Assembly (NCBI GenBank): GCA_030710605.1
Contig: CP092886.1
Coordinates: 160,130,000 to 160,193,999, forward strand
DNA: 64,000 nucleotides
Origin: Cordylochernes scorpioides
Taxonomy: Eukaryota > Arthropoda > Arachnida > Pseudoscorpiones > Chernetidae
Reading direction: 5' to 3'
Positions 1 to 64,000 of the stretch are shown here, one piece after another. The position numbers were made by a program, and so were the translations under genes. Position 1 is the stretch's first letter. Each line of letters begins with the position of its first letter. Under the pieces are notes generated by a model. That model worked only from the letters and a program-made list of their open reading frames with translations. It searched no databases and was not told where the DNA came from.

Positions 1-752
1 AAGTAAATACAGCCAGTATATATACCCACGTGCTGGATCAGCCCCGCCTTCCATAATGGAAATAACTTGCCGCAATATAAGGCGAAGCTAAGAGATATAT
101 TTCCTTTTGGTTTCAATATCCGCCACCGGTTAATGGCAATTGTTTCTCTGACCAGGGCTGCTGTAATTTCCCCGCGGGAAAACTTATTTTTCATTAAATC
201 CCTTCTGGCACAAAACTCTGTAGGGCGTTATTTGGAAAGTTTCTTTCTTCCCAAATAATTTGGAGGCAAAACCTGGTTAACAGCTGACCGAGAGGTGACG
301 TAATTTCCTCTCGAAATGACCAAACTGTGGGCGGAGATTAAACTTTCGATCAAATTCGAACTCGATGTAAATTTTATGGACGAAAGTTAAAATGAGATTT
401 TAAAACTAAATAGTTTTAACAAAACTATTTTGAAACTTCACAGAATAATCAATTTTCGATAGAAGTGTAAGGTATTGAGGTAAAATATCCTATTGCATTT
501 GAATCATATAGTAATGATTACACACAATATTTTATGAAATATTCCTCCAAAAGGAAGGTTAGGGATTGCAAGCCACGCAGCTCCCAACACGATTGCATCC
601 TTGATTCCTAGATGCCCTCTCCCTCGTCACGGCGACTCTACTGGACCTCATCACCACCACCCTTATATTTCAATGTCGGAAAAATAAAATCTTCCAACTC
701 CTACTCGCAACCACAAAGTTTATTCTCAAAGAATTAACTTCAACTAGATAGA
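1..752. other. AT-rich sequence, no gene recognised
   Basis: No coding signature, RNA gene or repeat is recognisable. The first 300 bases and bases 570-665 are less AT-rich than the rest. The 63-codon open frame near 67-258 has no recognisable motif. Confidence 0.5.
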
Positions 753-754
753 TA

Positions 755-962
755 TAAGGTTGTCCCAAAAGTTCGTGTTTTTTCTTAAAAGGTTGTTTTT
801 CTTTTTACTTGGCGAATATTATCGAATACATAATAATACATAATAAAATTACTTTATACATAATACAAAGACATTATACATAACACGGCGAATAATATTG
901 TGCTTAATAATATTGGTATTTCAAATTTTTGCAAGTATTTACGAACTTTTGGGACAACCTTG
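755..962. mobile_element. Mariner-type MITE, 208 bp
   Basis: Terminal inverted repeats read AAGGTTGTCCCAAAAGTTCGT on the left and its complement on the right, matching at 21 of 22 positions when the first base is counted. TA dinucleotides flank both ends (753-754 and 963-964), the target duplication expected for Tc1/mariner transposition. The interior is AT-rich with no transposase frame, so this is a non-autonomous copy. TIRs of the form AGGTTGTCCCAAAAGT are familiar from mariner elements. Confidence 0.85.
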
Positions 963-964
963 TA

Positions 965-2220
965 GATAGATATATATTGTTACGTTAACTATGACGTTTA
1001 AATAAGATAAACAAAAGGTTTATTTATCAATAACACCATGGGGGTTATTCAGATAGGATAAAAATCATTTAAAATTATCAACAAAATACATGAACAGGAT
1101 TGAGACCAATTCACGGCAGATTAATTTCTTTTTAATGAGATATAATTTATTATTAAATTAATTATTCACTGACAATATAACCTGGAGCGCAGAACGCTCA
1201 CTACCCGAAACAACTAAATAAGTTTGTGATAAACAAATACCTTGAGCCATAGTTTCCTATCAAACCCACTTTAGACAGATATAGAACAAAATATATTGTC
1301 ATTAAATTCTTCCGATTAAAACACTTTTAAATAATTTGACGACGATTTAATGTTAAATAAGTGACTTATTCACAAAACAGACGATACCACAATTGTAGAT
1401 TGGATTTTATTTATTGCGTATGATATTGTTTTTTACAGCACAATACAACAATGATAGATACAGATTATGATTGGATTATTTATTGGATGATTAGATTGGA
1501 TTATGATCCGATATGTGGACTTTTGAGGTTCAATGAATCTACAGCTTGAATTAATTTATTTACAAAAGCCACAGTGTCGGTAAGATCAAATGTCAGAACT
1601 GATCAATTTCCGTCGTGTCGAATCCACCACGGCCCGACCACATTCCTCCAGGACTTGCGTCAGGAAACGTCAGGCTAAACGCGGCGCTGGAAATGTGGCT
1701 TCCCAGCTGCGAGAACTGTGCAGTGTGAAGTTCAGAACACATGGTTCCATGTTCACATAGACTTAGAAGATATAAGAACCGGGTAGACCTATTGCTACTG
1801 ACTATGTCAGGAAACATTATGACACAGCATGCAATGTTTACAAGGCGTTGTAGCGTCGGTAACAATCCAATAGCAGTAGAAGCAACGAGAATTCCATAGA
1901 AAATATTCATTGGATCATCAATCATGTTCCTACTCTCCGTGCTTAGTTTTCCTCGAGGAGATTTCGATCCGGGACATGGATGCGTTTATCTTCCAGACAA
2001 TTATAATTCCGCTACAGATTGTTCAAGAATTATTTAACACGAGACTATACTTGTATTTTCCTTCAATCAAAAATATAAATAAATATATAATAATCATTTT
2101 TTTAAATTGTCTGCTGCGTTATCAGAATATGTGTATTTTTCATTATATTACAGAGATTCATATATTTCTACAATTTCACTCTTTTCCTCCCAATTATTTC
2201 TATGTAGTACAAACTACAAT
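965..2220. other. AT-rich sequence with minor repeats
   Basis: Around 1405-1520 short GATTGGATTA-like direct repeats occur. Bases 1171-1215 carry a motif (CTGGAGCGCAGAACGCTC, then CCCGAAA) that recurs, reverse-complemented, in the tandem repeat at 29.03-29.23 kb. The 110-codon minus-strand frame at 1593-1925 has no recognisable domain and is not called. Confidence 0.45.
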
Positions 2221-2232
2221 ATAACAGCCTTT

Positions 2233-2466
2233 CTATGTAAGCAATAGTTACCCAGAAATTATTTGAAAAAGGAAAAATAAAAGTCAGGTAAATAGTTTCT
2301 ATTAATTTTGAATTTGCAAGCTTTCGAGTAAATATAGAGTATTAGCCCGTTGAAGAGCAGTATATTTATTTGCCTTAGAAGCTTGCAGAGATAAGAAAGA
2401 AGAAGAAGCTTGCAAATTCAAAATTAAAAGAAACTTTTTACATAATTTTTATTTTTCCTTTTTCAA
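2233..2466. mobile_element. Fold-back insertion, PLE-tail type, with 12-bp target duplication
   Basis: Exact 12-bp direct repeats ATAACAGCCTTT lie at 2221-2232 and 2467-2478. Between them are inverted arms (about 2258-2325 and 2404-2466) reading outward from AAGCTTGCAAATTCAAAATT through AAGAAAC to a ...ATTTTTCC tail. This layout of GAAAGCTTG followed by an A-rich tail with AGAAAC matches the 3' end of the Penelope-like element at 41.2 kb. Both arms have this end facing outward, so the unit looks like two head-to-head copies. The central loop contains degenerate GTTGAAGAGC hairpin remnants. Confidence 0.65.
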
Positions 2467-2478
2467 ATAACAGCCTTT

Positions 2479-3984
2479 AATTAAGACATTTGGTCTTACC
2501 TAGACTCATCCCGGAGTCTAGAAATAAAAGAAAGCGAGTAATGAAAGAAAGAATCAATAATATGTAATCAGCTATGTACAGAGTGTCTCTTGGAGCGACA
2601 TAGCAAACACTGGCGCCTCTTCTAGTCTCCTTCTTTTATCGTTTAAAGATATTTTTATATGAGTTCATTATTTCTACACAATCATTCTTAATAGATTGTT
2701 TTATTAATATTTTTATTATGTTAGGAATTTTTATATATTTTTCTAGAAAAGAATAATTCTAGCAATTTTTAGAAAGGTAAACCCTCTGGAGCCCAATATC
2801 TCAGCAAAACAGTTCTGCTCTGTTCTCGATTGGGTTGTTTTTTCAAGGTGAGGAAAACAAATAAACGGCAATCTAGAATGATATATTTTTAAAATACGGA
2901 GTCAAAATATCAAAGTTAAATTGACCACAGTAACTTCGAGAGACATTCGTCTCCTTTCTGTTTTCATTAAAAAACCTGGGGCGTAAACTTAGGTATGTTT
3001 AAGAGACGTCCGAGGAAAGTATTCCGAGATTCCTGACTGACTTCAGTTGTCCCTGATTGTTGCTGCATATAGCCTTGTATCTAGCACTATCTAGTCCAAG
3101 GTTTTCAGGACAAATTTGAATGTGTTCATTATGGATCATTCAAGTCTAATTTATAACAACTCGTGACTTATTTTTGAAATTTGAACTGCATGACTAATTG
3201 AGTAAGATGAAGTGAATGGGGTATTCCAAAATTGTATATTTATATACTATATTATTTATAATATATCTTAAAAATTTGTGTGAATATATTTGTTTTAAAC
3301 TATTTTAAAACACATCTACACACACCAAATGAGAGTTCCAAGAATCGTATATTTCCAACATGTCCCATTTATGAACGGAATAAATATAAACCTCGATTGA
3401 ATGAGAATTAAAAAACAAGACAAAAGGTTGATTTGTACACACAATAAACCTTTCCTCAAATCGCTAGGCCTAAATTGAGATTTCGTCTGAATCAAATCCC
3501 TTGAGAGTCGATGGCAATCTCAGGATTTAATTAAGCCCACACTTAGAAAAGTGAAAACAATGGGTCGCTCACAGCAATTGTATTTATCTAATTTTTCAAA
3601 CAAAGAGGTAGGAAACTCTTTTTCAAAAGAAAAATCAGGAAATTATAAAAAATTACAGATAAACCTGCTTAATGAACTTGGATGTAGGCTTAACATGAAG
3701 CTGAAAACAAATTGAGTAGAATTAAGAAAAACCCAAATAGCCAGAAATTAAAACATTGTCTTTCCTAACATTTAATCCAATGTGTTAGCCCTTAATCTCT
3801 GCAATGATCCTTAGAACAACATGGCGGTCACAGAACCACAATTTTTAAATCCCTCCTATTCTCATCTATGAAAGATCATGCCATGACAATTAATTTGGCC
3901 TTAATTGGTGCACATTGGCATTTTATCTCGTGTTTGGAAGTTTTCAATTTTCGGTGATGCCTTGGAACAAATTTGCCTCTGCTA
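2479..3984. other. AT-rich sequence, nothing recognised
   Basis: About 1.5 kb without a recognisable gene, RNA, tandem repeat or paired termini. Confidence 0.45.
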
Positions 3985-4177
3985 GATGATATCTCCCCAC
4001 CAACGAGTGCAAGTAAAACCAAACGGGGCTCTTACACATTTGTAAGTGCAAAGTCGAACTGATTTTCACATATGTAGACATGTGGCGCACTTACAGTAAA
4101 AGCAGTCGCCTACTTCTACCCACCATGATTATCATGGCCTATACCACGTGCACTAGAATTAAGCAAAAAAAAAAGAT
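3985..4177 (+). mobile_element. tRNA-derived SINE, 3' part (5'-truncated)
   Basis: Matches the body of the full SINEs at 10.6, 53.1 and 63.2 kb from the GAGTGCAAGTA segment through the ACGGGGCTC segment, the hairpin-rich region, CCATGATTATCATGG and an A-rich tail ending near 4177. The tRNA-like head is not recognisable here. Confidence 0.75.
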
Positions 4178-4199
4178 GATATCTACTTTGAACAATATT

Positions 4200-4715
4200 C
4201 TGCTCTAGTTGGTGATGGGGCCTGAACCCAGACTACTGACCACAATGGAAACTCTCTGAGTACCATCACCCCAGGGTTTGAGAAGAAAGAGAGATTTTCA
4301 AGTCAGGACCTTGCCGAGAGCGTCAAGAAAGGCCAGTAGTAGCACCCCGACTTTATATACGCTCCCTCGTGCTTACCCCGTACCTCAGAGGATCCATAGG
4401 TAGGATTTACTGGATAAGAGGCAAAAGAAGGGAGAGATAGTCCCATTGATGTGTAGGACTGTTCGATCGAACTCGAAAAGGAGGGTCGGGAAGACAACCA
4501 ACCAAAGCTGAGAAAATCCTGAGACGCTTGTTGCTGTCTGGCTAATAACACGGAAGCCAGGTCATAATGGCAACCGTGAGCAACCTACCAAAGGTCAATT
4601 GGTGCACGGGCGTACACCAGTTCTCACAGCCTGTGGTTACAGTGTGTGATTTTGCTACAGGCCTGCAACCTTGGGGCTAAGCATTCAAACCATCAAGCTC
4701 CCTACACCCCTATAT
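4200..4715 (-). repeat. Possible second tRNA-like repeat (composite)
   Basis: On the minus strand near 4715-4650 the sequence AGCTTGATGGTTTGAATGC, then AGCCCCAAGGTTGCAGGCC, resembles a tRNA D arm followed by a degenerate B box. At 4211-4270, GGTGATG and CATCACC pair as an acceptor-like stem around GGGTTCAGGCCC, a B-box-like T arm, but the fold is only about 60 nt and too short for a normal tRNA. I read the block as a decayed tRNA-derived element. Only one copy is visible, so this is tentative. Confidence 0.3.
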
Positions 4716-4734
4716 ATATGGTATATCGTAAAAT

Positions 4735-4925
4735 AATTTGAAGGAAGAAAAAGTTTTTTAAAATTACAAATATTTTCTCACAATGAGTTTCTTTTTATTA
4801 AAAAAACGCTAGCTTTCAAGCGATAATCGCTCTTCAACGAGCTTACTAAAATATCGACTTTATCCTACCAGAAATATTTATAAAAAACAAACGCGCGCAG
4901 CGTGAATATTTATAACTAAAAATTT
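4735..4925 (-). mobile_element. PLE-tail-like element with hammerhead-like hairpin
   Basis: The minus strand reads CGTTGAAGAGCG, ATTA, TCGCTT, GAAAGCTAGC (4809-4842), followed by AATAAAAAGAAACTCATTGT. The pairing AGCG/CGCT and the GAAAGC block parallel the hairpin at the 3' end of the PLE at 41.2 kb. The tail after the hairpin is shared with the element at 37.76-37.97 kb (AAAGAAACTCATTGT). Confidence 0.5.
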
Positions 4926-5340
4926 TAAATTGGTTTGTAATTTAACAATTTTATGGAATATGTCTGAAAAAGTGTGTTTGAACAAAATAAGTTTAAGATT
5001 TGCGAGAGCCAAAACTATCCCTAAGGCCAGTCAAGGTCAGCTCTAGTAGAGCCGTTGGCAATAACACCACACACAATTATCAAATTGGAAAAATCGATGT
5101 GTGAAAAAAAATTAATATATATATTTTTTATAATATATATTTTTGTGTTTATAGAGATCACCCTAGCCTTGGTGAAGTTTTGCATATGCAAATATAGTTT
5201 CGGGTGATTATGGAGGATATATGTAAATATATGATCGTTGTGCGACAAAAACAGAATATAACTTATCGTAAAGATAGAGGCTGCCTGGCCAGCATTCATG
5301 ATTCTTAAAATTTAAAGATACTTTCGCCAGTAAATCTTTT

Positions 5341-5394
5341 TTATTATCTCGACGTTTCGACAAAAATCTTTTGTCCTCGTCAGGAGGAAATAAA
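5341..5394 (-). ncRNA. Hammerhead-ribozyme-like motif (type I, PLE style)
   Basis: On the minus strand: CTGACGA core (complement of 5377-5383), a helix II of GACAAAA/TTTTGTC, GAAA, then ACGT-C, a self-complementary helix III typical of dimeric hammerheads in Penelope-like elements. Helix I is supported by CTC/GAG next to the core and by TTTATT/AATAAA beyond a small internal loop. One extra G sits between the core and helix II, so catalysis is uncertain. Downstream on the minus strand is an A-rich tail (AATAAAAAAGATTTACTGG), as expected for a retroelement 3' end. No PLE coding region is adjacent. Confidence 0.6.
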
Positions 5395-5611
5395 ATTAAA
5401 ACATTTGGTAAGGCTTTAAAAATATAACTTATTTCGGCTAGTTTAATGAATGACGCGCAAAATCCAATTTATTTCAAATAATTTCTATGAATATATATTT
5501 GTTTGTGAGGGGCATATATTAATAATATTTTCGTATGATTATATATAGGCTATATGGCAGAACGAGTAGCGGGTTGATATAGGGATGATGTGTAGATTAA
5601 TAATACATTTA

Positions 5612-5790
5612 GAGTCTACGGGGCTCTGGAACATTTGTAAGTGCAAAGAAGAACTGCTTTTCACATGTGTAGACATGTGGTGCACTTACAGTAAAAGCAG
5701 TCGCCAACTTCTACCCACCATGATTATTATAGCCTGTACCATGCGTACTAGGGGGGGGGGGGATAATAAAAAAACAAAAAAAAAAATTAG
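5612..5790 (+). mobile_element. tRNA-derived SINE, 3' part (5'-truncated)
   Basis: Same body as the other SINE copies: ACGGGGCTCTGG, the GTAAGTGCAAAG hairpin region with CACATGTGTAGACATGTG, and GTAAAAGCAGTCGC. The palindromic tail is slightly mutated and is followed by a run of 12 G (5751-5762) and an A-rich tail. The tRNA head is missing. Confidence 0.75.
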
Positions 5791-6715
5791 AGTCCTTCAG
5801 TTAATTCAGTTGTGAGAAGTGTTGAAAAGACAAATAGATTTTGGTGTTAAACACAGGAGGCAGAGATTGCGCGCCGTGACGAACCGAGCTAATTGCGAGA
5901 ACAAATGATTGCGTTCCCGGCAACTGGCTGGCGCCCGCCGCTCGAATCGATCCGAGCCAAATTTTAAAAATATTTCCGTAGATTGACACCAGATGGCACC
6001 CCAAAAACCGCAGTCGAGGATTAATTAACAAATACGTAAAAAATGGCGCTTAAAAAAGAAAACTAAATTTGCGCAAAGTTACTTTTGATGACGAAAATAT
6101 TTGTTTGCTTTGAACATTTTAAAATATTTAATTAACTTTTTAAATAGTTAATTTCTCTTTTTTTTATCGTGTAAATTAAATGTTTCGCAGATATTGACAA
6201 ATTTATTGTTTTAGACATTTTTGAAAAGATTTTTTCAATTGAGCGAATTTGTATGAAGTTTTATCCTACATAAATGCCGAGTTACTATCATAAAGGAGGT
6301 ATAGATACAAAATTGAACCTCCTTTTCTCAATCGAATGGAAAACAGTTATGGTGCAATTTAAAAATCCATTTTATACTCTTTCACGATGAAACGTCCAAT
6401 TCTTTGAAGCAGATATTTGGTCAAAACATTTTAAAATAATGAAAGACACAATTTCTAAGCTTGGTAGAGAACTCTGTAGAGAACAGATATTGGGGAAGAA
6501 AATGACCGATAATTTATAATTTTTCAGCTTAAGCAACAACAATTCCTTAGATGTGACAAATAGCAAAAATTTTCCTAAAAACGAAGGAAATGCTCGGAGA
6601 CATCGCGTGTCGATTTGACAACTAATTCTTATAGAGAGAAACAGATTATAATTTATTTTGAACAACCCTATATTGTATTAAATCTAAGGGAAATAAAAAA
6701 TGCACCTACCATATA
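5791..6715. other. Unassigned sequence with a GC-richer island
   Basis: Bases 5850-6020 are clearly richer in GC than their surroundings and contain several CG dinucleotides, but no frame with recognisable motifs. It could be a conserved non-coding segment; this is untested. The remainder is AT-rich. Confidence 0.35.
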
Positions 6716-7220
6716 CACTAATGGACAAAATTAAGAAAGTTCCATATTTTAAGCCTTAAAAATTCCTTATTTGCTTATATAACGGCGGATTTCCTATAGA
6801 GATTCCATAGAACAGGTGCTTAGGATGATCTGGGAGGAGAGTATCAGATACCGCCAAGAACCACCCAGGAGCTGACAATGGCTCTTGAACAGGAATGGGC
6901 TTTGATCCCAAATGAACTCCTGAACATCCTTATTTCCAGCATGAGACGACGGTGCCAGTGTTGCTTTGAAGTGAGGGCCGCCCCTAACATTCCATATTAG
7001 TTCCGCTGACACCTGGGATTTCTAAAAGTAAAAATATTTTGGTATCGCCGGTCGTCTGTTGTTTTTCTTTTAAAGGAGAAAGAGGCAATTTATTTCACAC
7101 TTGGGTATCTCGTGCGTCTTCAATAAAGGCCACTATGTATCAAATATCTTTCAGAGTTATTGTCTGAATACCGATATACATGCTAAAAAGTACAACTTCC
7201 TTAAGTTTTGTCCATATGTG
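6716..7220 (+). mobile_element. Tc1-like DNA transposon, internally deleted, 505 bp
   Basis: The left end is CACTAATGGACAAAATTAAG and the right end CTTAAGTTTTGTCCATATGTG; TA flanks both. It is the longest member of a family whose short copies lie at 8.1, 14.0, 21.3, 23.0, 24.0, 24.4, 33.8, 36.8, 38.8, 45.3 and 47.3 kb. It alone keeps about 270 bp of extra interior sequence, which encodes the end of a Tc1-type transposase (6824-7000). The short copies look like deletion derivatives of such an element. Confidence 0.8.
6824..7000 (+). pseudogene. Tc1-type transposase, C-terminal remnant
   Basis: Frame 6860-7000 translates to TTQELTMALEQEW, then ALIPNELLNILISSMRRRCQ, and stops at TAG 6998-7000. 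It has the pattern of the transposase C-terminus of Tc1-like elements: a TLQEL-type helix, an EEW...IP motif, and SMRRRCQ followed by a short tail. Immediately upstream, MIWEESIRYRQEPPR lies in another frame and fits the preceding WD.L..R.R...PPRT part, so there is one frameshift around 6862. The DDE catalytic residues are not present in the window. It is non-functional. The assignment is from family knowledge, not a search. Confidence 0.75.
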
Positions 7221-7222
7221 TA

Positions 7223-8142
7223 CATATACGCGGATGCTTACTCCAATGTATTTAAATTACATCTCGAAAACATTCGGTAAACGAATAGATCTTATCACCG
7301 TTATGCTGATCACAGTGAGTGACGGCCGGTATCACACCGACCAATTATTGAACTGGCTGAATAATGGCAGGTGGCATTGATTGTTTGGTTTGCTGGTGTA
7401 TTGGTTTCTGATAAACGAGGATGTTGATTCACACTGTCCGTAACGTACAGTGAAGGTTACGTCTTGTCAAACGGGAATTATTGCTTGGTCAAAATACACA
7501 GTCTGAAACGTCGAAATGTCTCCATAAATTGAAGGACGCGCAAGGACAACAAAGTTTCTCAGCAAGACAATGCTCGATTGACATATATCCGACCGACTCT
7601 CACTGACCACAATACGTCCTTCATATAAAATTGATGCGCCGAAGTTCGCCATAACTGGAGCGGAACTCTGTGGGGACGGAATCAATCAACTTGGGCCATT
7701 CATCGCCATGCCGCTAAGTGCCTTGGGTACCTCTGAGTGTCGATCTGTCAATAGAGATCTCACACACAATAAGGAATTATATAAATATATTTTGTCAAAT
7801 TTATATCGATAGAATCGCACTTGTAAGTTGATTATGTGATCGATAATTAATAAATGCCCAGATACGATAATTCGTTTGTAAAGCGCCGTATCGTTATATA
7901 TAATTATGTTTTTATTGAAGAAATACCCGTAGCTTTAAAACTAGGTATTGTATAGGATTTTATTTATTTTTGATAGCTTAATAAATTAGTATAAAAAGAT
8001 AGGAGCCATATATGCGGAGATGGTATTGACCAATAAATACGACACAGTCCTACCGTCCTTCGATAAGCCAATCCCATCCAACTCACCGTCCACAACCAGA
8101 CGGTGTACGTGCTTCCTCCCGTCGCTCTTTTTGTGGGACAGA
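7223..8142. other. No gene recognised
   Basis: Base composition at 7300-7720 is more balanced than the flanks, but no frame carries a recognisable domain. Confidence 0.4.
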
Positions 8143-8144
8143 TA

Positions 8145-8355
8145 CACTCATTGAAAAACTTCAAGAATTTTTACCTCTTAGCATGTATATCGGGATTGTG
8201 ACGATAACTGTGGAAGATATTTGATCACAGTCGCCTTCATTGAAGACACGCGAGATAACCAAGTGTGAACAAAATTTCTTCTGTCTCTTTAAAATAAAAA
8301 ACGACGACCGGCGGCATCAAAGACTTTCTACTTCGCTAAGGTTTGTCTATAAGTA
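8145..8355 (-). mobile_element. Tc1-type MITE
   Basis: Minus-strand copy of the family. The left end is TA-CACTCATTGAAAAACTTCA and the right end CTAAGGTTTGTCTATAAGTA-TA. The interior shares the GCATGTATATCGGGATT and TTGAAGACACGCGAGATAACC segments with the other copies. Confidence 0.75.
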
Positions 8356-8442
8356 TATACAAATGTATAGAGCCCCCTATTTGTTTACTTGCATGCACTG
8401 GTGTGGTTGCAATTCTACAAGAGTCGGTGATATTGAAGGAGA

Positions 8443-9096
8443 CATTGTCTATACATTACATCGACCTATATTACATATCTATACATTACATCGACCTACA
8501 TTACACATCTATAGGTTACATATACACTTACATCACATATCTACACCTTACATCAAGTTACATCACATATCTACACGTGTTTTACAAACACCTACATTAC
8601 ATATCCATACGTATGTATTGACCTACATTCCATACCAATACGTGATACAAACACCTACATTACATATCTAAACGTTAAAACACCTACATAACACATATAT
8701 ATGTCACATATAGACTTATATTACATATATATGTCACATATAGACTTACATTACATAGCTATTTGTCACATATAGACTTACATTACATAGCTATACGTTA
8801 CATCGAATTACATCACATAGCTATATGTCACATAAACCTATATTACATAGCTATATGTCCCATAGACCTATATTACATAGCTATATGTCACATATAGACT
8901 TACATTACATAGCTATATATCACATAGACCTATATTACATAGCTATATGTCACATAGACCTATATTACATAGCTATATGTCACATAGACCTATATTACAT
9001 AGGTATAAATTAATATAGACCTATATTACATAGCTATATGTCACATAGACCTATATTACATAAGTATAAGTTAATATAGACCTATATTACATATTA
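8443..9096. repeat. Tandem repeat, about 30-bp unit, ~22 copies
   Basis: Unit close to ACATAGCTATATGTCACATA followed by GACCTATATT. The 3' two-thirds is more homogeneous than the 5' third. Because 30 is divisible by three, the array gives repetitive open frames (a decapeptide such as CHIDLYYIAI), which I treat as chance translations. Confidence 0.9.
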
Positions 9097-9099
9097 ATA

Positions 9100-10575
9100 T
9101 AAAAATATTCGAAATAAAAATTTAATAGGACATATTTATGTGGAATATATTTGCAAGGAAAAAATATTGAGTAAGAAAATGGATCAGTCATGTGTAGGTT
9201 AGTGAGAGAAAGCGCCTATAAAATACAAGCCGGGGAATGTCAGAAAAAAGTTGTTCCAGGAGCGGCTGTTAAGCAATTAGTCTCCCGGCGGCGCGACATG
9301 GGGACATTAAGGAAATGAGCGACGGTCATTTCTAGGGCATTCAGCGTCGGGGCCAAATAATGTTTGATGGGCATTGTTCAGCCTCGCTTATTTATAGTTC
9401 GATTTTCATTCCATCTCTGCTCTCTCTGCGCACATTATGTTCATCGCCAAGAATGCCTATTCTTAAAGCCAGAGGCTGTCTGTCTGGCCGGCATTCATAA
9501 TTCTTGAGACAAGGGGCATTTTGGACAGAAAAAGTAATTTATTTCATCTTCTATTTTCATGTAATTAAAAATAGCAAATTTAAAACATCTTTATTCACCC
9601 CTAGTCAATAGTTAAAATATAAAGAAATATTTTTATCATTATTTATCGATAGAGGCTCCGCCACCTTGAGAGTGTCCACAATTGATCCGCAAAGCAAAAA
9701 ATATCTTTCAGAAATCGCTCTAAACAACGACCAGCCTTTGCCCCACTATATTTTATATATAATATTATATATATTGTTCAAACACGCTAACGTTTCTTTC
9801 ATAGAAAATAGACAAGTGATGATATGCAGATATACGTATGATATAAACTATACGAAATATTTGAATCATCAATAATCGTCTCATTGAGAAAATACCACTA
9901 TTTTATTCCCAGTAGGGCTCTTCAATGGCACGTTCAAAATGCCATTAGGGAGGAATATATATGTATATAATTTCGTGTGTTTTAAAAATATATACATGTT
10001 TTTTTAAAACTAATGGCGAAAATTTAGCTTGAAAATATCTTCAATATATACAAGTATATTATAGATTTTAAGTCAGTCCCAACAAATTGCGAAATTTGCT
10101 GCTGAAAGGTTTATCCGATGTCAGAGACTGGGTTTCGAAATGCAGTCCTACAAAGGCGGAGTAATAACGCTGTCGCAACATATGGATTCAATTAAACACT
10201 GGCTGAGAGCGCCTGTTGCCAAGCTGTGTCGTCTGATTAACTAGATCATCGAATTAATTTTCGGACTTCTCCGATGTATCCTTGTCCCAGAACATTCTAT
10301 TAGGTAGCGCTTTAAATATTTGTTTGAATATGCATATTCTATCAAGAGAATAAAAGGGCACGCTTTTATCCTTTGTGAATGGTTATTTTACTTTATTAAA
10401 TAAATAGAAAAAATCACATGATTTTTCTATTTTTGACAGAAATATTCATCAAAGACTTCAGACTCCGGGCATATTTCTTTGTAAAGTTGATATGAGATGG
10501 TTTACGACAGCTAGAGATGTCGTTCCTTGGGAATGTAAGAAATATGAATGTTGATTTCTCTTGACAAGGTATATT
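9100..10575. other. No gene recognised
   Basis: Bases 9170-9500 are more balanced in composition. Within them, GAGGCTGTCTGTCTGGCCGG plus CATTCATAATTCTTGAG resembles 5277-5310 beside the hammerhead-like motif at 5.34 kb. The rest is AT-rich and unassigned. Confidence 0.4.
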
Positions 10576-10587
10576 AAGGCTGGCAAT

Positions 10588-10882
10588 AATAGGGGGTCGG
10601 TGGAAGGGGGGTCTAAACCATTGGTTTTCGACCGCTAAGACCCGGGATCGAATCCCACATTGGGCACTTTTTTTCTAATAAAAAAGAAAAAATGCTCCAA
10701 TGGCCTCCGATTCTTGCAAAAGTCCAACCCCACCAGCGAGTGCAAGTGACCAAACGGGGCTCTGGCACATTTGTAAGTGCAAAGTGGAACTGCTTTTCTG
10801 GAACTGCATTAGAGTAAAAGCAGTCGCTAACTACCCACCAGGATTATCATGGCCTGTGCCACGTGTACTAAAGATGATAAAA
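10588..10882 (+). mobile_element. tRNA-derived SINE, near full length
   Basis: The head (about 10592-10665) includes GGGGTCGGTGGAAGG as an A-box region and GGGATCGAATCCC as a B box (mutated from GGTTCGAATCC). It continues through a T-rich linker, the GAGTGCAAGTGACC body, the hairpin region (partly disrupted) and a degenerate palindromic tail. It is flanked by imperfect 12-bp repeats AAGGCTGGCAAT / AAGGCTGACAAT (10576-10587 and 10883-10894), a plausible target duplication made by LINE machinery. Confidence 0.85.
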
Positions 10883-10894
10883 AAGGCTGACAAT

Positions 10895-12354
10895 GGCGTT
10901 AGTATCTGGAATCCATAAGCTCAGTTAGAGAATGGTGCTGGCTCTAGATTAAAAGCAACGACGAATCTATTGGAGGTTGACGTGACATCGGTCCGGTAGT
11001 TGAGGTAGAAGTCGCAGGACCAAGACTTCAGTATCCTTGTCGAGCGCGACATCCTTCATGCTTAACATACACATCTCAACTCTATGCCCATTTATTGAAT
11101 GTTGCTTTGCCTTATGTAAATGTTTTTCGTGATTTTAATTGTTAAAGCTCGTATATGGGAAGCCGTTTTCAGCGCTCTCAGGTCATTCCTTCTTCAGAGA
11201 TTTTTATTCTGTTGAGCTAAGCGGTCGTTCTTTCAGAATTCGGCAGTTATATTTGATGGAATATTTTTTTAAAGACACGGGATTAGTAACCGAAATAACT
11301 TAGGGCTCTAAAGAACCATTGCCAACATTTTAAAAGTATTTCAACCCAGACTTTATCTCTGTGTGTAAGTCCCAAAAACGCCCAAAAAAATAAAGAAAGG
11401 GAAGCATCGCCTAGTTAAAGTTGTTGTTCGTTGTCCTGAACATTCTGAAGAGAGGAGCCTGACAGGCTGATATTCGTCAGGAAGAATTTTGAGCAGTTTT
11501 TAGCAAATATTTTTTCAAATGAATTTGTCGATAGTAGGTACATGTGGAAATAATGTTTACGGATAAATTACGGGCTGTTGGAAATGGATGTCACAGCGAA
11601 GATCTCCCTCAACTGAGGTTAACATTTTAAAACCAGTTCAACCTAATACATAGATTAAATTTAATGTTCTCTCACAACATGTTCAATGAGCAATAGGAGC
11701 AAACTTTCAGTGCTGCAATTGGATTCTTTGCACGTGGCTCGGAAGGACAGAGTTGACGTTATTTGCAAGATTAAGATAACATCACTCGATGCCCACATGG
11801 ACGCAGTTTACTGAGGTTGCAATTGAAGAGTCTATGGAACCTATGGGTAAAAATAGAACAACGTCGAGGTATGGTTCCTTCAAATGAAGTTTAGGCAATG
11901 AAAATATGGAATTATAGCTGGAAGATTAAGGGTTCAGGCGGAGAAATAAATCAAATACTGCCCCCATTCAATATTTCAAAAGTAAAATTTGTCGGCGTGA
12001 ATCTATACTTCGTATTAATACTGCGCGCTATAATACTCGCTCCCAGCTTGTTCAACTTGCCGGTGTTCATGTAAAAATAAGCGCGTGCGGTGAAGGTGAC
12101 CCGGCAGGGTGGGAGGCAGATTACCTCGCGAGCTATTCCTGGCCTCGCCGCCATTTTTATCGCAGGTCTATTGGGAGCCGATGATAACCGGGATTCACGA
12201 CCGCTCCTTGTCACAACACAATCTGGACGTCGGGAACATTCCAAGGATAACTGACAAAGCGTCATTTAAAAACTGCATAGATTCTTAGAATGGCATTTTG
12301 ATAACCATAACGCTCGTGTCTCTGAAAAATTAGTTATGCTAGTTACATCATGCT
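10895..12354. other. No gene recognised
   Basis: About 1.5 kb. Bases 11990-12260 are relatively GC-rich, with a 104-codon minus-strand frame lacking known motifs; not called as a gene. Confidence 0.4.
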
Positions 12355-12670
12355 TCGAAGATTAGAGTTGCCTTATAACACACTTCAGAAACACAAGTTA
12401 TTGTATATGGTGATTTGGAAACATTAGTAATCTTGCATTCTGCTTCGGAAACACGGGTTATCAAACATTGTGCATCATAAACAAAAGTATTCCTACTTCG
12501 TTCCTCGGAAGAATGGGTTATCAAACATTGTGTTTCTTAAACATAAGTGATCATACTTCGTTCCTTGGAAACATGGGTTATCAAACATTGTGTTTCTTAA
12601 ACACAAGTGATCATATTTCGTTCCTTTGAAACATGGGTTATCAAACATTGTGCTTGGGACACACGAGTCA
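12355..12670. repeat. Tandem repeat, 60-bp unit, ~4-5 copies
   Basis: GGGTTATCAAACATTGTG recurs at a spacing of 60 bp (12455, 12515, 12575, 12635), with diverged half-unit-like sequence before the first copy. Confidence 0.85.
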
Positions 12671-13025
12671 TTATACAAGATATATCGTAAAAGATGATTT
12701 GGAAAAGGGGACAAAGATAAATTATATGCAAAGGAAATTTAATTTGGAAATCGGAAGATATGGTTGCATATACGTCTATACTATATTAAGATGATAATTT
12801 CATTCACAAATCGTTTCCGCGAATATATATTTTATTATAAATATATAATATATATATATTTTAATAATTTTTAAGTATTAATTTCTGATACTAATTTCTA
12901 TATTATATTCCCGGGCAATAGTGAGTTTTTTTCACACACAAGATATGTATATATATATATATTAATTAATAGGCATATATTTTGGATCAAAAATAAATTA
13001 AAACATTTTATTTATTTGAAAAATT

Positions 13026-13062
13026 CGATATGTCGCTAGGCTGTACGCCTATCTTCGTCAGG
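13026..13062 (-). ncRNA. Degenerate hammerhead-like PLE terminus
   Basis: The minus strand reads CCTGACGAAG, ATAGGC, GTACA, GCCTA, GCGACATATCGAA, then an A/T-rich tail with AATAAATAAAATG. The CTGACGA core and a 5-bp helix II (TAGGC/GCCTA) are present, but the GAAA block is altered to GCGAC, so it should be inactive. A fragment of the same stem occurs at 38634-38655. Confidence 0.4.
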
Positions 13063-13537
13063 GATTCTCTAAATTTTGAAATTTTTTGGTTATCCACGCG
13101 ATGCCTTCATGCGGCGATTTATAATATATTATATATATAAATGCATCAACTAAAAAGAAGTAATAAAATAAATATTGAATTTTCAATAATTTTGCATGTA
13201 TTTTAAAAATCGAGTTAACACACATTATTGATTATTTATAAATTAAAATTTTTAATCTCTCTCAATTTTTTTCCTAAGAAAAATTTACTTTAAAATAGTA
13301 GTTGTTTCTATAATTAGCTTTCCGTTCTCGGGAAGTCTCTAATCCAATTTGCATCGTCCTCTAAGCCAATATAGGCTGCCACAGGACGTCAGGTTTCATC
13401 ACCGGCCGTTCTGGCTACACAGACCGGCACAGACTGAACTTCTTCTTACAGCACACAAATTTGTCAACATATATACCAAATAAAAACCACAATTGGTCTT
13501 TATAATATCATTTATTCTTATTTTATTAATAAAACAA
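13063..13537. other. AT-rich, nothing recognised
   Basis: Apart from a balanced patch at 13320-13450, no feature is recognisable. Confidence 0.4.
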
Positions 13538-13551
13538 TATTTTTGATTGAT

Positions 13552-13801
13552 TTAAACGATAAGGAACTCTTAAAAAATTGGTTAAATGAATAAGCATAAA
13601 AATGATAAGAGGAGCTTCTTTTATAAATTTATTGTGCAAGCTTTCGGACTATACGTCCTTCTACAGGCATGGATAGTGGTAAAACTAACTAACCACCAAG
13701 GTTAGTTTTACCACTATCCATGCCTGTAGAAGGACGTATAGTCCGAAAGCTTGCACAATAAATTTATAAAAGAAGCTCCTCTTATCTTTTTTATGCTTAT
13801 T
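13552..13801. mobile_element. Near-perfect palindrome of two PLE-tail copies, 14-bp target duplication
   Basis: Inverted arms of about 100 bp (13588-13689 and 13701-13802) are almost identical over their length and separated by 11 bases (13690-13700). Each arm contains the hammerhead-like hairpin CCTGTAGA, A, GGAC, GTATA, GTCC, GAAAGCTTGC, followed by an AT-rich tail pointing outward. Exact 14-bp direct repeats TATTTTTGATTGAT flank the unit at 13538-13551 and 13802-13815. The lack of divergence between the arms suggests a recent origin or arm-to-arm conversion. Confidence 0.8.
13723..13754 (+). ncRNA. Hammerhead-like hairpin (right arm; mirrored at 13636-13668 on the minus strand)
   Basis: CTGTAGA core variant (canonical CUGANGA with A6 replaced by U), helix II GGAC/GTCC closing a GTATA loop, GAAA, then self-complementary AGCT. 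Helix II differs from the other copies but still pairs. Confidence 0.55.
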
Positions 13802-14008
13802 TATTTTTGATTGATATTGATAATTGGTAAACACAAATGGTTTATGATACAAATCCTTTCCAGTTCATTCAATTTAATTTGCTGTGTGAATGTGTCCGTG
13901 TACGAGAATCGTCATGCACGCATGTGTGCGTAACTGGCTGCTGCACACATGTGAGAATTTGGCTCATGTAATTATATGTCCCGATCTGATATTTTATTAT
14001 GTAATATA

Positions 14009-14270
14009 CACTCATGGAGAAAAATTAAGGAAGTGGAAAGTCTTTGATGTTGTCAGTTGTTTTTTATTTAGGAGACAGAGGCAATTTTGTCCACACTTGG
14101 TTAACTCGTGTGTCTTCAATAAAGGTCACTGTTTAAAAACTACAAATAATTCTCACAATTTAATCTTAAATCATGTAAGATCACCGTGTATCAAATATCT
14201 TTCAGAGTTATTGTCTGAATTCCGATATACATGATGAAAGGTACAACTTCCTTTTGTTTGTTTCTTAGTG
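14009..14270 (+). mobile_element. Tc1-type MITE
   Basis: TA-flanked, left end CACTCATGGAGAAAAATTAA and a degenerate right end TTTGTTTCTTAGTG. The interior has CACACTTGGTTAACTCGTG and the CTTTCAGAGTTATTGTCTG segment shared by the family. About 45 extra bases interrupt it near 14137-14180. Confidence 0.75.
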
Positions 14271-14271
14271 T

Positions 14272-17200
14272 AGATTGAATTATAAAGGAGTAGATACTAA
14301 AAAAACCTTCAAGCAGATACTCAAGGAGTCCAGAAAAAATGGCTGGAAAACTAAAGGTTGTGCTTAAAACAGGTTCTATGTAACCATGAGGCATATAATA
14401 GGTTTGTGTTCAAAACGGGTTTTATTGCAATGTACAACACACTGCGCATAATGGTATTTTCAGAGCAAAAAAATAATTCACTTTCTCCTTTCCATTATAA
14501 TGTGTATATAGTGCAGCAATAATTATTTATAATGCAATTTGTATAAATTTTGCTTATAGAAACACTTTCAAAAGAATCAAACTTGTGTTGGTAAAGAGAA
14601 CAAATTAGAATAACTTGTCATAAATATTTGTATTATCTAGTCATAGGAGCTGCAAGTCAAAAGTGAAAGTGGCTCTAGTGAGAGGCAGGACATGCCAGAA
14701 ACCGCGGAGATCGAACAAGCGACCTTCAGGAGCTATTTTTCAACCTTGAAGAAATTTATAATAAAATGTTCCTCAAAGTAGCAAATTGAATAAAGAACGG
14801 CGAGCATCTTCGGAGATAATTTAATTCGATAAATCACGGCGCGTTGATGGATTAGATTTATGGATTTTGGCCAAAAGCTAACCTGCTTGACGCGGCGGCA
14901 TAGGACTCCATAATAGATCGATCCAGCCTGGTCGGTGCATTTCTCTGGATGGAAATTTGATTTAGATTGGTTTGTGTGTTAGCGCGGAATGTTATATCGT
15001 GGATATATTTAGTATAATTTCTTGTGTATTATAAACCAGTGTGACTTGTAAATATTCAACCATTTCGAATTTTAAAAAGCAAGAAAAAAAAGAAGAGTTC
15101 AATCCATAAAATATTATTTTCAGAGATTTAGAATATCGTAATCCAATGAGTTCCATCCACTTGAGAGGATCAATAGGAGTTGCTGAGTGATGTCCCAGGA
15201 GCTGTCCATAGTACTAGCGCAAAGGCAGCTGGATGACGACAGAGATTTAACGAATAACTCAATGAGCGAATGTCTGACGAAATGTAACGTTTGATGAAAG
15301 GTGGTTATAGCGTGAAAGAAACAGTATTTGGGTCAGCTTCTATGACTTATGACTATAGGAGGACGTTGCAAGCAAAGGTTTGGTGATGTTATGTAGAGTT
15401 TTGGCACACTATGGATTAATTTCTGATAGCTAAGAGTCACTATTCTTGAAACCTTATAAGCAGTTCTATGAAGTGTTTGGTCGAAAGTTGCTGACAACAG
15501 AACGCAGGTTCTCCATCAGCAGGATAACGTCCCCCCTATCTATCCTGTCCAGGAAAGACAAGATCTGGTTTCCTATCACTCGGAATATCAAACTTCTACT
15601 TCTATTCGGACTTCACTAAGCCAGTAGAGAATGAGAGAAAGCAGTTTCAGCGTGGAAGTGGAAATCTAACAGAGGAATTTAAGAAGCGTTATAAAATGGG
15701 AATTAGATTTGGCAAAACTTGACTATGGTTGCCGTTCCACGTACTAATGTAGCTTGACCCTCAGCGTGGCACTTATATTTATGTATATTCTCCTCCACTC
15801 CTACATTGTAGAATCTGAGAAACAAAGAGACGATAAATTAAATGGTTTGATAGTGGAATAAAAAAAATACGTTTTCAATAATGCTTCCGTTATTTAGAAA
15901 AAACAAAAATAATTAATATTCTTATTGTTAGATAATCTATTTCTCCTCAATCCATAAATTAGAAGACTTTGCTCCTCTCTTCTCTCAGATTTTCCTTCCA
16001 ATGACCAGTGTTTTGATGAAATTATAGAGTTCTATTTTGTAATTATCGATGAACTCCATTCTCGGTCCTATACCTCTCTCCAATCTGCCGTAACCATTCC
16101 GAGGGTTTGACAAGATGTTGGTTCTCCTTCTCTTAATCGTTTCCAGAAGGTCATATCCATCCTTGATCGTTCTTAACACATCATCACTTATTCTGTCAGT
16201 CCAAATGGTACATCTCCGAAACCTTGAGATTTTCTATTTGTGTCATCTATGAGTCCAGGTCCGGTGTCATATGTAGAGACACATTAGATGGTTTTAATTG
16301 ACAAATAAACGCTTTATAAATAATGTAAAAAGAAATAAAACTTAAAATTCGGTAAATAATTGTTTGCAAAATCGCCTATTAAAAGAGGGTATTTTTTATA
16401 ATTTTAAATTGAGACATAAAACCCATCATCAAATATTTTAACACTTCGCCTCATAATACTTGATCATAAAACCATTAAAACAATTTTGTCTTTAGCAAAA
16501 AAAAAAAAACTTCAAAAGGAGCGTATTATTCGGTATATATACTTTCACATTCATTTAATGAAATCTCTCGTTGAGACCAACCGCGAACGTTACCTTGCTT
16601 TTAGAAAAATGTGAGAAGCCATCGCCAGATGTCCCGTGGGTAAATATCCAAATTTGAGCCACTGCCAGGTTGATTTTTGCGGCTTGTTGGGAAAAAATAA
16701 CGAGGTGGCTGGCAGCCTTTATCCGACTCCAGGTTCTTGAACCTAATCGTGCGCTCCATTTATAAATACTTTCTTTTCTTATCTTATTGAATGTGTGGAG
16801 ATAAGGTGAGGGGGTGGAACTAAAAGTGGCGCTTGTTCTCTCGCTTATCGTCTTAATTTATGGATGACGTCCCAGGAGCCGCGTCTGGCCAGACAGCCTC
16901 CCAACTTGCTTTCCCGGTTGGACGATCGAGCGCAGCTTCATTTCTTATCAGGGGAATATATCAAATCATAGAGACATGGAGAGATATATGCATTCAATTC
17001 AAATTATTGGCCTTTCGTGCTTTCTTGTGGATAGAAATCGAAGGCGATGTGGCTATTATTATAACTCATATCTTTACCTTTAATAACTCATAGCGTTAAT
17101 GCCCTCTTCGTGCCCTTAATGTCCTTTCCTTTATTTTTTAATTAAAGAGATATATTGATTATATTAGAGTGAAAATTGAACTATACGAGGTAATAGAAAA

Positions 17201-17715
17201 AATGAACTTATGTGTTACACTGAAGGCCAAAACACACTGAGTGAACCTAGTTGGAAAATATTGACCGCTAAATCTTTTCCATAGTTTTCATCACTTCACA
17301 GTGTACTAATTTGCCAACGCCTTCCATATGACAGAGAAATTTAAGCCTAGAATCTATATCAAATTTTTCTAAAGGCTTTGCCATCCCTGAGTTGAGACAT
17401 ACGCAAGGTTGAAGATTGTTTATATGATAGAATATATGAGCCATTAAGTAGTTATAAATGTATCCGATTCGCTATCAAAACCAAAATGAGTTATAAACTT
17501 ATTTTCAACAATAGAACAAAAACCGAAGAAAAATGTGCATTCTGTGCGCGGTTATAGGATGGGACTAATTATAAATTGATGAAATACCTAATCTGTAAGT
17601 AACGGGGGTTATATTTTAACCCCAGAGTCCCGGTAATTTAAAACCTCCTATATATTAATGGATATTTCCTGAGGAAAGTATATGGTTCAAAGTGTAAAGA
17701 CATCTCTCTCATCAA
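14272..17715. other. 3.4 kb without a recognisable gene
   Basis: Mostly AT-rich. Patches at 14690-14960 and 16560-16960 are more GC-balanced and could be conserved non-coding DNA, which cannot be judged without a comparison genome. No splice-bounded frame with a known motif was seen. Confidence 0.4.
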
Positions 17716-17716
17716 A

Positions 17717-17914
17717 ATGGATTTGAAGAACTGCGAATCAACATGCGATCGTCTGTCTCTGCAGGCTCGGACAGTTTCAGCCTTAAAATCCATCCGGCCA
17801 CATACATTGCCAGCTAGACATTTCTTTGGAAATATTTCGGAAGATTCCATGGATGCTGTTTTGGACCTCATTAAATCAAAACATCCTGGACTTAAGAGGG
17901 TCACAGACGGATAA
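17717..17914 (+). CDS. Unrecognised short coding-like segment, shared with 58.48 kb
   Basis: A 65-codon frame, MDLKNCESTCDRLSLQARTV onward, ending in LIKSKHPGLKRVTDG. The central part, LPARHFFGNISEDSMD, reappears in decayed form near 58485-58560 as LPAKHLF followed, in another frame, by EDSI and DLM. Two diverged copies of one protein-like segment suggest a repeated mobile element or a small gene family. The 58.48-kb copy sits just upstream of a hammerhead-like motif, which favours a retroelement. I do not recognise the family. The minus-strand frame over the same bases is treated as a shadow. Confidence 0.35.
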   Translation: MDLKNCESTCDRLSLQARTVSALKSIRPHTLPARHFFGNISEDSMDAVLDLIKSKHPGLKRVTDG

Positions 17915-17919
17915 AACAT

Positions 17920-19675
17920 ACCAAACTATTCCCAAAATGTGAATGGAATATTTTCACCGGCTGAAATAACTTGGTTACAGAGACGATCGCTAGATGGCGT
18001 CTGGTAATTACGTAAATAGAGGTGTCTTTTAATTGTCGCGTTGTCATGTGACACGTTGACACCGTTACGGTCTTTAATTGAGCCATGACAGGTTGAAACC
18101 GGAGCTGATAGTTATAAAATATATATTTTTTTGTTTAAGAGATATCCTTTTAAATAGGTAATTAATAATCTCTTTAGATATATAACGGAAAGTTTGAGAG
18201 CGAAATAGAAAAGTTACTTTTTAGCATAACGCTAAACTACACAGCATTCAAACCTTGCGGGTTCTTCTAGAAATGTTCCTCCAGAAGAACTGCGAGGTTT
18301 AAGAGCTTGAATAGTTCAACGTTATCACAAGAAACATTTCTGCTTCGCTCGTAAATTTTCGTTAGAGATATCCTTGTGATCTAAAGGAATTTCGATAAAG
18401 ATAATCTATAGAAAATGATATATCGCTTATATCACACACCAATATCTCTTTAATACTGATTTCAGAAGAACCACGAAAAAAATACATATATTCCAATGTT
18501 TTATAAAAATATTTTTACTAGCAATTAGAAGAACTGTAGTATTCTATCAATAAAAGCCTATCAGGAAATACTGTTTTTATAAGACCTTCTTTCATAATTG
18601 AAGTTCAAAAGATGCAAAGCCAATATAGATTAGCGTTAAATTGAAAAAAAAACAATCGATAAATAAACAAGTTGATGTTTTCATTCGTAATTAATGAGCA
18701 CTATTGTTAAATACAAGTTTATATTTTATTACAATTTGAAGCGCTATGTCTCCTTAGGGACACTTGCGTTGACATACATGTATGACAGTTGTCTATACAT
18801 ATTTACAATAATTTTAGGCCGCACGTAAAGAATAGTAGTAAGATTTTAAAAAGGAGAAAGAAAGAAAAAAAGGAAACATTGTCATCAAATATTTACATAA
18901 AAATTAGTCCATTTATCATTATTATGAAATACTAGTTAAATAGTATTGCTAAATACAAACCATTTTACTATAGATTTGAATTATTGAATTATTATATAAT
19001 ATCGAACAAATGAGTTTCTATGATTGTTGAATCGAAGTTATTGTCCATATATTTAAATGAATCCATTCTGATAACAATAAATTTGACTATAGAAATAGAG
19101 ACAAAATAGATAATCGACTTTATTAAAATTGGTTCTCTCTTCGGAAGCCTTTTCAACATGATAAGTTTGGAGCGACTTGATGAAAAAAATTCTATATCGG
19201 TAAAATAATACATTTGAAGGTGCCAAGGAAGCCTGCACACGTGTGTAAATCGATTAATGTAAGAAAAAATAATTTACAAGTCGAAGTCCAAAATCACAAG
19301 AATTTTCTAAATTTAAATTTAAATCTATTGGGCGCGCACACGAATTTGAAATTTAAAGCAAAATATTTGAAAATTTAAATCTGGGCGCGTGGGATTAGGA
19401 TCGATCAAATGGCAATTATTCGGCGTCAAAGATTTCCCTCTAAATCACCGTTATCATTAATTAAACAATTAAAGCGTCTAATATTATCATTTACACACAG
19501 ATGAGCGCTAATGAAGGATAAATTATTATAATTACCAGGAGTTTTTATCTAAATATAATTTTATATTCATAATTAATTATTGATAATAATAGCTTGCGAA
19601 GTTAAAAATTATAACGAATTTTGGCGTTTTTCAAGAAAGCACCCAAATAGAACTATATTTTTTTTTTCATCGCAG
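17920..19675. other. AT-rich, one hairpin, no gene recognised
   Basis: Apart from the hairpin at 18250-18300 and a short direct duplication around an AAATTTAAATCT/GGGCGCG motif at 19308-19390, nothing is recognisable. Confidence 0.4.
18250..18300. repeat. Short hairpin, about 19-bp arms
   Basis: AAACCTTGCGGGTTCTTCT (18251-18269) pairs with AGAAGAACTGCGAGGTTT (18283-18300) across a 13-nt loop; flanking TTCAA/TTGAA may extend the stem. The size is compatible with a small hairpin RNA or a simple inverted repeat; nothing else supports a gene. Confidence 0.35.
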
Positions 19676-19678
19676 CCA

Positions 19679-19745
19679 GGACAGTAGAAGTTTGATTTAT
19701 TTGAGAAAAAAACATTCGCGTCTTATGTTTTCATTTGTTATAAAT
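19679..19745 (+). repeat. Fragment of retroelement-tail family B
   Basis: GGACAGTAGAAGTTTGATTT, then GAAACATTCGCGTC and TGTTTTCATTTGTT, closely matching 27.42 (minus strand), 27.75 and 61.44 kb. Confidence 0.65.
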
Positions 19746-19759
19746 AGAAATGTCTCAGT

Positions 19760-20990
19760 CTCTTCTTCTACTAGACTTTGAATTATAACACTCTCGAATT
19801 AATGTAAGTGATATTTGATCGTCTGAAAACTATGAAATTTATAGTTATAATTCCGCATATTGTGTGTGGACAGTGTCTGACTTTACTTCCATAGTGAGAG
19901 CCATTCTGTTTAACTGCATGTTTCAGAATACTTTAACAAATCTCCAAACAATTGTGGATATTCCTTGACATTCATTTCAAGATGTTTCACAAACGATCTG
20001 AGAGTCTAAACCTCACAAGTTATAAACATACTCTTTATTTATTTGGATTTTGTCTTATTACCCTGTGTTTCAAAAAGGTATGTTGTTTCTATTCTGTGTT
20101 GATCTCTCCTGAATTATCGTTGATTCAAAATTCTGCGGGATTGGCAACTGACGTAATACATCGGACCTAATATAGAATGCAGTTGTTTCTAGATAAATTA
20201 GTTTTAAGTTTATAGGCTGATAAACTGAAGTGTTTATTTCACGAAAATGTATTTTGGACTTTACAAACATTGGAATATATAGAAATCCACCTTTACAATA
20301 CAACCTGACAACAACATATGAAGTTCCTAAAATGGATATTTTGTCAGGTAAATGCCATTTTTCCATCGCAGAAAACCATTTAAAATTCACAAAAGAATTT
20401 CTCATCAGAAAATATTTTTTTTTTGCCATTTCGCTTTTTTTTGCAAAAATATTTTAATTTTTTTTTTTTTAATATATTGGCAGTGACCATACACAAATAA
20501 AATCAATTCTATGAAATCTCAAAGCAATAAACAGCGTTGTTGATTTACCTCTAGACGCCATTTCACAAATAGATTTGTTATTTTTCTTTAATTAAATTAT
20601 TTGTTTCAATTTAAATGGAATTCAACGTCCATCATACTCGTGGTCTCCACATTAGTGCAGCAACCTTCCTATAAAATATGAAGTCTTCTGGTGTATTTGT
20701 TAGTAAGTGGCACATCAGCGTGACAGCAGAACTTAGCAGACGCCATTAGCCGCGCAGTTTAGGAGGTTGTTTGTTATCGTGGACTTTGTTTAATGCGTAC
20801 CCTGTCGCTCACCATCAGCACTTCAAGGACTTGAGTATGGAGTGAAGGCACTGGGGGAGGAGGAATTTAGCTCTAGGTGAACAGACCTGTTCTTAATACA
20901 ATTTGTAATTATTATGTTTGGCGATTTATGTTTTATATGATATATATTAACAAATATTTTCCCTACAAACCTAACTGCGATGATAAAAAT
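19760..20990. other. No gene recognised
   Basis: AT-rich with homopolymer T/A runs near 20440-20475. Several overlapping short frames on both strands near 20070-20460 have no known motif. Confidence 0.4.
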
Positions 20991-21060
20991 GGTGTGAGTT
21001 GGCTTGGCTCATCAGTAGTGAACTCTTTCAACGGTTTCGACAAATTAAATCTTGTTGTCT
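20990..21060 (-). repeat. Family B hairpin segment
   Basis: The minus strand reads GTCGAAACCGTTG, then AGTTCACTACTGATGAGCC, AAGCC. The same order (GTCGAAACCG...CACTGATGAGCCAAGCC) is found on the minus strand at 27.49-27.54 kb, and the first half at 61.39 kb (plus strand). Confidence 0.5.
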
Positions 21061-21267
21061 ATTGAATATGTCGCTTTTCATATCAGACTCCTTAAAAACA
21101 TTAGCGTTATTTTGAACAATTTTTAACCGATGGTGGTTCAGCTCAAATTATGGAAATTTAGGCAAATGTATTTGTAAGTTTCTATAATTGGCTGTGTTTA
21201 ATTATTAGTGAATAATAGGTAAACAATAATCTATTAACAGATGAATATACTCTGAATGGAGAATATA

Positions 21268-21430
21268 CACTCATGAACAAACCTTAAGGAATTTGTACCT
21301 TTCATAATTTTATATCGGGATTCAGACAATAATTTTGAAATATTTTTGATAAACAGTGTCCTTTATTGAAGATACGCAGATAACCAGGTGTAAACAAAAT
21401 TGCCTCTGTCTCCTTAAAAAAAGATATATG
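21268..21430 (-). mobile_element. Tc1-type MITE, degenerate
   Basis: TA followed by CACTCATGAACAAACCTTAA at the left, then the shared ATATCGGGATTCAGACAATA and TTGAAGATACGCAGATAACC segments; the right end has decayed. Confidence 0.65.
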
Positions 21431-22056
21431 TATAAGGAGAGGGGACCGTTTTTATCTATTAAAGTATTTGTAGTCGCCCCTTTGCTTTATAAATGTGTTT
21501 GTTCACTTTGTAATATATCAACACAACTACAAGTTAGATTTTAATGTCATAGTGTGCGGGGCCTTTTATACAAATTACTTTTCTATAAAATTCTTGATAT
21601 TGAAGCGCAGTTTAATAGAACGTTTCACTAGCGATATCTGGCAATTTGTCTTCAAATAAAGGTACCAATCCTGATTGATTTGATTAGCTGATTGATTCTT
21701 TCATTTTCCTCAAAGCCAAAACCAATAACGCGTCGATAATCTTTTGTGTTCTCCTTCAAATCCCCTTATTTTTATCGATCAAACTTTCACGCCTTCACCG
21801 GGCATTTATCTTGTTCAAAATGACTTCCTTGCTGTCAGGTACCACCCAGCGAATACAGCCTACGTAATAACGGACGTTCTTGTTCCTAGCCTGGGGTTCT
21901 ATTTGTTCGCTAAATCTTTTTAAATGTTTATTTTGAGTTGCGTTGTTCAATGTCCCACATCTCATTTTATAAACAATATATTGCACAAAATTCTTCATAT
22001 CTTTGTTGAAATGAATATACATTTTCAAATGAATCAATTTAGATCTCCTTTGGATA
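21431..22056. other. No gene recognised
   Basis: AT-rich; the 80-codon minus-strand frame at 21795-22037 has no known motif. Confidence 0.4.
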
Positions 22057-22366
22057 TCTGATATCAGAATATAAAACGTTTATGGAGATAAGTATCTTTA
22101 TTTTGATCTTCTCAAGCTTTCGGGCTTGTCTGCCCTTCTACAGGAGAAACAATATATAAAGAAAATATAACGCCGCCTGATCCTAAAACTATTATTACTA
22201 AAATTAAATTATTATTAAAACTAATAATAGTTTTAGCATCAGGCGGCGTTATATTTTCTTTATATATTGTTTCTCCTGTAGAAGGGCAGACAAGCCCGAA
22301 AGCTTGAGAAGATCAAAATAAAGATACTTATCTCCTAAACGTTTTATATTCTGATATCAGAATATA
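22057..22366. mobile_element. Long palindrome of two PLE-tail copies
   Basis: Arms of about 145 bp (22057-22203 and 22217-22361) are almost identical in inverted orientation. Each carries the hairpin CCTGTAGA, A, GGG, CAGACAAG, CCC, GAAAGCTTGAG and a tail ATAAAGATACTTATCTCC facing outward. A 17-bp direct repeat TCTGATATCAGAATATA occurs at 22057-22073 and 22350-22366. Because that sequence is itself largely palindromic, it can be read as target duplication or as arm end. The architecture matches the 13.6-kb palindrome. Confidence 0.75.
22275..22307 (+). ncRNA. Hammerhead-like hairpin (right arm; mirrored at 22112-22143 on the minus strand)
   Basis: CTGTAGA core variant, helix II GGG/CCC around CAGACAAG, GAAA and self-complementary AGCT. 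Same layout as 13.7 and 41.2 kb with a different helix II. Confidence 0.55.
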
Positions 22367-22976
22367 CATTTTCCTATACACAAGGACGCCTTTCAAGAAA
22401 ATAAAAGTCGATATTATGAAAATCTTTTTAATACTGTGTAATATCCATTTGAAATTATAATAGAATGATAATATTGAATTATTAAGTAAAATCTCTTTTG
22501 TTATATATATAATAATTTTTATTACTCTCTTTCTAGAGAGTTTGCTAAAATAGGATGGATGAATGTTATATAATATTTTCTTTTAGAAAGAACAACAAAA
22601 CAAGGTGGGAACTACTTAATCTTATTTAGCTTCTTACTTCTTTAGGAATGTAAATTTACTCTTAGTTGTTTAAAGAGACAAATGGAACTCCAAAGTGAAA
22701 ATGAGAACAAATGGTAAATGCGGAAGTCTGTGATGTATAGATTGATGAGTTCGATGCAGCTGGGAGACTGAAAATGGTAAATTTGCTTCCACCTCCTTAT
22801 TTTTTCCACCACCTCGTTATACTCTTAAGTGGAAGTTACATTCTGCATTTTCGCTTAGCACAAAATAAGTTCAATAATCCCTTATATATTATTTGAATGA
22901 AAATTAAACCATCCATAAATGAGTTACTTTAAAGAATATATTTAATATCTCTAAATTTCGAGTTTTTACAGGAGAC
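22367..22976. other. AT-rich, nothing recognised
   Basis: No paired termini, tandem repeat or coding motif seen. Confidence 0.4.
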
Positions 22977-22978
22977 CT

Positions 22979-23178
22979 AAACTCATGGATAAAACTTAAG
23001 GAAGTGTAAAGTTTTATGTCCCCGATCGTCTGCTTTTTTAAAGAATATATTTTTGTTTACACTTGGTTATCTCGTGTGTCTTCAATAAAGGTCACCGTGT
23101 AACAAATATCTTCCAGAATTAAATTCTAAATCTCGATATACATGCTAAAAGGCATAACTTCCTTTTATCCAGAATTGT
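22979..23178 (+). mobile_element. Tc1-type MITE
   Basis: Left end ACTCATGGATAAAACTTAAG; shared interior CACTTGGTTATCTCGTGTGT and CTTCAATAAAGGTCACCGTG; decayed right end CTTCCTTTTATCCAGAATTG. Confidence 0.75.
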
Positions 23179-23179
23179 A

Positions 23180-24029
23180 TAAAATAATTTCTCCTATAGA
23201 AAGGCCTTTCAAGCCCTAAAAAAACCAGAGATATTGAATTTAATATCAAAAGAAACTCATCCCTGGATGGTTTAAATTTCATTTTAAAGCAAAGTAAATA
23301 ATTTAGGGCGGATAATGGAGGCTGGAGTCAGATTATTCTAATTTAAAAAATGGGTTTACCAATCTCAGCTAATATTGGAATTAAAATGAGGAAATCTGAT
23401 ATGCCATTTTGTAGAATTCAAATAAAGTACCAGCCGATGTAAGGGATCCATGGCGGGAGGTTCCGATTTCCTCGATTGATCCATCGACTCGCGGATCATC
23501 CGTCCACAGACGTGAGCTACCGCTGATCTTCCTTCTGTTCCACACGCTGCAGTCGGATTCCGCCGAACACCTCTTTTGCCTTTTTAATAGATTACGTCCT
23601 CGTCAACTTGGCTACGCATTTTAGTTGTGCTCACAAGGTTACGAATATTACCACAATATCACCTTTTACTGACGTCATTTTTAAAATGATCTACCTAAGT
23701 AAAATATTATCCCAATAAAATGATTAAATTACAATTGTGTTTATTTTTCTTACAGTTTTCACAAATTTATCGTATAAATGGTGTAAACATTTTTTCATAT
23801 AGTGTTTCAATGATAAATAATTTTATTAAATTTTGACTTCGAGCTTGTGAAAAAGGATAAGTAAGAGTTACCCAAGCCTCAGAAAAGAGAGATAAAAAAA
23901 ATAAATAGGTAAAATTGATAAAGGAAATATATTTTTTTCTTGTTGTTTTATTAATAACGACTCACGCCTCTGTGTTGATGCGAGCGTCTGAGCGGCACCA
24001 AGTCCCTCAACAAGCAGAAGCCATATACC
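23180..24029. other. No gene recognised
   Basis: Bases 23440-23640 are GC-richer and may be conserved non-coding DNA; no motif-bearing frame. Confidence 0.4.
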
Positions 24030-24225
24030 GTCACGTACAAAACTTAAGGAAGTTTGATATTTTGATATCGCCTGTCGTCTGCTTTTTTTTTTTTTAAGAG
24101 ACAGAAGTAATTTTGTTCACATTTGGTTATCCCGTGTGCCTTCAATAAATATCACTGTGAATCAAATATCTTCAGATATACATGTTAAAAGGTACAACTT
24201 CCTTTTAAGTTTTGTCCATGAGTGT
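24030..24225 (+). mobile_element. Tc1-type MITE
   Basis: Decayed left end GTACAAAACTTAAGGAAG; right end AAGTTTTGTCCATGAGTG is the best-preserved terminus of the family in this window. Confidence 0.8.
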
Positions 24226-24447
24226 TTATAGTGGAGCATCGAGCGAGAATGGCTGACTACTTCATCGTTTGCTATAATATTAGTGGCCGAATATTTTAAA
24301 ATACATTGCTTTTTATTCTATACATTTCCTTATTACGTATCTTTCTATAACTGTTCCTTAATGCCAATAAGTGTGGAATTGTTTGGATCAAAATAAATTG
24401 ATTTGTTATCCTCATGTTTGTCATCGCCTCATTTTTCTACATTTTTG

Positions 24448-24581
24448 TACCTTTCAGCATGTATATCGGATTTCAGAAAATAACTCTCTGAAAGATATTG
24501 TGAACAAAATTGCCTCTGTCTCTTTTAAAAAAAATTAGACGACCGGCAACATCTAATACTTTATACTTCCTTCCGTGAATG
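24448..24581 (-). mobile_element. Tc1-type MITE, internally deleted
   Basis: Minus-strand copy with TTGTACCTTTCAGCATGTAT at the left and ACTTCCTTCCGTGAATGTA at the right; the central segment is shortened. Confidence 0.65.
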
Positions 24582-25554
24582 TATTTTATATTAATATATT
24601 GCAACGGCTCAGTAAACTTAATGAGAGGTTGAAAACATAAAAATAATTTTTAAAAAAGGTTCAATTTGACCAAGTACCCATAACTGTTTGTTCCTGAATA
24701 TAATTAAGAAAAATGTTTTCTTCTTTCTTACTAAGATAATAACACAACTTTTCTCACAAGATTTAAGTTTGGAAAGTAAAAAATAAAAGACATAAATAGC
24801 AAGCGCTATGTTTTTGATTAACCTGCTTCTATAAGTAAAGACGCGAAATAGAAAAAGTTCTCTAACGAAGTTTCCGAAACCAAAGCAGAGGATTTAGAAG
24901 TCTGTCCCAAGTTCTGCCCTAATCTCTTCATGAATGTAAACTAGATCCCAGGCAGATAAACCAATTTCCAACTTCTAAGCCACAACACAGTCCAAAGTCT
25001 ATTTTCATTTAGAACGAATACCTAAATATATAAGAATTAATTAAAAATACTATTTTCTCTCTGCATGTGTGAATATTAAATATTTAATCATAAATTACAA
25101 CAACAAAAAGCTTTATCAAGACCTTTTGGTCTTATATAGATTCTCCAAGCAGAAATGTAAGGTACATACAGGAATAACAGTAATAGTATCAGAAATCAAA
25201 AATGTATTTAATCTTAAATTTTATAATAAAAAAAAAAGAAAAAATATGAACACACACTCACAATAGGGGCAGAAATATAATTTGGTAAACGAAAAAACTT
25301 TCATTATAGTGTGAATATACACGATTCCCTCAACAAATCTTCAAATCTAAACGTAAAATAAAATGACTTGAAATCTCTGTAATATTTGGGGGATCGAATT
25401 CCCCAAATTGTTTCAGGGAGATCGAACTAATCTTCTGATTCCCGAGCGATCATTAGCTTCAGGAGTTTGAAGTTAATTGTCCGTCGCTCGCTTATTTCAC
25501 TCCATAGTGATTGGAGACAATAAAATCATCGATGGGAGAGCTAGCAGGTCAAAA
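24582..25554. other. AT-rich, nothing recognised
   Basis: About 1 kb of AT-rich sequence without recognisable features. Confidence 0.4.
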
Positions 25555-26012
25555 CTGTGGAGAAATCCGTAGAACGATCAACAATGGTGATAATCGGCCG
25601 GTATAACTGTGCTTGAAGTTATAGAACAACCGATAATTATAGGTGATTGATGAAACTCCTAGTAATTGTGTATAGAATAGCGATTGGTTGACTAGCGACG
25701 GTAGTTGCGATGATGAAAACAACTATCAAAGGTGAACAAAGTGATAGAATCACTAGTAATATTATTTATAACGTAATAGAACGATTAGAATAAAAGGTAA
25801 AGCGATGAAAATGAACAGTAACGATTAATGAAGTGATAAAACGACTAGCATTGGTAGATGAAACTATAGAACAACCATCAATGGTAGATTAGTGATAAAC
25901 TGATTAGTAATAGCGGGAAATGATAAAAATGACACTCAGAAGCGGTGAATGATAAAGGTAGAACAACCAACTACGTTAGGTGAAGTGATAAAACTATTAG
26001 CAATGTAGCAAT
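25555..26012. repeat. Degenerate tandem repeat, about 40-50 bp unit
   Basis: Segments such as GTGATAAAACGACTAGCA and GAACAACCATCAATGGTAG recur in diverged form about ten times. The unit boundary is blurred by point changes and indels. Confidence 0.6.
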
Positions 26013-27417
26013 GGAATGACTTTAAAATATTTTAATATTTTATTAAAATATTTTAATTTTAAATTAGCTTGCGTTTACGTGATTCTATGCTTTATCAAAA
26101 GGTTGTAATCTTAGGTGTGAATGCTTATAGATTAAATTTTATTCATTTTGAGCCACAGGCCTTAGGGCAATGTCAGACAACACATTCAAAATACTTGACT
26201 CGATGGGCGTGGGTAGTTTGACAACACGCGGTGGTTACCGTGGCGGAGAGCATCGGTTCAAATAAATTCTTCTCCGCGCACATTGACCTTTTGTCAAGTC
26301 CATCCGAGAATGTTGACAAAAGAGGTATCCCCTCAGAGATGCCAAGTCTCCATGTCTCATACATCTGTGATTCACAAGAGTTTCTCTCCACTATGACATC
26401 TGCGATTTCATATCCAAGAAAAATAAATAAACCTTCCCGTATTGTATCTGTCTAAATGCTCGTACAAGAAATATCAATCTGTAAAATAGACGTCAAACCC
26501 GGAGAGTATATAATTAGTCATTATAACTGGGAGCAAGGCCTAGCTGCCTGGAGTAATGGGCAGGATTTACAACCGCGCACTAAAACGGTTTTTTCTTGGA
26601 AAGCTAAACAGCGCAAACGACGTTCTTACTCTCGCTCAACATGTACGCTTCTAACTTGTGAAGATATCCTAGCCTACATTGGCGTGGTCCATGTGCAATT
26701 AATGGCTCAGGGTGTGGTAATATAATATAGCACATAGTAGTTCTTTCTTGTGGTAGTTTTGTTTAATCACACGTGGTTGATTACATGTTTTCCTATCGTT
26801 TAACACAATACTCTAATTTTGCCCCGTTTTTTGGTAAATGAATGGCTATAAAAAATGGTTATTGACCTATGACGTAGTAAATACGTTTAATAACATATGG
26901 ATGGCTGAAAATATGTTTATTGGCTTATAAGGCTGGTAAGAAGTACTTTTTTTTTTCGTTTATAATGGCAAGGATACGTTTATATTGCCATGAAATGGAA
27001 GGAAAAACTTTTTTTTAAAAATATGAATGGCAGGATATACTGAACAGAATCTCTGAATTTCCAAGGTATCCTATTGTCTTTAATGTCAATTCTTTCATCT
27101 GCTGAGCGGCTTGACGAGCACGCTGAAAAGTTGATGGAGGTCTAAGCTATTTGAGGCATTCTGAAACCTTTAAACTAGAATTTCTACTTATTACTGATAT
27201 TTAGAGTCTGAAGCAATCCTAATATATACTATATGGAAGGCTAATGGCGACTATTTTATAATTTCTTTCACAAGTTGAGAATCTTCGGGGATATTATTAA
27301 CTGCCGAATTAAAAAATCCTCTCGTACGTTTTCCTATTGCAATATTTTATCTGAGCATTGAAAGCACTTTTTATTTCACAAAAAAATATATATTTATAAA
27401 AATAAAACTACCTTTAC
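26013..27417. other. No gene recognised; two short opposing open frames at 26.2 kb
   Basis: Frames of 74 codons (+, 26231-26455) and 72 codons (-, 26173-26391) overlap a GC-balanced patch; neither shows a domain I recognise and there are no clear splice sites. An old coding fragment is possible. The rest is AT-rich. Confidence 0.35.
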
Positions 27418-27812
27418 AACAAATGAAAACATTAAGACGCGAATGTTTCTTTTGACAAATAAATCAAACATCTCCTGTCCTTACTGCAATGAAAAATATT
27501 GGGAGGGCTTGGCTCATCAGTGGTGAAACCTCCCAGCGGTTTCGCCAATTTATTTAATCTACCAGACCGCTTCTTTAGAGCTATAATACTGTATTGGATC
27601 ATTCTGTTTATATATGCTTCACTGAGGGTGGAATATTAGAAAACGTATTTACGCAAACTATGAACATAATATTTTAGGACAGTATAATTACATTTAAATA
27701 TTTGCATCGAGCAATACTCTTCCTCAAACAAGGAAGAACATTAAGGACAGTAGAAGTTTGATTTATTTGTGAAAAGAAACATTCGCGTCTTAATGTTTTC
27801 ATTTGTTGTATA
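27418..27812. mobile_element. Fold-back element, retroelement-tail family B
   Basis: Inverted arms of about 65 bp (27418-27485 and 27747-27812) match with few changes: CAACAAATGAAAACATTAAG, ACGCGAATGTTTCTTTT and their complement. The left side also holds, on the minus strand, GCGAAACC, GCTGGGA, GGTTTC, ACCA, CTGATGAGCC. The outward tail GAAAAGAAACATTCGCGTC resembles the AGAAAC-containing tail of the PLE-type elements, so I infer another retroelement 3' end arranged head to head. Confidence 0.6.
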
Positions 27813-27814
27813 TA

Positions 27815-28284
27815 GATGGCGCGTTTTTGCTTTGTATTAAAACTCTCTATATTTAAAAAATAGCTATATAGAACAGGTCAATATGATTATTGAAAAAAGA
27901 TTTTAAACAATAATTCTCTATATTGAATTAATCCCAAGCTGTGTGACAGCCAGGAAATGGATTAGATCTGGTCGTTGACTGATCGATCTCCCTCTATCGC
28001 TGACATATCGACAGTTCGCTTCAGGTAGTAGGCATTTCTTGAACGATATTTTCAAACGATGCCAGGCCAACAGTTCTATGGAGGTCTGTACGAGTACTAG
28101 AATCCCGAAGGACTATAGCAGAGAATCGACCGGTGAGAGGCCTTACCATCCTAATTATGTACCTTTCTTCAAAATCTGCAGAAGCACAATCCTGCTGAAT
28201 TATCGCCACCAATGACGACATTGTATACCTATGTGTATATATGTATGATACATTAGCGCACCATCTGTTATGAGAATTCGAAAC
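27815..28284. other. No gene recognised
   Basis: A 66-codon minus-strand frame at 28021-28221 lies in GC-balanced sequence but has no known motif. Confidence 0.35.
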
Positions 28285-28425
28285 TATTATAAACGCGTAT
28301 GGTTCTTTTAAAAATTAAACCATTTTCTACTGCCCTTACTCTAATTTATTATGCTCATTAATTTTCATTACAATAAGGGCAGTAGAAAATTGTTTAATTT
28401 TTAAAAGAATCATACCCGTCTATAA
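28285..28425. mobile_element. Fold-back (MITE-like) element, family B relative
   Basis: Arms 28293-28340 and 28371-28419 pair almost perfectly (AAGGGCAGTAGAAAATTGTT, TAATTTTTAAAAGAA). The motif GGGCAGTAGA followed by AAAAGAA and CGTC parallels the 27.4-kb family. The arms are separated by about 30 AT-rich bases. Confidence 0.6.
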
Positions 28426-29031
28426 TACATGATATGTATATGGTATACATGATATGTGTGTACTATAATACAGTACATGATATGTGTCTAATATAAACAA
28501 CAACAACAAATATTTTAATTGATATTGTTATTAAATGATATTCATAACTAGCGAATCAAATTGTAAAAACCGCTTCATCTCCCCGCAGGCTATGACCGGG
28601 GTGAATAGGACCTTAATGATCACGCTCTTCCCTTTTCTGCGTGTTTTGAGCCAACCGCTAATTTTAGCGACATACATTTTTATGTCTCTTTTTGGTAGGG
28701 AGTTTATTGGCGCTCATTTATCCCTTTGCATTACTTCCTGGTTCATTCAACCCATTTTTGGAGAAAATTTTTCATTTGGAAAAACACTTGATGAGTCATT
28801 TAGCCGTTGACCAAAGAGCTGCGGTTGTTTATTTCCTCAGTGTACTCACATGGCTCAATACGTTTCTCTCATATTGAGTCGTGTCTTGTTTCAATATATG
28901 CTTTTTTTATTCCTTTTTAGATATTTTATATAATATATGACTATATATTTCTATGTGAATATTTAGCAATTGATATCGCGAAGTGTTTGTTTCGTATTTT
29001 CAGTGATTATAGAAATATATTGTCAACAATT
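28426..29031. other. No gene recognised
   Basis: A 91-codon frame at 28535-28810 follows an acceptor-like ATCTCCCCGCAG but contains no domain I recognise. Microsatellite-like GATATGTGT repeats occur at 28430-28490. Confidence 0.35.
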
Positions 29032-29032
29032 T

Positions 29033-29228
29033 GTAAACCTTTACGGGCAGAGCGCATTCTGCACTCCAGGAAAACTTGAAGAGTTACGTATATCTCGTGA
29101 TAAACCTTTTCTCGGGCAGTTGGCATTCTGCGCTCCAAGAATCTAAAAGTTACATCTATATCTCTCGTAGTAAACCTTTTCGGGCAGTTGGAATTTTGCG
29201 CTCTAGGATCCTAAGAGCTACATCTATA
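29033..29228. repeat. Three tandem copies of a 68-69 bp unit
   Basis: GTAAACCTTT, CGGGCAG, GCATTCTGCGCTCC and TTACATCTATATCTC recur three times starting at 29033, 29100 and 29170. A related single copy lies reverse-complemented at 1171-1215. Within the unit, GCAG and CTGC can pair as a short hairpin. Confidence 0.75.
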
Positions 29229-29229
29229 T

Positions 29230-29764
29230 TGTTTCAAACTAGATATTAGATCGAAACATCCCAAATATAATTGTACGTGGTTTCCAATGATTGTGAAATT
29301 AAAAAACTTCAAAAGTATATTGCGAGCGATCAATATTTAATACCCTTCAGGAATGTTCGCTTATACCTATGTTCGTGAGGACGGGATACTCAAGAATTAG
29401 GCTTCACGAACGGGTGGGCGTGATGTTTACAGTGTAACACCATTCCCTAATGAATTAAATATTGATCTGGCTTTAATCGCCGAGAGGTGCACGCTCGGTT
29501 AAGAACTGTGAATTCTCACGCTTACATAAAATTCTGTTGGGATTATTTATTGGGATGTGCACCGAGAGTTAAATATAATTCCGAATTAATCCCCCATCTC
29601 CTCCATTAGACCAGAAGGCCAAGATGGCTTCACCTGAAAAAGATCGGCTGGTCAATTAGTTAATGGACCTCATCTATCACTCGGCTTCTCGCCTGGAAGG
29701 AAGAAGAAGCCTGGCTCTAAGGCTGTTGGTGATAACCCAAGGCCACCGGTCGATGCCAGGTCTT
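29230..29764. other. No gene recognised
   Basis: Balanced composition in places, but no recognisable gene or repeat. Confidence 0.4.
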
Positions 29765-29766
29765 CT

Positions 29767-30700
29767 ACCGACTCGACTGAAATTATAGGAACATATATAA
29801 GTGTACCGACTGAAATTATAGAAACATATATAGGTGTACCGACTGAAATTATAGAAACATATATAGGTGTACCGACTGAAATTATAGAAACATATATAGG
29901 TGTACCGACTGAAATTATAGGAACAAATTGGAACATATATAAGTGTACCGACTAAAATTATAGGAACATATATAAGTGTACCGACTGAAATTATAGGAAC
30001 AAATTGGAACATATATTAGTGTTCCGACTGAAATTATAGAAATATATATAGGTGTACCGACTAAAATTATAGGAACAAATTGGAACATATATAAGTGTAC
30101 CGACTAAAATTATAGGAACAAATTGGAACATATATAGGTGTACCGACTGAAATTATAGGAACAAATTGGAACATATATAAGTGTACCGACTAAAATTATA
30201 GGAAAAAATTGAAACATATATAAGTGTACCGACTAAAATTATAGGAACAAATTGGAACATATATAAGTGTACCGACTAAAATTATAGGTACAAATTGGAA
30301 CATATATAAGTGTACCGACTAAAATATAGGAAAAAATTGGAACATATATAAGTGTACCGACTAAAATTATAGGAACAAATTGGAACATATATAAGTGTAC
30401 CGACTAAAATTATAGGAAAAAATTGAAACATATATAAGTGTACCGACTAAAATTATAGGAACAAATTGGAACATATATAAGTGTACCGACTAAAATTATA
30501 GGTACAAATTGGAACATATATAAGTGTACCGACTAAAATATAGGAAAAAATTGGAACATATATAAGTGTACCGACTAAAATTATAGGAAAAAATTGGAAC
30601 ATATATAAGTGTACCGACTAAAATTATAGGAACAAATTGGAACATATATACTATATATACTTACATATACTTGTATAAGTGTAACGGCTGAAATTATAGG
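29767..30700. repeat. Tandem repeat of 33-bp and 43-bp variant units
   Basis: The short unit is ACCGACTGAAATTATAGAAA plus CATATATAGGTGT (33 bp). The long unit adds CAAATTGGAA (43 bp). Short units dominate the 5' end and long units the rest. Frames through the 33-bp units give an 11-residue repeat, taken as non-coding. Confidence 0.9.
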
Positions 30701-32358
30701 GACAGATAGTACAAAAGGGAAATTGTACCTACTGATATAATAGAAAATATAGTTTCATAATTCACTGAACGTTCCAATAAACACTGAACGCTTCATAATT
30801 CAATGAACGATCGAATATAAACTGAATATTTCACTATACAATACGTTTTGCTTCCGTGAAATGACAAAGAGCCAGAATCCATTGAGGTTGTGCTAAGGCA
30901 TTAGTATCGAAGATTAGGAATGTTTTGAAATCTAGCGGTGCAGCCCTAATGAGATTACATAAATCTATTCAATGTGCCGGAATTAAGGACTAAAGCCGCC
31001 GAGATCATCCGCTATTGTCTTAGAAATAAAATGATCTTGGCTTCTAAAATTCCGAGTTAATTTATTCTCTTTTAAATCTCCTTTCCTTTCAAAACACAGA
31101 TATAGATGCCCCAGAACCTTTCTATTGAGGCCACAGTGTGTGAAAACAAATAGAATTTTAATATATTCGAAAAGCATAAAAAACATCAAAATATGTATTT
31201 TTTTGATTATTCTTAATTATATTTCTAAGAATATATGCTTCACCACATTTGTTTAGGGTATTTTTCTCAGGTATTAAACAATATTTATAAGTTTATAGAG
31301 GGAAGATTAAATTATTCGTGAGAAAAGATAACCGTTCTCTCCCTCTCTTTCTCTATTAAGAATGTTAATTTTTATTTAAAAATCTATAAACACAAAGTTT
31401 TTGAAAGAACATTCGATACCTTAGATGTTGATATCAATTTCAACTGGCTAAAAATATTTGGTTCATCTTGTCTAAATTTGATATGTTTTCGGAAAAAAGT
31501 TCAAATTTCTGTTTTATCTTTCGACTGGAAATTATTAATATTCAGTTAGTTAACCCGGGTCCCTGGAGAGTATACAGAAGTGGCCATCTACCCGGGCTGT
31601 CCGTCTAACCTAAGTCTTCCTGGTTTTATTCAGAACATGCCAGTGGAAGTTAAATTCATGAGAGGTGGCTCAATGAAGTTTTATTTCTTGAGAGATTTCC
31701 TAGAGATGCTGAACTTAGGTTGGTGATCGCTGAGAGGGTCGCTGTTCGAAATCCTTAGTATTGGAAGTTTGGGCAGAGAGAGAGGTGAAGAGGAGGTGTT
31801 CAACGGTTTGCTCTTCACTTCGAAAATAGAGGCAAGTTGGCTCTTTTCGGCTGGAGAGCATTTCGTTTATCGAAATAGAGTAGAACAGTAAAATATAGCG
31901 TCTCTACAATATTTGAATATTTTGTAAGGATCTCGGCAGGGGAATTAATTTTACCTAACAGAAGGTTAACCTATCCAGTGCTGAGTCCATATAACATTAG
32001 CAAGGTAGGTGTGCGTGCGACTCCCTGTCTTGTTCCACGAGCACGAAGTTCTTCAGGATGTTTATATGCGGGGAAGCCATATTGAGAAGGTATTTTAGAA
32101 ACACAGTTTTAAATAAGCGTGATTTTTGAAAACGCTGAGGTATGGCGCACTTTGTTTTTTACCACCAGGAAGTCGTTCTGCGTAAAAAACGACGTGTTGA
32201 TGTTTGTGCCGACGACGCTCACTTGGCGCCAAGTTATGCCTTTTAAAAATATTATTTTAAATGGCAAAACGGTCTTTTATGACCATCACAAATTGCCTTC
32301 TGAATATGAGCTGCATAACTTCGCTGAATCCTGATGAGTGAACGTCCCTAAGCGTGGC
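30701..32358. other. No gene recognised
   Basis: Bases 30750-30830 contain a few CACTGAACG-type short repeats. Later sequence at 31540-32340 is more balanced, with a 71-codon frame at 32119-32334 without known motifs. Confidence 0.4.
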
Positions 32359-32359
32359 G

Positions 32360-33125
32360 TTCAGTGTTGTTAGACCTTAATTCAATATTGTTATGTAATA
32401 GTTCAGTATTGTTAGGCCTTAATTCAATATTGTTATGTCATAGTTCAGTATTGTTAGGACTTCGTTCAATATTGTTATGTAATAGTTTAGGACTTAGTTT
32501 AATATTATTATGTGTCAGATTTTAATATTTTATATCATAGATTGGTATTTTTGTCATAGTTTGATATTTGTATATTATAGTGTAGTGTATCGTGTTATGT
32601 CTCAGGTCAAAATTGTTATGTCATAGTTTATATTGTCGTGTCATAAATTAATAGTGTTGTTTTATAAAAATTGTAAGAATAATTTTGGCAATATGTTTCT
32701 TTTCATATATATAATCAAATATATCTCTATAGACCTTATTGCAATGATACAAATTGTTGAACGAGTTGGATGGCAATTAAATTTATATAAGTGGTGTCTT
32801 AGTTCAACATTGTTATGCCATGGTTAAAGATTGTTATGCCATTGTTTAACATTATTATTTTATATTTTTATATTGTTATGTGTCTTAGTTCAATATTTTT
32901 AGATGTTCTGAATATAGAGCAATCCATATTTAAATCCACAATAAAATATTTATTTGCCAATATCTTTTGTTTGGCTAAACGCCAACCTTTGTCAAGGCTT
33001 AAATATTTGTATAAACAAACTCAGCGCCGCATAGTGTTATAATATGATAGTTGAAATAATTGTTAGATATTTGCCATAGTTTAGCATTGTTATTTATAGC
33101 TCAATATTGTTATGTTTTAGTTTAG
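32360..33125. repeat. Degenerate tandem repeat, about 28-bp unit
   Basis: TTCAATATTGTTATGTCATAG-like units (spelled TTCAATATTGTTATG and TCATAG) recur at 32380-32650 and again at 32790-33125. They are interrupted around 32690-32755 by sequence resembling family B (minus strand: CATTGCAATAAGGTC then GAAAAGAAACAT), which may have inserted into the array. Confidence 0.65.
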
Positions 33126-33749
33126 CATCAAGTGTGCTCATACTGGTGATTTCACCACCAAGAAACGACAATGAGAGATTGTACTTTGGCTGTAGATATA
33201 ATTAAATGTCTCTTCTAAAACTTTCATCTCAGTAGTAATCCGGTTCATGTATCGACTGTCAAAACCTTCATCTCCTTGACATAATTACGTGCGTCGTCTT
33301 TGAGGCTTGAGGCATACTTTCAAGTTTCTAAAGTCTAAGAAGTGTTTTTCGCAGACTTTTGTGAGACGTGTTTTGTTCCTTTTTATTATGCGGGGTAAAA
33401 ACTTGACCTTTGTTACATCTGTAGCGGCGCTCTAATTAACTCCGTGAGTCCTCAACGAGGGAACTCTCATTAAGGAGCAGACTCCGTGCTTATTAGCGAG
33501 GAAGCTCAAAGGAAGAGATCTTTTGATCTTTACACGGGTGGCTCTTCAGGGGCATATTGTTTTAAACTTTGGAAGTCCGGATTTATACTTTTAAGACTTA
33601 ATATAATATCGGAAAATTATTGTTAACACAGGAAATACGAAAGGTTGAATAGAATATTGCATAAAATGGAGTTTTAATGCGTACATATAGAGCACAATTT
33701 AGGGACATGGTGAACAATATTTACTTCAATTTTCATAGATTTCCATTTA
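33126..33749. other. No gene recognised
   Basis: AT-rich to balanced sequence without features. Confidence 0.4.
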
Positions 33750-33750
33750 T

Positions 33751-33861
33751 ACTTATGGACAAAGCCTTCAATAAAGTCACTGTAATATCGTTTAGAGTTA
33801 TTGTTTGAAACCCGATATACATGCTGAAAGGTACAATTTCCTTAAGCTTTGTCCAGGAGTG
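33751..33861 (+). mobile_element. Tc1-type MITE, 111 bp deletion derivative
   Basis: TA-flanked. Left end CTTATGGACAAAG passes directly into CCTTCAATAAAGTCACTG, and the right end is TCCTTAAGCTTTGTCCAGGAGTG. About 90 bases of the usual interior are missing. Confidence 0.7.
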
Positions 33862-36773
33862 TAAACCTGTCAAGTGTAACTCGGAGTATTCATCGAAAAA
33901 TCTGTGTTGCTGGAGCACTCAACAAGAAGCCCGTTTCAATATGTTTTCAGAATCTACACGGCTACTTCAGCAGCACACCCCGAGGTCAACTCTATTTTGG
34001 GGACGTGGGATGACCCTATTTACTCGCCATGTCACATCCTTCAGGCTTCTCCCACTGCTGATATCCCTTATGGCGGCCCAACTCTCTAAGTGAAATGACT
34101 GAACAAGAACAAACTGTCAAAGAGCGATTCTTACCTAATAAAAACTTCTCTCAAAGCACTTTGTGTCATATTTTCCACCCACGCTGTATCCAATATATTT
34201 TACATCGGTATTTCTGCATCTAGAGAGATAGGCATCACCCCCTTTAATTATGCACCAGTTAGATGCATTGGGTTTATCACCAGTGGTAAGATAAAGAATA
34301 AACCACAACACCAGTTCTGTAAAATTCAGAAAAAAGCCAACCTGTATACCATTGTTTCGGGCTATAATTAAAAAGAGATAAATTCCTCTCTAAGTATATG
34401 ACTATAATCCTCCCGTAACTATTATGTTGTATAGCTATTTCTATAACTCCAAATCAGAAATATCAGGAATCAGAGTCCGAAAGTAAGTTGAGACAGAGTG
34501 TAAATTAGGGTCAATCTAGTCCCACAGCCGTACATACCAAGCTCACAATCTACATGTAGATTCTCTAAACCACCTCACATCATTAATGTAATAAGAAAGG
34601 AGATGGAGAGATATTGTGCCCGTACATATGATGTCTATCTATGGTTTATAAAGGTCGGGGTGGGGGGAGGTGCACTGAGTCAACGATAATGAGTTCTTTC
34701 TTAATATTTGATGTAAAAAATGGGTGAAAATATATCTTGAAAAGGGGTTTCACCCTGGGTATTGAATGTCAAAACATCGTTTGTTCTTGGGAGAATCCCT
34801 GGAGACATGGGTAAAATACAGATGGAACACAATGGTACGTGGAGAAAAGAGCCAAGTTTCTTTTCATCTTGACAATGTCTTTTCGTGTCAGTGTCCCATT
34901 GACTCGATTATTGATTACGGAAGTTAAGAATGAAAGGCCTCGTGTTTCTTGTTTACCTCTGCTTATTAGGTAGATGTGACGTAACGCTGAGTTCAGTTCA
35001 ATGTCGTCACATAGCTGCACCGATAGGACCAACATGCTCAACGATGGCAATACTGAAAATCCCGATTTTTTCTCAATTTTTCAATCACCTTATCTTACAA
35101 TCCACCTTTCTTCTCCTGCAAAGATTAATACAAGACGCCTGTAGTATATTTCTCAGCAGAAATTTGTAAATTGCATGTTGACCTAAAGTTTTTTAAAGAA
35201 TACATTTGTGGACTAATTACATCGTGTCGTTTAGAAATAACCATAATGCCGCTATTGCTTTGAAAATAAGACAATTTTAAATAATGAGAGCATATCTATG
35301 GCAAGGTGCCATTTTATTAGGGAACAAAACGCATGATTTCAAGCATGCCGGTCTTCAATTAATTAAAGAAAAACGCCAAATAAAAGAGCGATTGCTCGAA
35401 TGTTCGCGTTTTATTTTCTACTAAAAGAAACAATTCCCCTTACGCTCTACTGAACTGACGGACCAGGCGGCAAAAGTCGCAGCGCATTCTAACCTGCCAC
35501 TATCATATAAAACTTCCCAAAGAGTGCCGTGCGCGGTAAAAAAGATCAGATTGCCTTGTAAATGTGAATAGACCTGTGCATCCAAGACGGCTCCACCAGA
35601 AATCTACGAAAATATGCTGTTACCCATAAGCTACTGCTTCAAAACATCAAACATGGATTTATCTCAGCAACAGTTCTGACTGTTCACAGTTATATTCAGG
35701 AAGAGTATCCAAAGGTATTGAAGGAAGACCCAACTTCTCCCCATTGCCGAGGTGAAGACCAAACCGTGGACAAACCTCTACTTCTTGCACAATCTTCCAA
35801 TACCAAAGATTCCTGACGCCCACTCAAGGATCATCGAGATAAGTCCTGAATCACTAGAATTTTACCCAAGAAATAAATCTGCATGGCGCCACCTCATGGA
35901 TAAGACTTTATAAAACCAAGAAGACTAAGTTAGAAGGACAGCCCAGGTAGTTGGCGACTTCTGCACGTTCCAGGAAGCTGTGTTAACTAAATAAATAATA
36001 TTCCTTATAAACGCCCAGGAACGTGGGTTAACTAAATGAATAATAATACAATCCACTCTCTCTGTTTGATAAAATAACGAGTGATTAATACTCGCACATT
36101 TTATTTATTATTTTTAACTTTTTGTTCTCACACAGAATTGATATAACTTTAACATAACGCGCATATAAAAAGAATGGATTTACATGAGAGCTTAAAGTTT
36201 TAAATACAAAGAAATATTCACCTGCCAAAAGTGTTTTAACCTTCCAAAACATGAGTTTTATAAGAAAGCTAGCATTGCCAAATTTGATTTTCCAAATTGA
36301 ACTAATGGCTTAGAAGAGAGAGGGAGTAAAAAGCTGAAAAAAGGATTTACTTTGATCTAGATGGCACGAGAAGGAAAACCTTTTTTTGCTGATTGGATTT
36401 AGTTTTCCTCTAAAAGAAATGACCTTTCGACAAAAATTGATTGAATTTTGCCAAAATTAAAAGCTCTGTGTTGAAAATAACCTTGAAATAAAAATAGAAA
36501 ATGTCATAAAAAGATGTTAGCGAATTTATAGTGAATATATTTGAAAACAAAAGAATGATATATAAAAATATACACATAACATGTTACCGTTTATGTATTT
36601 ATTGATTAAATTAATATTTTTGGATTTATATGATAGGCGATTAAAAGATCGGTCTTAGGTGTCAATAGAAGATCCAATTAATGCCTTATTGATTTCCATT
36701 CTTTATAGCATACATTACATTCCTCATGATACAGTATTTCAAGATAGAGCTTAGTCTTCTTTAAAATATAAGT
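33862..36773. other. 2.9 kb without a recognisable gene
   Basis: Balanced patches at 35290-35560 and 35590-35930 contain only broken frames. I see no tandem repeat and no paired termini. Confidence 0.4.
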
Positions 36774-36774
36774 T

Positions 36775-36987
36775 CACTCATGGAAAAAACTTAAGGAGTT
36801 TTGTATTTTGATGTCGATGGTCATCTATTTTCTTTTTAAGGAGACAGAGTCAATTGTGTTCACACTTGATTATCTCGTATGTTTTCATTAAACCACACTG
36901 TGTATCAGATATCTTTCAGAGTTATTGTCAGAATCCCGATATACATGATGAAATGTAAAACTTCCTTAAGTTTCGTCTATAAGAGTT
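36775..36987 (+). mobile_element. Tc1-type MITE
   Basis: Left CACTCATGGAAAAAACTTAA; right ACTTCCTTAAGTTTCGTCTA; interior segments shared with the family. Confidence 0.75.
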
Positions 36988-36989
36988 TA

Positions 36990-37460
36990 CCTGTAGTAAT
37001 AATACTCGCTCTCTCTTCCTGGGGCTCTTCCTAGCCTGGGCTGGACCCTATGAGAGTTGGAGCCTTCTTAACTACTATGGAGGGGTCCTTAGAATCAGGG
37101 TCTACATTTCTCTCTCTCTCTCTCCATTTAAATGGATTCTCCTGGAGAAATAAAGGTAGCAGAGCTAATCCAACAGTCCTACGGAAGGACAGTCAAACCT
37201 CTGATTCAACTTTTTTTTTAAAATACAAACAAGTCTTATTTTCTCAATTTTCTCTCTCTCAGAAGCATCTTCCATTTCCCATCTTAACACGGTTGAATTA
37301 AGTCTACCCATCTTTCCCTCCTTAAGCTCATGTCTTTACTGATTGGTCAGGATACTATTCAATGATTGGTCGACCATTGCTACTGCCGGGATTGACTGAA
37401 TTGTAATAGGAGCTTTTCTAGAGAGGGCCGAGAGTTCTTTCTGGAGACAACAATTGCATA
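36990..37460. other. No gene recognised
   Basis: Contains (TC)n-rich stretches near 37108-37130 and 37240-37260. Confidence 0.4.
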
Positions 37461-37476
37461 TATAGAAAGTAAACAC

Positions 37477-37578
37477 TTGAAATTGTATCTATTATTCCTG
37501 TAGAAGGGCAGCTTGCGTCCGAAAGCTCGAATGATTTTTCAAATAAAGAAACTTATCCTTTTTGAATCTATTCGTTAT
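37477..37578 (+). mobile_element. 102-bp mini-element with hammerhead-like hairpin and 14-bp target duplication
   Basis: Exact direct repeats TAGAAAGTAAACAC flank the insertion (37463-37476 and 37579-37592). The insert contains CCTGTAGA, A, GGG, CAGCTTGCG, TCC, GAAAGCTCGA (37497-37530) and a tail CAAATAAAGAAACTTATCC. This is the shortest complete unit of the PLE-tail family here. It shows that the hairpin plus its 3' tail can insert as a unit. Confidence 0.75.
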
Positions 37579-37760
37579 TAGAAAGTAAACACATTCAAAC
37601 ACCTTTATTAAGACATATAGTCTTTCACATGGATTATAACCACGGAGTCTGCAAATGTATATACAGAAAAATTAATTAAGACAATCAAGTGTATAAATAG
37701 ATTAGTCTGAGTAAATCCGAGGAAAGGAAATTTATAGAAATTAGGCACTTTGGTATCTAA

Positions 37761-37972
37761 AAACTACAAAAGAATTTCTCACAATGAGTTACTTTTTATT
37801 TAAAATGCTAGCTTTCAAGCATTCATGCATCGCTCTTCAATGGGCTTAATTAAAACACCAACTATTTCTTACAAGAAATATTTACAAATATACACTGGCA
37901 GTGTGGCTATTTATAAATGAACTCTTAAAATAAAAAGAAACTCATTGTAAGAAATATTTGGTAGTTTTTAAA
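37761..37972. mobile_element. Fold-back PLE-tail element
   Basis: Arms 37761-37805 and 37923-37971 are inverted copies (AAAAACTACAAAAGAATTTC, CACAATGAG and complement). On the minus strand 37806-37845 reads CATTGAAGAGCG, ATGCATGA, ATGCTTGAAAGCTAGC, related to the 4.8-kb element in both hairpin and tail. Confidence 0.6.
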
Positions 37973-37974
37973 CG

Positions 37975-38808
37975 CGTTTCACACACACACAATTTCGTCC
38001 TCAAAAATGAAGAGACTTTCTTTCAAAAGTTTATCATAAAGGGGGAATGAGAGAATATAAATGTTTTTATAAATTATTTTTTGTTCAATAAATTGGAGAA
38101 GGAAGTGGAGTTGAACCCCCACTAACAACACAAAATGAAACATGTGTCTAACGGCGAAACATTGCGACATCCAAAGAAATTATTATGGCAAAAATAAAGT
38201 AGAACATGGAACCCCTAGTGATTAAGACATTATTCTGTCTGTACACAAATAGAGCCCACGGTGGTGTGCTAGGAATAAACACCGGTTTTACTTGGATATC
38301 GACACGGAGGGAGCACTTCCAAGGCTGCAGATAAGACAAACAAAGAAACTACAGCCTCACTTGAAATTAAGATGACCCACATTGTGTGTTATATAACTGG
38401 CGGCAGAGAGAGCAATAAACTCGGTTTAAAAATGTAAGGATAAGAATATTTATTGTACTCACACACGTGTGGCTATTAGATTTTTAAGGCACCAGAATTA
38501 TCACACCTCTCTCTCTCCATGGAATTTTATGAATATTGAGCAATCCATATGAATTTATTAATCAAAGGCTCTTATTTTAGATTTTAAAAAAGAAAAATGT
38601 ATTAGTTTTACAATTATAATATTTCCCAAATCTCTGTACGCCTATCTTCATTAAGGTCACTTTATGTGGAGTAAATCAAAGCATTTTCAAAATAAGAAGC
38701 GCGACCAGGATATAGAATAGCCTTGTGAATTATTGGATTTTACAAATTATAAAATGTTTCACTCTATTTTGATCCAATAAATAAGTCTTTTAAATAATCA
38801 AAATTTAA
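37975..38808. other. No gene recognised; PLE-stem fragment at 38634-38655
   Basis: Minus-strand 38634-38655 reads TAATGAAGATAGGCGTACAG, matching the helix II region of the degenerate motif at 13.03 kb. Two 63-codon minus-strand frames at 37979-38339 have no known motif. Confidence 0.4.
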
Positions 38809-38809
38809 A

Positions 38810-38861
38810 CACTCATAGACAAAACTTAAGGAAGTGGAAAGTCTTATGTCATCGGTCGAAG
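38810..38861 (+). mobile_element. Tc1-type MITE, 5' fragment
   Basis: CACTCATAGACAAAACTTAA, GGAAGTGGAAAGTCTTATGT and CATCGGTCG match the family's left 50 bases; the sequence then diverges. Confidence 0.65.
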
Positions 38862-39484
38862 AGGATGGCGGAGGAAGTATGAAGAAACCATGTGGCCAGT
38901 CACCCTCAGTAGAAGAAGGCATTGAAGGAGGAAGAATAGGTGAGGATAACAGGAAAAATCAGACGGAACACATTATCAGGTAGCTCCGTGTACCTTTATC
39001 ACTCGAATGAAAACGCGAAAATAGAAAATGCGCCTCAAGGTTTCTACATAAAAGGTAAGGTGAGAGCAGGTACATTTAAAATAGTTACAAGATCATGAAT
39101 CACCAAGGCGTCCGAATAAGCCTCTCGACACCTGCGGTAAATCAAGTCTTAATCACAATAGGCTCTAAATCGTCGAGTATATTCGGGCATTCATGCCCCA
39201 TTGACAGAAATTTATGGGGCCTCGGCTGTCTTATTCACCGCTCGCACTCAGCCATCGCGGAGTGTTGCCGAAGTTAGAACTGCTCCATCCATGCGGCAAG
39301 GTCACTTTGCCTTCTTACATTCTCGCAATGTAGGAGAGTGGATGCAGTCTCGAATGTAAGGTTTAGATGGCAGCGTCCTATATACTTCTTCATTCCATAA
39401 GTTCTATTCTGGCCTAACGTGGACTGGACAATAGGAATGGTGTCCATTCGCGACCATTTTTCGACACAGCTGGAAATACAATGA
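38862..39484. other. No gene recognised; 5' flank of the PLE
   Basis: Balanced composition; a 60-codon frame at 39095-39277 is unremarkable. No upstream PLE domains are detectable, which is why the element is called 5'-truncated. Confidence 0.45.
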
Positions 39485-40306
39485 CGTTACCCGGGCACTT
39501 CAATTATAACAACTGAAGAACTCCAAGGTTTTCTTTCGAATCTGCATGGCCAGGCCTACATCTACGGCCTCCCTAAGGTACACAAGATAAATATCCCCCT
39601 TAGACCAATAGTAGCTTTTCACCTCTTCCCCACAGCCCCGCTAGCCCAGTACTTAGCTAAGATAATCATACCCATACTTAAAGAGGGCGCTGCCTCGACG
39701 TCCATCTCTTCCACACCTATATTCTTGGACCATATACAGCAATTACCGGTTGTCCCCAACAGTCTCATGAACTCTTTCGATGTGATCAATCTATACCCCA
39801 GTCTCCCCCACTCCCTCATTTTAGAAAGCACCACAGAATTCCTCCGGACGCACGGGTATACAGCAGATATGATATCTAAGTTAACCACCTTAATATCGAT
39901 CTGTCTAAGCAATAGTATTTTCAATTTTGATAAACATTATTACAGGCAATCCAAGGGCACTCCCATGGGTAGCCCTTTGTCCTCACCACTCTCTGAAATA
40001 GTTATGCGAAAAGTAGATAGTTTAATTACAGGTCATTTCCCAGCAGATATTCATACTTGGTTTAGATACATAGACGATATTTTCTGTATAGTTAAAACAG
40101 AATCCTTGGACAGTATTCATACCAAATTAAATTCACTATTTCCGGACATCCAATTCACAGTAGAAAAAGAAAACAATTGTTCCTTAGCTTTCTTAGATAT
40201 CATGATTAGAAAACAGAATTGCAGGTATTCCACCAACGTATACTATAAGCCCTCCTTTCATCCTTCCTATATACACTATTCCTCATACTGCCCCCCTCAG
40301 CCATAA
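39485..40306 (+). pseudogene. PLE reverse transcriptase domain (truncated, frameshifted)
   Basis: An open frame of 273 codons begins after a TGA at 39482-39484. An early block YIYGLPKVHK (residues 25-34), then PLRPIVA, is the conserved start of PLE reverse transcriptases. Motif A is SFDVINLYPSLP with Asp near residue 99. Motif B is GTPMGSPLS (158-166). Motif C is RYIDDIF with the catalytic Asp pair near 197-198. Motif D/E sequence NCSLAFLDIMI follows. Catalytic aspartates are intact. The frame ends early in PPQP-stop: after the run of six C at 40291-40296 the homologous continuation lies in another frame. There is no start codon of its own; it is the middle of a longer ancestral ORF. Confidence 0.85.
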
Positions 40307-40307
40307 A

Positions 40308-40955
40308 ATTAATACTATCAAAACCCTCTCGAAACGTATTTTTACTCACTGCTCAACGTCTGAATTTAAACAAACAGAGACCCAAAATGTGGTTAATCAC
40401 CTAATGAACTCAGGTTACCCCAAAAACTTCATCCTCCGACACTTTCACAATCCTCAACAGCAGCTAAACAGTCAGACTTATAGATCGACTTGCAACATTC
40501 CATATTCTACCCATAGTATCAACATCTCTAGACACTTAAAAAACAAGTACGGAATCCGCACCTATTATACCAACACTCCCAAATTAGAAACAATAGTTAG
40601 AAACCCCATCACCAGAAATAGTTTTCCCATTACCCTGCCATATCTTACAAACTCCGTGTATTCCTTAAAATGCTCAGATTGCAACAGTTTGTATATAGGA
40701 GAGACAGGCCGAAGAATTAAGGATAGGATAGACGAACACCACAGAAACATCAGAAACAGTGAACCCAGATCTCTCATAGTGCAACACATTAGACAGACAG
40801 GACATTCTTTCGATACCTCTCACCCACAGGCATATTACTCAGGAATCAAGAGCAAATACAAAAGATTGGTCGTCGAGGCATTACTCTCTTTAAGACATAA
40901 TAGTATTAATAGACACATAGATATCCCTGATATATATAAAGCAATATTGCCATAG
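40308..40955 (+). pseudogene. PLE C-terminal region with GIY-YIG endonuclease
   Basis: Continuation of the PLE protein after the frameshift. It opens with INTIKTLSKRIFTHCS and NHLMNSGYPKNFI, the linker usually found after the RT thumb. The endonuclease follows: SVYSLKCSDCNSLYIGETGR. The VYS and YIG blocks correspond to GIY and YIG, with a CxxC pair between them as in PLE endonucleases. DRIDEHHRN and a conserved Glu in RLVVEALL follow. The frame ends at TAG 40953-40955. In active elements this domain nicks the target for target-primed reverse transcription. The domain itself looks intact. Confidence 0.85.
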
Positions 40956-41203
40956 TGTACCTTAGGGGACCATTGCAAGTACGTTTTATTTTGGATTGTT
41001 TTACTCATGCAGCCTTAAATTGAATCGTGTCTTAATCGTGAAGCTTCTTTTGAATTTCTTCTTGGCATGCTCAGGGCACGCGGATATTTCTTACTATTGT
41101 TTTTCTCACTGGTTTGCTAACATGTTTATTTTTCTTGTAAATATGATAATTTTTCTCAAAATGGATATGAATATATGATGCAAGATTCTCTTCAGATATG
41201 ATG

Positions 41204-41237
41204 TCCTGTAGAAGGGTTATTGACCCGAAAGCTTGGC
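41204..41237 (+). ncRNA. Hammerhead-like hairpin at the PLE 3' end
   Basis: CCTGTAGA, A, GGG, TTATTGA, CCC, GAAAGCTTGG. It lies about 250 bases after the endonuclease stop. It ties the hairpin family at 4.8, 13.6, 22.1, 37.5, 37.8 and 51.3 kb to a Penelope-like element. The core differs from the canonical CUGANGA by U at the A6 position, and an extra A precedes helix II, so self-cleavage is doubtful although the structure is maintained. Confidence 0.6.
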
Positions 41238-41280
41238 TTTATTAAAACTTATAAGAAACGCATCCTCGTTCGCTTTAAAT

Positions 41281-43985
41281 CTATCACTTATATTCTTTAG
41301 AGGGGGGATTTCAACCTTCTTTAAAAGGGACCTAGTACGCTTAATATCTAATAATGAACACAGACTTCAAAGAAAATCGACCTTCCTTGATAAATAACTT
41401 AAAATTCATTTCTATACCTAGAAATAAAATTACGAACAACATGTGTCAACTTTAAAATTTATATATTTTTGCCTTCTGCACCTTCTCGCAAGGGGATCTT
41501 GGGCGCAATTTAGAATTTAAGATTTAAAATGGCTGCTTCATAAATCCTTCTTCATTTCCTACGCTCCATTCTGGACTAAATGCTGGAAAATATAAATGCT
41601 CTTGATTTACAAAACACGTTCATCCTTGACTATAGAATTTAATAAAATCAACTACAATACAGGGCTGTCTCTTTTATTATTTTTATTTCTCTAGCTTCGG
41701 TTTAACATGCTCCTTAACAGGAGAAATATAAATATGACTTCCCGATAACTAACTTTACACGGTTGTATGGTTCGCTGGAAGTCATACATCTAGTTCTCTT
41801 GTTGAAGTTAGCCCAATAATATTCCATTATTAATTTTCAACTCTAAACCTATTGATAAAAATCGATATAATTTCATTGTTTACAGTCTATATATAGAACC
41901 TATCCGGACGTCACGCAGCAATATCGCATTGTTATGTTAATTCACAATACCTGCCGGGAACAATTACCCGATTATTAATTGTTATCCAAATTTTAACACT
42001 ATTCATCACAACACACACACATTTAAATGCTATAAAAACTCCTAATATACCCTTGTACAATCGGAGCGTATTGTTCAAACAATTTCAGCAAGGTATTAGC
42101 CGTAATATTGAGATCCCTTTCGTTCTCTCTTTCTCTCCCTAAAATTAAGTTTTTTTACTTTGCAAATTAATCGCTGGCTTATTTATGCACTTAATAATTG
42201 CTCCTCACCGTCACCTTTTATAGCTCCCCAATTAGGATTCTGGGAATTTATAGCGCTATATACCCCTGCCTTGGAAATCAACACCATAAAGGTTAATTAA
42301 ACTCTCTCTCTCTCGAGGTATTAAATGTTTAACTCTCTCGTTTGCCGTTAATTAATTAATTAGGGGAGAGTCGAGGGTAGAATAGAACTTTCTTGCCAAG
42401 TGACACCAATTATTGGTTCTAGAAAATTAACCATTCATTGGTAAATAATCAGTATTTCATTTTCACACTAATAGTTTAGTGAATCATTTAGTGAATAGTA
42501 ATTGATATTTATAATTGTATTATGATAATTTATGATGAACCCCGATATCTATAATTATTTTGATAAATTCACATTTTTAGAGAGTGAGAGAGAGTCTGAG
42601 ATTACATTAATTAAATTTGAGAAAATCATATCAATATTTTATGTTTTCAATTATTAATTTCGGCACACCTACTGTCGCCATTTTTAAGGTGAATGATGTT
42701 TTAATGTTTATGTGAGTTACATATTTAAAGATATTAAACCAAAAGTATATTTTGTGTTCACACATATCTATAAAATATTTTTAAAGATTCTGTGTGATGT
42801 TATTTGTTTATTTTTTATTTATATAATTCACTAATCAACAGAATTTCGATGGCACTAACAGATGCTAAGTGTAGGATTATTTTTATTGGTCTGATATGAA
42901 GGTGTCAAAACTACCGCCCCAAATTCTTCCTTTCTATCACCCCGATGTTGCACTGTTTCCAATAATGTTTCTTGGAATAATGGGATATATATGTTATTAT
43001 TGGAACACGTTCATATTGGGCATGTGGGAGCAACATTTTCTATTTTTCAGCAATAATTTCGAATCATCCAAAGCTTCATTTTTGTCTTATGATTTCCGTC
43101 CAATAGAGGCTGTTAGGAAATGGCGATCCTTGCTTTTATCCTACATACGAAAAATAAGAAATTGTAAAGAACGTAATATTATCAAAAGAAAATTCAGAAA
43201 TATGTTTCCTATTTATTTCGAAATATTCTGAGGAAAAACTAGAATATTGTTACGCACTTAAAGAAAAGTTATCTGAGGAGTGAACAAAATTTTCATTCTT
43301 CTTAATGTTCTTCACATTTTTTTGTCAAATGACTTTGTTGGAAAGAAGGAGAAAGATTATTCGCTGGAGACTTCCTCAGAATTTGTCTTCTTTGATCTTC
43401 TCACAACTCTCTCTTATTTATCTTTCCATATTTAATGTTGGGGAAACTTTGAGAAAACTGGCAAAGTTTTTTTTTACACTTTTTTCCAAATTGTAACAAA
43501 TAATACAATTGAAATACCTTCCAATGTGCTGGATGCCATATGCATTCAATGTTTACTCTTTCAGATATATGCGATGTAACAATCCATCTATGGTGTCAAA
43601 TATCTAAAGAATTTTGTATAAATGATTCGTTAGCACTATATCAGGAAACTCTAGAATCCAGACCATTTTGATCGAAAAACGAGTTAGGTTTCGCCAAAGT
43701 TCATTTAAATATAACATTACATATACTACTCTTTAAAATTGCCTTTATTTTAACATGGAAATTAATAGGATCAAAATAGCAGAGATAAAATAGATAGAAT
43801 GTATGATGGAAGTATACTAGATGGTGGGCTTCTATTTTATTCATATGGGATAGTCGCCTATGGATATAAAACCTTTATTAGTATTATTTTGTCTTACTTC
43901 GAAACATTCGAATTATTTGTAAATTATATTGATGGGGCGAGGAATAAAGAGTAGATTTCATCAGGAGAGTGATCAGACGATAATA
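41281..43985. other. 2.7 kb without a recognisable gene
   Basis: AT-rich. A 111-codon frame at 42896-43231 (starting MKVSKLPPQILPF) has no domain I recognise. Short (CA)n and (TC)n runs occur near 42005-42020 and 42300. Confidence 0.4.
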
Positions 43986-44128
43986 CGGCGAAGATGCCAT
44001 TTAATTCAGATAGGCTCAAGGCGAGCGAATACATCTCCCTAATTATCTCAGTTTATCTGTCAACGCTCGAGGAATTTCTCGCCGCTAATTGGCGCTGCAA
44101 CGTCGCCATTGCATCCAACAACCTCCCA

Positions 44129-44960
44129 GTTCACGTCCTTCATGTCTCCTTGTATCCTACAACCTTCCCTTCCACATCCTTTAGGCTGCCATTGTATCTA
44201 ACAATCTCCACTTTCACATCCTTTAGGCCGCGATTGTATCGAACACTCTCCACTTTCACATACTTCAGGCCTCCATTGTATCTAACAGTCTCCACTTTCA
44301 CATCCTTTAGGCCGCCATTGTATCTAACAGTCTCTACTTCCACATACTTTAGGCCGCCATTGTATCTAACAGCCTCCAAATTTTCACATCCTTTAGGCCG
44401 CGATTGTATCTAACAGTCTCCACTTTCACATCCTTTGGGCTGCCATTGTATCTAACAGTCTTTACTTTCACATCCCTTAGGCCGCCATTGTATCTAACAG
44501 GCTCCACTTTCACATCCTTTTAGGTCGCGATTGTATCGAACAGTCTCCATTTTCACATACTTTAGGCCGCGATTGTATCTAATAGTCTTCAGATACTCAC
44601 ATTCTTTAGGCTGCCATTGTATCTAACAGCCTTCACTTCCAACTCCTTTAGGTCGCTATTGTATTTAACATATTTTCTTTTCCTCACCCTTAGTCCGCCA
44701 TTGTATCTAATAGTTTCGCTTTCACGCCATATAGGCCGTCATTGTAGCTTGAAAACTTCCATTTCACACCCTTTAGGCCGCTATTTTATCTAGCAGGCTT
44801 CCCTTTCACCACCTTAAGGCCGACATTGTATCTAGCAGTTTCGCTTTCACGCCCTATAGGCCGTCATTGTAGATAGAATCCTTCCCTTTCACACCCTTCA
44901 AGTCGCCGTTGTATCTATTAACCATTTCTGTCTCGTCCTTTAGGCCGCCATTGAATCTAG
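44129..44960. repeat. Tandem repeat, 42-bp unit, ~19-20 copies
   Basis: The unit contains CTTTAGGCCGCCATTGTATC followed by TAACAGTCTCCACTTTCACA. Copies are most regular at 44140-44600 and diverge afterwards. Both strands have open frames because 42 is a multiple of three; indels in the 3' half break them, so a coding role is unlikely. Confidence 0.9.
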
Positions 44961-45266
44961 AAGATTGCCGCTTCCTGCGGAACCCCGAGCTCCCGCGAGA
45001 TGACAGAGATCGGGGATCTGGCTGGATCAGACCGCCCCCAACCTGGCGCGGTACCCTAACAGACGTCTGCTAGCGTCTGTAGCAAATAATCAAAGCGAAA
45101 GTTATCGAATTTCTAACCTGGCATTAGTGGTCCTCGGAACATCTACGCCATTATTACGTCTCATCACACGCACCGCCTGTTTGACCTACAGCGTCTTGCT
45201 GCCCTGCCTATTGTATAACTCCTGGAAAGATGGAAGATCGCCATAAATGTATTCGCGACCGAAATA
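44961..45266. other. GC-rich unique block
   Basis: Bases 44970-45180 are among the most GC-rich in the window (CCCCGAGCTCCCGCGAG), with no motif-bearing frame. Possibly conserved non-coding DNA. Confidence 0.35.
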
Positions 45267-45267
45267 T

Positions 45268-45465
45268 AATGGGAAACACTTAAGCCTTGTTTCAATTTTG
45301 AAGTCTATTTTTTTTTCAAGAAGACAGAGACAAATTTGTTCACACTTGTTTATCTCGTGTCTCTTCAATAAACGTAACTATATCTCAAATATGTCTTTCA
45401 AAGTTATTGTCTGAAATCGGATATACATGCTAAAATATGCAACCTCCTTAAGTTTTGTCTATGAG
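45268..45465 (+). mobile_element. Tc1-type MITE, left end decayed
   Basis: Shared interior CACACTTGTTTATCTCGTGT, TTATTGTCTGAAATCGG and right end CTCCTTAAGTTTTGTCTATG. Confidence 0.7.
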
Positions 45466-46630
45466 TATATATTTTAATACATCTTGTAATTCTACAGATG
45501 CTGAATTGGAGTAGAGATTTTTAAATTGTATATTTTAAATTGTTTTCTCTCTTTCTATACAAAAATACGCAAAAGAAACGTGTTCTAAACAGTCCGCCAT
45601 GTTTGCTAATCTATTCCAGTTTTTATCAGAAGCTAAAATAGAAAAGAAGATGATAAAGTACTAGGAATTTAATTGGAAACAGCTCCTACAGTCAACAGAG
45701 CATTATTTGGGTTCACAGAAACCAATCGACTCTCACCTTTAATTGCTAACAAATTAATTTTGGAACAATTCAAAATTAAAAGGTTTTTTTCCGCGAAGAG
45801 AATTTCTAAATTGAATCTAAAACTATGCACAAGAGTAAATGATTTGAAACTAAAAAATAAAGCCCTTTTAGCTAGAAAAATAATATATAATTTCCTCATT
45901 TGAGTATAAACTTGAATTAGCCAGAACCTTGTATTCCGAAATGTAAAAATGGCGTATAAATTTTCAATAAATATAATATTTTAAATGTAGTTTTATTGGG
46001 CTATAGAGGACACACATCAATAGAGTACATTTCACTACTGAAATATACGTAAAGAATATCCAGGGAAGGATTATTGAGTGAATTTGGAATATTTGACGGT
46101 CATAAGCTCTATTTTGTTTTTTATAATATATGCAATAAAAGGTAGTAGTTATTTCAATATATATTTTTATTGTTTTTTTCTGATTCTTCATTTAGGTCTG
46201 ATGAATATTGGGAAGTTCATGTGAAAAATTCGTTTAAGTTTTGAACATTAAATGTCTTCAAACGTTATTTCTCTACTTGATGATATTGTGAAGGCCGAGG
46301 TGACATTTCGATCCGGCCAGGCAATATCCATTTTCTACACAATTTATGAATACTTTTATTAGAAGCAATTATTTCACGCGCAGTTCGCTAAATTAGTTTC
46401 CAGAAGCTTTGAGGATGGAAATTTGGAAATTCGATTGATGACAATAAGGGAAGAGCAAGAAGTCAGACATTACTTGGGATATCTACTGAACTCTGAAATA
46501 TGGGTCGTAGGAATTGGAAGAAGTCAAAATTTGAGCGTCCGTGCAAGACGTATTTATGACCGTCACGAGAGGTACATTAAAAGTTTACACATGTTACATG
46601 GCAATATTATGAATAATTAGCGAACATCCG
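45466..46630. other. No gene recognised
   Basis: AT-rich; opposing 76-codon frames at 45669-45903 have no known motif. A slightly balanced 65-codon frame at 46423-46620 is also unassigned. Confidence 0.4.
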
Positions 46631-46633
46631 AAC

Positions 46634-46692
46634 AGCTAACTACGTACGCGTTTCGGGCTGTTGGCCCTCATCAGCGTGGTGCAAGTTGTACT
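46634..46692 (-). ncRNA. Hammerhead ribozyme motif, canonical core
   Basis: The minus strand reads ACG, CTGATGA, GGGC, CAACA, GCCC, GAA, ACGCGT, A, CGT. All conserved core positions of a type I hammerhead are present: CUGANGA, GAAA, and an NUH site (GUA) for cleavage. Helix II is a perfect GGGC/GCCC. Helix III would be the self-complementary ACGCGT, which favours a dimeric fold, as described for PLE hammerheads. ACG/CGT closes helix I and AACT/AGTT can extend it after a loop. No PLE coding sequence is adjacent. A decayed relative lies at 48791-48840. Confidence 0.75.
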
Positions 46693-47290
46693 TTAACGAC
46701 AAAAAAAAAAAAAAACTGGCCTTTCAAATTTAATAATTTTCCCAAAATATTTCTTATATTAGGCTCGGCATACTGGTCTCATTGTTTGTCCGACTTTCCA
46801 CGATGTCCATAAAGTAACACAGCTGGGATAAATCATCGTTTGCCTCACTTCCTCCGTGAGAAACCTTCTGAACAAATTTCACAAATCTCGAGAAAAGGCG
46901 GATGACGGATTTCAGATGTTTGTCGAGTAGGTGCACTTTAATGACAGCGTCACAATCAAACCAAACTATTTGACTTATTTGCATTCAATTCATTCAAAGA
47001 TGACAGTGCTTTTCTACAATATTATACAGACTTAATTATTAACACTTTAAGTTAAATTTCAAGCGTTTATTTTTATAATATACTTATTTATTTGAATGTT
47101 TAAAAGGTCTTCTCTCTTTTCAAGAGAAAGACTAGAGTATCGCAAAATTATTAAATCCTTTCAAATTAGAAATTAAACACTCTATATAATGTTTTAAATT
47201 AGTAAGCGTGGGGGTGAACTCAAGTTTGGAAATGGTTAGCTTGAAAGTGTGTACTTGTGTGTCTAATTGGAAAATTTGGACATAAAATTA
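46693..47290. other. No gene recognised
   Basis: AT-rich with a poly-A run near 46700; a 76-codon minus-strand frame at 46754-46984 has no known motif. Confidence 0.4.
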
Positions 47291-47292
47291 TA

Positions 47293-47497
47293 CACTCATG
47301 GGCCAAACTTAAATAAGTGGAAAGTCTTTATTGTCGTCGGTCGCCTATTTTTTTAAGGGAACAGAAGCAATTTGTTCATACTTGGTTATGTCGTGTGTCT
47401 TCAATAAAGGTCACTGTAATATCTTTCAGAGTTATTGTCTGATTCCCGAAATACATGGTAAAAGGTACAAATTTCTTAAGTACTGTCCATGAGGGTG
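47293..47497 (+). mobile_element. Tc1-type MITE
   Basis: TA-flanked on the left. CACTCATGGGCCAAACTTAA at the left and TTCTTAAGTACTGTCCATGAG at the right, with the full shared interior. Confidence 0.8.
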
Positions 47498-47984
47498 TTT
47501 ACAATACCACGTTTCATCAATAAATAAAACAACCTGAACACGGGATTCTTACTGATGATAGATATTTAGCTCAGGTGAAAGTTATTTAACGATCAACGGA
47601 ATCGATTTTTTCCAGTTTTTCTTTTTTCGAGAAAGTAGATTTCTTTGTTTCTCAAAATCTCCTATTTTTTCAAATCTAAATGTATTTTTTCCGTACATAT
47701 TCGTATGTATACACCTTTAAGCATGTATTAAAAACATGATTCGAATATCATAATTATACGTTGGGTTTGGATTAAGAAATTGAAGACGTATTTCATTAAT
47801 AAGCTTTCCGAATTTAAAAAAAAATGCGATGACAGTGATTCGCTGATATGTCAAAGGACACTGAACATTTATAAAAAGATGGTTGAGATGAAATCTTCAA
47901 CTTGAATTATTGAATAAAATACACACACAACATTTTCGTACGTATATGCACATTTAAACATATAGGGAATATATATGCCAAAAT

Positions 47985-48335
47985 GTGTACACCTTCAAGC
48001 ATGTATAAAATATATATTCATATGTGTACACCTTCAAACATGTATAAATATATATTCGTATATGTAAACCTTTGAACATGCATAAAATATTCATATTGGC
48101 ATGTATATACCTTCAAACATTTAAATTCGTATGTATATACCTTTAAACATGTATAGAATACATATTTGTATGTATACACTTTTGAACATGTATAAAATAC
48201 ATTTTCGTATGTATACACATTAGGACCTTTATAGAATTTGAATGTATAAACCTTTAAACATGTATAAAATACCTTCAAACATGTATAGAATACATATTCG
48301 TATGTATACACACTTTTAAACATGTATTGAAACAT
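47985..48335. repeat. Tandem repeat, about 39-40 bp unit
   Basis: CATGTATAAAATACATATTC followed by GTATGTATACACCTTTAAA recurs about nine times with divergence. Confidence 0.8.
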
Positions 48336-48790
48336 ATGAGACGTTTTTAATCTCAAATGCATTTAAAGTATTGATGATTCGATCAGATTGGTGTTCAAAT
48401 TATTGTTATGGGACATTTCTATAATTATATCGTCATCGAGGATTAAAATGAAGCACAGAGGCGCACAGTGAAAACATACCTAACTGGGCAAATCTTTATG
48501 ACTGGATATATAAATCCTATAGCCTGCTATAGCACCCGGCATTATTGAGGCTCTTGTACTTGCTCACGTGAGTACATTCGAAATCTTCTAGCCGAGCTTG
48601 ACACATTGAGTAAAGCATTTAAATGCTTATTTAGACTTGTGTTTGAGTGTCTTTGTAAATAGAAGCTCGTTGTTTGTCACTAAGGTTCGAAATTCATGAT
48701 GATAGTCCCCCGCCGCTTTTATTTTGACTCATATAAATCTAATTGTTCAATGTTCCATAAATTTATCGATTCTCTTTCTTGAAATATCAA

Positions 48791-48840
48791 GAAACGCAAG
48801 CTATGTGCGCGTTCGAGGCTATTGGCCTTGATCTGTATTC
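48791..48840 (-). ncRNA. Decayed hammerhead-like motif
   Basis: The minus strand reads CAGATCAAGGCCAATAGCC, then TCGAACGCGCACATAG. It aligns with the 46.65-kb hammerhead (CTGATGAGGGCCAACAGCC, CGAAACGCGTACGTAG) but has lost core residues. Confidence 0.5.
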
Positions 48841-48914
48841 CTTGATCATTCAAGGATTGGTATTGGTTTTATTTATTTTGGTTGTATTTATTTATCAATT
48901 TGGATTTGGTATTA

Positions 48915-49089
48915 CAGTAGAACCTCCCTTTAGCGGACACCCCGCTAGCGGACACCTCTCTACAAAGGACAGTTTTCATTTTCAAAATTACCGTTTTTAC
49001 TATTTAGCAACTCTCCGGTAAGAGGATACCTCTCCCTAAAGGACACTTTGACTCTGCAATTGGGTGTCTTTTACTGGGAGGTTCTACTG
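48915..49089. mobile_element. MITE, 175 bp, CAGTAGAACCTCCC ends
   Basis: Perfect terminal inverted repeats CAGTAGAACCTCCC / GGGAGGTTCTACTG flanked by TA (48913-48914, 49090-49091). Subterminal CTTTAGCGGACACC-type sequences also recur inverted (GGACAC, AAAGGACA). TA duplication and TIR style fit the Tc1/mariner superfamily, probably the pogo/Tigger branch by TIR resemblance. No transposase. Confidence 0.85.
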
Positions 49090-49091
49090 TA

Positions 49092-50892
49092 TGACCTTGT
49101 GTTAACCGAAAAAAGGTTTATTTACTAAAAAGATCAACGTTCAGTTGGTATTTTTCTGATATGTGGCAGGAAAGCTTCGACAACATTCAGTTTCACGATC
49201 GAATGATACACTTTCATTGTTTAGTAATCACATTTATTTCTCTCCTCTCTATTCTCAACTGTTTTTAAAGCAGATATTGTCAAATTATTATAAGCAAATA
49301 TTGTCATTTCTCTTGAATTCTTTTACCTAAGCAGAATAGATAAATAGCTTTGATGAAAGTTTATTTGAAGAACAGTTTATGTGACCACAGGGCGAGTGGG
49401 CACTGTGCCACATTACACACATCTCTCAACATGTAAAATTCGGCTTCTTACTATCGTCATCGTCTGCAACCGACGTCTTCTCAAAGTTCGCCTGCTACGC
49501 AATACATCTTAGAAGTTTCTAATTAAAGCAATTCTAATCAATCGTTCGCATTTTAGCCTTTAAAATACTTTCTATTTATTTTTATACGAGACGAATGACC
49601 TGGGTAATTTGCCAAACGTATATACACCTGAGGGTAAAACAAAAATAGCTATTTTTATAAAAGCCAGCTTTCAAATATAGGCTAAATTGAATTTCGATAT
49701 ATAAGCTAACTTATCATTGCAAACAATATTATTCAGAAAATCGAGCAATCCATAATCTATATATTTTATTGATGTGGCTCTTATTTCATATAAATCTATT
49801 CTTCCAATATATAGATAGACTATTCGTCCATCTTTTACGATGTTTTTGCTTTTCTTAGCAGCAGTTCAGGAGCTCAAGGTGAGCCTCGATCGTCTGACAA
49901 GCTCTTTGGGCGAAATAAGAATTTGTGAGACGATCTCGTGACGTACTCCTAAGGAAAGGTAAGCCTCCAAAAGATGACGAAGAGTCCATAGAAATATTTA
50001 TATATGTTTTACAATTGATTATTACAAATTTTATAGATAGATGGCAATTAAATGTATAAATAAATATATTTTTTAAATAAATGTAAATTGACAGCCCTAA
50101 ATACAGCCCTGACAGCCCCCCCCCCCCCCCCCCCCCCCCATCTATAAAATCATTATTATCAGCAATTAGTCTTTCCCCACATAAGCAACCAACGACAGAA
50201 TTTGAGAGTTTATACATTATATATTTATATATATAAGTAGTCTATTGAGGAAGTCCATTCTACGAACGGCAGCGGGGGATTTTTTACTTTAAAAATTCGT
50301 TTTATCATCATTTATTTACTATCATCATTTTTGGATACAGACGGGTGTGTTAACGTAATTATACATAGTTAGATAAAGTATAAGTTTCTAAGAGATAAAA
50401 CATGGAAGCTCTATAACTTTCTTAGAGGTGCATTTGTTTCAAGCAAGTCGTCTCTTGTCTTACAAGAGCTGCTCAGGAGGTGTGCAACCTCATCAGGTGC
50501 TGGTGAGTCCAGATGGTACTAGATAAGATGGTTTGAATAATATGTTTGTAAAAAATTACGAGAGAGGCATATGTATTTTAAATCTAATATTCGATTATTT
50601 ACATTTTAAATAAATATAATCTAATTTATTTAAAACATCTAAGATTGTCGGAAGATATATTTGCGCGAAAAGGTTCCAAGACGGGGAAAACAATTCCCAA
50701 ACTGAGCAAGCTGCGGGAAAATGATACGAACGTTATTAAAATAACTTGACGTTGTGCTACTTTTATTTTAGTTCTCGTTCTATCCTAGGAAGCCTCGAGA
50801 GTTATTCTCCACTAACATTTCTCGGCTTCCAGGATGGCTCGAAGCAAAGCCCTTCCTTGTACCATCTGTGGACCCGGGGAAGTCAAAGCTAC
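49092..50892. other. No gene recognised; poly-C run
   Basis: Contains a run of 24 C at 50116-50139. At 50480-50510 the minus strand reads CCTGATGAGGTTGCACACC, which starts like a hammerhead core and helix II but lacks the following GAAA. Otherwise unassigned and AT-rich. Confidence 0.4.
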
Positions 50893-50896
50893 TCAC

Positions 50897-51070
50897 CTGG
50901 AACTCGGAACGCAGCAGGGCCGGGTATCGGCGGAGTCTCTTCTTGTGCTTAGCGAAGTCGGCCAGTTCGATGGGCTTGGAGGGCAGCAGGTGGGAATCGT
51001 CCCCCATGATACCGGCGCTGGCCATTGTCAGGTGGAGGAGTCTGCTGACGCGCGACCGCTTCTTTGCCAT
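50897..51070 (-). CDS. Probable host exon, 58 codons; weak resemblance to a receptor-type tyrosine phosphatase juxtamembrane region
   Basis: On the minus strand ATG at 51070 opens a GC-rich, CpG-containing frame (MAKKRSRVSRLLHLTMASAG, then IMGDDSHLLPSKPIELADFA). It ends in RSEFQ exactly at CAG|GTGAGTAG, a textbook 5' splice donor (intron begins at 50896). Codon composition contrasts sharply with the AT-rich surroundings. An in-frame TAA lies about 36 bases upstream of the ATG, so this is either a first coding exon or an internal exon starting at an unseen acceptor. The pattern SKPIELADFAKH...L...SEF resembles the basic juxtamembrane segment preceding the catalytic domain in receptor-type tyrosine phosphatases. 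That similarity is from memory and weak. No partner exon was found in the window; the following exon would lie at lower coordinates, possibly outside. Confidence 0.6.
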
Positions 51071-51325
51071 CTCAGCGCGCTCTGCGCCCTCTGCGCTCCA
51101 AACTTATTTCAATCGATGCGCGCCGTCCGGGCCGCACCTCGCCAACAAAGTTTCGCCGTATTTATGGCGAAATACCTTCACTGGAGATGGCTTCTTTCAG
51201 AAAACTCCCTTTTTACAGTTTATTCCTTTTTTATAGTTACCAAGTAATTCTTTAAATATAAGTATAATTTGTTGTTGGATATAGAATTTCTTTTAAAAGA
51301 GAATTTCTTTTATTTATTTTCAGAA
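51071..51325. other. GC-rich flank of the exon, then AT-rich
   Basis: Bases 51071-51180 are CpG-rich and could be 5' untranslated sequence or promoter-proximal; no TATA-like placement is convincing. Confidence 0.3.
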
Positions 51326-51326
51326 G

Positions 51327-51359
51327 TGAAAGCTTTCGAGCAAATTTGCTCTTCTACGG
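51327..51359 (-). ncRNA. Hammerhead-like hairpin of the PLE-tail family
   Basis: The minus strand reads TCCGTAGA, A, GAGCAAA, TTTGCTC, GAAAGCTTTC, then an AATAAATAAAAGAAATTC tail. Helix II (GAGCAAA/TTTGCTC) is long and perfect and differs in sequence from the other copies. Confidence 0.5.
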
Positions 51360-51364
51360 ACAAA

Positions 51365-52110
51365 TAATAATAAATATGACGAAAAAAGGAAGCTATTTGA
51401 AAAAATAAAGGAAAATAAATGATATTGGCGTGTGCACGCAGGCCTCCATTAGACTCTATATACCCGTTAAATATAGTGCAGATAATAATAAAGGAAGAAA
51501 TATATATACAATTACATAGTTTTTATAGGAATATCCCCTATTATTGGACGCTTTCAATATATGAGAATGGGGTTTGGACAGATAATCTCGTAATGCATTA
51601 TTGAAAATAAAGAATAAAAACTACATTTAGAAAATGAAAGAGAGAGAGAGAAGTCTTGTGAATTATATATATTAACTGAACACGGCGCTCTGTGTTCTCT
51701 ATATAAAATTTCAATTTATTTAAGAGAGTTCATCCAAAACTTAGAATATAGTTTAATTAGAAGACATATTCACCCTATGGTTATAGAGGGTGGCTCCGAA
51801 CGTCTGGATTACTGAGGACGATCCTTCGACACTCTTTTGGAGACGATTAGAAATCCTTATAAAAGTAACAGGAGTTGTTGTTGTTTCTTATCACTTTGTG
51901 CAAAGATTACACAAATTCCATAAATCTGCTCCTCGAGCTGTTTGATGATAAGCAGCGGCCGCTTCCAAAGGTCCTGTCTAGCCTAAGCAGGAATAAAATC
52001 CGTAAGACTCGCGTGGCTACCAACCGTCTGCTTTAGTAGCCAAATCCCATTCATCCTTATTTTCTCATAAGCACACGCACGAACCCAAAAATGGCTTAAT
52101 AGATTTTGAA
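51365..52110. other. No gene recognised
   Basis: Contains a short (GA)n run near 51637 and nothing else recognisable. Confidence 0.4.
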
Positions 52111-52112
52111 TG

Positions 52113-52304
52113 TGTGATACATTTTTTGGAAATGAGTTTATTTCAACAAATATCATCAGATATTATCTCTACCGACCTTACAGCAATGTGATAAACCTAA
52201 TTGAATAATCTCATCCAATAACCTTTATCATTGCAGTAAGGTCTGTAGATATCATTTTCGACGATATTTGTTAAAAGAAACACATCGCCAAAACATGTAT
52301 CACA
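52113..52304. mobile_element. Fold-back element, family B relative
   Basis: Arms 52113-52188 and 52229-52304 pair at roughly 80 percent. Outward from the centre they read CATTGCAGTAAGGTCTGTAG, ATATTTGTTAAAAGAAACA, like the 27.4-kb arms (TGCAGTAAGGACAG, ATTTGTCAAAAGAAACAT). The central spacer is 40 bases. Confidence 0.65.
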
Positions 52305-53080
52305 TATTTTATCGATAGATGGCAAAAATAAGATTTAAATGTGTTTAAAAATCAAAGGTGCATATATTCATATATCAATTATATTGAAAAGGCATATTTC
52401 AATCTCAGAATTTTTTGCATATTTTCCGTAATTCTTTTAAATGTATCCAAGGCGTGGAATAACCTGTGGGATGAAGGGAGTGTATGTATGATTATGTAAC
52501 ACTATTATTGTATTTTGATTCTTCTCATATAGATTAACTTGAATGCTTGGTGATGGCGTCTAACGACACTATAGAAAGATGCTTATGTAATTGTAGAAAT
52601 TTTACACATATTTCAAAGCTTCGAGTAAAGCTCTTCCGCTTAAAACACAAGGCCTAAAGTAAAAAAGGCTGTTTAGGTAACTAAACAAAACACATAGTGC
52701 TTTCTTTAATTATAAAAGATGTAACTATTCTCTCTCAACAATAATTCGTCTTTATTTTTAAAAAACGCAATAGTGTTGAAAGATTCCATCTTCTGCCTAT
52801 AAAGAGCGCTATGTGTATTGCTTCCTTGGACAATTATGCATTTTCTACATCTAACCGATGTTTTGTCAAGTTTCATCTGCTTCTCTGAAAACTTTCACCC
52901 TATTGGCTCGTCAAATAATTTGATAAACATAAATTGTTTCAAGATTTTCAGTTATCGGGGCTGGGAATGTTGATTATTTGCTAAGCGAAATGATCTCCCA
53001 CGCCTTCCTTTTGGACAAATCTGGCAATGTTTGTACATGAATGGGGTTCAAAGGTGATGTACGAAGCTTTTTCTGGAAGT
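52305..53080. other. No gene recognised; weak PLE-hairpin remnant at 52614-52639
   Basis: Minus-strand 52639-52614 reads GCGGAAGAGC, TTTA, CTCGAAGCTTTG, reminiscent of the PLE-tail hairpin with partial loss of pairing. Confidence 0.35.
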
Positions 53081-54500
53081 CAACTGAGACACTTATAGCA
53101 CACTCCCTCTCTTAATGTTTCGAATTTCTACTCTCTCCCGTGGGGGTCGGTGGAAGGCTGGTTAAACCGTTTGGTTTCGACCACTACGACCCGGGTTCGA
53201 TTCCCGCATTGGACACTTTTTATGTTTATAAAAAAAATGCTCCAATGGCCCCCCGATTCTTGCAAAAGTCCAACCCCACCAGCGAGTGCAAGTAACCAAA
53301 CGGGGCTCTGGCACATTTGTAAGTGCAAAGTCGAACTGCTTTCACATGTGTAGACATGTGGTGCGCTTACAGTAAAAATCAGTCGCTAACTACCCACCAT
53401 GATTATCATGGTCTGTACCACGTGTACTAGGGATAAGCAAAAAAAAAAAAAACTCTCTCCCGTAGATCCTTATGGAGCCCTGTCCAATCCCCTCAACGCT
53501 GGAATAAACGATAGGTAATTAGTGTTGATATAACTTATCGCGTATTTCATTTACTTCTTCCTTTCCTATATATATATATTTTTTGGTACTTTTTGTGCGT
53601 ACTCGTTTTGGTGTATTAGGATACCTTTTACTTTCAGCTAATTTTTACTTTTGTGTATTTCCGTGAAAGGTCACTTCTCTCTCGCTCTCTCTCTCATTGG
53701 CTAGCCTGTCAGGATAGGTTTATTGCTTATATTTATTTAAATTCAGCCTGTGTTTTTGATACTTAGTTTTTTTATTTTGTGTGCGTGTTTTGTAATTTCT
53801 GGGAATAGTAATTATCACTGATTATGTTCAAGGATTTGTCGCCTAAAGTTTTGGCTAGCGTAGAAGAAATGGGTATTAAAAATGAAAGTAGTGTAGAGAG
53901 CATTATCAGAAAGTTTATCTTTTTTTTTTTTGTGAAATACTCATGGATTTAGGGAGGTGTTATAAAGGGTCTTAAGCAACGTATAGAAGAAACCCCTAAT
54001 GTGTATTTATGGAAAGGTTCAAGGCCACTAGAAGATATATTGAATTCGATCTAAACACCAGTATAGTGCTTGATATATTTTCACAGAAAATGTTCTTGAT
54101 AAGTATAAGGAAGCTGTTCAATAAAGGTCAGTTCAATGGACGAGGCAGTTAGGATGATGGCCATGTGTCAACACCGCTGCCACTTTAAGCAACTGGCGAG
54201 TGCAGCGGGGATGGAGGAGCTTGGCAGTCTGAAGAGAAGTCGGCTGAGACGTTTATAGAGTTCTCCCTCTTTGATGTTTTCAACTTGGTATTCTCTTCTG
54301 CGCACTCTTTGTCCGATCCTCTCACACACAACACTGGAATAATAGATAAGTACTAGTTTTGATATAACATATCGTGTTTTTATTAAATTTTTTATACTTT
54401 TTGTGTGTGAAAGTTTTGGTGTTTGAGGCAACCTTTTACTTTCAGCTTATTTTCTAATTTGATGTGTATTTGCGTAAAAAGTAACTTTTGTTAAGCTGAT
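53080..54500. repeat. Diverged direct duplication of a ~280-bp segment
   Basis: Bases 53080-53130 plus 53464-53675 resemble 54236-54495: GAGACACTTATAG / GAGACGTTTATAG, CACTCCCTCT / TTCTCCCTCT, GCTGGAATAA / ACTGGAATAA, TTGATATAAC, TTGGTGT, CTTTTACTTTCAGCT. The first copy is interrupted by the SINE. The nature of the segment is unknown. Confidence 0.5.
53142..53451 (+). mobile_element. tRNA-derived SINE, full length with 12-bp target duplication
   Basis: Exact repeats ACTCTCTCCCGT lie at 53130-53141 and 53452-53463. The head has GGGGGTCGGTGGAAGGCTGG (A-box region) and GGGTTCGATTCCC (B box). The body contains GAGTGCAAGTAACC, ACGGGGCTCTGGCACATTTG and a strong nested hairpin: GTAAGTGC with GCGCTTAC, AACTGCTTT with AAAATCAGT, and CACATGTG/TAGACATGTG in the middle. 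The tail has CCATGATTATCATGG and GTACCACGTGTAC palindromes, GGGATAAGC and a poly-A run. The SINE has inserted into one copy of a diverged duplicated segment (see the 53.08-54.50 kb repeat). Confidence 0.92.
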
Positions 54501-54570
54501 AAATATGTGTTATAAACTTGATGAGCTTCTCGCTCTGTTCCCTTTACATTGAAAATTGAGTATCAACAAA

Positions 54571-57500
54571 TTGGCTTCAATAACCTAATGTTTGGATATA
54601 AAATGGCTTCCATAATACAATATTTGGACTTCAAATGGCTTCCATAATACAATATTTGGACATCAAATGACTTCCATATAACAATATTTGGACATTAAAT
54701 GACTTCCATAATACAATATTTGTACTACATATAGCTTCCATAATACAATATTTGGACTTCAAATGGCTTCCATAATACAATATTTAGACATCAAATGACT
54801 TCCATGTAACAATATTTGGACATTAAATAGCTTCCATAATACGATTTTGGAAATCAAATGACTTCCAAAATACAATATTTGGACATCAAAAAGCTTTCAT
54901 AATACAAAATTTGGACATCAATTGGCTTTCATAATACAATATTTGGACATATTTTGAATTTCATAATACAATATTTGGACAAAAAAAGGCTTCCATAATA
55001 CAAGGTTTGGATATTAAATGACTTCCATAATCAAATGTTTAAACCTCAAATGACTTTCATAATACAATATTTGGACATCGAAAGGCTTCCATAATACAAT
55101 ATTTGGAAATAAAATAACTTCCATATTACAATATTTAGAAAAGGAATGACTTTCATTATACAATATTTGGGCAAATAATCGCTTCCATAATACAATTTTT
55201 AGACATCAAAACCTTCCATAATACAATATTTGTACATCAAATGACTTCCATAATATAATATTTGGAGATCAAATAACTTTCATAATACAATGTTTGGACA
55301 TCAAATCACTTCTATATTACAATGTTTGAACATCGAATGGGGTCCATAATACAATATTTGGACATAAAATGGCTTCCATAATATAATATTCGGACATCAA
55401 ATGGCTTCCATATTCAAATTTTGGACATCAAATAGCTTCCATAATACAATATTTGGACATAAAATGACTTCCATAATACAAAATTTGGACATCAAATGGC
55501 TTCAATAATACAATATTAAAATATCAAATGGCTTCCATAATAAAATATTTGGACATATAATGACTTCCAGAATACAATATTTGAAGATCAAATGACTTCC
55601 ATAATACGATTTTGGAGATCAAATGATTTTCATAATACAATGTTTGGACATCAAATGACTTCCACATTACAATGTTTAAGCATCGAATGGCTTCCATAAT
55701 ATAATATTTGGTCCTAAAATGACTACCATAATATAATATATGGAAATAAAATGGCTTCCATAATGCAATATTCGGACATGAAATGGCTACCATATTCAAA
55801 TGTTTGGACATCAAATAGGTTCCATAACACAATATTAGGACATAATTAGACTTCCATGATATAATGTTTGGACATAAAATGACTTCCATGATATAATGTT
55901 TGGACATCAAATAGGTTCCATATTGCAATATTAGGACATAATTATACTTCCATAATACAATGTTTGGACATCAAATGGCTTTCAAAATACAATATTAGTA
56001 CATAAATTTATTTCCATAATACAATATTTGGACTTCAAATGGCTTTCATAATACAATATTTGGACGTAAATTGAATTCCATAGTACAATATTTGTACATC
56101 GAAAGCCTTCCATAATACATTATTTGGAAATAAAATGACTTCCATAATACAATATTTGGAGATCAAATAACTTTAATAATACAATGTTTGGACATTAAAT
56201 GGCTTCCATTATACAATATTTGGACATCAATAGACTTTCACAATACAATATATGGACATAATATGACTTCCATAATGCAATATTAGGACATTAAATTGCT
56301 TCCATAATACAATATTTGGACATCAAATGACATCCATAATACAATATTTGGACATCAACTTGCTTACATAATACAATATTTGGACATCAAAAGGTTTCCA
56401 TAATACAATGTTTGGATATTAAATGACTTTCAGAATCAAATGTTTGGAAAATCAATTGGATTTCATAATCCAATGTTTGGACATCAAATGGCTTCTCTCT
56501 ACTACAATATTAGGACAACAAATGAATTCCATAATACAATATTTGCACATCAAATGATTTCCATATTCTAATGTTTGGACATATGATGACTTCCATAACC
56601 CAATGTTTGGACATTAAATAGCTTCAATAATACAATATTTGAACATCAAAAGACTTCCACAATACAATATTTCTACATAAAATGACTTTCATAATACAAT
56701 ATTCGTACATCATATGGGTTCCATAATACAATATTTGGACATGTATTGACTTCTATTATACAATATTTGAACATAAAACGACTTCCATAATACAATATTT
56801 GGACATCAAATGGCTTCAATAATACAATATTAGGATATCAAATGGCTTCCATAATAAAATATTTGGACATATAATGATTTCCAGAATACAATATTTGAAG
56901 ATCAAATGACTTCCATAATACGATTTTGGAGATCAATTGATTTTCATAATACAATGTTTGGACATCAAATTACTTCCACATTACAATATTTAAGCATCGA
57001 ATGGCTTCCATAATATAATATTTGGACTTAAAATGACTTCCATAATATAATAACCGGATATAATATGGCTTCCATAATGCAATATTCGGACATCAAATGG
57101 CTACCATATTCAAATGTTTGGACATCAAATAGGTTCCATAACACAATATTAGGACATAATTAGACTTCCATGATATAATGTTTGGACATAAAATGACTTC
57201 CATGATATAATGTTTGGACATAAAATGACTTCCATAATACAATGTTTGGACATCAAGTGGCTTTCAAAATACAATATTAGGACATATATCATATATTTAT
57301 TTCCATAATACAATATTTGGACATCAAATGGCTTTCACAATACATTATTTGGACATAAATTGAATTCCATAGTACAAAATTTGGACATCAAATGGCTTTC
57401 ATAATACAATATTTGGACACCAAATGGCTTTCATAATACATTATTTGGACATAAATTGAATTCCATAGTACAATATTTGTACATCCAATGGCTTTCATAA

Positions 57501-58437
57501 TACAATATTTGGACATTAAAGGACTTCCATAATCAAATGTATGAACATCAAATGGCTTTCATAATACAATGTTTGAACATCGAAAGGCTTCCATAATACA
57601 ATATTTGGATATAAAATGACTACCATTATACAATATTTGGACAAATAATGCTTCCATATTACAATATTTGTGCATCAAATGACTTCCATAATACAATATT
57701 TGGAAAACAAATAACTTCCATAATACAATATTTGGACACAAATGACTTCCATAATACAATAGTTGGACATAAAATGACTTCCATTATAAAATATTTAAAC
57801 ATAAAATGGCTTCCATAATACACTATTTGGACATAATTAGACTTCCATAATACAATGTTTGGACATAAGGTAACTTCCATAACCCAAATTTTGGACATTA
57901 AATGGCTTCCATAATACAATATTTAGACATCAAAAGACTTCCATAATACAAAGTGTGAACATCAATTGGCTTGCATAATACAAAAGTTGGACATCAAATG
58001 GCGTCCATAATACAATATTTGGAAATAAAATGACTTCCATAATACAATATTTGGAGATCAAATGACTTTCATAATACAATATTTGGACATCAAATGGCTA
58101 CCTTAATAAAATTTTAGGATATCAAATGACTTCCATAATCTAATGTTCGGGTACCAAATGGATCAAATGGCTTTAATAATATAATATTTTGAAATTTAAT
58201 GGCTTTCAAAATCAAATGTTTGGAAATCAAATGGCTTCCATAATACAATGTTTGGATATCAAAAGGCTTCCATATTACAATAATTGGACTTCAAATGACT
58301 TCCAAAATCAAGTGTTTGGACATCAAATGGTTCTATATCCAATGTTTGGATATGAAATGGCTTCCATAATACAATATTTGGACATCAACTGGGTTCCATA
58401 ATACAATATTTGGACATCAAATGGCTTCCATATCAAT
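54571..58437. repeat. Satellite array, 32-bp unit, about 120 copies
   Basis: The unit reads GGCTTCCATAATACAATATT followed by TGGACATCAAAT. Copies differ at scattered positions, and the array has internal higher-order structure: a block of distinctive variants at about 55501-56090 recurs at 56815-57380. Open frames across it are by-products of the repeat. Confidence 0.95.
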
Positions 58438-58484
58438 TTCCTCCCGGCGAAACTTCCATCTATATTTTGGTCACAGATTTGGCC

Positions 58485-58560
58485 CTGCTACTTTGCCAGC
58501 TAAACACCTCTTTGACAGATTGTGAAGATTCCATTGGATTCAGTGTGGATCTCATGGAAT
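58485..58560 (+). pseudogene. Decayed copy of the 17.7-kb coding-like segment
   Basis: GPATLPAKHLFDRL then a stop, with EDSIGFSVDLME in a neighbouring frame, aligns with LPARHFFGNISEDSMDAVLDLI at 17.8 kb. Stops and a frameshift make it non-functional. Confidence 0.4.
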
Positions 58561-58563
58561 AAA

Positions 58564-58619
58564 GTCCCTCCAAGGATGACGAGGGCCATCAGCCCGAAAC
58601 CATGGTCTTTAGGAGGACG
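58564..58619 (+). ncRNA. Hammerhead-like motif with a core mutation
   Basis: CCCTCCAAGG, ATGACGA, GGGC, CATCA, GCCC, GAA, ACCATGGT, C, TTTAGGAGG. Helix II is a perfect GGGC/GCCC. Helix III is the self-complementary ACCATGGT. The cleavage triplet is GUC. Helix I pairs CCTCC with GGAGG plus inner A-U and G-U pairs. The first core base is A instead of C (AUGACGA), so activity should be lost. Confidence 0.65.
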
Positions 58620-59697
58620 CTTCTCAATTTTCCCAAGCTGATGTTGTGGGTTTTCATCGTCTCAAGTCCGCTTGTTTGCGTCGAAGGTCAATAAAAGCGG
58701 TCTAGGTTTGACGTTTAATTTCAAGGGAGAGGAGCCCTATGCTTTTTTACAAAATCAAACCCATTTTATACATTTCAATGATAATTTCATCATAAAAAAA
58801 ACTTTATGTAACTCCAAATTGTTCAAATAAAGAAAATATAAAGCTTTTTCGGTATTTTGAAATGTACGTCTGTGTTACCCACTAAGGATACTCTATAACC
58901 ATCACTCAGAAAAAAATACCTCCTATTATTATCATAACGACAGTGTGATATAAATATCATTTCACCTCACTCAGTGTAAGGTCATTTTCACCATTGTTCC
59001 TTCTGTAAAAATACTCCATTCCACAAACCAACTAATTAATAACAACGCTACTTTAAAAAAAAAAAGACGTTTGACCCTCAAACACAATTTGCAAATATTT
59101 CACCCTCACATCTTCCTTCATCTCCTTCACCTTTACCAACATTCATCACCAGAACTAACCCCGAACAAAACCTCCATGGGACCGCCATAGCATTACTCTC
59201 CAAATGAATTAAACGCTCGATTTATCAACTTAAGCAAATATACTTTCACTGACAAAACATAACCACTAGGCTAAAGTTATCCCTCCCTCCTATTTAGCAT
59301 GAAATATCGTATATGAAGAAATAATGCGCCATCTATATACAGAAAATGAAAACATTAAGGCGCGAAAATATCTTATTATTAAAGCGCAAAAAATGTCTGG
59401 ATGTCTGGATGTTTGGATGTTTGTTTGTTTGTTTGTTCCCTAACTCCTCTCTTAATATTTTATTTTATACGACAATATTTCGTATACATATTACATTTAG
59501 TCCCGGAATTATTCAGGTAACTTCAAAATTATATTTAAACTTTTAAAAATAACGCAGTTAGCAAAAATACGCATTTAGCTCGACGTTAAGCTCGACGTTA
59601 GCGACACGCTCGGCCATTGATTGAAATAAAACGAAATAATTTGATATATAAATATTCGTAATTTAAATTCGTAATAAATTCGTAATTTACACGTATT
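58620..59697. other. No gene recognised; pyrimidine-biased, family B fragment at 59.35 kb
   Basis: AAATGAAAACATTAAGGCGCG at 59345-59365 matches the outer end of family B (minus strand), followed by TGTCTGGATG repeats and TTTGTTTG runs (59394-59440) that recur near 60.0 and 60.4 kb. No coding motif. Confidence 0.45.
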
Positions 59698-60413
59698 CAT
59701 AATTTACACTTTAAATACTTTTCATCTTCTCTTTTCTAATTTTTATGGTCTAAATGCGTTATTTGTATTTAAATGCGTATTTAAATGCTTACTTTTAATG
59801 CTTACTTTTCATTTTAGTAAATCATTTTTCATTTTTAACATTTTAACATTTTTCATTTTTAACTTTTTTTCTTTTTCAACACTTTCTACACTTTTGCAAC
59901 ACTTTTATTTACAAATAAATTTGTTCATTTTAGCACCGTTTTTATTTTGTTAAGGTCATTTTTCATATTTTTTATATTTTAAGATTATATATAATTCTAA
60001 TAATCAAAAAAATTTCTGTTTGTCTGTATGTATGTTTTATAAATAGCCACATCAGCCACATATTTGATAATATTCATAATTTACACTTTAAATACTTTTC
60101 ATACTTGCCTCCTCTTTTCTAATTTTTATAGTCTAAATATTTAAATGCGTACTTTTAACGACGACATTTTAGTAAATCATTTTACACTTTTAACATTTTT
60201 TACATTTTTAACATTTTAACATTTTTCATTTTTAACTTTTTTTTCTTTTTCAACACTTTCAACACTTTTGCAACACTTTTATTTTAAATTTGTTCGTTTT
60301 AGCACCGTTTTTATTTTGTTGAGGTCATTTTTCATATTTTTTATATTTTAAGATTATCTATAATATCTAATTATCAATGCGCAAAAAATGTCTGTTTGTC
60401 TGTATGTATGTTT
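59698..60413. repeat. Direct duplication of a ~340-bp T-rich segment
   Basis: Copy 1 is about 59698-60036 and copy 2 about 60075-60413. Both run from CATAATTTACACTTTAAATA through TTTTTCAACACTTT, TAGCACCGTTTTTATTTTGT and end in TTTCTGTTTGTCTGTATGTA-like sequence (GTCTGTTTGTCTGTATG in copy 2). A strongly T-rich plus strand and (TGTC)-rich start-like motifs are reminiscent of Helitron 5' ends in arthropods, but no replicase or 3' hairpin was identified. Confidence 0.65.
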
Positions 60414-60474
60414 GTTCCCTAACTACTCTCTTAATATTCTATTTTATTTAATTTAATTACGCCAGAAATTGGCT

Positions 60475-61330
60475 ATTTTAATATTGCGTATATTAAATAT
60501 GCCTATGCGTATCAAATATTAATTTTTACAAACATATATTTATATTCTTTATTCGATATTTAGTTAATATTCATTTCGATATTTAGTGAATATTCAAAAT
60601 AGACGCTCAAAATAAAATAGAATAAAATTTCAATATATATCGAAAATTGTAATTTTAAACTTATTGATCTATGTCACATTGTTATATTATAGTGTAACGT
60701 TTTTATTTTGCATTTTTTAAATATACTATAAAATGTTTCTATTATGCCGTGAGAGTACAACTGAGAGTACACACTAAATAAAATAGTAAGAATAATATAA
60801 TTATATAATATAATTATAAATGCAATATATTAAAATATTAGAATGTTATCAAAAAGGTGCTTTTTAAATTAAATTAAAAGGACCTTAACAAAACTAAAAC
60901 AGTACTCTAAAATAATGTTATTTCCAATTAAGGTTTTTCAATAACGAAAACATATTGATGTTAGAGTTTCAAAGAAAATGAAAATGTTGTTAAAGTAAAA
61001 AATTAAATTGTGCTGTCTTATATTATTGTTTTTTTATTGTTGTCTCTTATAAATGTCTTAAAGTTGCAAAACCTATATATATAAAGAAAAAAGAATGACC
61101 GTTTCTCTTTATTATTTTAATTAATATATAGCTCAACTGTTTTTGACTTATAACTTTATATTCGATATATTCGTTTTTGTTTGTGTGATTTTCTTCATAA
61201 ATGTTATTATGTCTGTGAAGAAGGCAGGATTGTATGTGCTTTAATTTCTTTTATTAGAGCGACGTAAGGCGCGCTAAATTTGCTAGTTTATATTAATGTA
61301 TACCTAATATATAAGCAGAACGATCCAATA
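60475..61330. other. AT-rich, nothing recognised
   Basis: Very AT-rich sequence without features. Confidence 0.4.
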
Positions 61331-61506
61331 TAGTGTTAGAGCTTTAAAGAAGCGGTCTGGTAGATTAAAATAAAAATAAAAAAAAAATTGTCGAAACCGC
61401 TGGGAGGGTTTACCACTGACATCATCGTAGTAAGGACAGTAGAAGTGTGATTGATGTGTAAAGGAAACATTTGCGTCTTAATGTTTTCATTTGCTGTATA
61501 AAATAT
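61331..61506 (+). mobile_element. Retroelement-tail family B copy
   Basis: AAAGAAGCGGTCTGGTAGAT, TGTCGAAACCGCTGGGAGGG, CCACTGACATCATC, GTAAGGACAGTAGAAG and GAAACATTTGCGTCTTAATG follow in the same order as the minus strand of 27.59-27.42 kb. This fixes the orientation of the family: hairpin first, then the GAAACATTCGCGTC tail. Confidence 0.6.
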
Positions 61507-61880
61507 AGCACCAAGGCCCATTTATTCAGTTTTTTTTTTTTACCTTCGTGAGCACCACTGTAATGACATGTAGTCAGATCCAACCCATTTAAACTGAACC
61601 ACACACAAACTTATTCCTCAGTAACACGCCTTAATTTTAAACACCTTCGTCACTTCGAAAGTCTAAGTATTTCATTCAATCATCAACTTTCATCATCTCA
61701 CACATCACCCCTACCCTGTCATCTATCATCTTGTCCACTGTCTATAGCTGCTACACATACCTAATCGTATCACCTTTCTTTTTTTCTTGCCCTAACTCCA
61801 CACAAGCAACCAGTTTTACCTACACTCATCACCACGGTTGCCACATATGCTTCACATCAACGAGGTGAACACTGCAGCTA
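61507..61880. other. C/T-rich flank of the 62-bp satellite
   Basis: Pyrimidine-rich with many CATCAT/CACATC triplets and no feature; similar composition flanks the array at 63007-63110. Confidence 0.4.
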
Positions 61881-61881
61881 T

Positions 61882-63006
61882 ATTATCACACTAGGGTGCA
61901 CGGACCGATATGATCTGCTCCATGGACAAGACACCACCACCATATTATCACACTAGGGTGCACGGACCGATATGATCTGCTCCATGGACAAGACACCACC
62001 ACCATATTATCACACTAGGGTGCACGGACCGATATGATCTGCTCCATGGACAAGACACCACCACCATATTATCACACTAGGGTGCACGGACCGATATGAT
62101 CTGCTCCATGGACAAGACACCACCACCATATTATCACACTAGGGTGCACGGACCGATATGATCTGCTCCATGGACAAGACACCACCACCATATTATCACA
62201 CTAGGGTGCACGGACCGATATGATCTGCTCCATGGACAAGATACCACCACCATATTATCACACTAGGGTGCACGGACTGATATGATCTGCTCCATGGACA
62301 AGACACCACCATATATTATCACACTAGGGTGCACGGACCGATATGATCTGCTCCATGGACAAGACACCACCACCATATTATCACACTAGGGTGCACGGAC
62401 CGATATGATCTGCTCCATGGACAAGACACCACCACCATATTATCACAGTAGGGTGCACGGACCGATATGATCTGCTCCATGGACAAGACACCACCACCAT
62501 ATTATCACACTAGGGTGCACGGACCGATATGATCTGCTCCATGGACAAGACACCACCACCATATTATCACACTAGGGTGCACGGACCGATATGATCTGCT
62601 CCATGGACAAGACACCACCACCATATTATCACACTAGGGTGCACGGACCGATATGATCTGCTCCATGGACAAGACACCACCACCATATTATCACACTAGG
62701 GTGCACGGACCGATATGATCTGCTCCATGGACAAGACACCATCACCATATTATCACACTAGGGTGCACGGACCGATATGATCTGCTCCATGGACAAGACA
62801 CCACCACCATATTATCACACTAGGGTGCACGGACCGATATGATCTGCTCCATGGACAAGACACCACCACCATATTATCACACTAGGGTGCACGGACCGAT
62901 ATGATCTGCTCCATGGACAAGACACCACCACCATATTATCACACTAGGGTGCACGGACCGATATGATCTGCTCCATGGACAAGACACCATCACCATATTA
63001 TCACAC
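61882..63006. repeat. Satellite array, 62-bp unit, about 18 copies, highly homogeneous
   Basis: The unit contains ATTATCACACTAGGGTGCAC, GGACCGATATGATCTGCTCC and ATGGACAAGACACCACCAC. Variation is limited to a handful of substitutions (near 62242, 62268, 62448, 62741 and 62989) and one short deletion near 62307. It is GC-richer than the flanks. Confidence 0.97.
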
Positions 63007-63217
63007 ATTCCAACTTACCCAAACACTACGTAAAGACATCCTTACATATCAATCACCTACACCGACATCTCTATATCGATATCAATCTATGTACGCTCTA
63101 GAGATTGAACATCAACTACCTTAAAAAAAACGAAAGAAAAAAAAAGAAAAAAAATATATATATATTAATATTGTAACTCTCTTTTAATATCGTCATTTTT
63201 ATATTTTAAATTCTCTC

Positions 63218-63526
63218 TTTTTTTACTTATCCCTAGTATACGTGGTACAGGTCATGATAATCATGGTGGGTAGAAGTTGGCGACTGCTTTTACTCTAAGA
63301 GCACCACATGTCTACACATGTAAAAGCAGTTCGAATTTGCACCTATAAATGTGCCAGAGCCCCGTTTGGTTACTTGCACTCGCTGGTGGGCTTGGACTTT
63401 TGCAAGAATCGGGAGTCATTGAAGCATTTTTTTTTTATCAGAAAAAAAGTGGCCAATGCGGGATTCGAACCCGGGTCGTAGCGATCGAAAACCAACGGTT
63501 TAAACCACCCTTCCACCGACCCCCCA
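63218..63526 (-). mobile_element. tRNA-derived SINE, near full length
   Basis: Minus strand: GGGGGTCGGTGGAAGGGTGG, then GACCCGGGTTCGAATCCC (best-preserved B box, GGTTCGAATCC), CATTGGCCAC, T-rich linker, GAGTGCAAGTAACC, ACGGGGCTCTGGCAC, hairpin region CATGTGTAGACATGTGGTGC, GTAAAAGCAGTCGCC, CCATGATTATCATG and GGGATAAGTAAAAAAAG. The tRNA head is part of the SINE and not a functional tRNA gene. Confidence 0.9.
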
Positions 63527-63530
63527 TTCT

Positions 63531-64000
63531 TTTTGAATTTTAAATATACACACCTCTTTTCAATATATATATTTTGCATTTTTATTATTTACATTTTTAA
63601 GTATGATTTTATTTCGAGTTTTTATGTCTTAACTGTTGTATTTTTTATTTTTATATGAATAATCATAATGTGTGTGTGATCACTTTTATATTAGTCTTTG
63701 ATGTTAAAAATAATATTCACTTGTTTGTATAATATTGCATATTTCATTAATTATCAATTTTGATTTTTATTACAACTACAATTTTAAAATTTAATTTTAA
63801 TATTTTTAAATTTTAAAATTTAGAAAAAAGCGTCGACTTCCCTACCCTCCAAATTCTCACGGCATCACAGCCAAATTTTCCCCGAGAAATCGTTACTATT
63901 CGCTGATATTCTTTTATTTCACCTTGATTCTATCTCAACTACACACGTTTCTTCGCTGTAACATTCCTAACAGTCGAACTTGAGCAGATAGTTATATATA
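63531..64000. other. AT-rich end of window, nothing recognised
   Basis: No recognisable feature apart from low-complexity ATTTTAAA stretches near 63780-63820. Confidence 0.4.

Follow-up and report, generated by a model that had tools for sequence, protein, structure and literature searches.

The hammerhead-like motifs in this stretch of the Cordylochernes scorpioides genome are, we think, rather likely to be hammerheads of the pseudo-LTRs (pLTRs) of Penelope-like elements (PLEs) that carry a variant core, are kept as an RNA fold and probably cut slowly, as dimers or with the help of a protein. They are of an ordinary kind, PLE pLTR hammerheads being known and abundant; what is unusual is the core, and specifically the presence of U rather than A at position 6 (U6 and A6 below). 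The window, by which is meant the whole stretch of 64,000 nucleotides, lies in contig C24 of the genome searched (2.62 Gb in 24 contigs). An earlier note on this DNA had listed nine hairpins, at 4.8 (minus strand), 13.6 (both arms), 22.1 (both arms), 37.5, 37.8 (minus strand), 41.2 and 51.3 kb (minus strand), and all nine were located. Two further sites on the minus strand, at 5.4 kb (CUGACGA) and at 46.7 kb (CUGAUGA, without the extra base that precedes helix II elsewhere), are both A6 and bring the total to 11 (Table 1).

Table 1. Hammerhead-like motifs and parts of the associated Penelope-like element in the window
Feature	Position	Strand	Details
Hammerhead-like core, 41.2 kb	41206..41233	+	CTGTAGA, extra A, GAAAGCT; C3 = 41206; extra A = 41213; helix II GGGTT-ATT-GACCC; GAAAGCT ends at 41233
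Helix I, 41.2 kb	41203-41205 paired with 41235-41237	+	
Position 17, 41.2 kb	41234	+	predicted cut 41234/41235
PLE copy end behind predicted cut	41235..41326	+	
PLE ORF piece, reverse transcriptase	39485..40306	+	RVT_1, E 1.8e-9
PLE ORF piece, GIY-YIG endonuclease	40206..40955	+	other frame; E 3.9e-5
Motif pair, 13.6 kb	13724-13751; 13639-13666	+; -	helix II GGAC/GTCC; within head-to-head (foldback) insertion 13584..13806
Motif pair, 22.1 kb	22276-22304; 22115-22143	+; -	helix II GGGC/GCCC; within head-to-head (foldback) insertion 22057..22361
CTGTAGA motif, 37.5 kb	37498..37527	+	helix II GGGC/GTCC (one G-U); relative in L013 has GGGC/GCCC
CCGTAGA motif, 51.3 kb	51331..51359	-	U4 to C as well; helix II GAGCAAA/TTTGCTC
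TCGTTGA motif, 4.8 kb	4811..4840	-	helix II GAGCGA/TCGCTT; repeat family shared with 37.8 kb; PLE-anchored relative L098
CCATTGA motif, 37.8 kb	37804..37849 (model match span)	-	repeat family shared with 4.8 kb
CTGACGA motif, 5.4 kb	5352..5383	-	A6, extra G, helix II GACAAAA/TTTTGTC, GAAACGT
CTGATGA motif, 46.7 kb	46646..46674	-	A6, extra base absent, helix II GGGC/GCCC, GAAACGCGT; core letters as consensus

The hairpin observation in the window is confirmed as real. A core-only pattern in which pairing is not required (CTGNNGA, 9-32 nt, then GAAA followed by GCT or CGT) gave seven matches in the window, with helix II 4 bp long or longer in every one of them; 60 dinucleotide shuffles gave eight matches in total (mean 0.13), two of them with such a helix. 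A looser scan, the stem rule of which excludes the 37.5 and 37.8 kb sites, returned 11 rows, made up of nine real sites and two rows near +51300 (one spurious stem), and in ten shuffles it returned 0, 1, 0, 2, 0, 1, 0, 0, 0 and 0. With a covariance model built partly from these same sites, ten sites were recovered in the window at E<0.01 and that at 46.7 kb was missed. In an Rfam scan of the window the hammerhead families all fell below their own thresholds, with none at E<=5 either, and the single-strand folds of eight motifs were only modestly better than those of shuffles (z from -2.7 to +0.2; -1.4 for 41.2 kb). When the covariance model was applied to 80 kb at positions fixed beforehand, five sites were found at E<0.01, two of which (L031 and L033) are rows of the model itself; the density of motifs is, very roughly, one per 16 kb, which would put the genome total on the order of 10^5. 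The distinct sites matching the core-only pattern number 53 (110 copies in 109 sources), and a helix II of at least 3 bp is present in 43 of them and lacking in ten.

These motifs are more than hairpins: they are predicted to fold as three-way hammerheads in which the strand of helix III is self-complementary. The hammerhead-like fold that had been proposed is supported by covariation in both helix I and helix II: that in helix II, which the earlier note had claimed from the window, is present across 15 sequence families of the genome, and that in helix I was not mentioned in that note. Each family is represented by one hand-chosen sequence, with the relatives L013, L031, L034 and L028 standing in for the window copies at 37.5, 5.4, 46.7 and 4.8 kb; the families are not phylogenetically independent, and relatedness is only partly preserved by the controls, which were shuffles, permutations and slid alignments. 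Helix I is absent from every selection rule. Adjoining the core, 29 of 30 of its cells are paired in the 15 representatives when 2 bp are considered and 40 of 45 for 3 bp, as compared with 17.9 and 23.6 cells on permutation, and the observed pairing was reached in 0 of 20000 permutations. Taking both helices together, 85.0% of cells are paired (64.4% when shuffled) and the covariation measure is 0.661 (0.244 when shuffled, at most 0.146 in slid controls), with none of 500 shuffles as high in either respect. Two weaker measures are the both-sided changes, seen in seven of eight helix I and helix II pairs (shuffled 4.8; 9 of 500 as high), and the number of pair types, which is 18 (shuffled 15.0; 45 of 500 as high). 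Helix II lies next to the core, preceded by a single extra base in 42 of the 43 distinct sites, and helix I also lies next to the core at the level of families, more weakly so inside the 41.2 kb lineage, where its pair 2 is often U opposite C. Pairs 1, 2 and 3 of helix I are formed in 40, 29 and 36 of the 43 distinct sites, and a fourth pair is unpaired in 10 of the 15 families. The helix III strand consists of self-complementary AGCU or ACGU only (ACGCGU at 46.7 kb), such that the helix would need two copies. The pairing of the motifs looks to have been kept by selection.

Within the core, position 6 is U in 25 and A in 18 of the 43 distinct sites that have helix II, C and G being absent. At position 17, 25 sites have C, 17 have U, one has A and none has G, the absence of G being a requirement for cleavage, and the extra base is A in 36, G in six and missing from one. 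U6 is found in 11 of the 15 families; G12, A13, A14, A15.1 and U16.1 are constant in all of them and G8 nearly so, with GAAA and the T partly imposed by the search patterns. Among sites ending in GCT or CGT, all 25 U6 sites have GCU, and the A6 sites have CGU in 13 cases and GCU in five. A strict link between U6 and GCU is broken once the letters after GAAA are left free, since three single U6 copies then show other endings (L005, L016 and L081); the same count includes one G17, in a chance-like site at L006. The strict core has been defined as C3 U4 G5 A6 N7 G8 A9 G12 A13 A14 A15.1 U16.1 H17, of which A6 is a part (PMC3088659). At 41.2 kb all of these letters other than A6 are present. U6 is found in place of A6 at 13.6, 22.1, 37.5, 41.2, 51.3, 4.8 and 37.8 kb, with departures also at U4 (51.3 kb), at C3 and U4 (4.8 kb) and at U4 and G5 (37.8 kb), and A6 is found only at 5.4 and 46.7 kb. 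These two A6 sites fit the core letters, one of them carrying the extra base, and in L034, a relative of the 46.7 kb site, helix I has six pairs and every core letter agrees with the consensus. The U6 sites are hammerhead-derived and hammerhead-like in fold, and lie outside the strict published definition; they are not filed here as canonical hammerheads because the A6 feature of the strict core fails. Placing the extra base after G5, following a MAFFT gap for the 46.7 kb family, is disfavoured, as G8 would then be lost.

The earlier reading of the core as a consistent derived form, with A6 changed to U and an inserted A, is not supported as stated: the extra base is common to A6 families too and is a known natural variant of moderate activity, and U6 is frequent without being general and switches within the lineage of the 41.2 kb copy. 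In a midpoint-rooted tree of that lineage, built from 76 distinct end regions (68 U6, 8 A6), A6 occurs at two places, and the changes between A6 and U6 number two on the best tree and across the 5-95% bootstrap range, with one forced by well-supported branches alone. A6 members were found in 4 of 20 endonuclease-picked loci as well as in 8 of 76 end regions, and the idea that U6 is fixed in the lineage was dropped. A near-identical group of 39 rows, including the window copy, is all U6, and U6 elements have therefore moved recently; given this amplification, the elements can move without activity of the A6 type. Across 16 hand-chosen sublineages in the tree of the 41.2 kb PLE, 13 of the 15 columns of the core do not vary, as against 69 of 155 flank columns (Fisher P 0.002), and a stretch of the downstream flank is likewise well kept (17 of 24 columns).

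That the motif is tied to a PLE, as the earlier note had held, was upheld by 20 of 20 endonuclease-picked PLE 3' ends, all of which carry it. In the window the PLE ORF (39485-40955) has its reverse transcriptase and GIY-YIG domains in adjoining frames, broken near 40250, and the 41.2 kb motif starts about 250 nt downstream of its stop. The 20 relatives of this element, hand-picked across the identity range from 150 rows, have the motif 249-262 nt behind the ORF end in 19 cases and about 189 nt behind it in L058, and four of them are A6. At L109 there is one open frame of 815 codons with an RVT_1 match (E 3.4e-10) and a C-terminus that is that of the endonuclease of the window copy; a GIY-YIG domain was not among the matches to this frame at E<=0.001. 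A Pfam GIY-YIG search, sampled at 40 of 146 rows, gave a clear motif by reading in 22 of 40 loci and a decayed one in L070. Among the remaining 17, seven share the C-terminus of the endonuclease with the 5.4 kb family and have no clear motif on that strand, and ten show no match to the C-termini tried and no motif within 921 nt. At least six families are anchored to a PLE, namely 41.2 kb, 5.4 kb (with relatives among L072-L108), 4.8/37.8 kb (via L098), L084/L088, L058 and L017/L024/L080, the last with an endonuclease piece in L024 and L080. A tie to an ORF was not obtained for the 13.6, 22.1, 37.5, 51.3 and 46.7 kb families, and the tie of the 13.6 and 22.1 kb families is by structure only, through head-to-head pairs in the window and elsewhere. 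A first look over the genome gave 1574 candidates for the end region at 41.2 kb (40 scored, at least 44 matches listed) and 55377 for the endonuclease query (150 scored).

The copies have the build expected of PLEs, with relatives showing a pLTR on both sides, an inverted arm, a tail at one end and a short target site duplication (TSD); for the window copy, an inverted arm was not found within the window. Arms without a tail end at the equivalent of 41289-41299 and tailed arms at 41320-41326, the optional tail being about 30-35 nt long. In the 41.2 kb family, 22 of 28 loci consist of two 5'-truncated arms placed head to head, their outer ends both visible, and the other six (L001, L007, L009, L011, L013 and L028) are single or cut. 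All 22 pairs have one tailed and one untailed arm; the loci were picked with a tail-bearing query, by which one tailed arm is given. This rule does not come from rarity of the tail, because about half of the ends at the 20 endonuclease-picked loci are tailed (nine tailed, one partly and ten untailed, by alignment and by eye). Direct repeats of about 7-13 nt were seen by eye at the outer ends of at least 6 of 21 pairs (L006, L010, L012, L015, L018 and L024). In the head-to-head copies among L002-L027 each insertion seems to use both start sites once each. Two other foldbacks lie in the window: one at 28285-28427 is AT-rich and has no hammerhead-like motif, and a decayed one at 2259-2470, with a weak model match (2341-2389, plus strand, E 0.046), is perhaps an old head-to-head PLE pair.

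In four U6 families one of the two PLE copy ends follows the motif at a distance of about 49-57 nt. From predicted cut to untailed end the distance is 55-65 nt, mostly 56-57, in the 41.2 kb family, 49-54 nt in that of 13.6 kb, 56 nt in most rows of that of 22.1 kb and 54 nt in one copy (L033). At L109 the first ATG is about 120 nt behind the predicted cut, and the starts of its two arms are about 20 and 36 nt downstream of that cut. Among the 20 copies that reach the ORF start, out of 43 rows fetched, 18 have another motif upstream (with G5 altered in one of them), so that tandem motifs in one RNA are possible; of the other two, one has its junction inside the motif and the other starts some 20 nt past the cut. 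None of the 20 begins at the predicted cut, and hence cutting does not set the insertion ends in these copies, which agrees with the insertion result for hammerhead mutants in Anolis given below; the use of insertion 5' ends as markers of the cut site was not borne out.

Under the explanation preferred here, the motifs would be minimal type I hammerheads of PLE pLTRs with a variant core, and in a transcript running through two pLTRs two motifs could pair via AGCU/AGCU. Cutting would then take place at position 17 of the paired motifs, at a slow rate for the U6 form or assisted by the PLE protein; such cutting may trim or separate tandem transcripts, and the 5' ends of new insertions would not be set by it. 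Another reading takes the U6 forms to be former ribozymes that no longer cut, with the fold serving as a structural mark, for example in spacing the initiation of reverse transcription or in binding a protein. This is unlikely in our judgement, if worth serious consideration: it accords with the similar cut-to-end spacing in four U6 families of different sequence, with the recent amplification of U6 lineages and with the 20 copies that start elsewhere than at the predicted cut. A structural role, however, need not keep G17 out of 43 sites together with a constant G12, A13, A14, A15.1 and U16.1; Anolis templates that begin at +20, with most of the hammerhead missing, still insert (PMC11167929), and in the canonical family of L034 the predicted cut lies 151 nt before the end of symmetry rather than about 50-57 nt. 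Since the catalytic letters are constant and G17 is absent, predicted slow, dimeric or protein-assisted cutting is favoured over a dead fold as the more likely, not by a wide margin.

Two further readings dispense with a hammerhead under selection. For the motifs at 41.2, 13.6, 22.1 and 37.5 kb the minimum-energy fold places helices I and II in one long stem, with G5-C and U6-G pairs to the helix III letters and a GA-rich internal loop, and such an extended hairpin would also fit the occurrence of GCT with 25 of 25 U6 sites and 5 of 18 A6 sites. It is nevertheless very improbable, for compensatory changes are missing from the two pairs that it adds (the first is G-C in 13 of 15 cases, the second U-G in 11 of 14, and all others are unpaired), and it leaves the constant C3 and G5, the near-constant G8 and the absent G17 unexplained. 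Least probable of all, and in our view hardly credible, is that the repeats come from one ancestral hammerhead with pairing inherited and unselected. Shared descent of the families is possible and the shuffles do not preserve phylogeny, but helix I pair 2 occurs as five pair types across the 15 families (UA 6, GC 5, AU 2, CG 1, UG 1) and helix II pair 3 as three (GC, AU and CG), 31 cells are changed on both sides as against 11.5 when shuffled, and core columns are less variable than flanks.

The plus hammerhead of the chrysanthemum viroid CChMVd has A6 and a consensus-like helix III. It likewise has an extra A10, between A9 and G10.1, at the cost of a moderate loss of rate, and U10 raises its rate 3-4 fold (PMC3705267). 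An extra U is found at the same place in the Anolis PLE RNA, CUGAGGA-U-GCC...GGC-GAAAC by reading of the printed sequence (PMC11167929), so that the extra base before helix II is already known as a tolerable hammerhead variant. A natural change at position 6 is likewise known from the hammerhead of phage Bcep176, to C there and to U here; this A6C variant cleaves poorly in Mg2+ (PMC3088659, PMC7151607) and cuts well with Mn2+ (PMC7151607). The literature searched yielded no cleavage data for A6U, and a CUGUAGA hammerhead in one design paper is probably a misprint, the same paper having CUGAUGA elsewhere.

The minimal type I hammerheads described in PLE pLTRs (Cervera & de la Pena 2014; Lunse, Weinberg & Breaker 2017) share with the present motifs their place in the pLTR, a near-absent helix III, high numbers and a tandem arrangement with possible dimers; as far as citing descriptions of those papers go, the difference here is U6 in most families and U4C in some. 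Helix III is not properly formed in PLE hammerheads, which possibly work as dimers, and their role has been called unknown (PMC7761336). PAc, a Poseidon PLE of Anolis, is likewise a GIY-YIG PLE with a hammerhead near the pLTR/ORF junction and two copy ends about 30-40 nt apart, its tail lying between two start sites of reverse transcription; it differs in an intact A6, in U as the extra base and in an ORF start inside the hammerhead, whereas the ATG of L109 is about 120 nt behind the cut (PMC11167929). In the assay reported there the Anolis hammerhead was cleaved only with the PLE protein, hammerhead mutants left insertion in vitro unchanged, and templates without most of the hammerhead were inserted (PMC11167929). 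The Penelope elements of Adineta likewise have inverted pLTRs, a short TSD and an optional tail at one inverted end, and the word hammerhead is absent from that paper (PMC3846280).

It is possible, if on balance doubtful, that this is a working natural lineage of non-consensus hammerheads, with U6, mostly G15.2, an additional A10 and cutting that depends on dimers or on protein, highly amplified in one genome and switching between A6 and U6 within one PLE lineage. If true, it would be a natural experiment on a change of hammerhead core compatible with mobility of the element. That a single PLE lineage has both an A6 and a U6 form, each multicopy in one genome, offers a test of how important cleavage is for mobility, and the same genome offers one of how far the hammerhead core tolerates U6 combined with A10.

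Other repeats in the window include a dispersed one of about 160 nt, SINE-like in size and present on both strands (7035-7216, 36804-36981, 45308-45472, 47333-47490 and others). A large tandem array at 54559-58436 has a unit of about 32 nt like GAAAGCCATTTGATGTCCAAATATTGTATTAT, and another at 61880-63006 has a period of about 62 nt, with copies about 98-99% alike.
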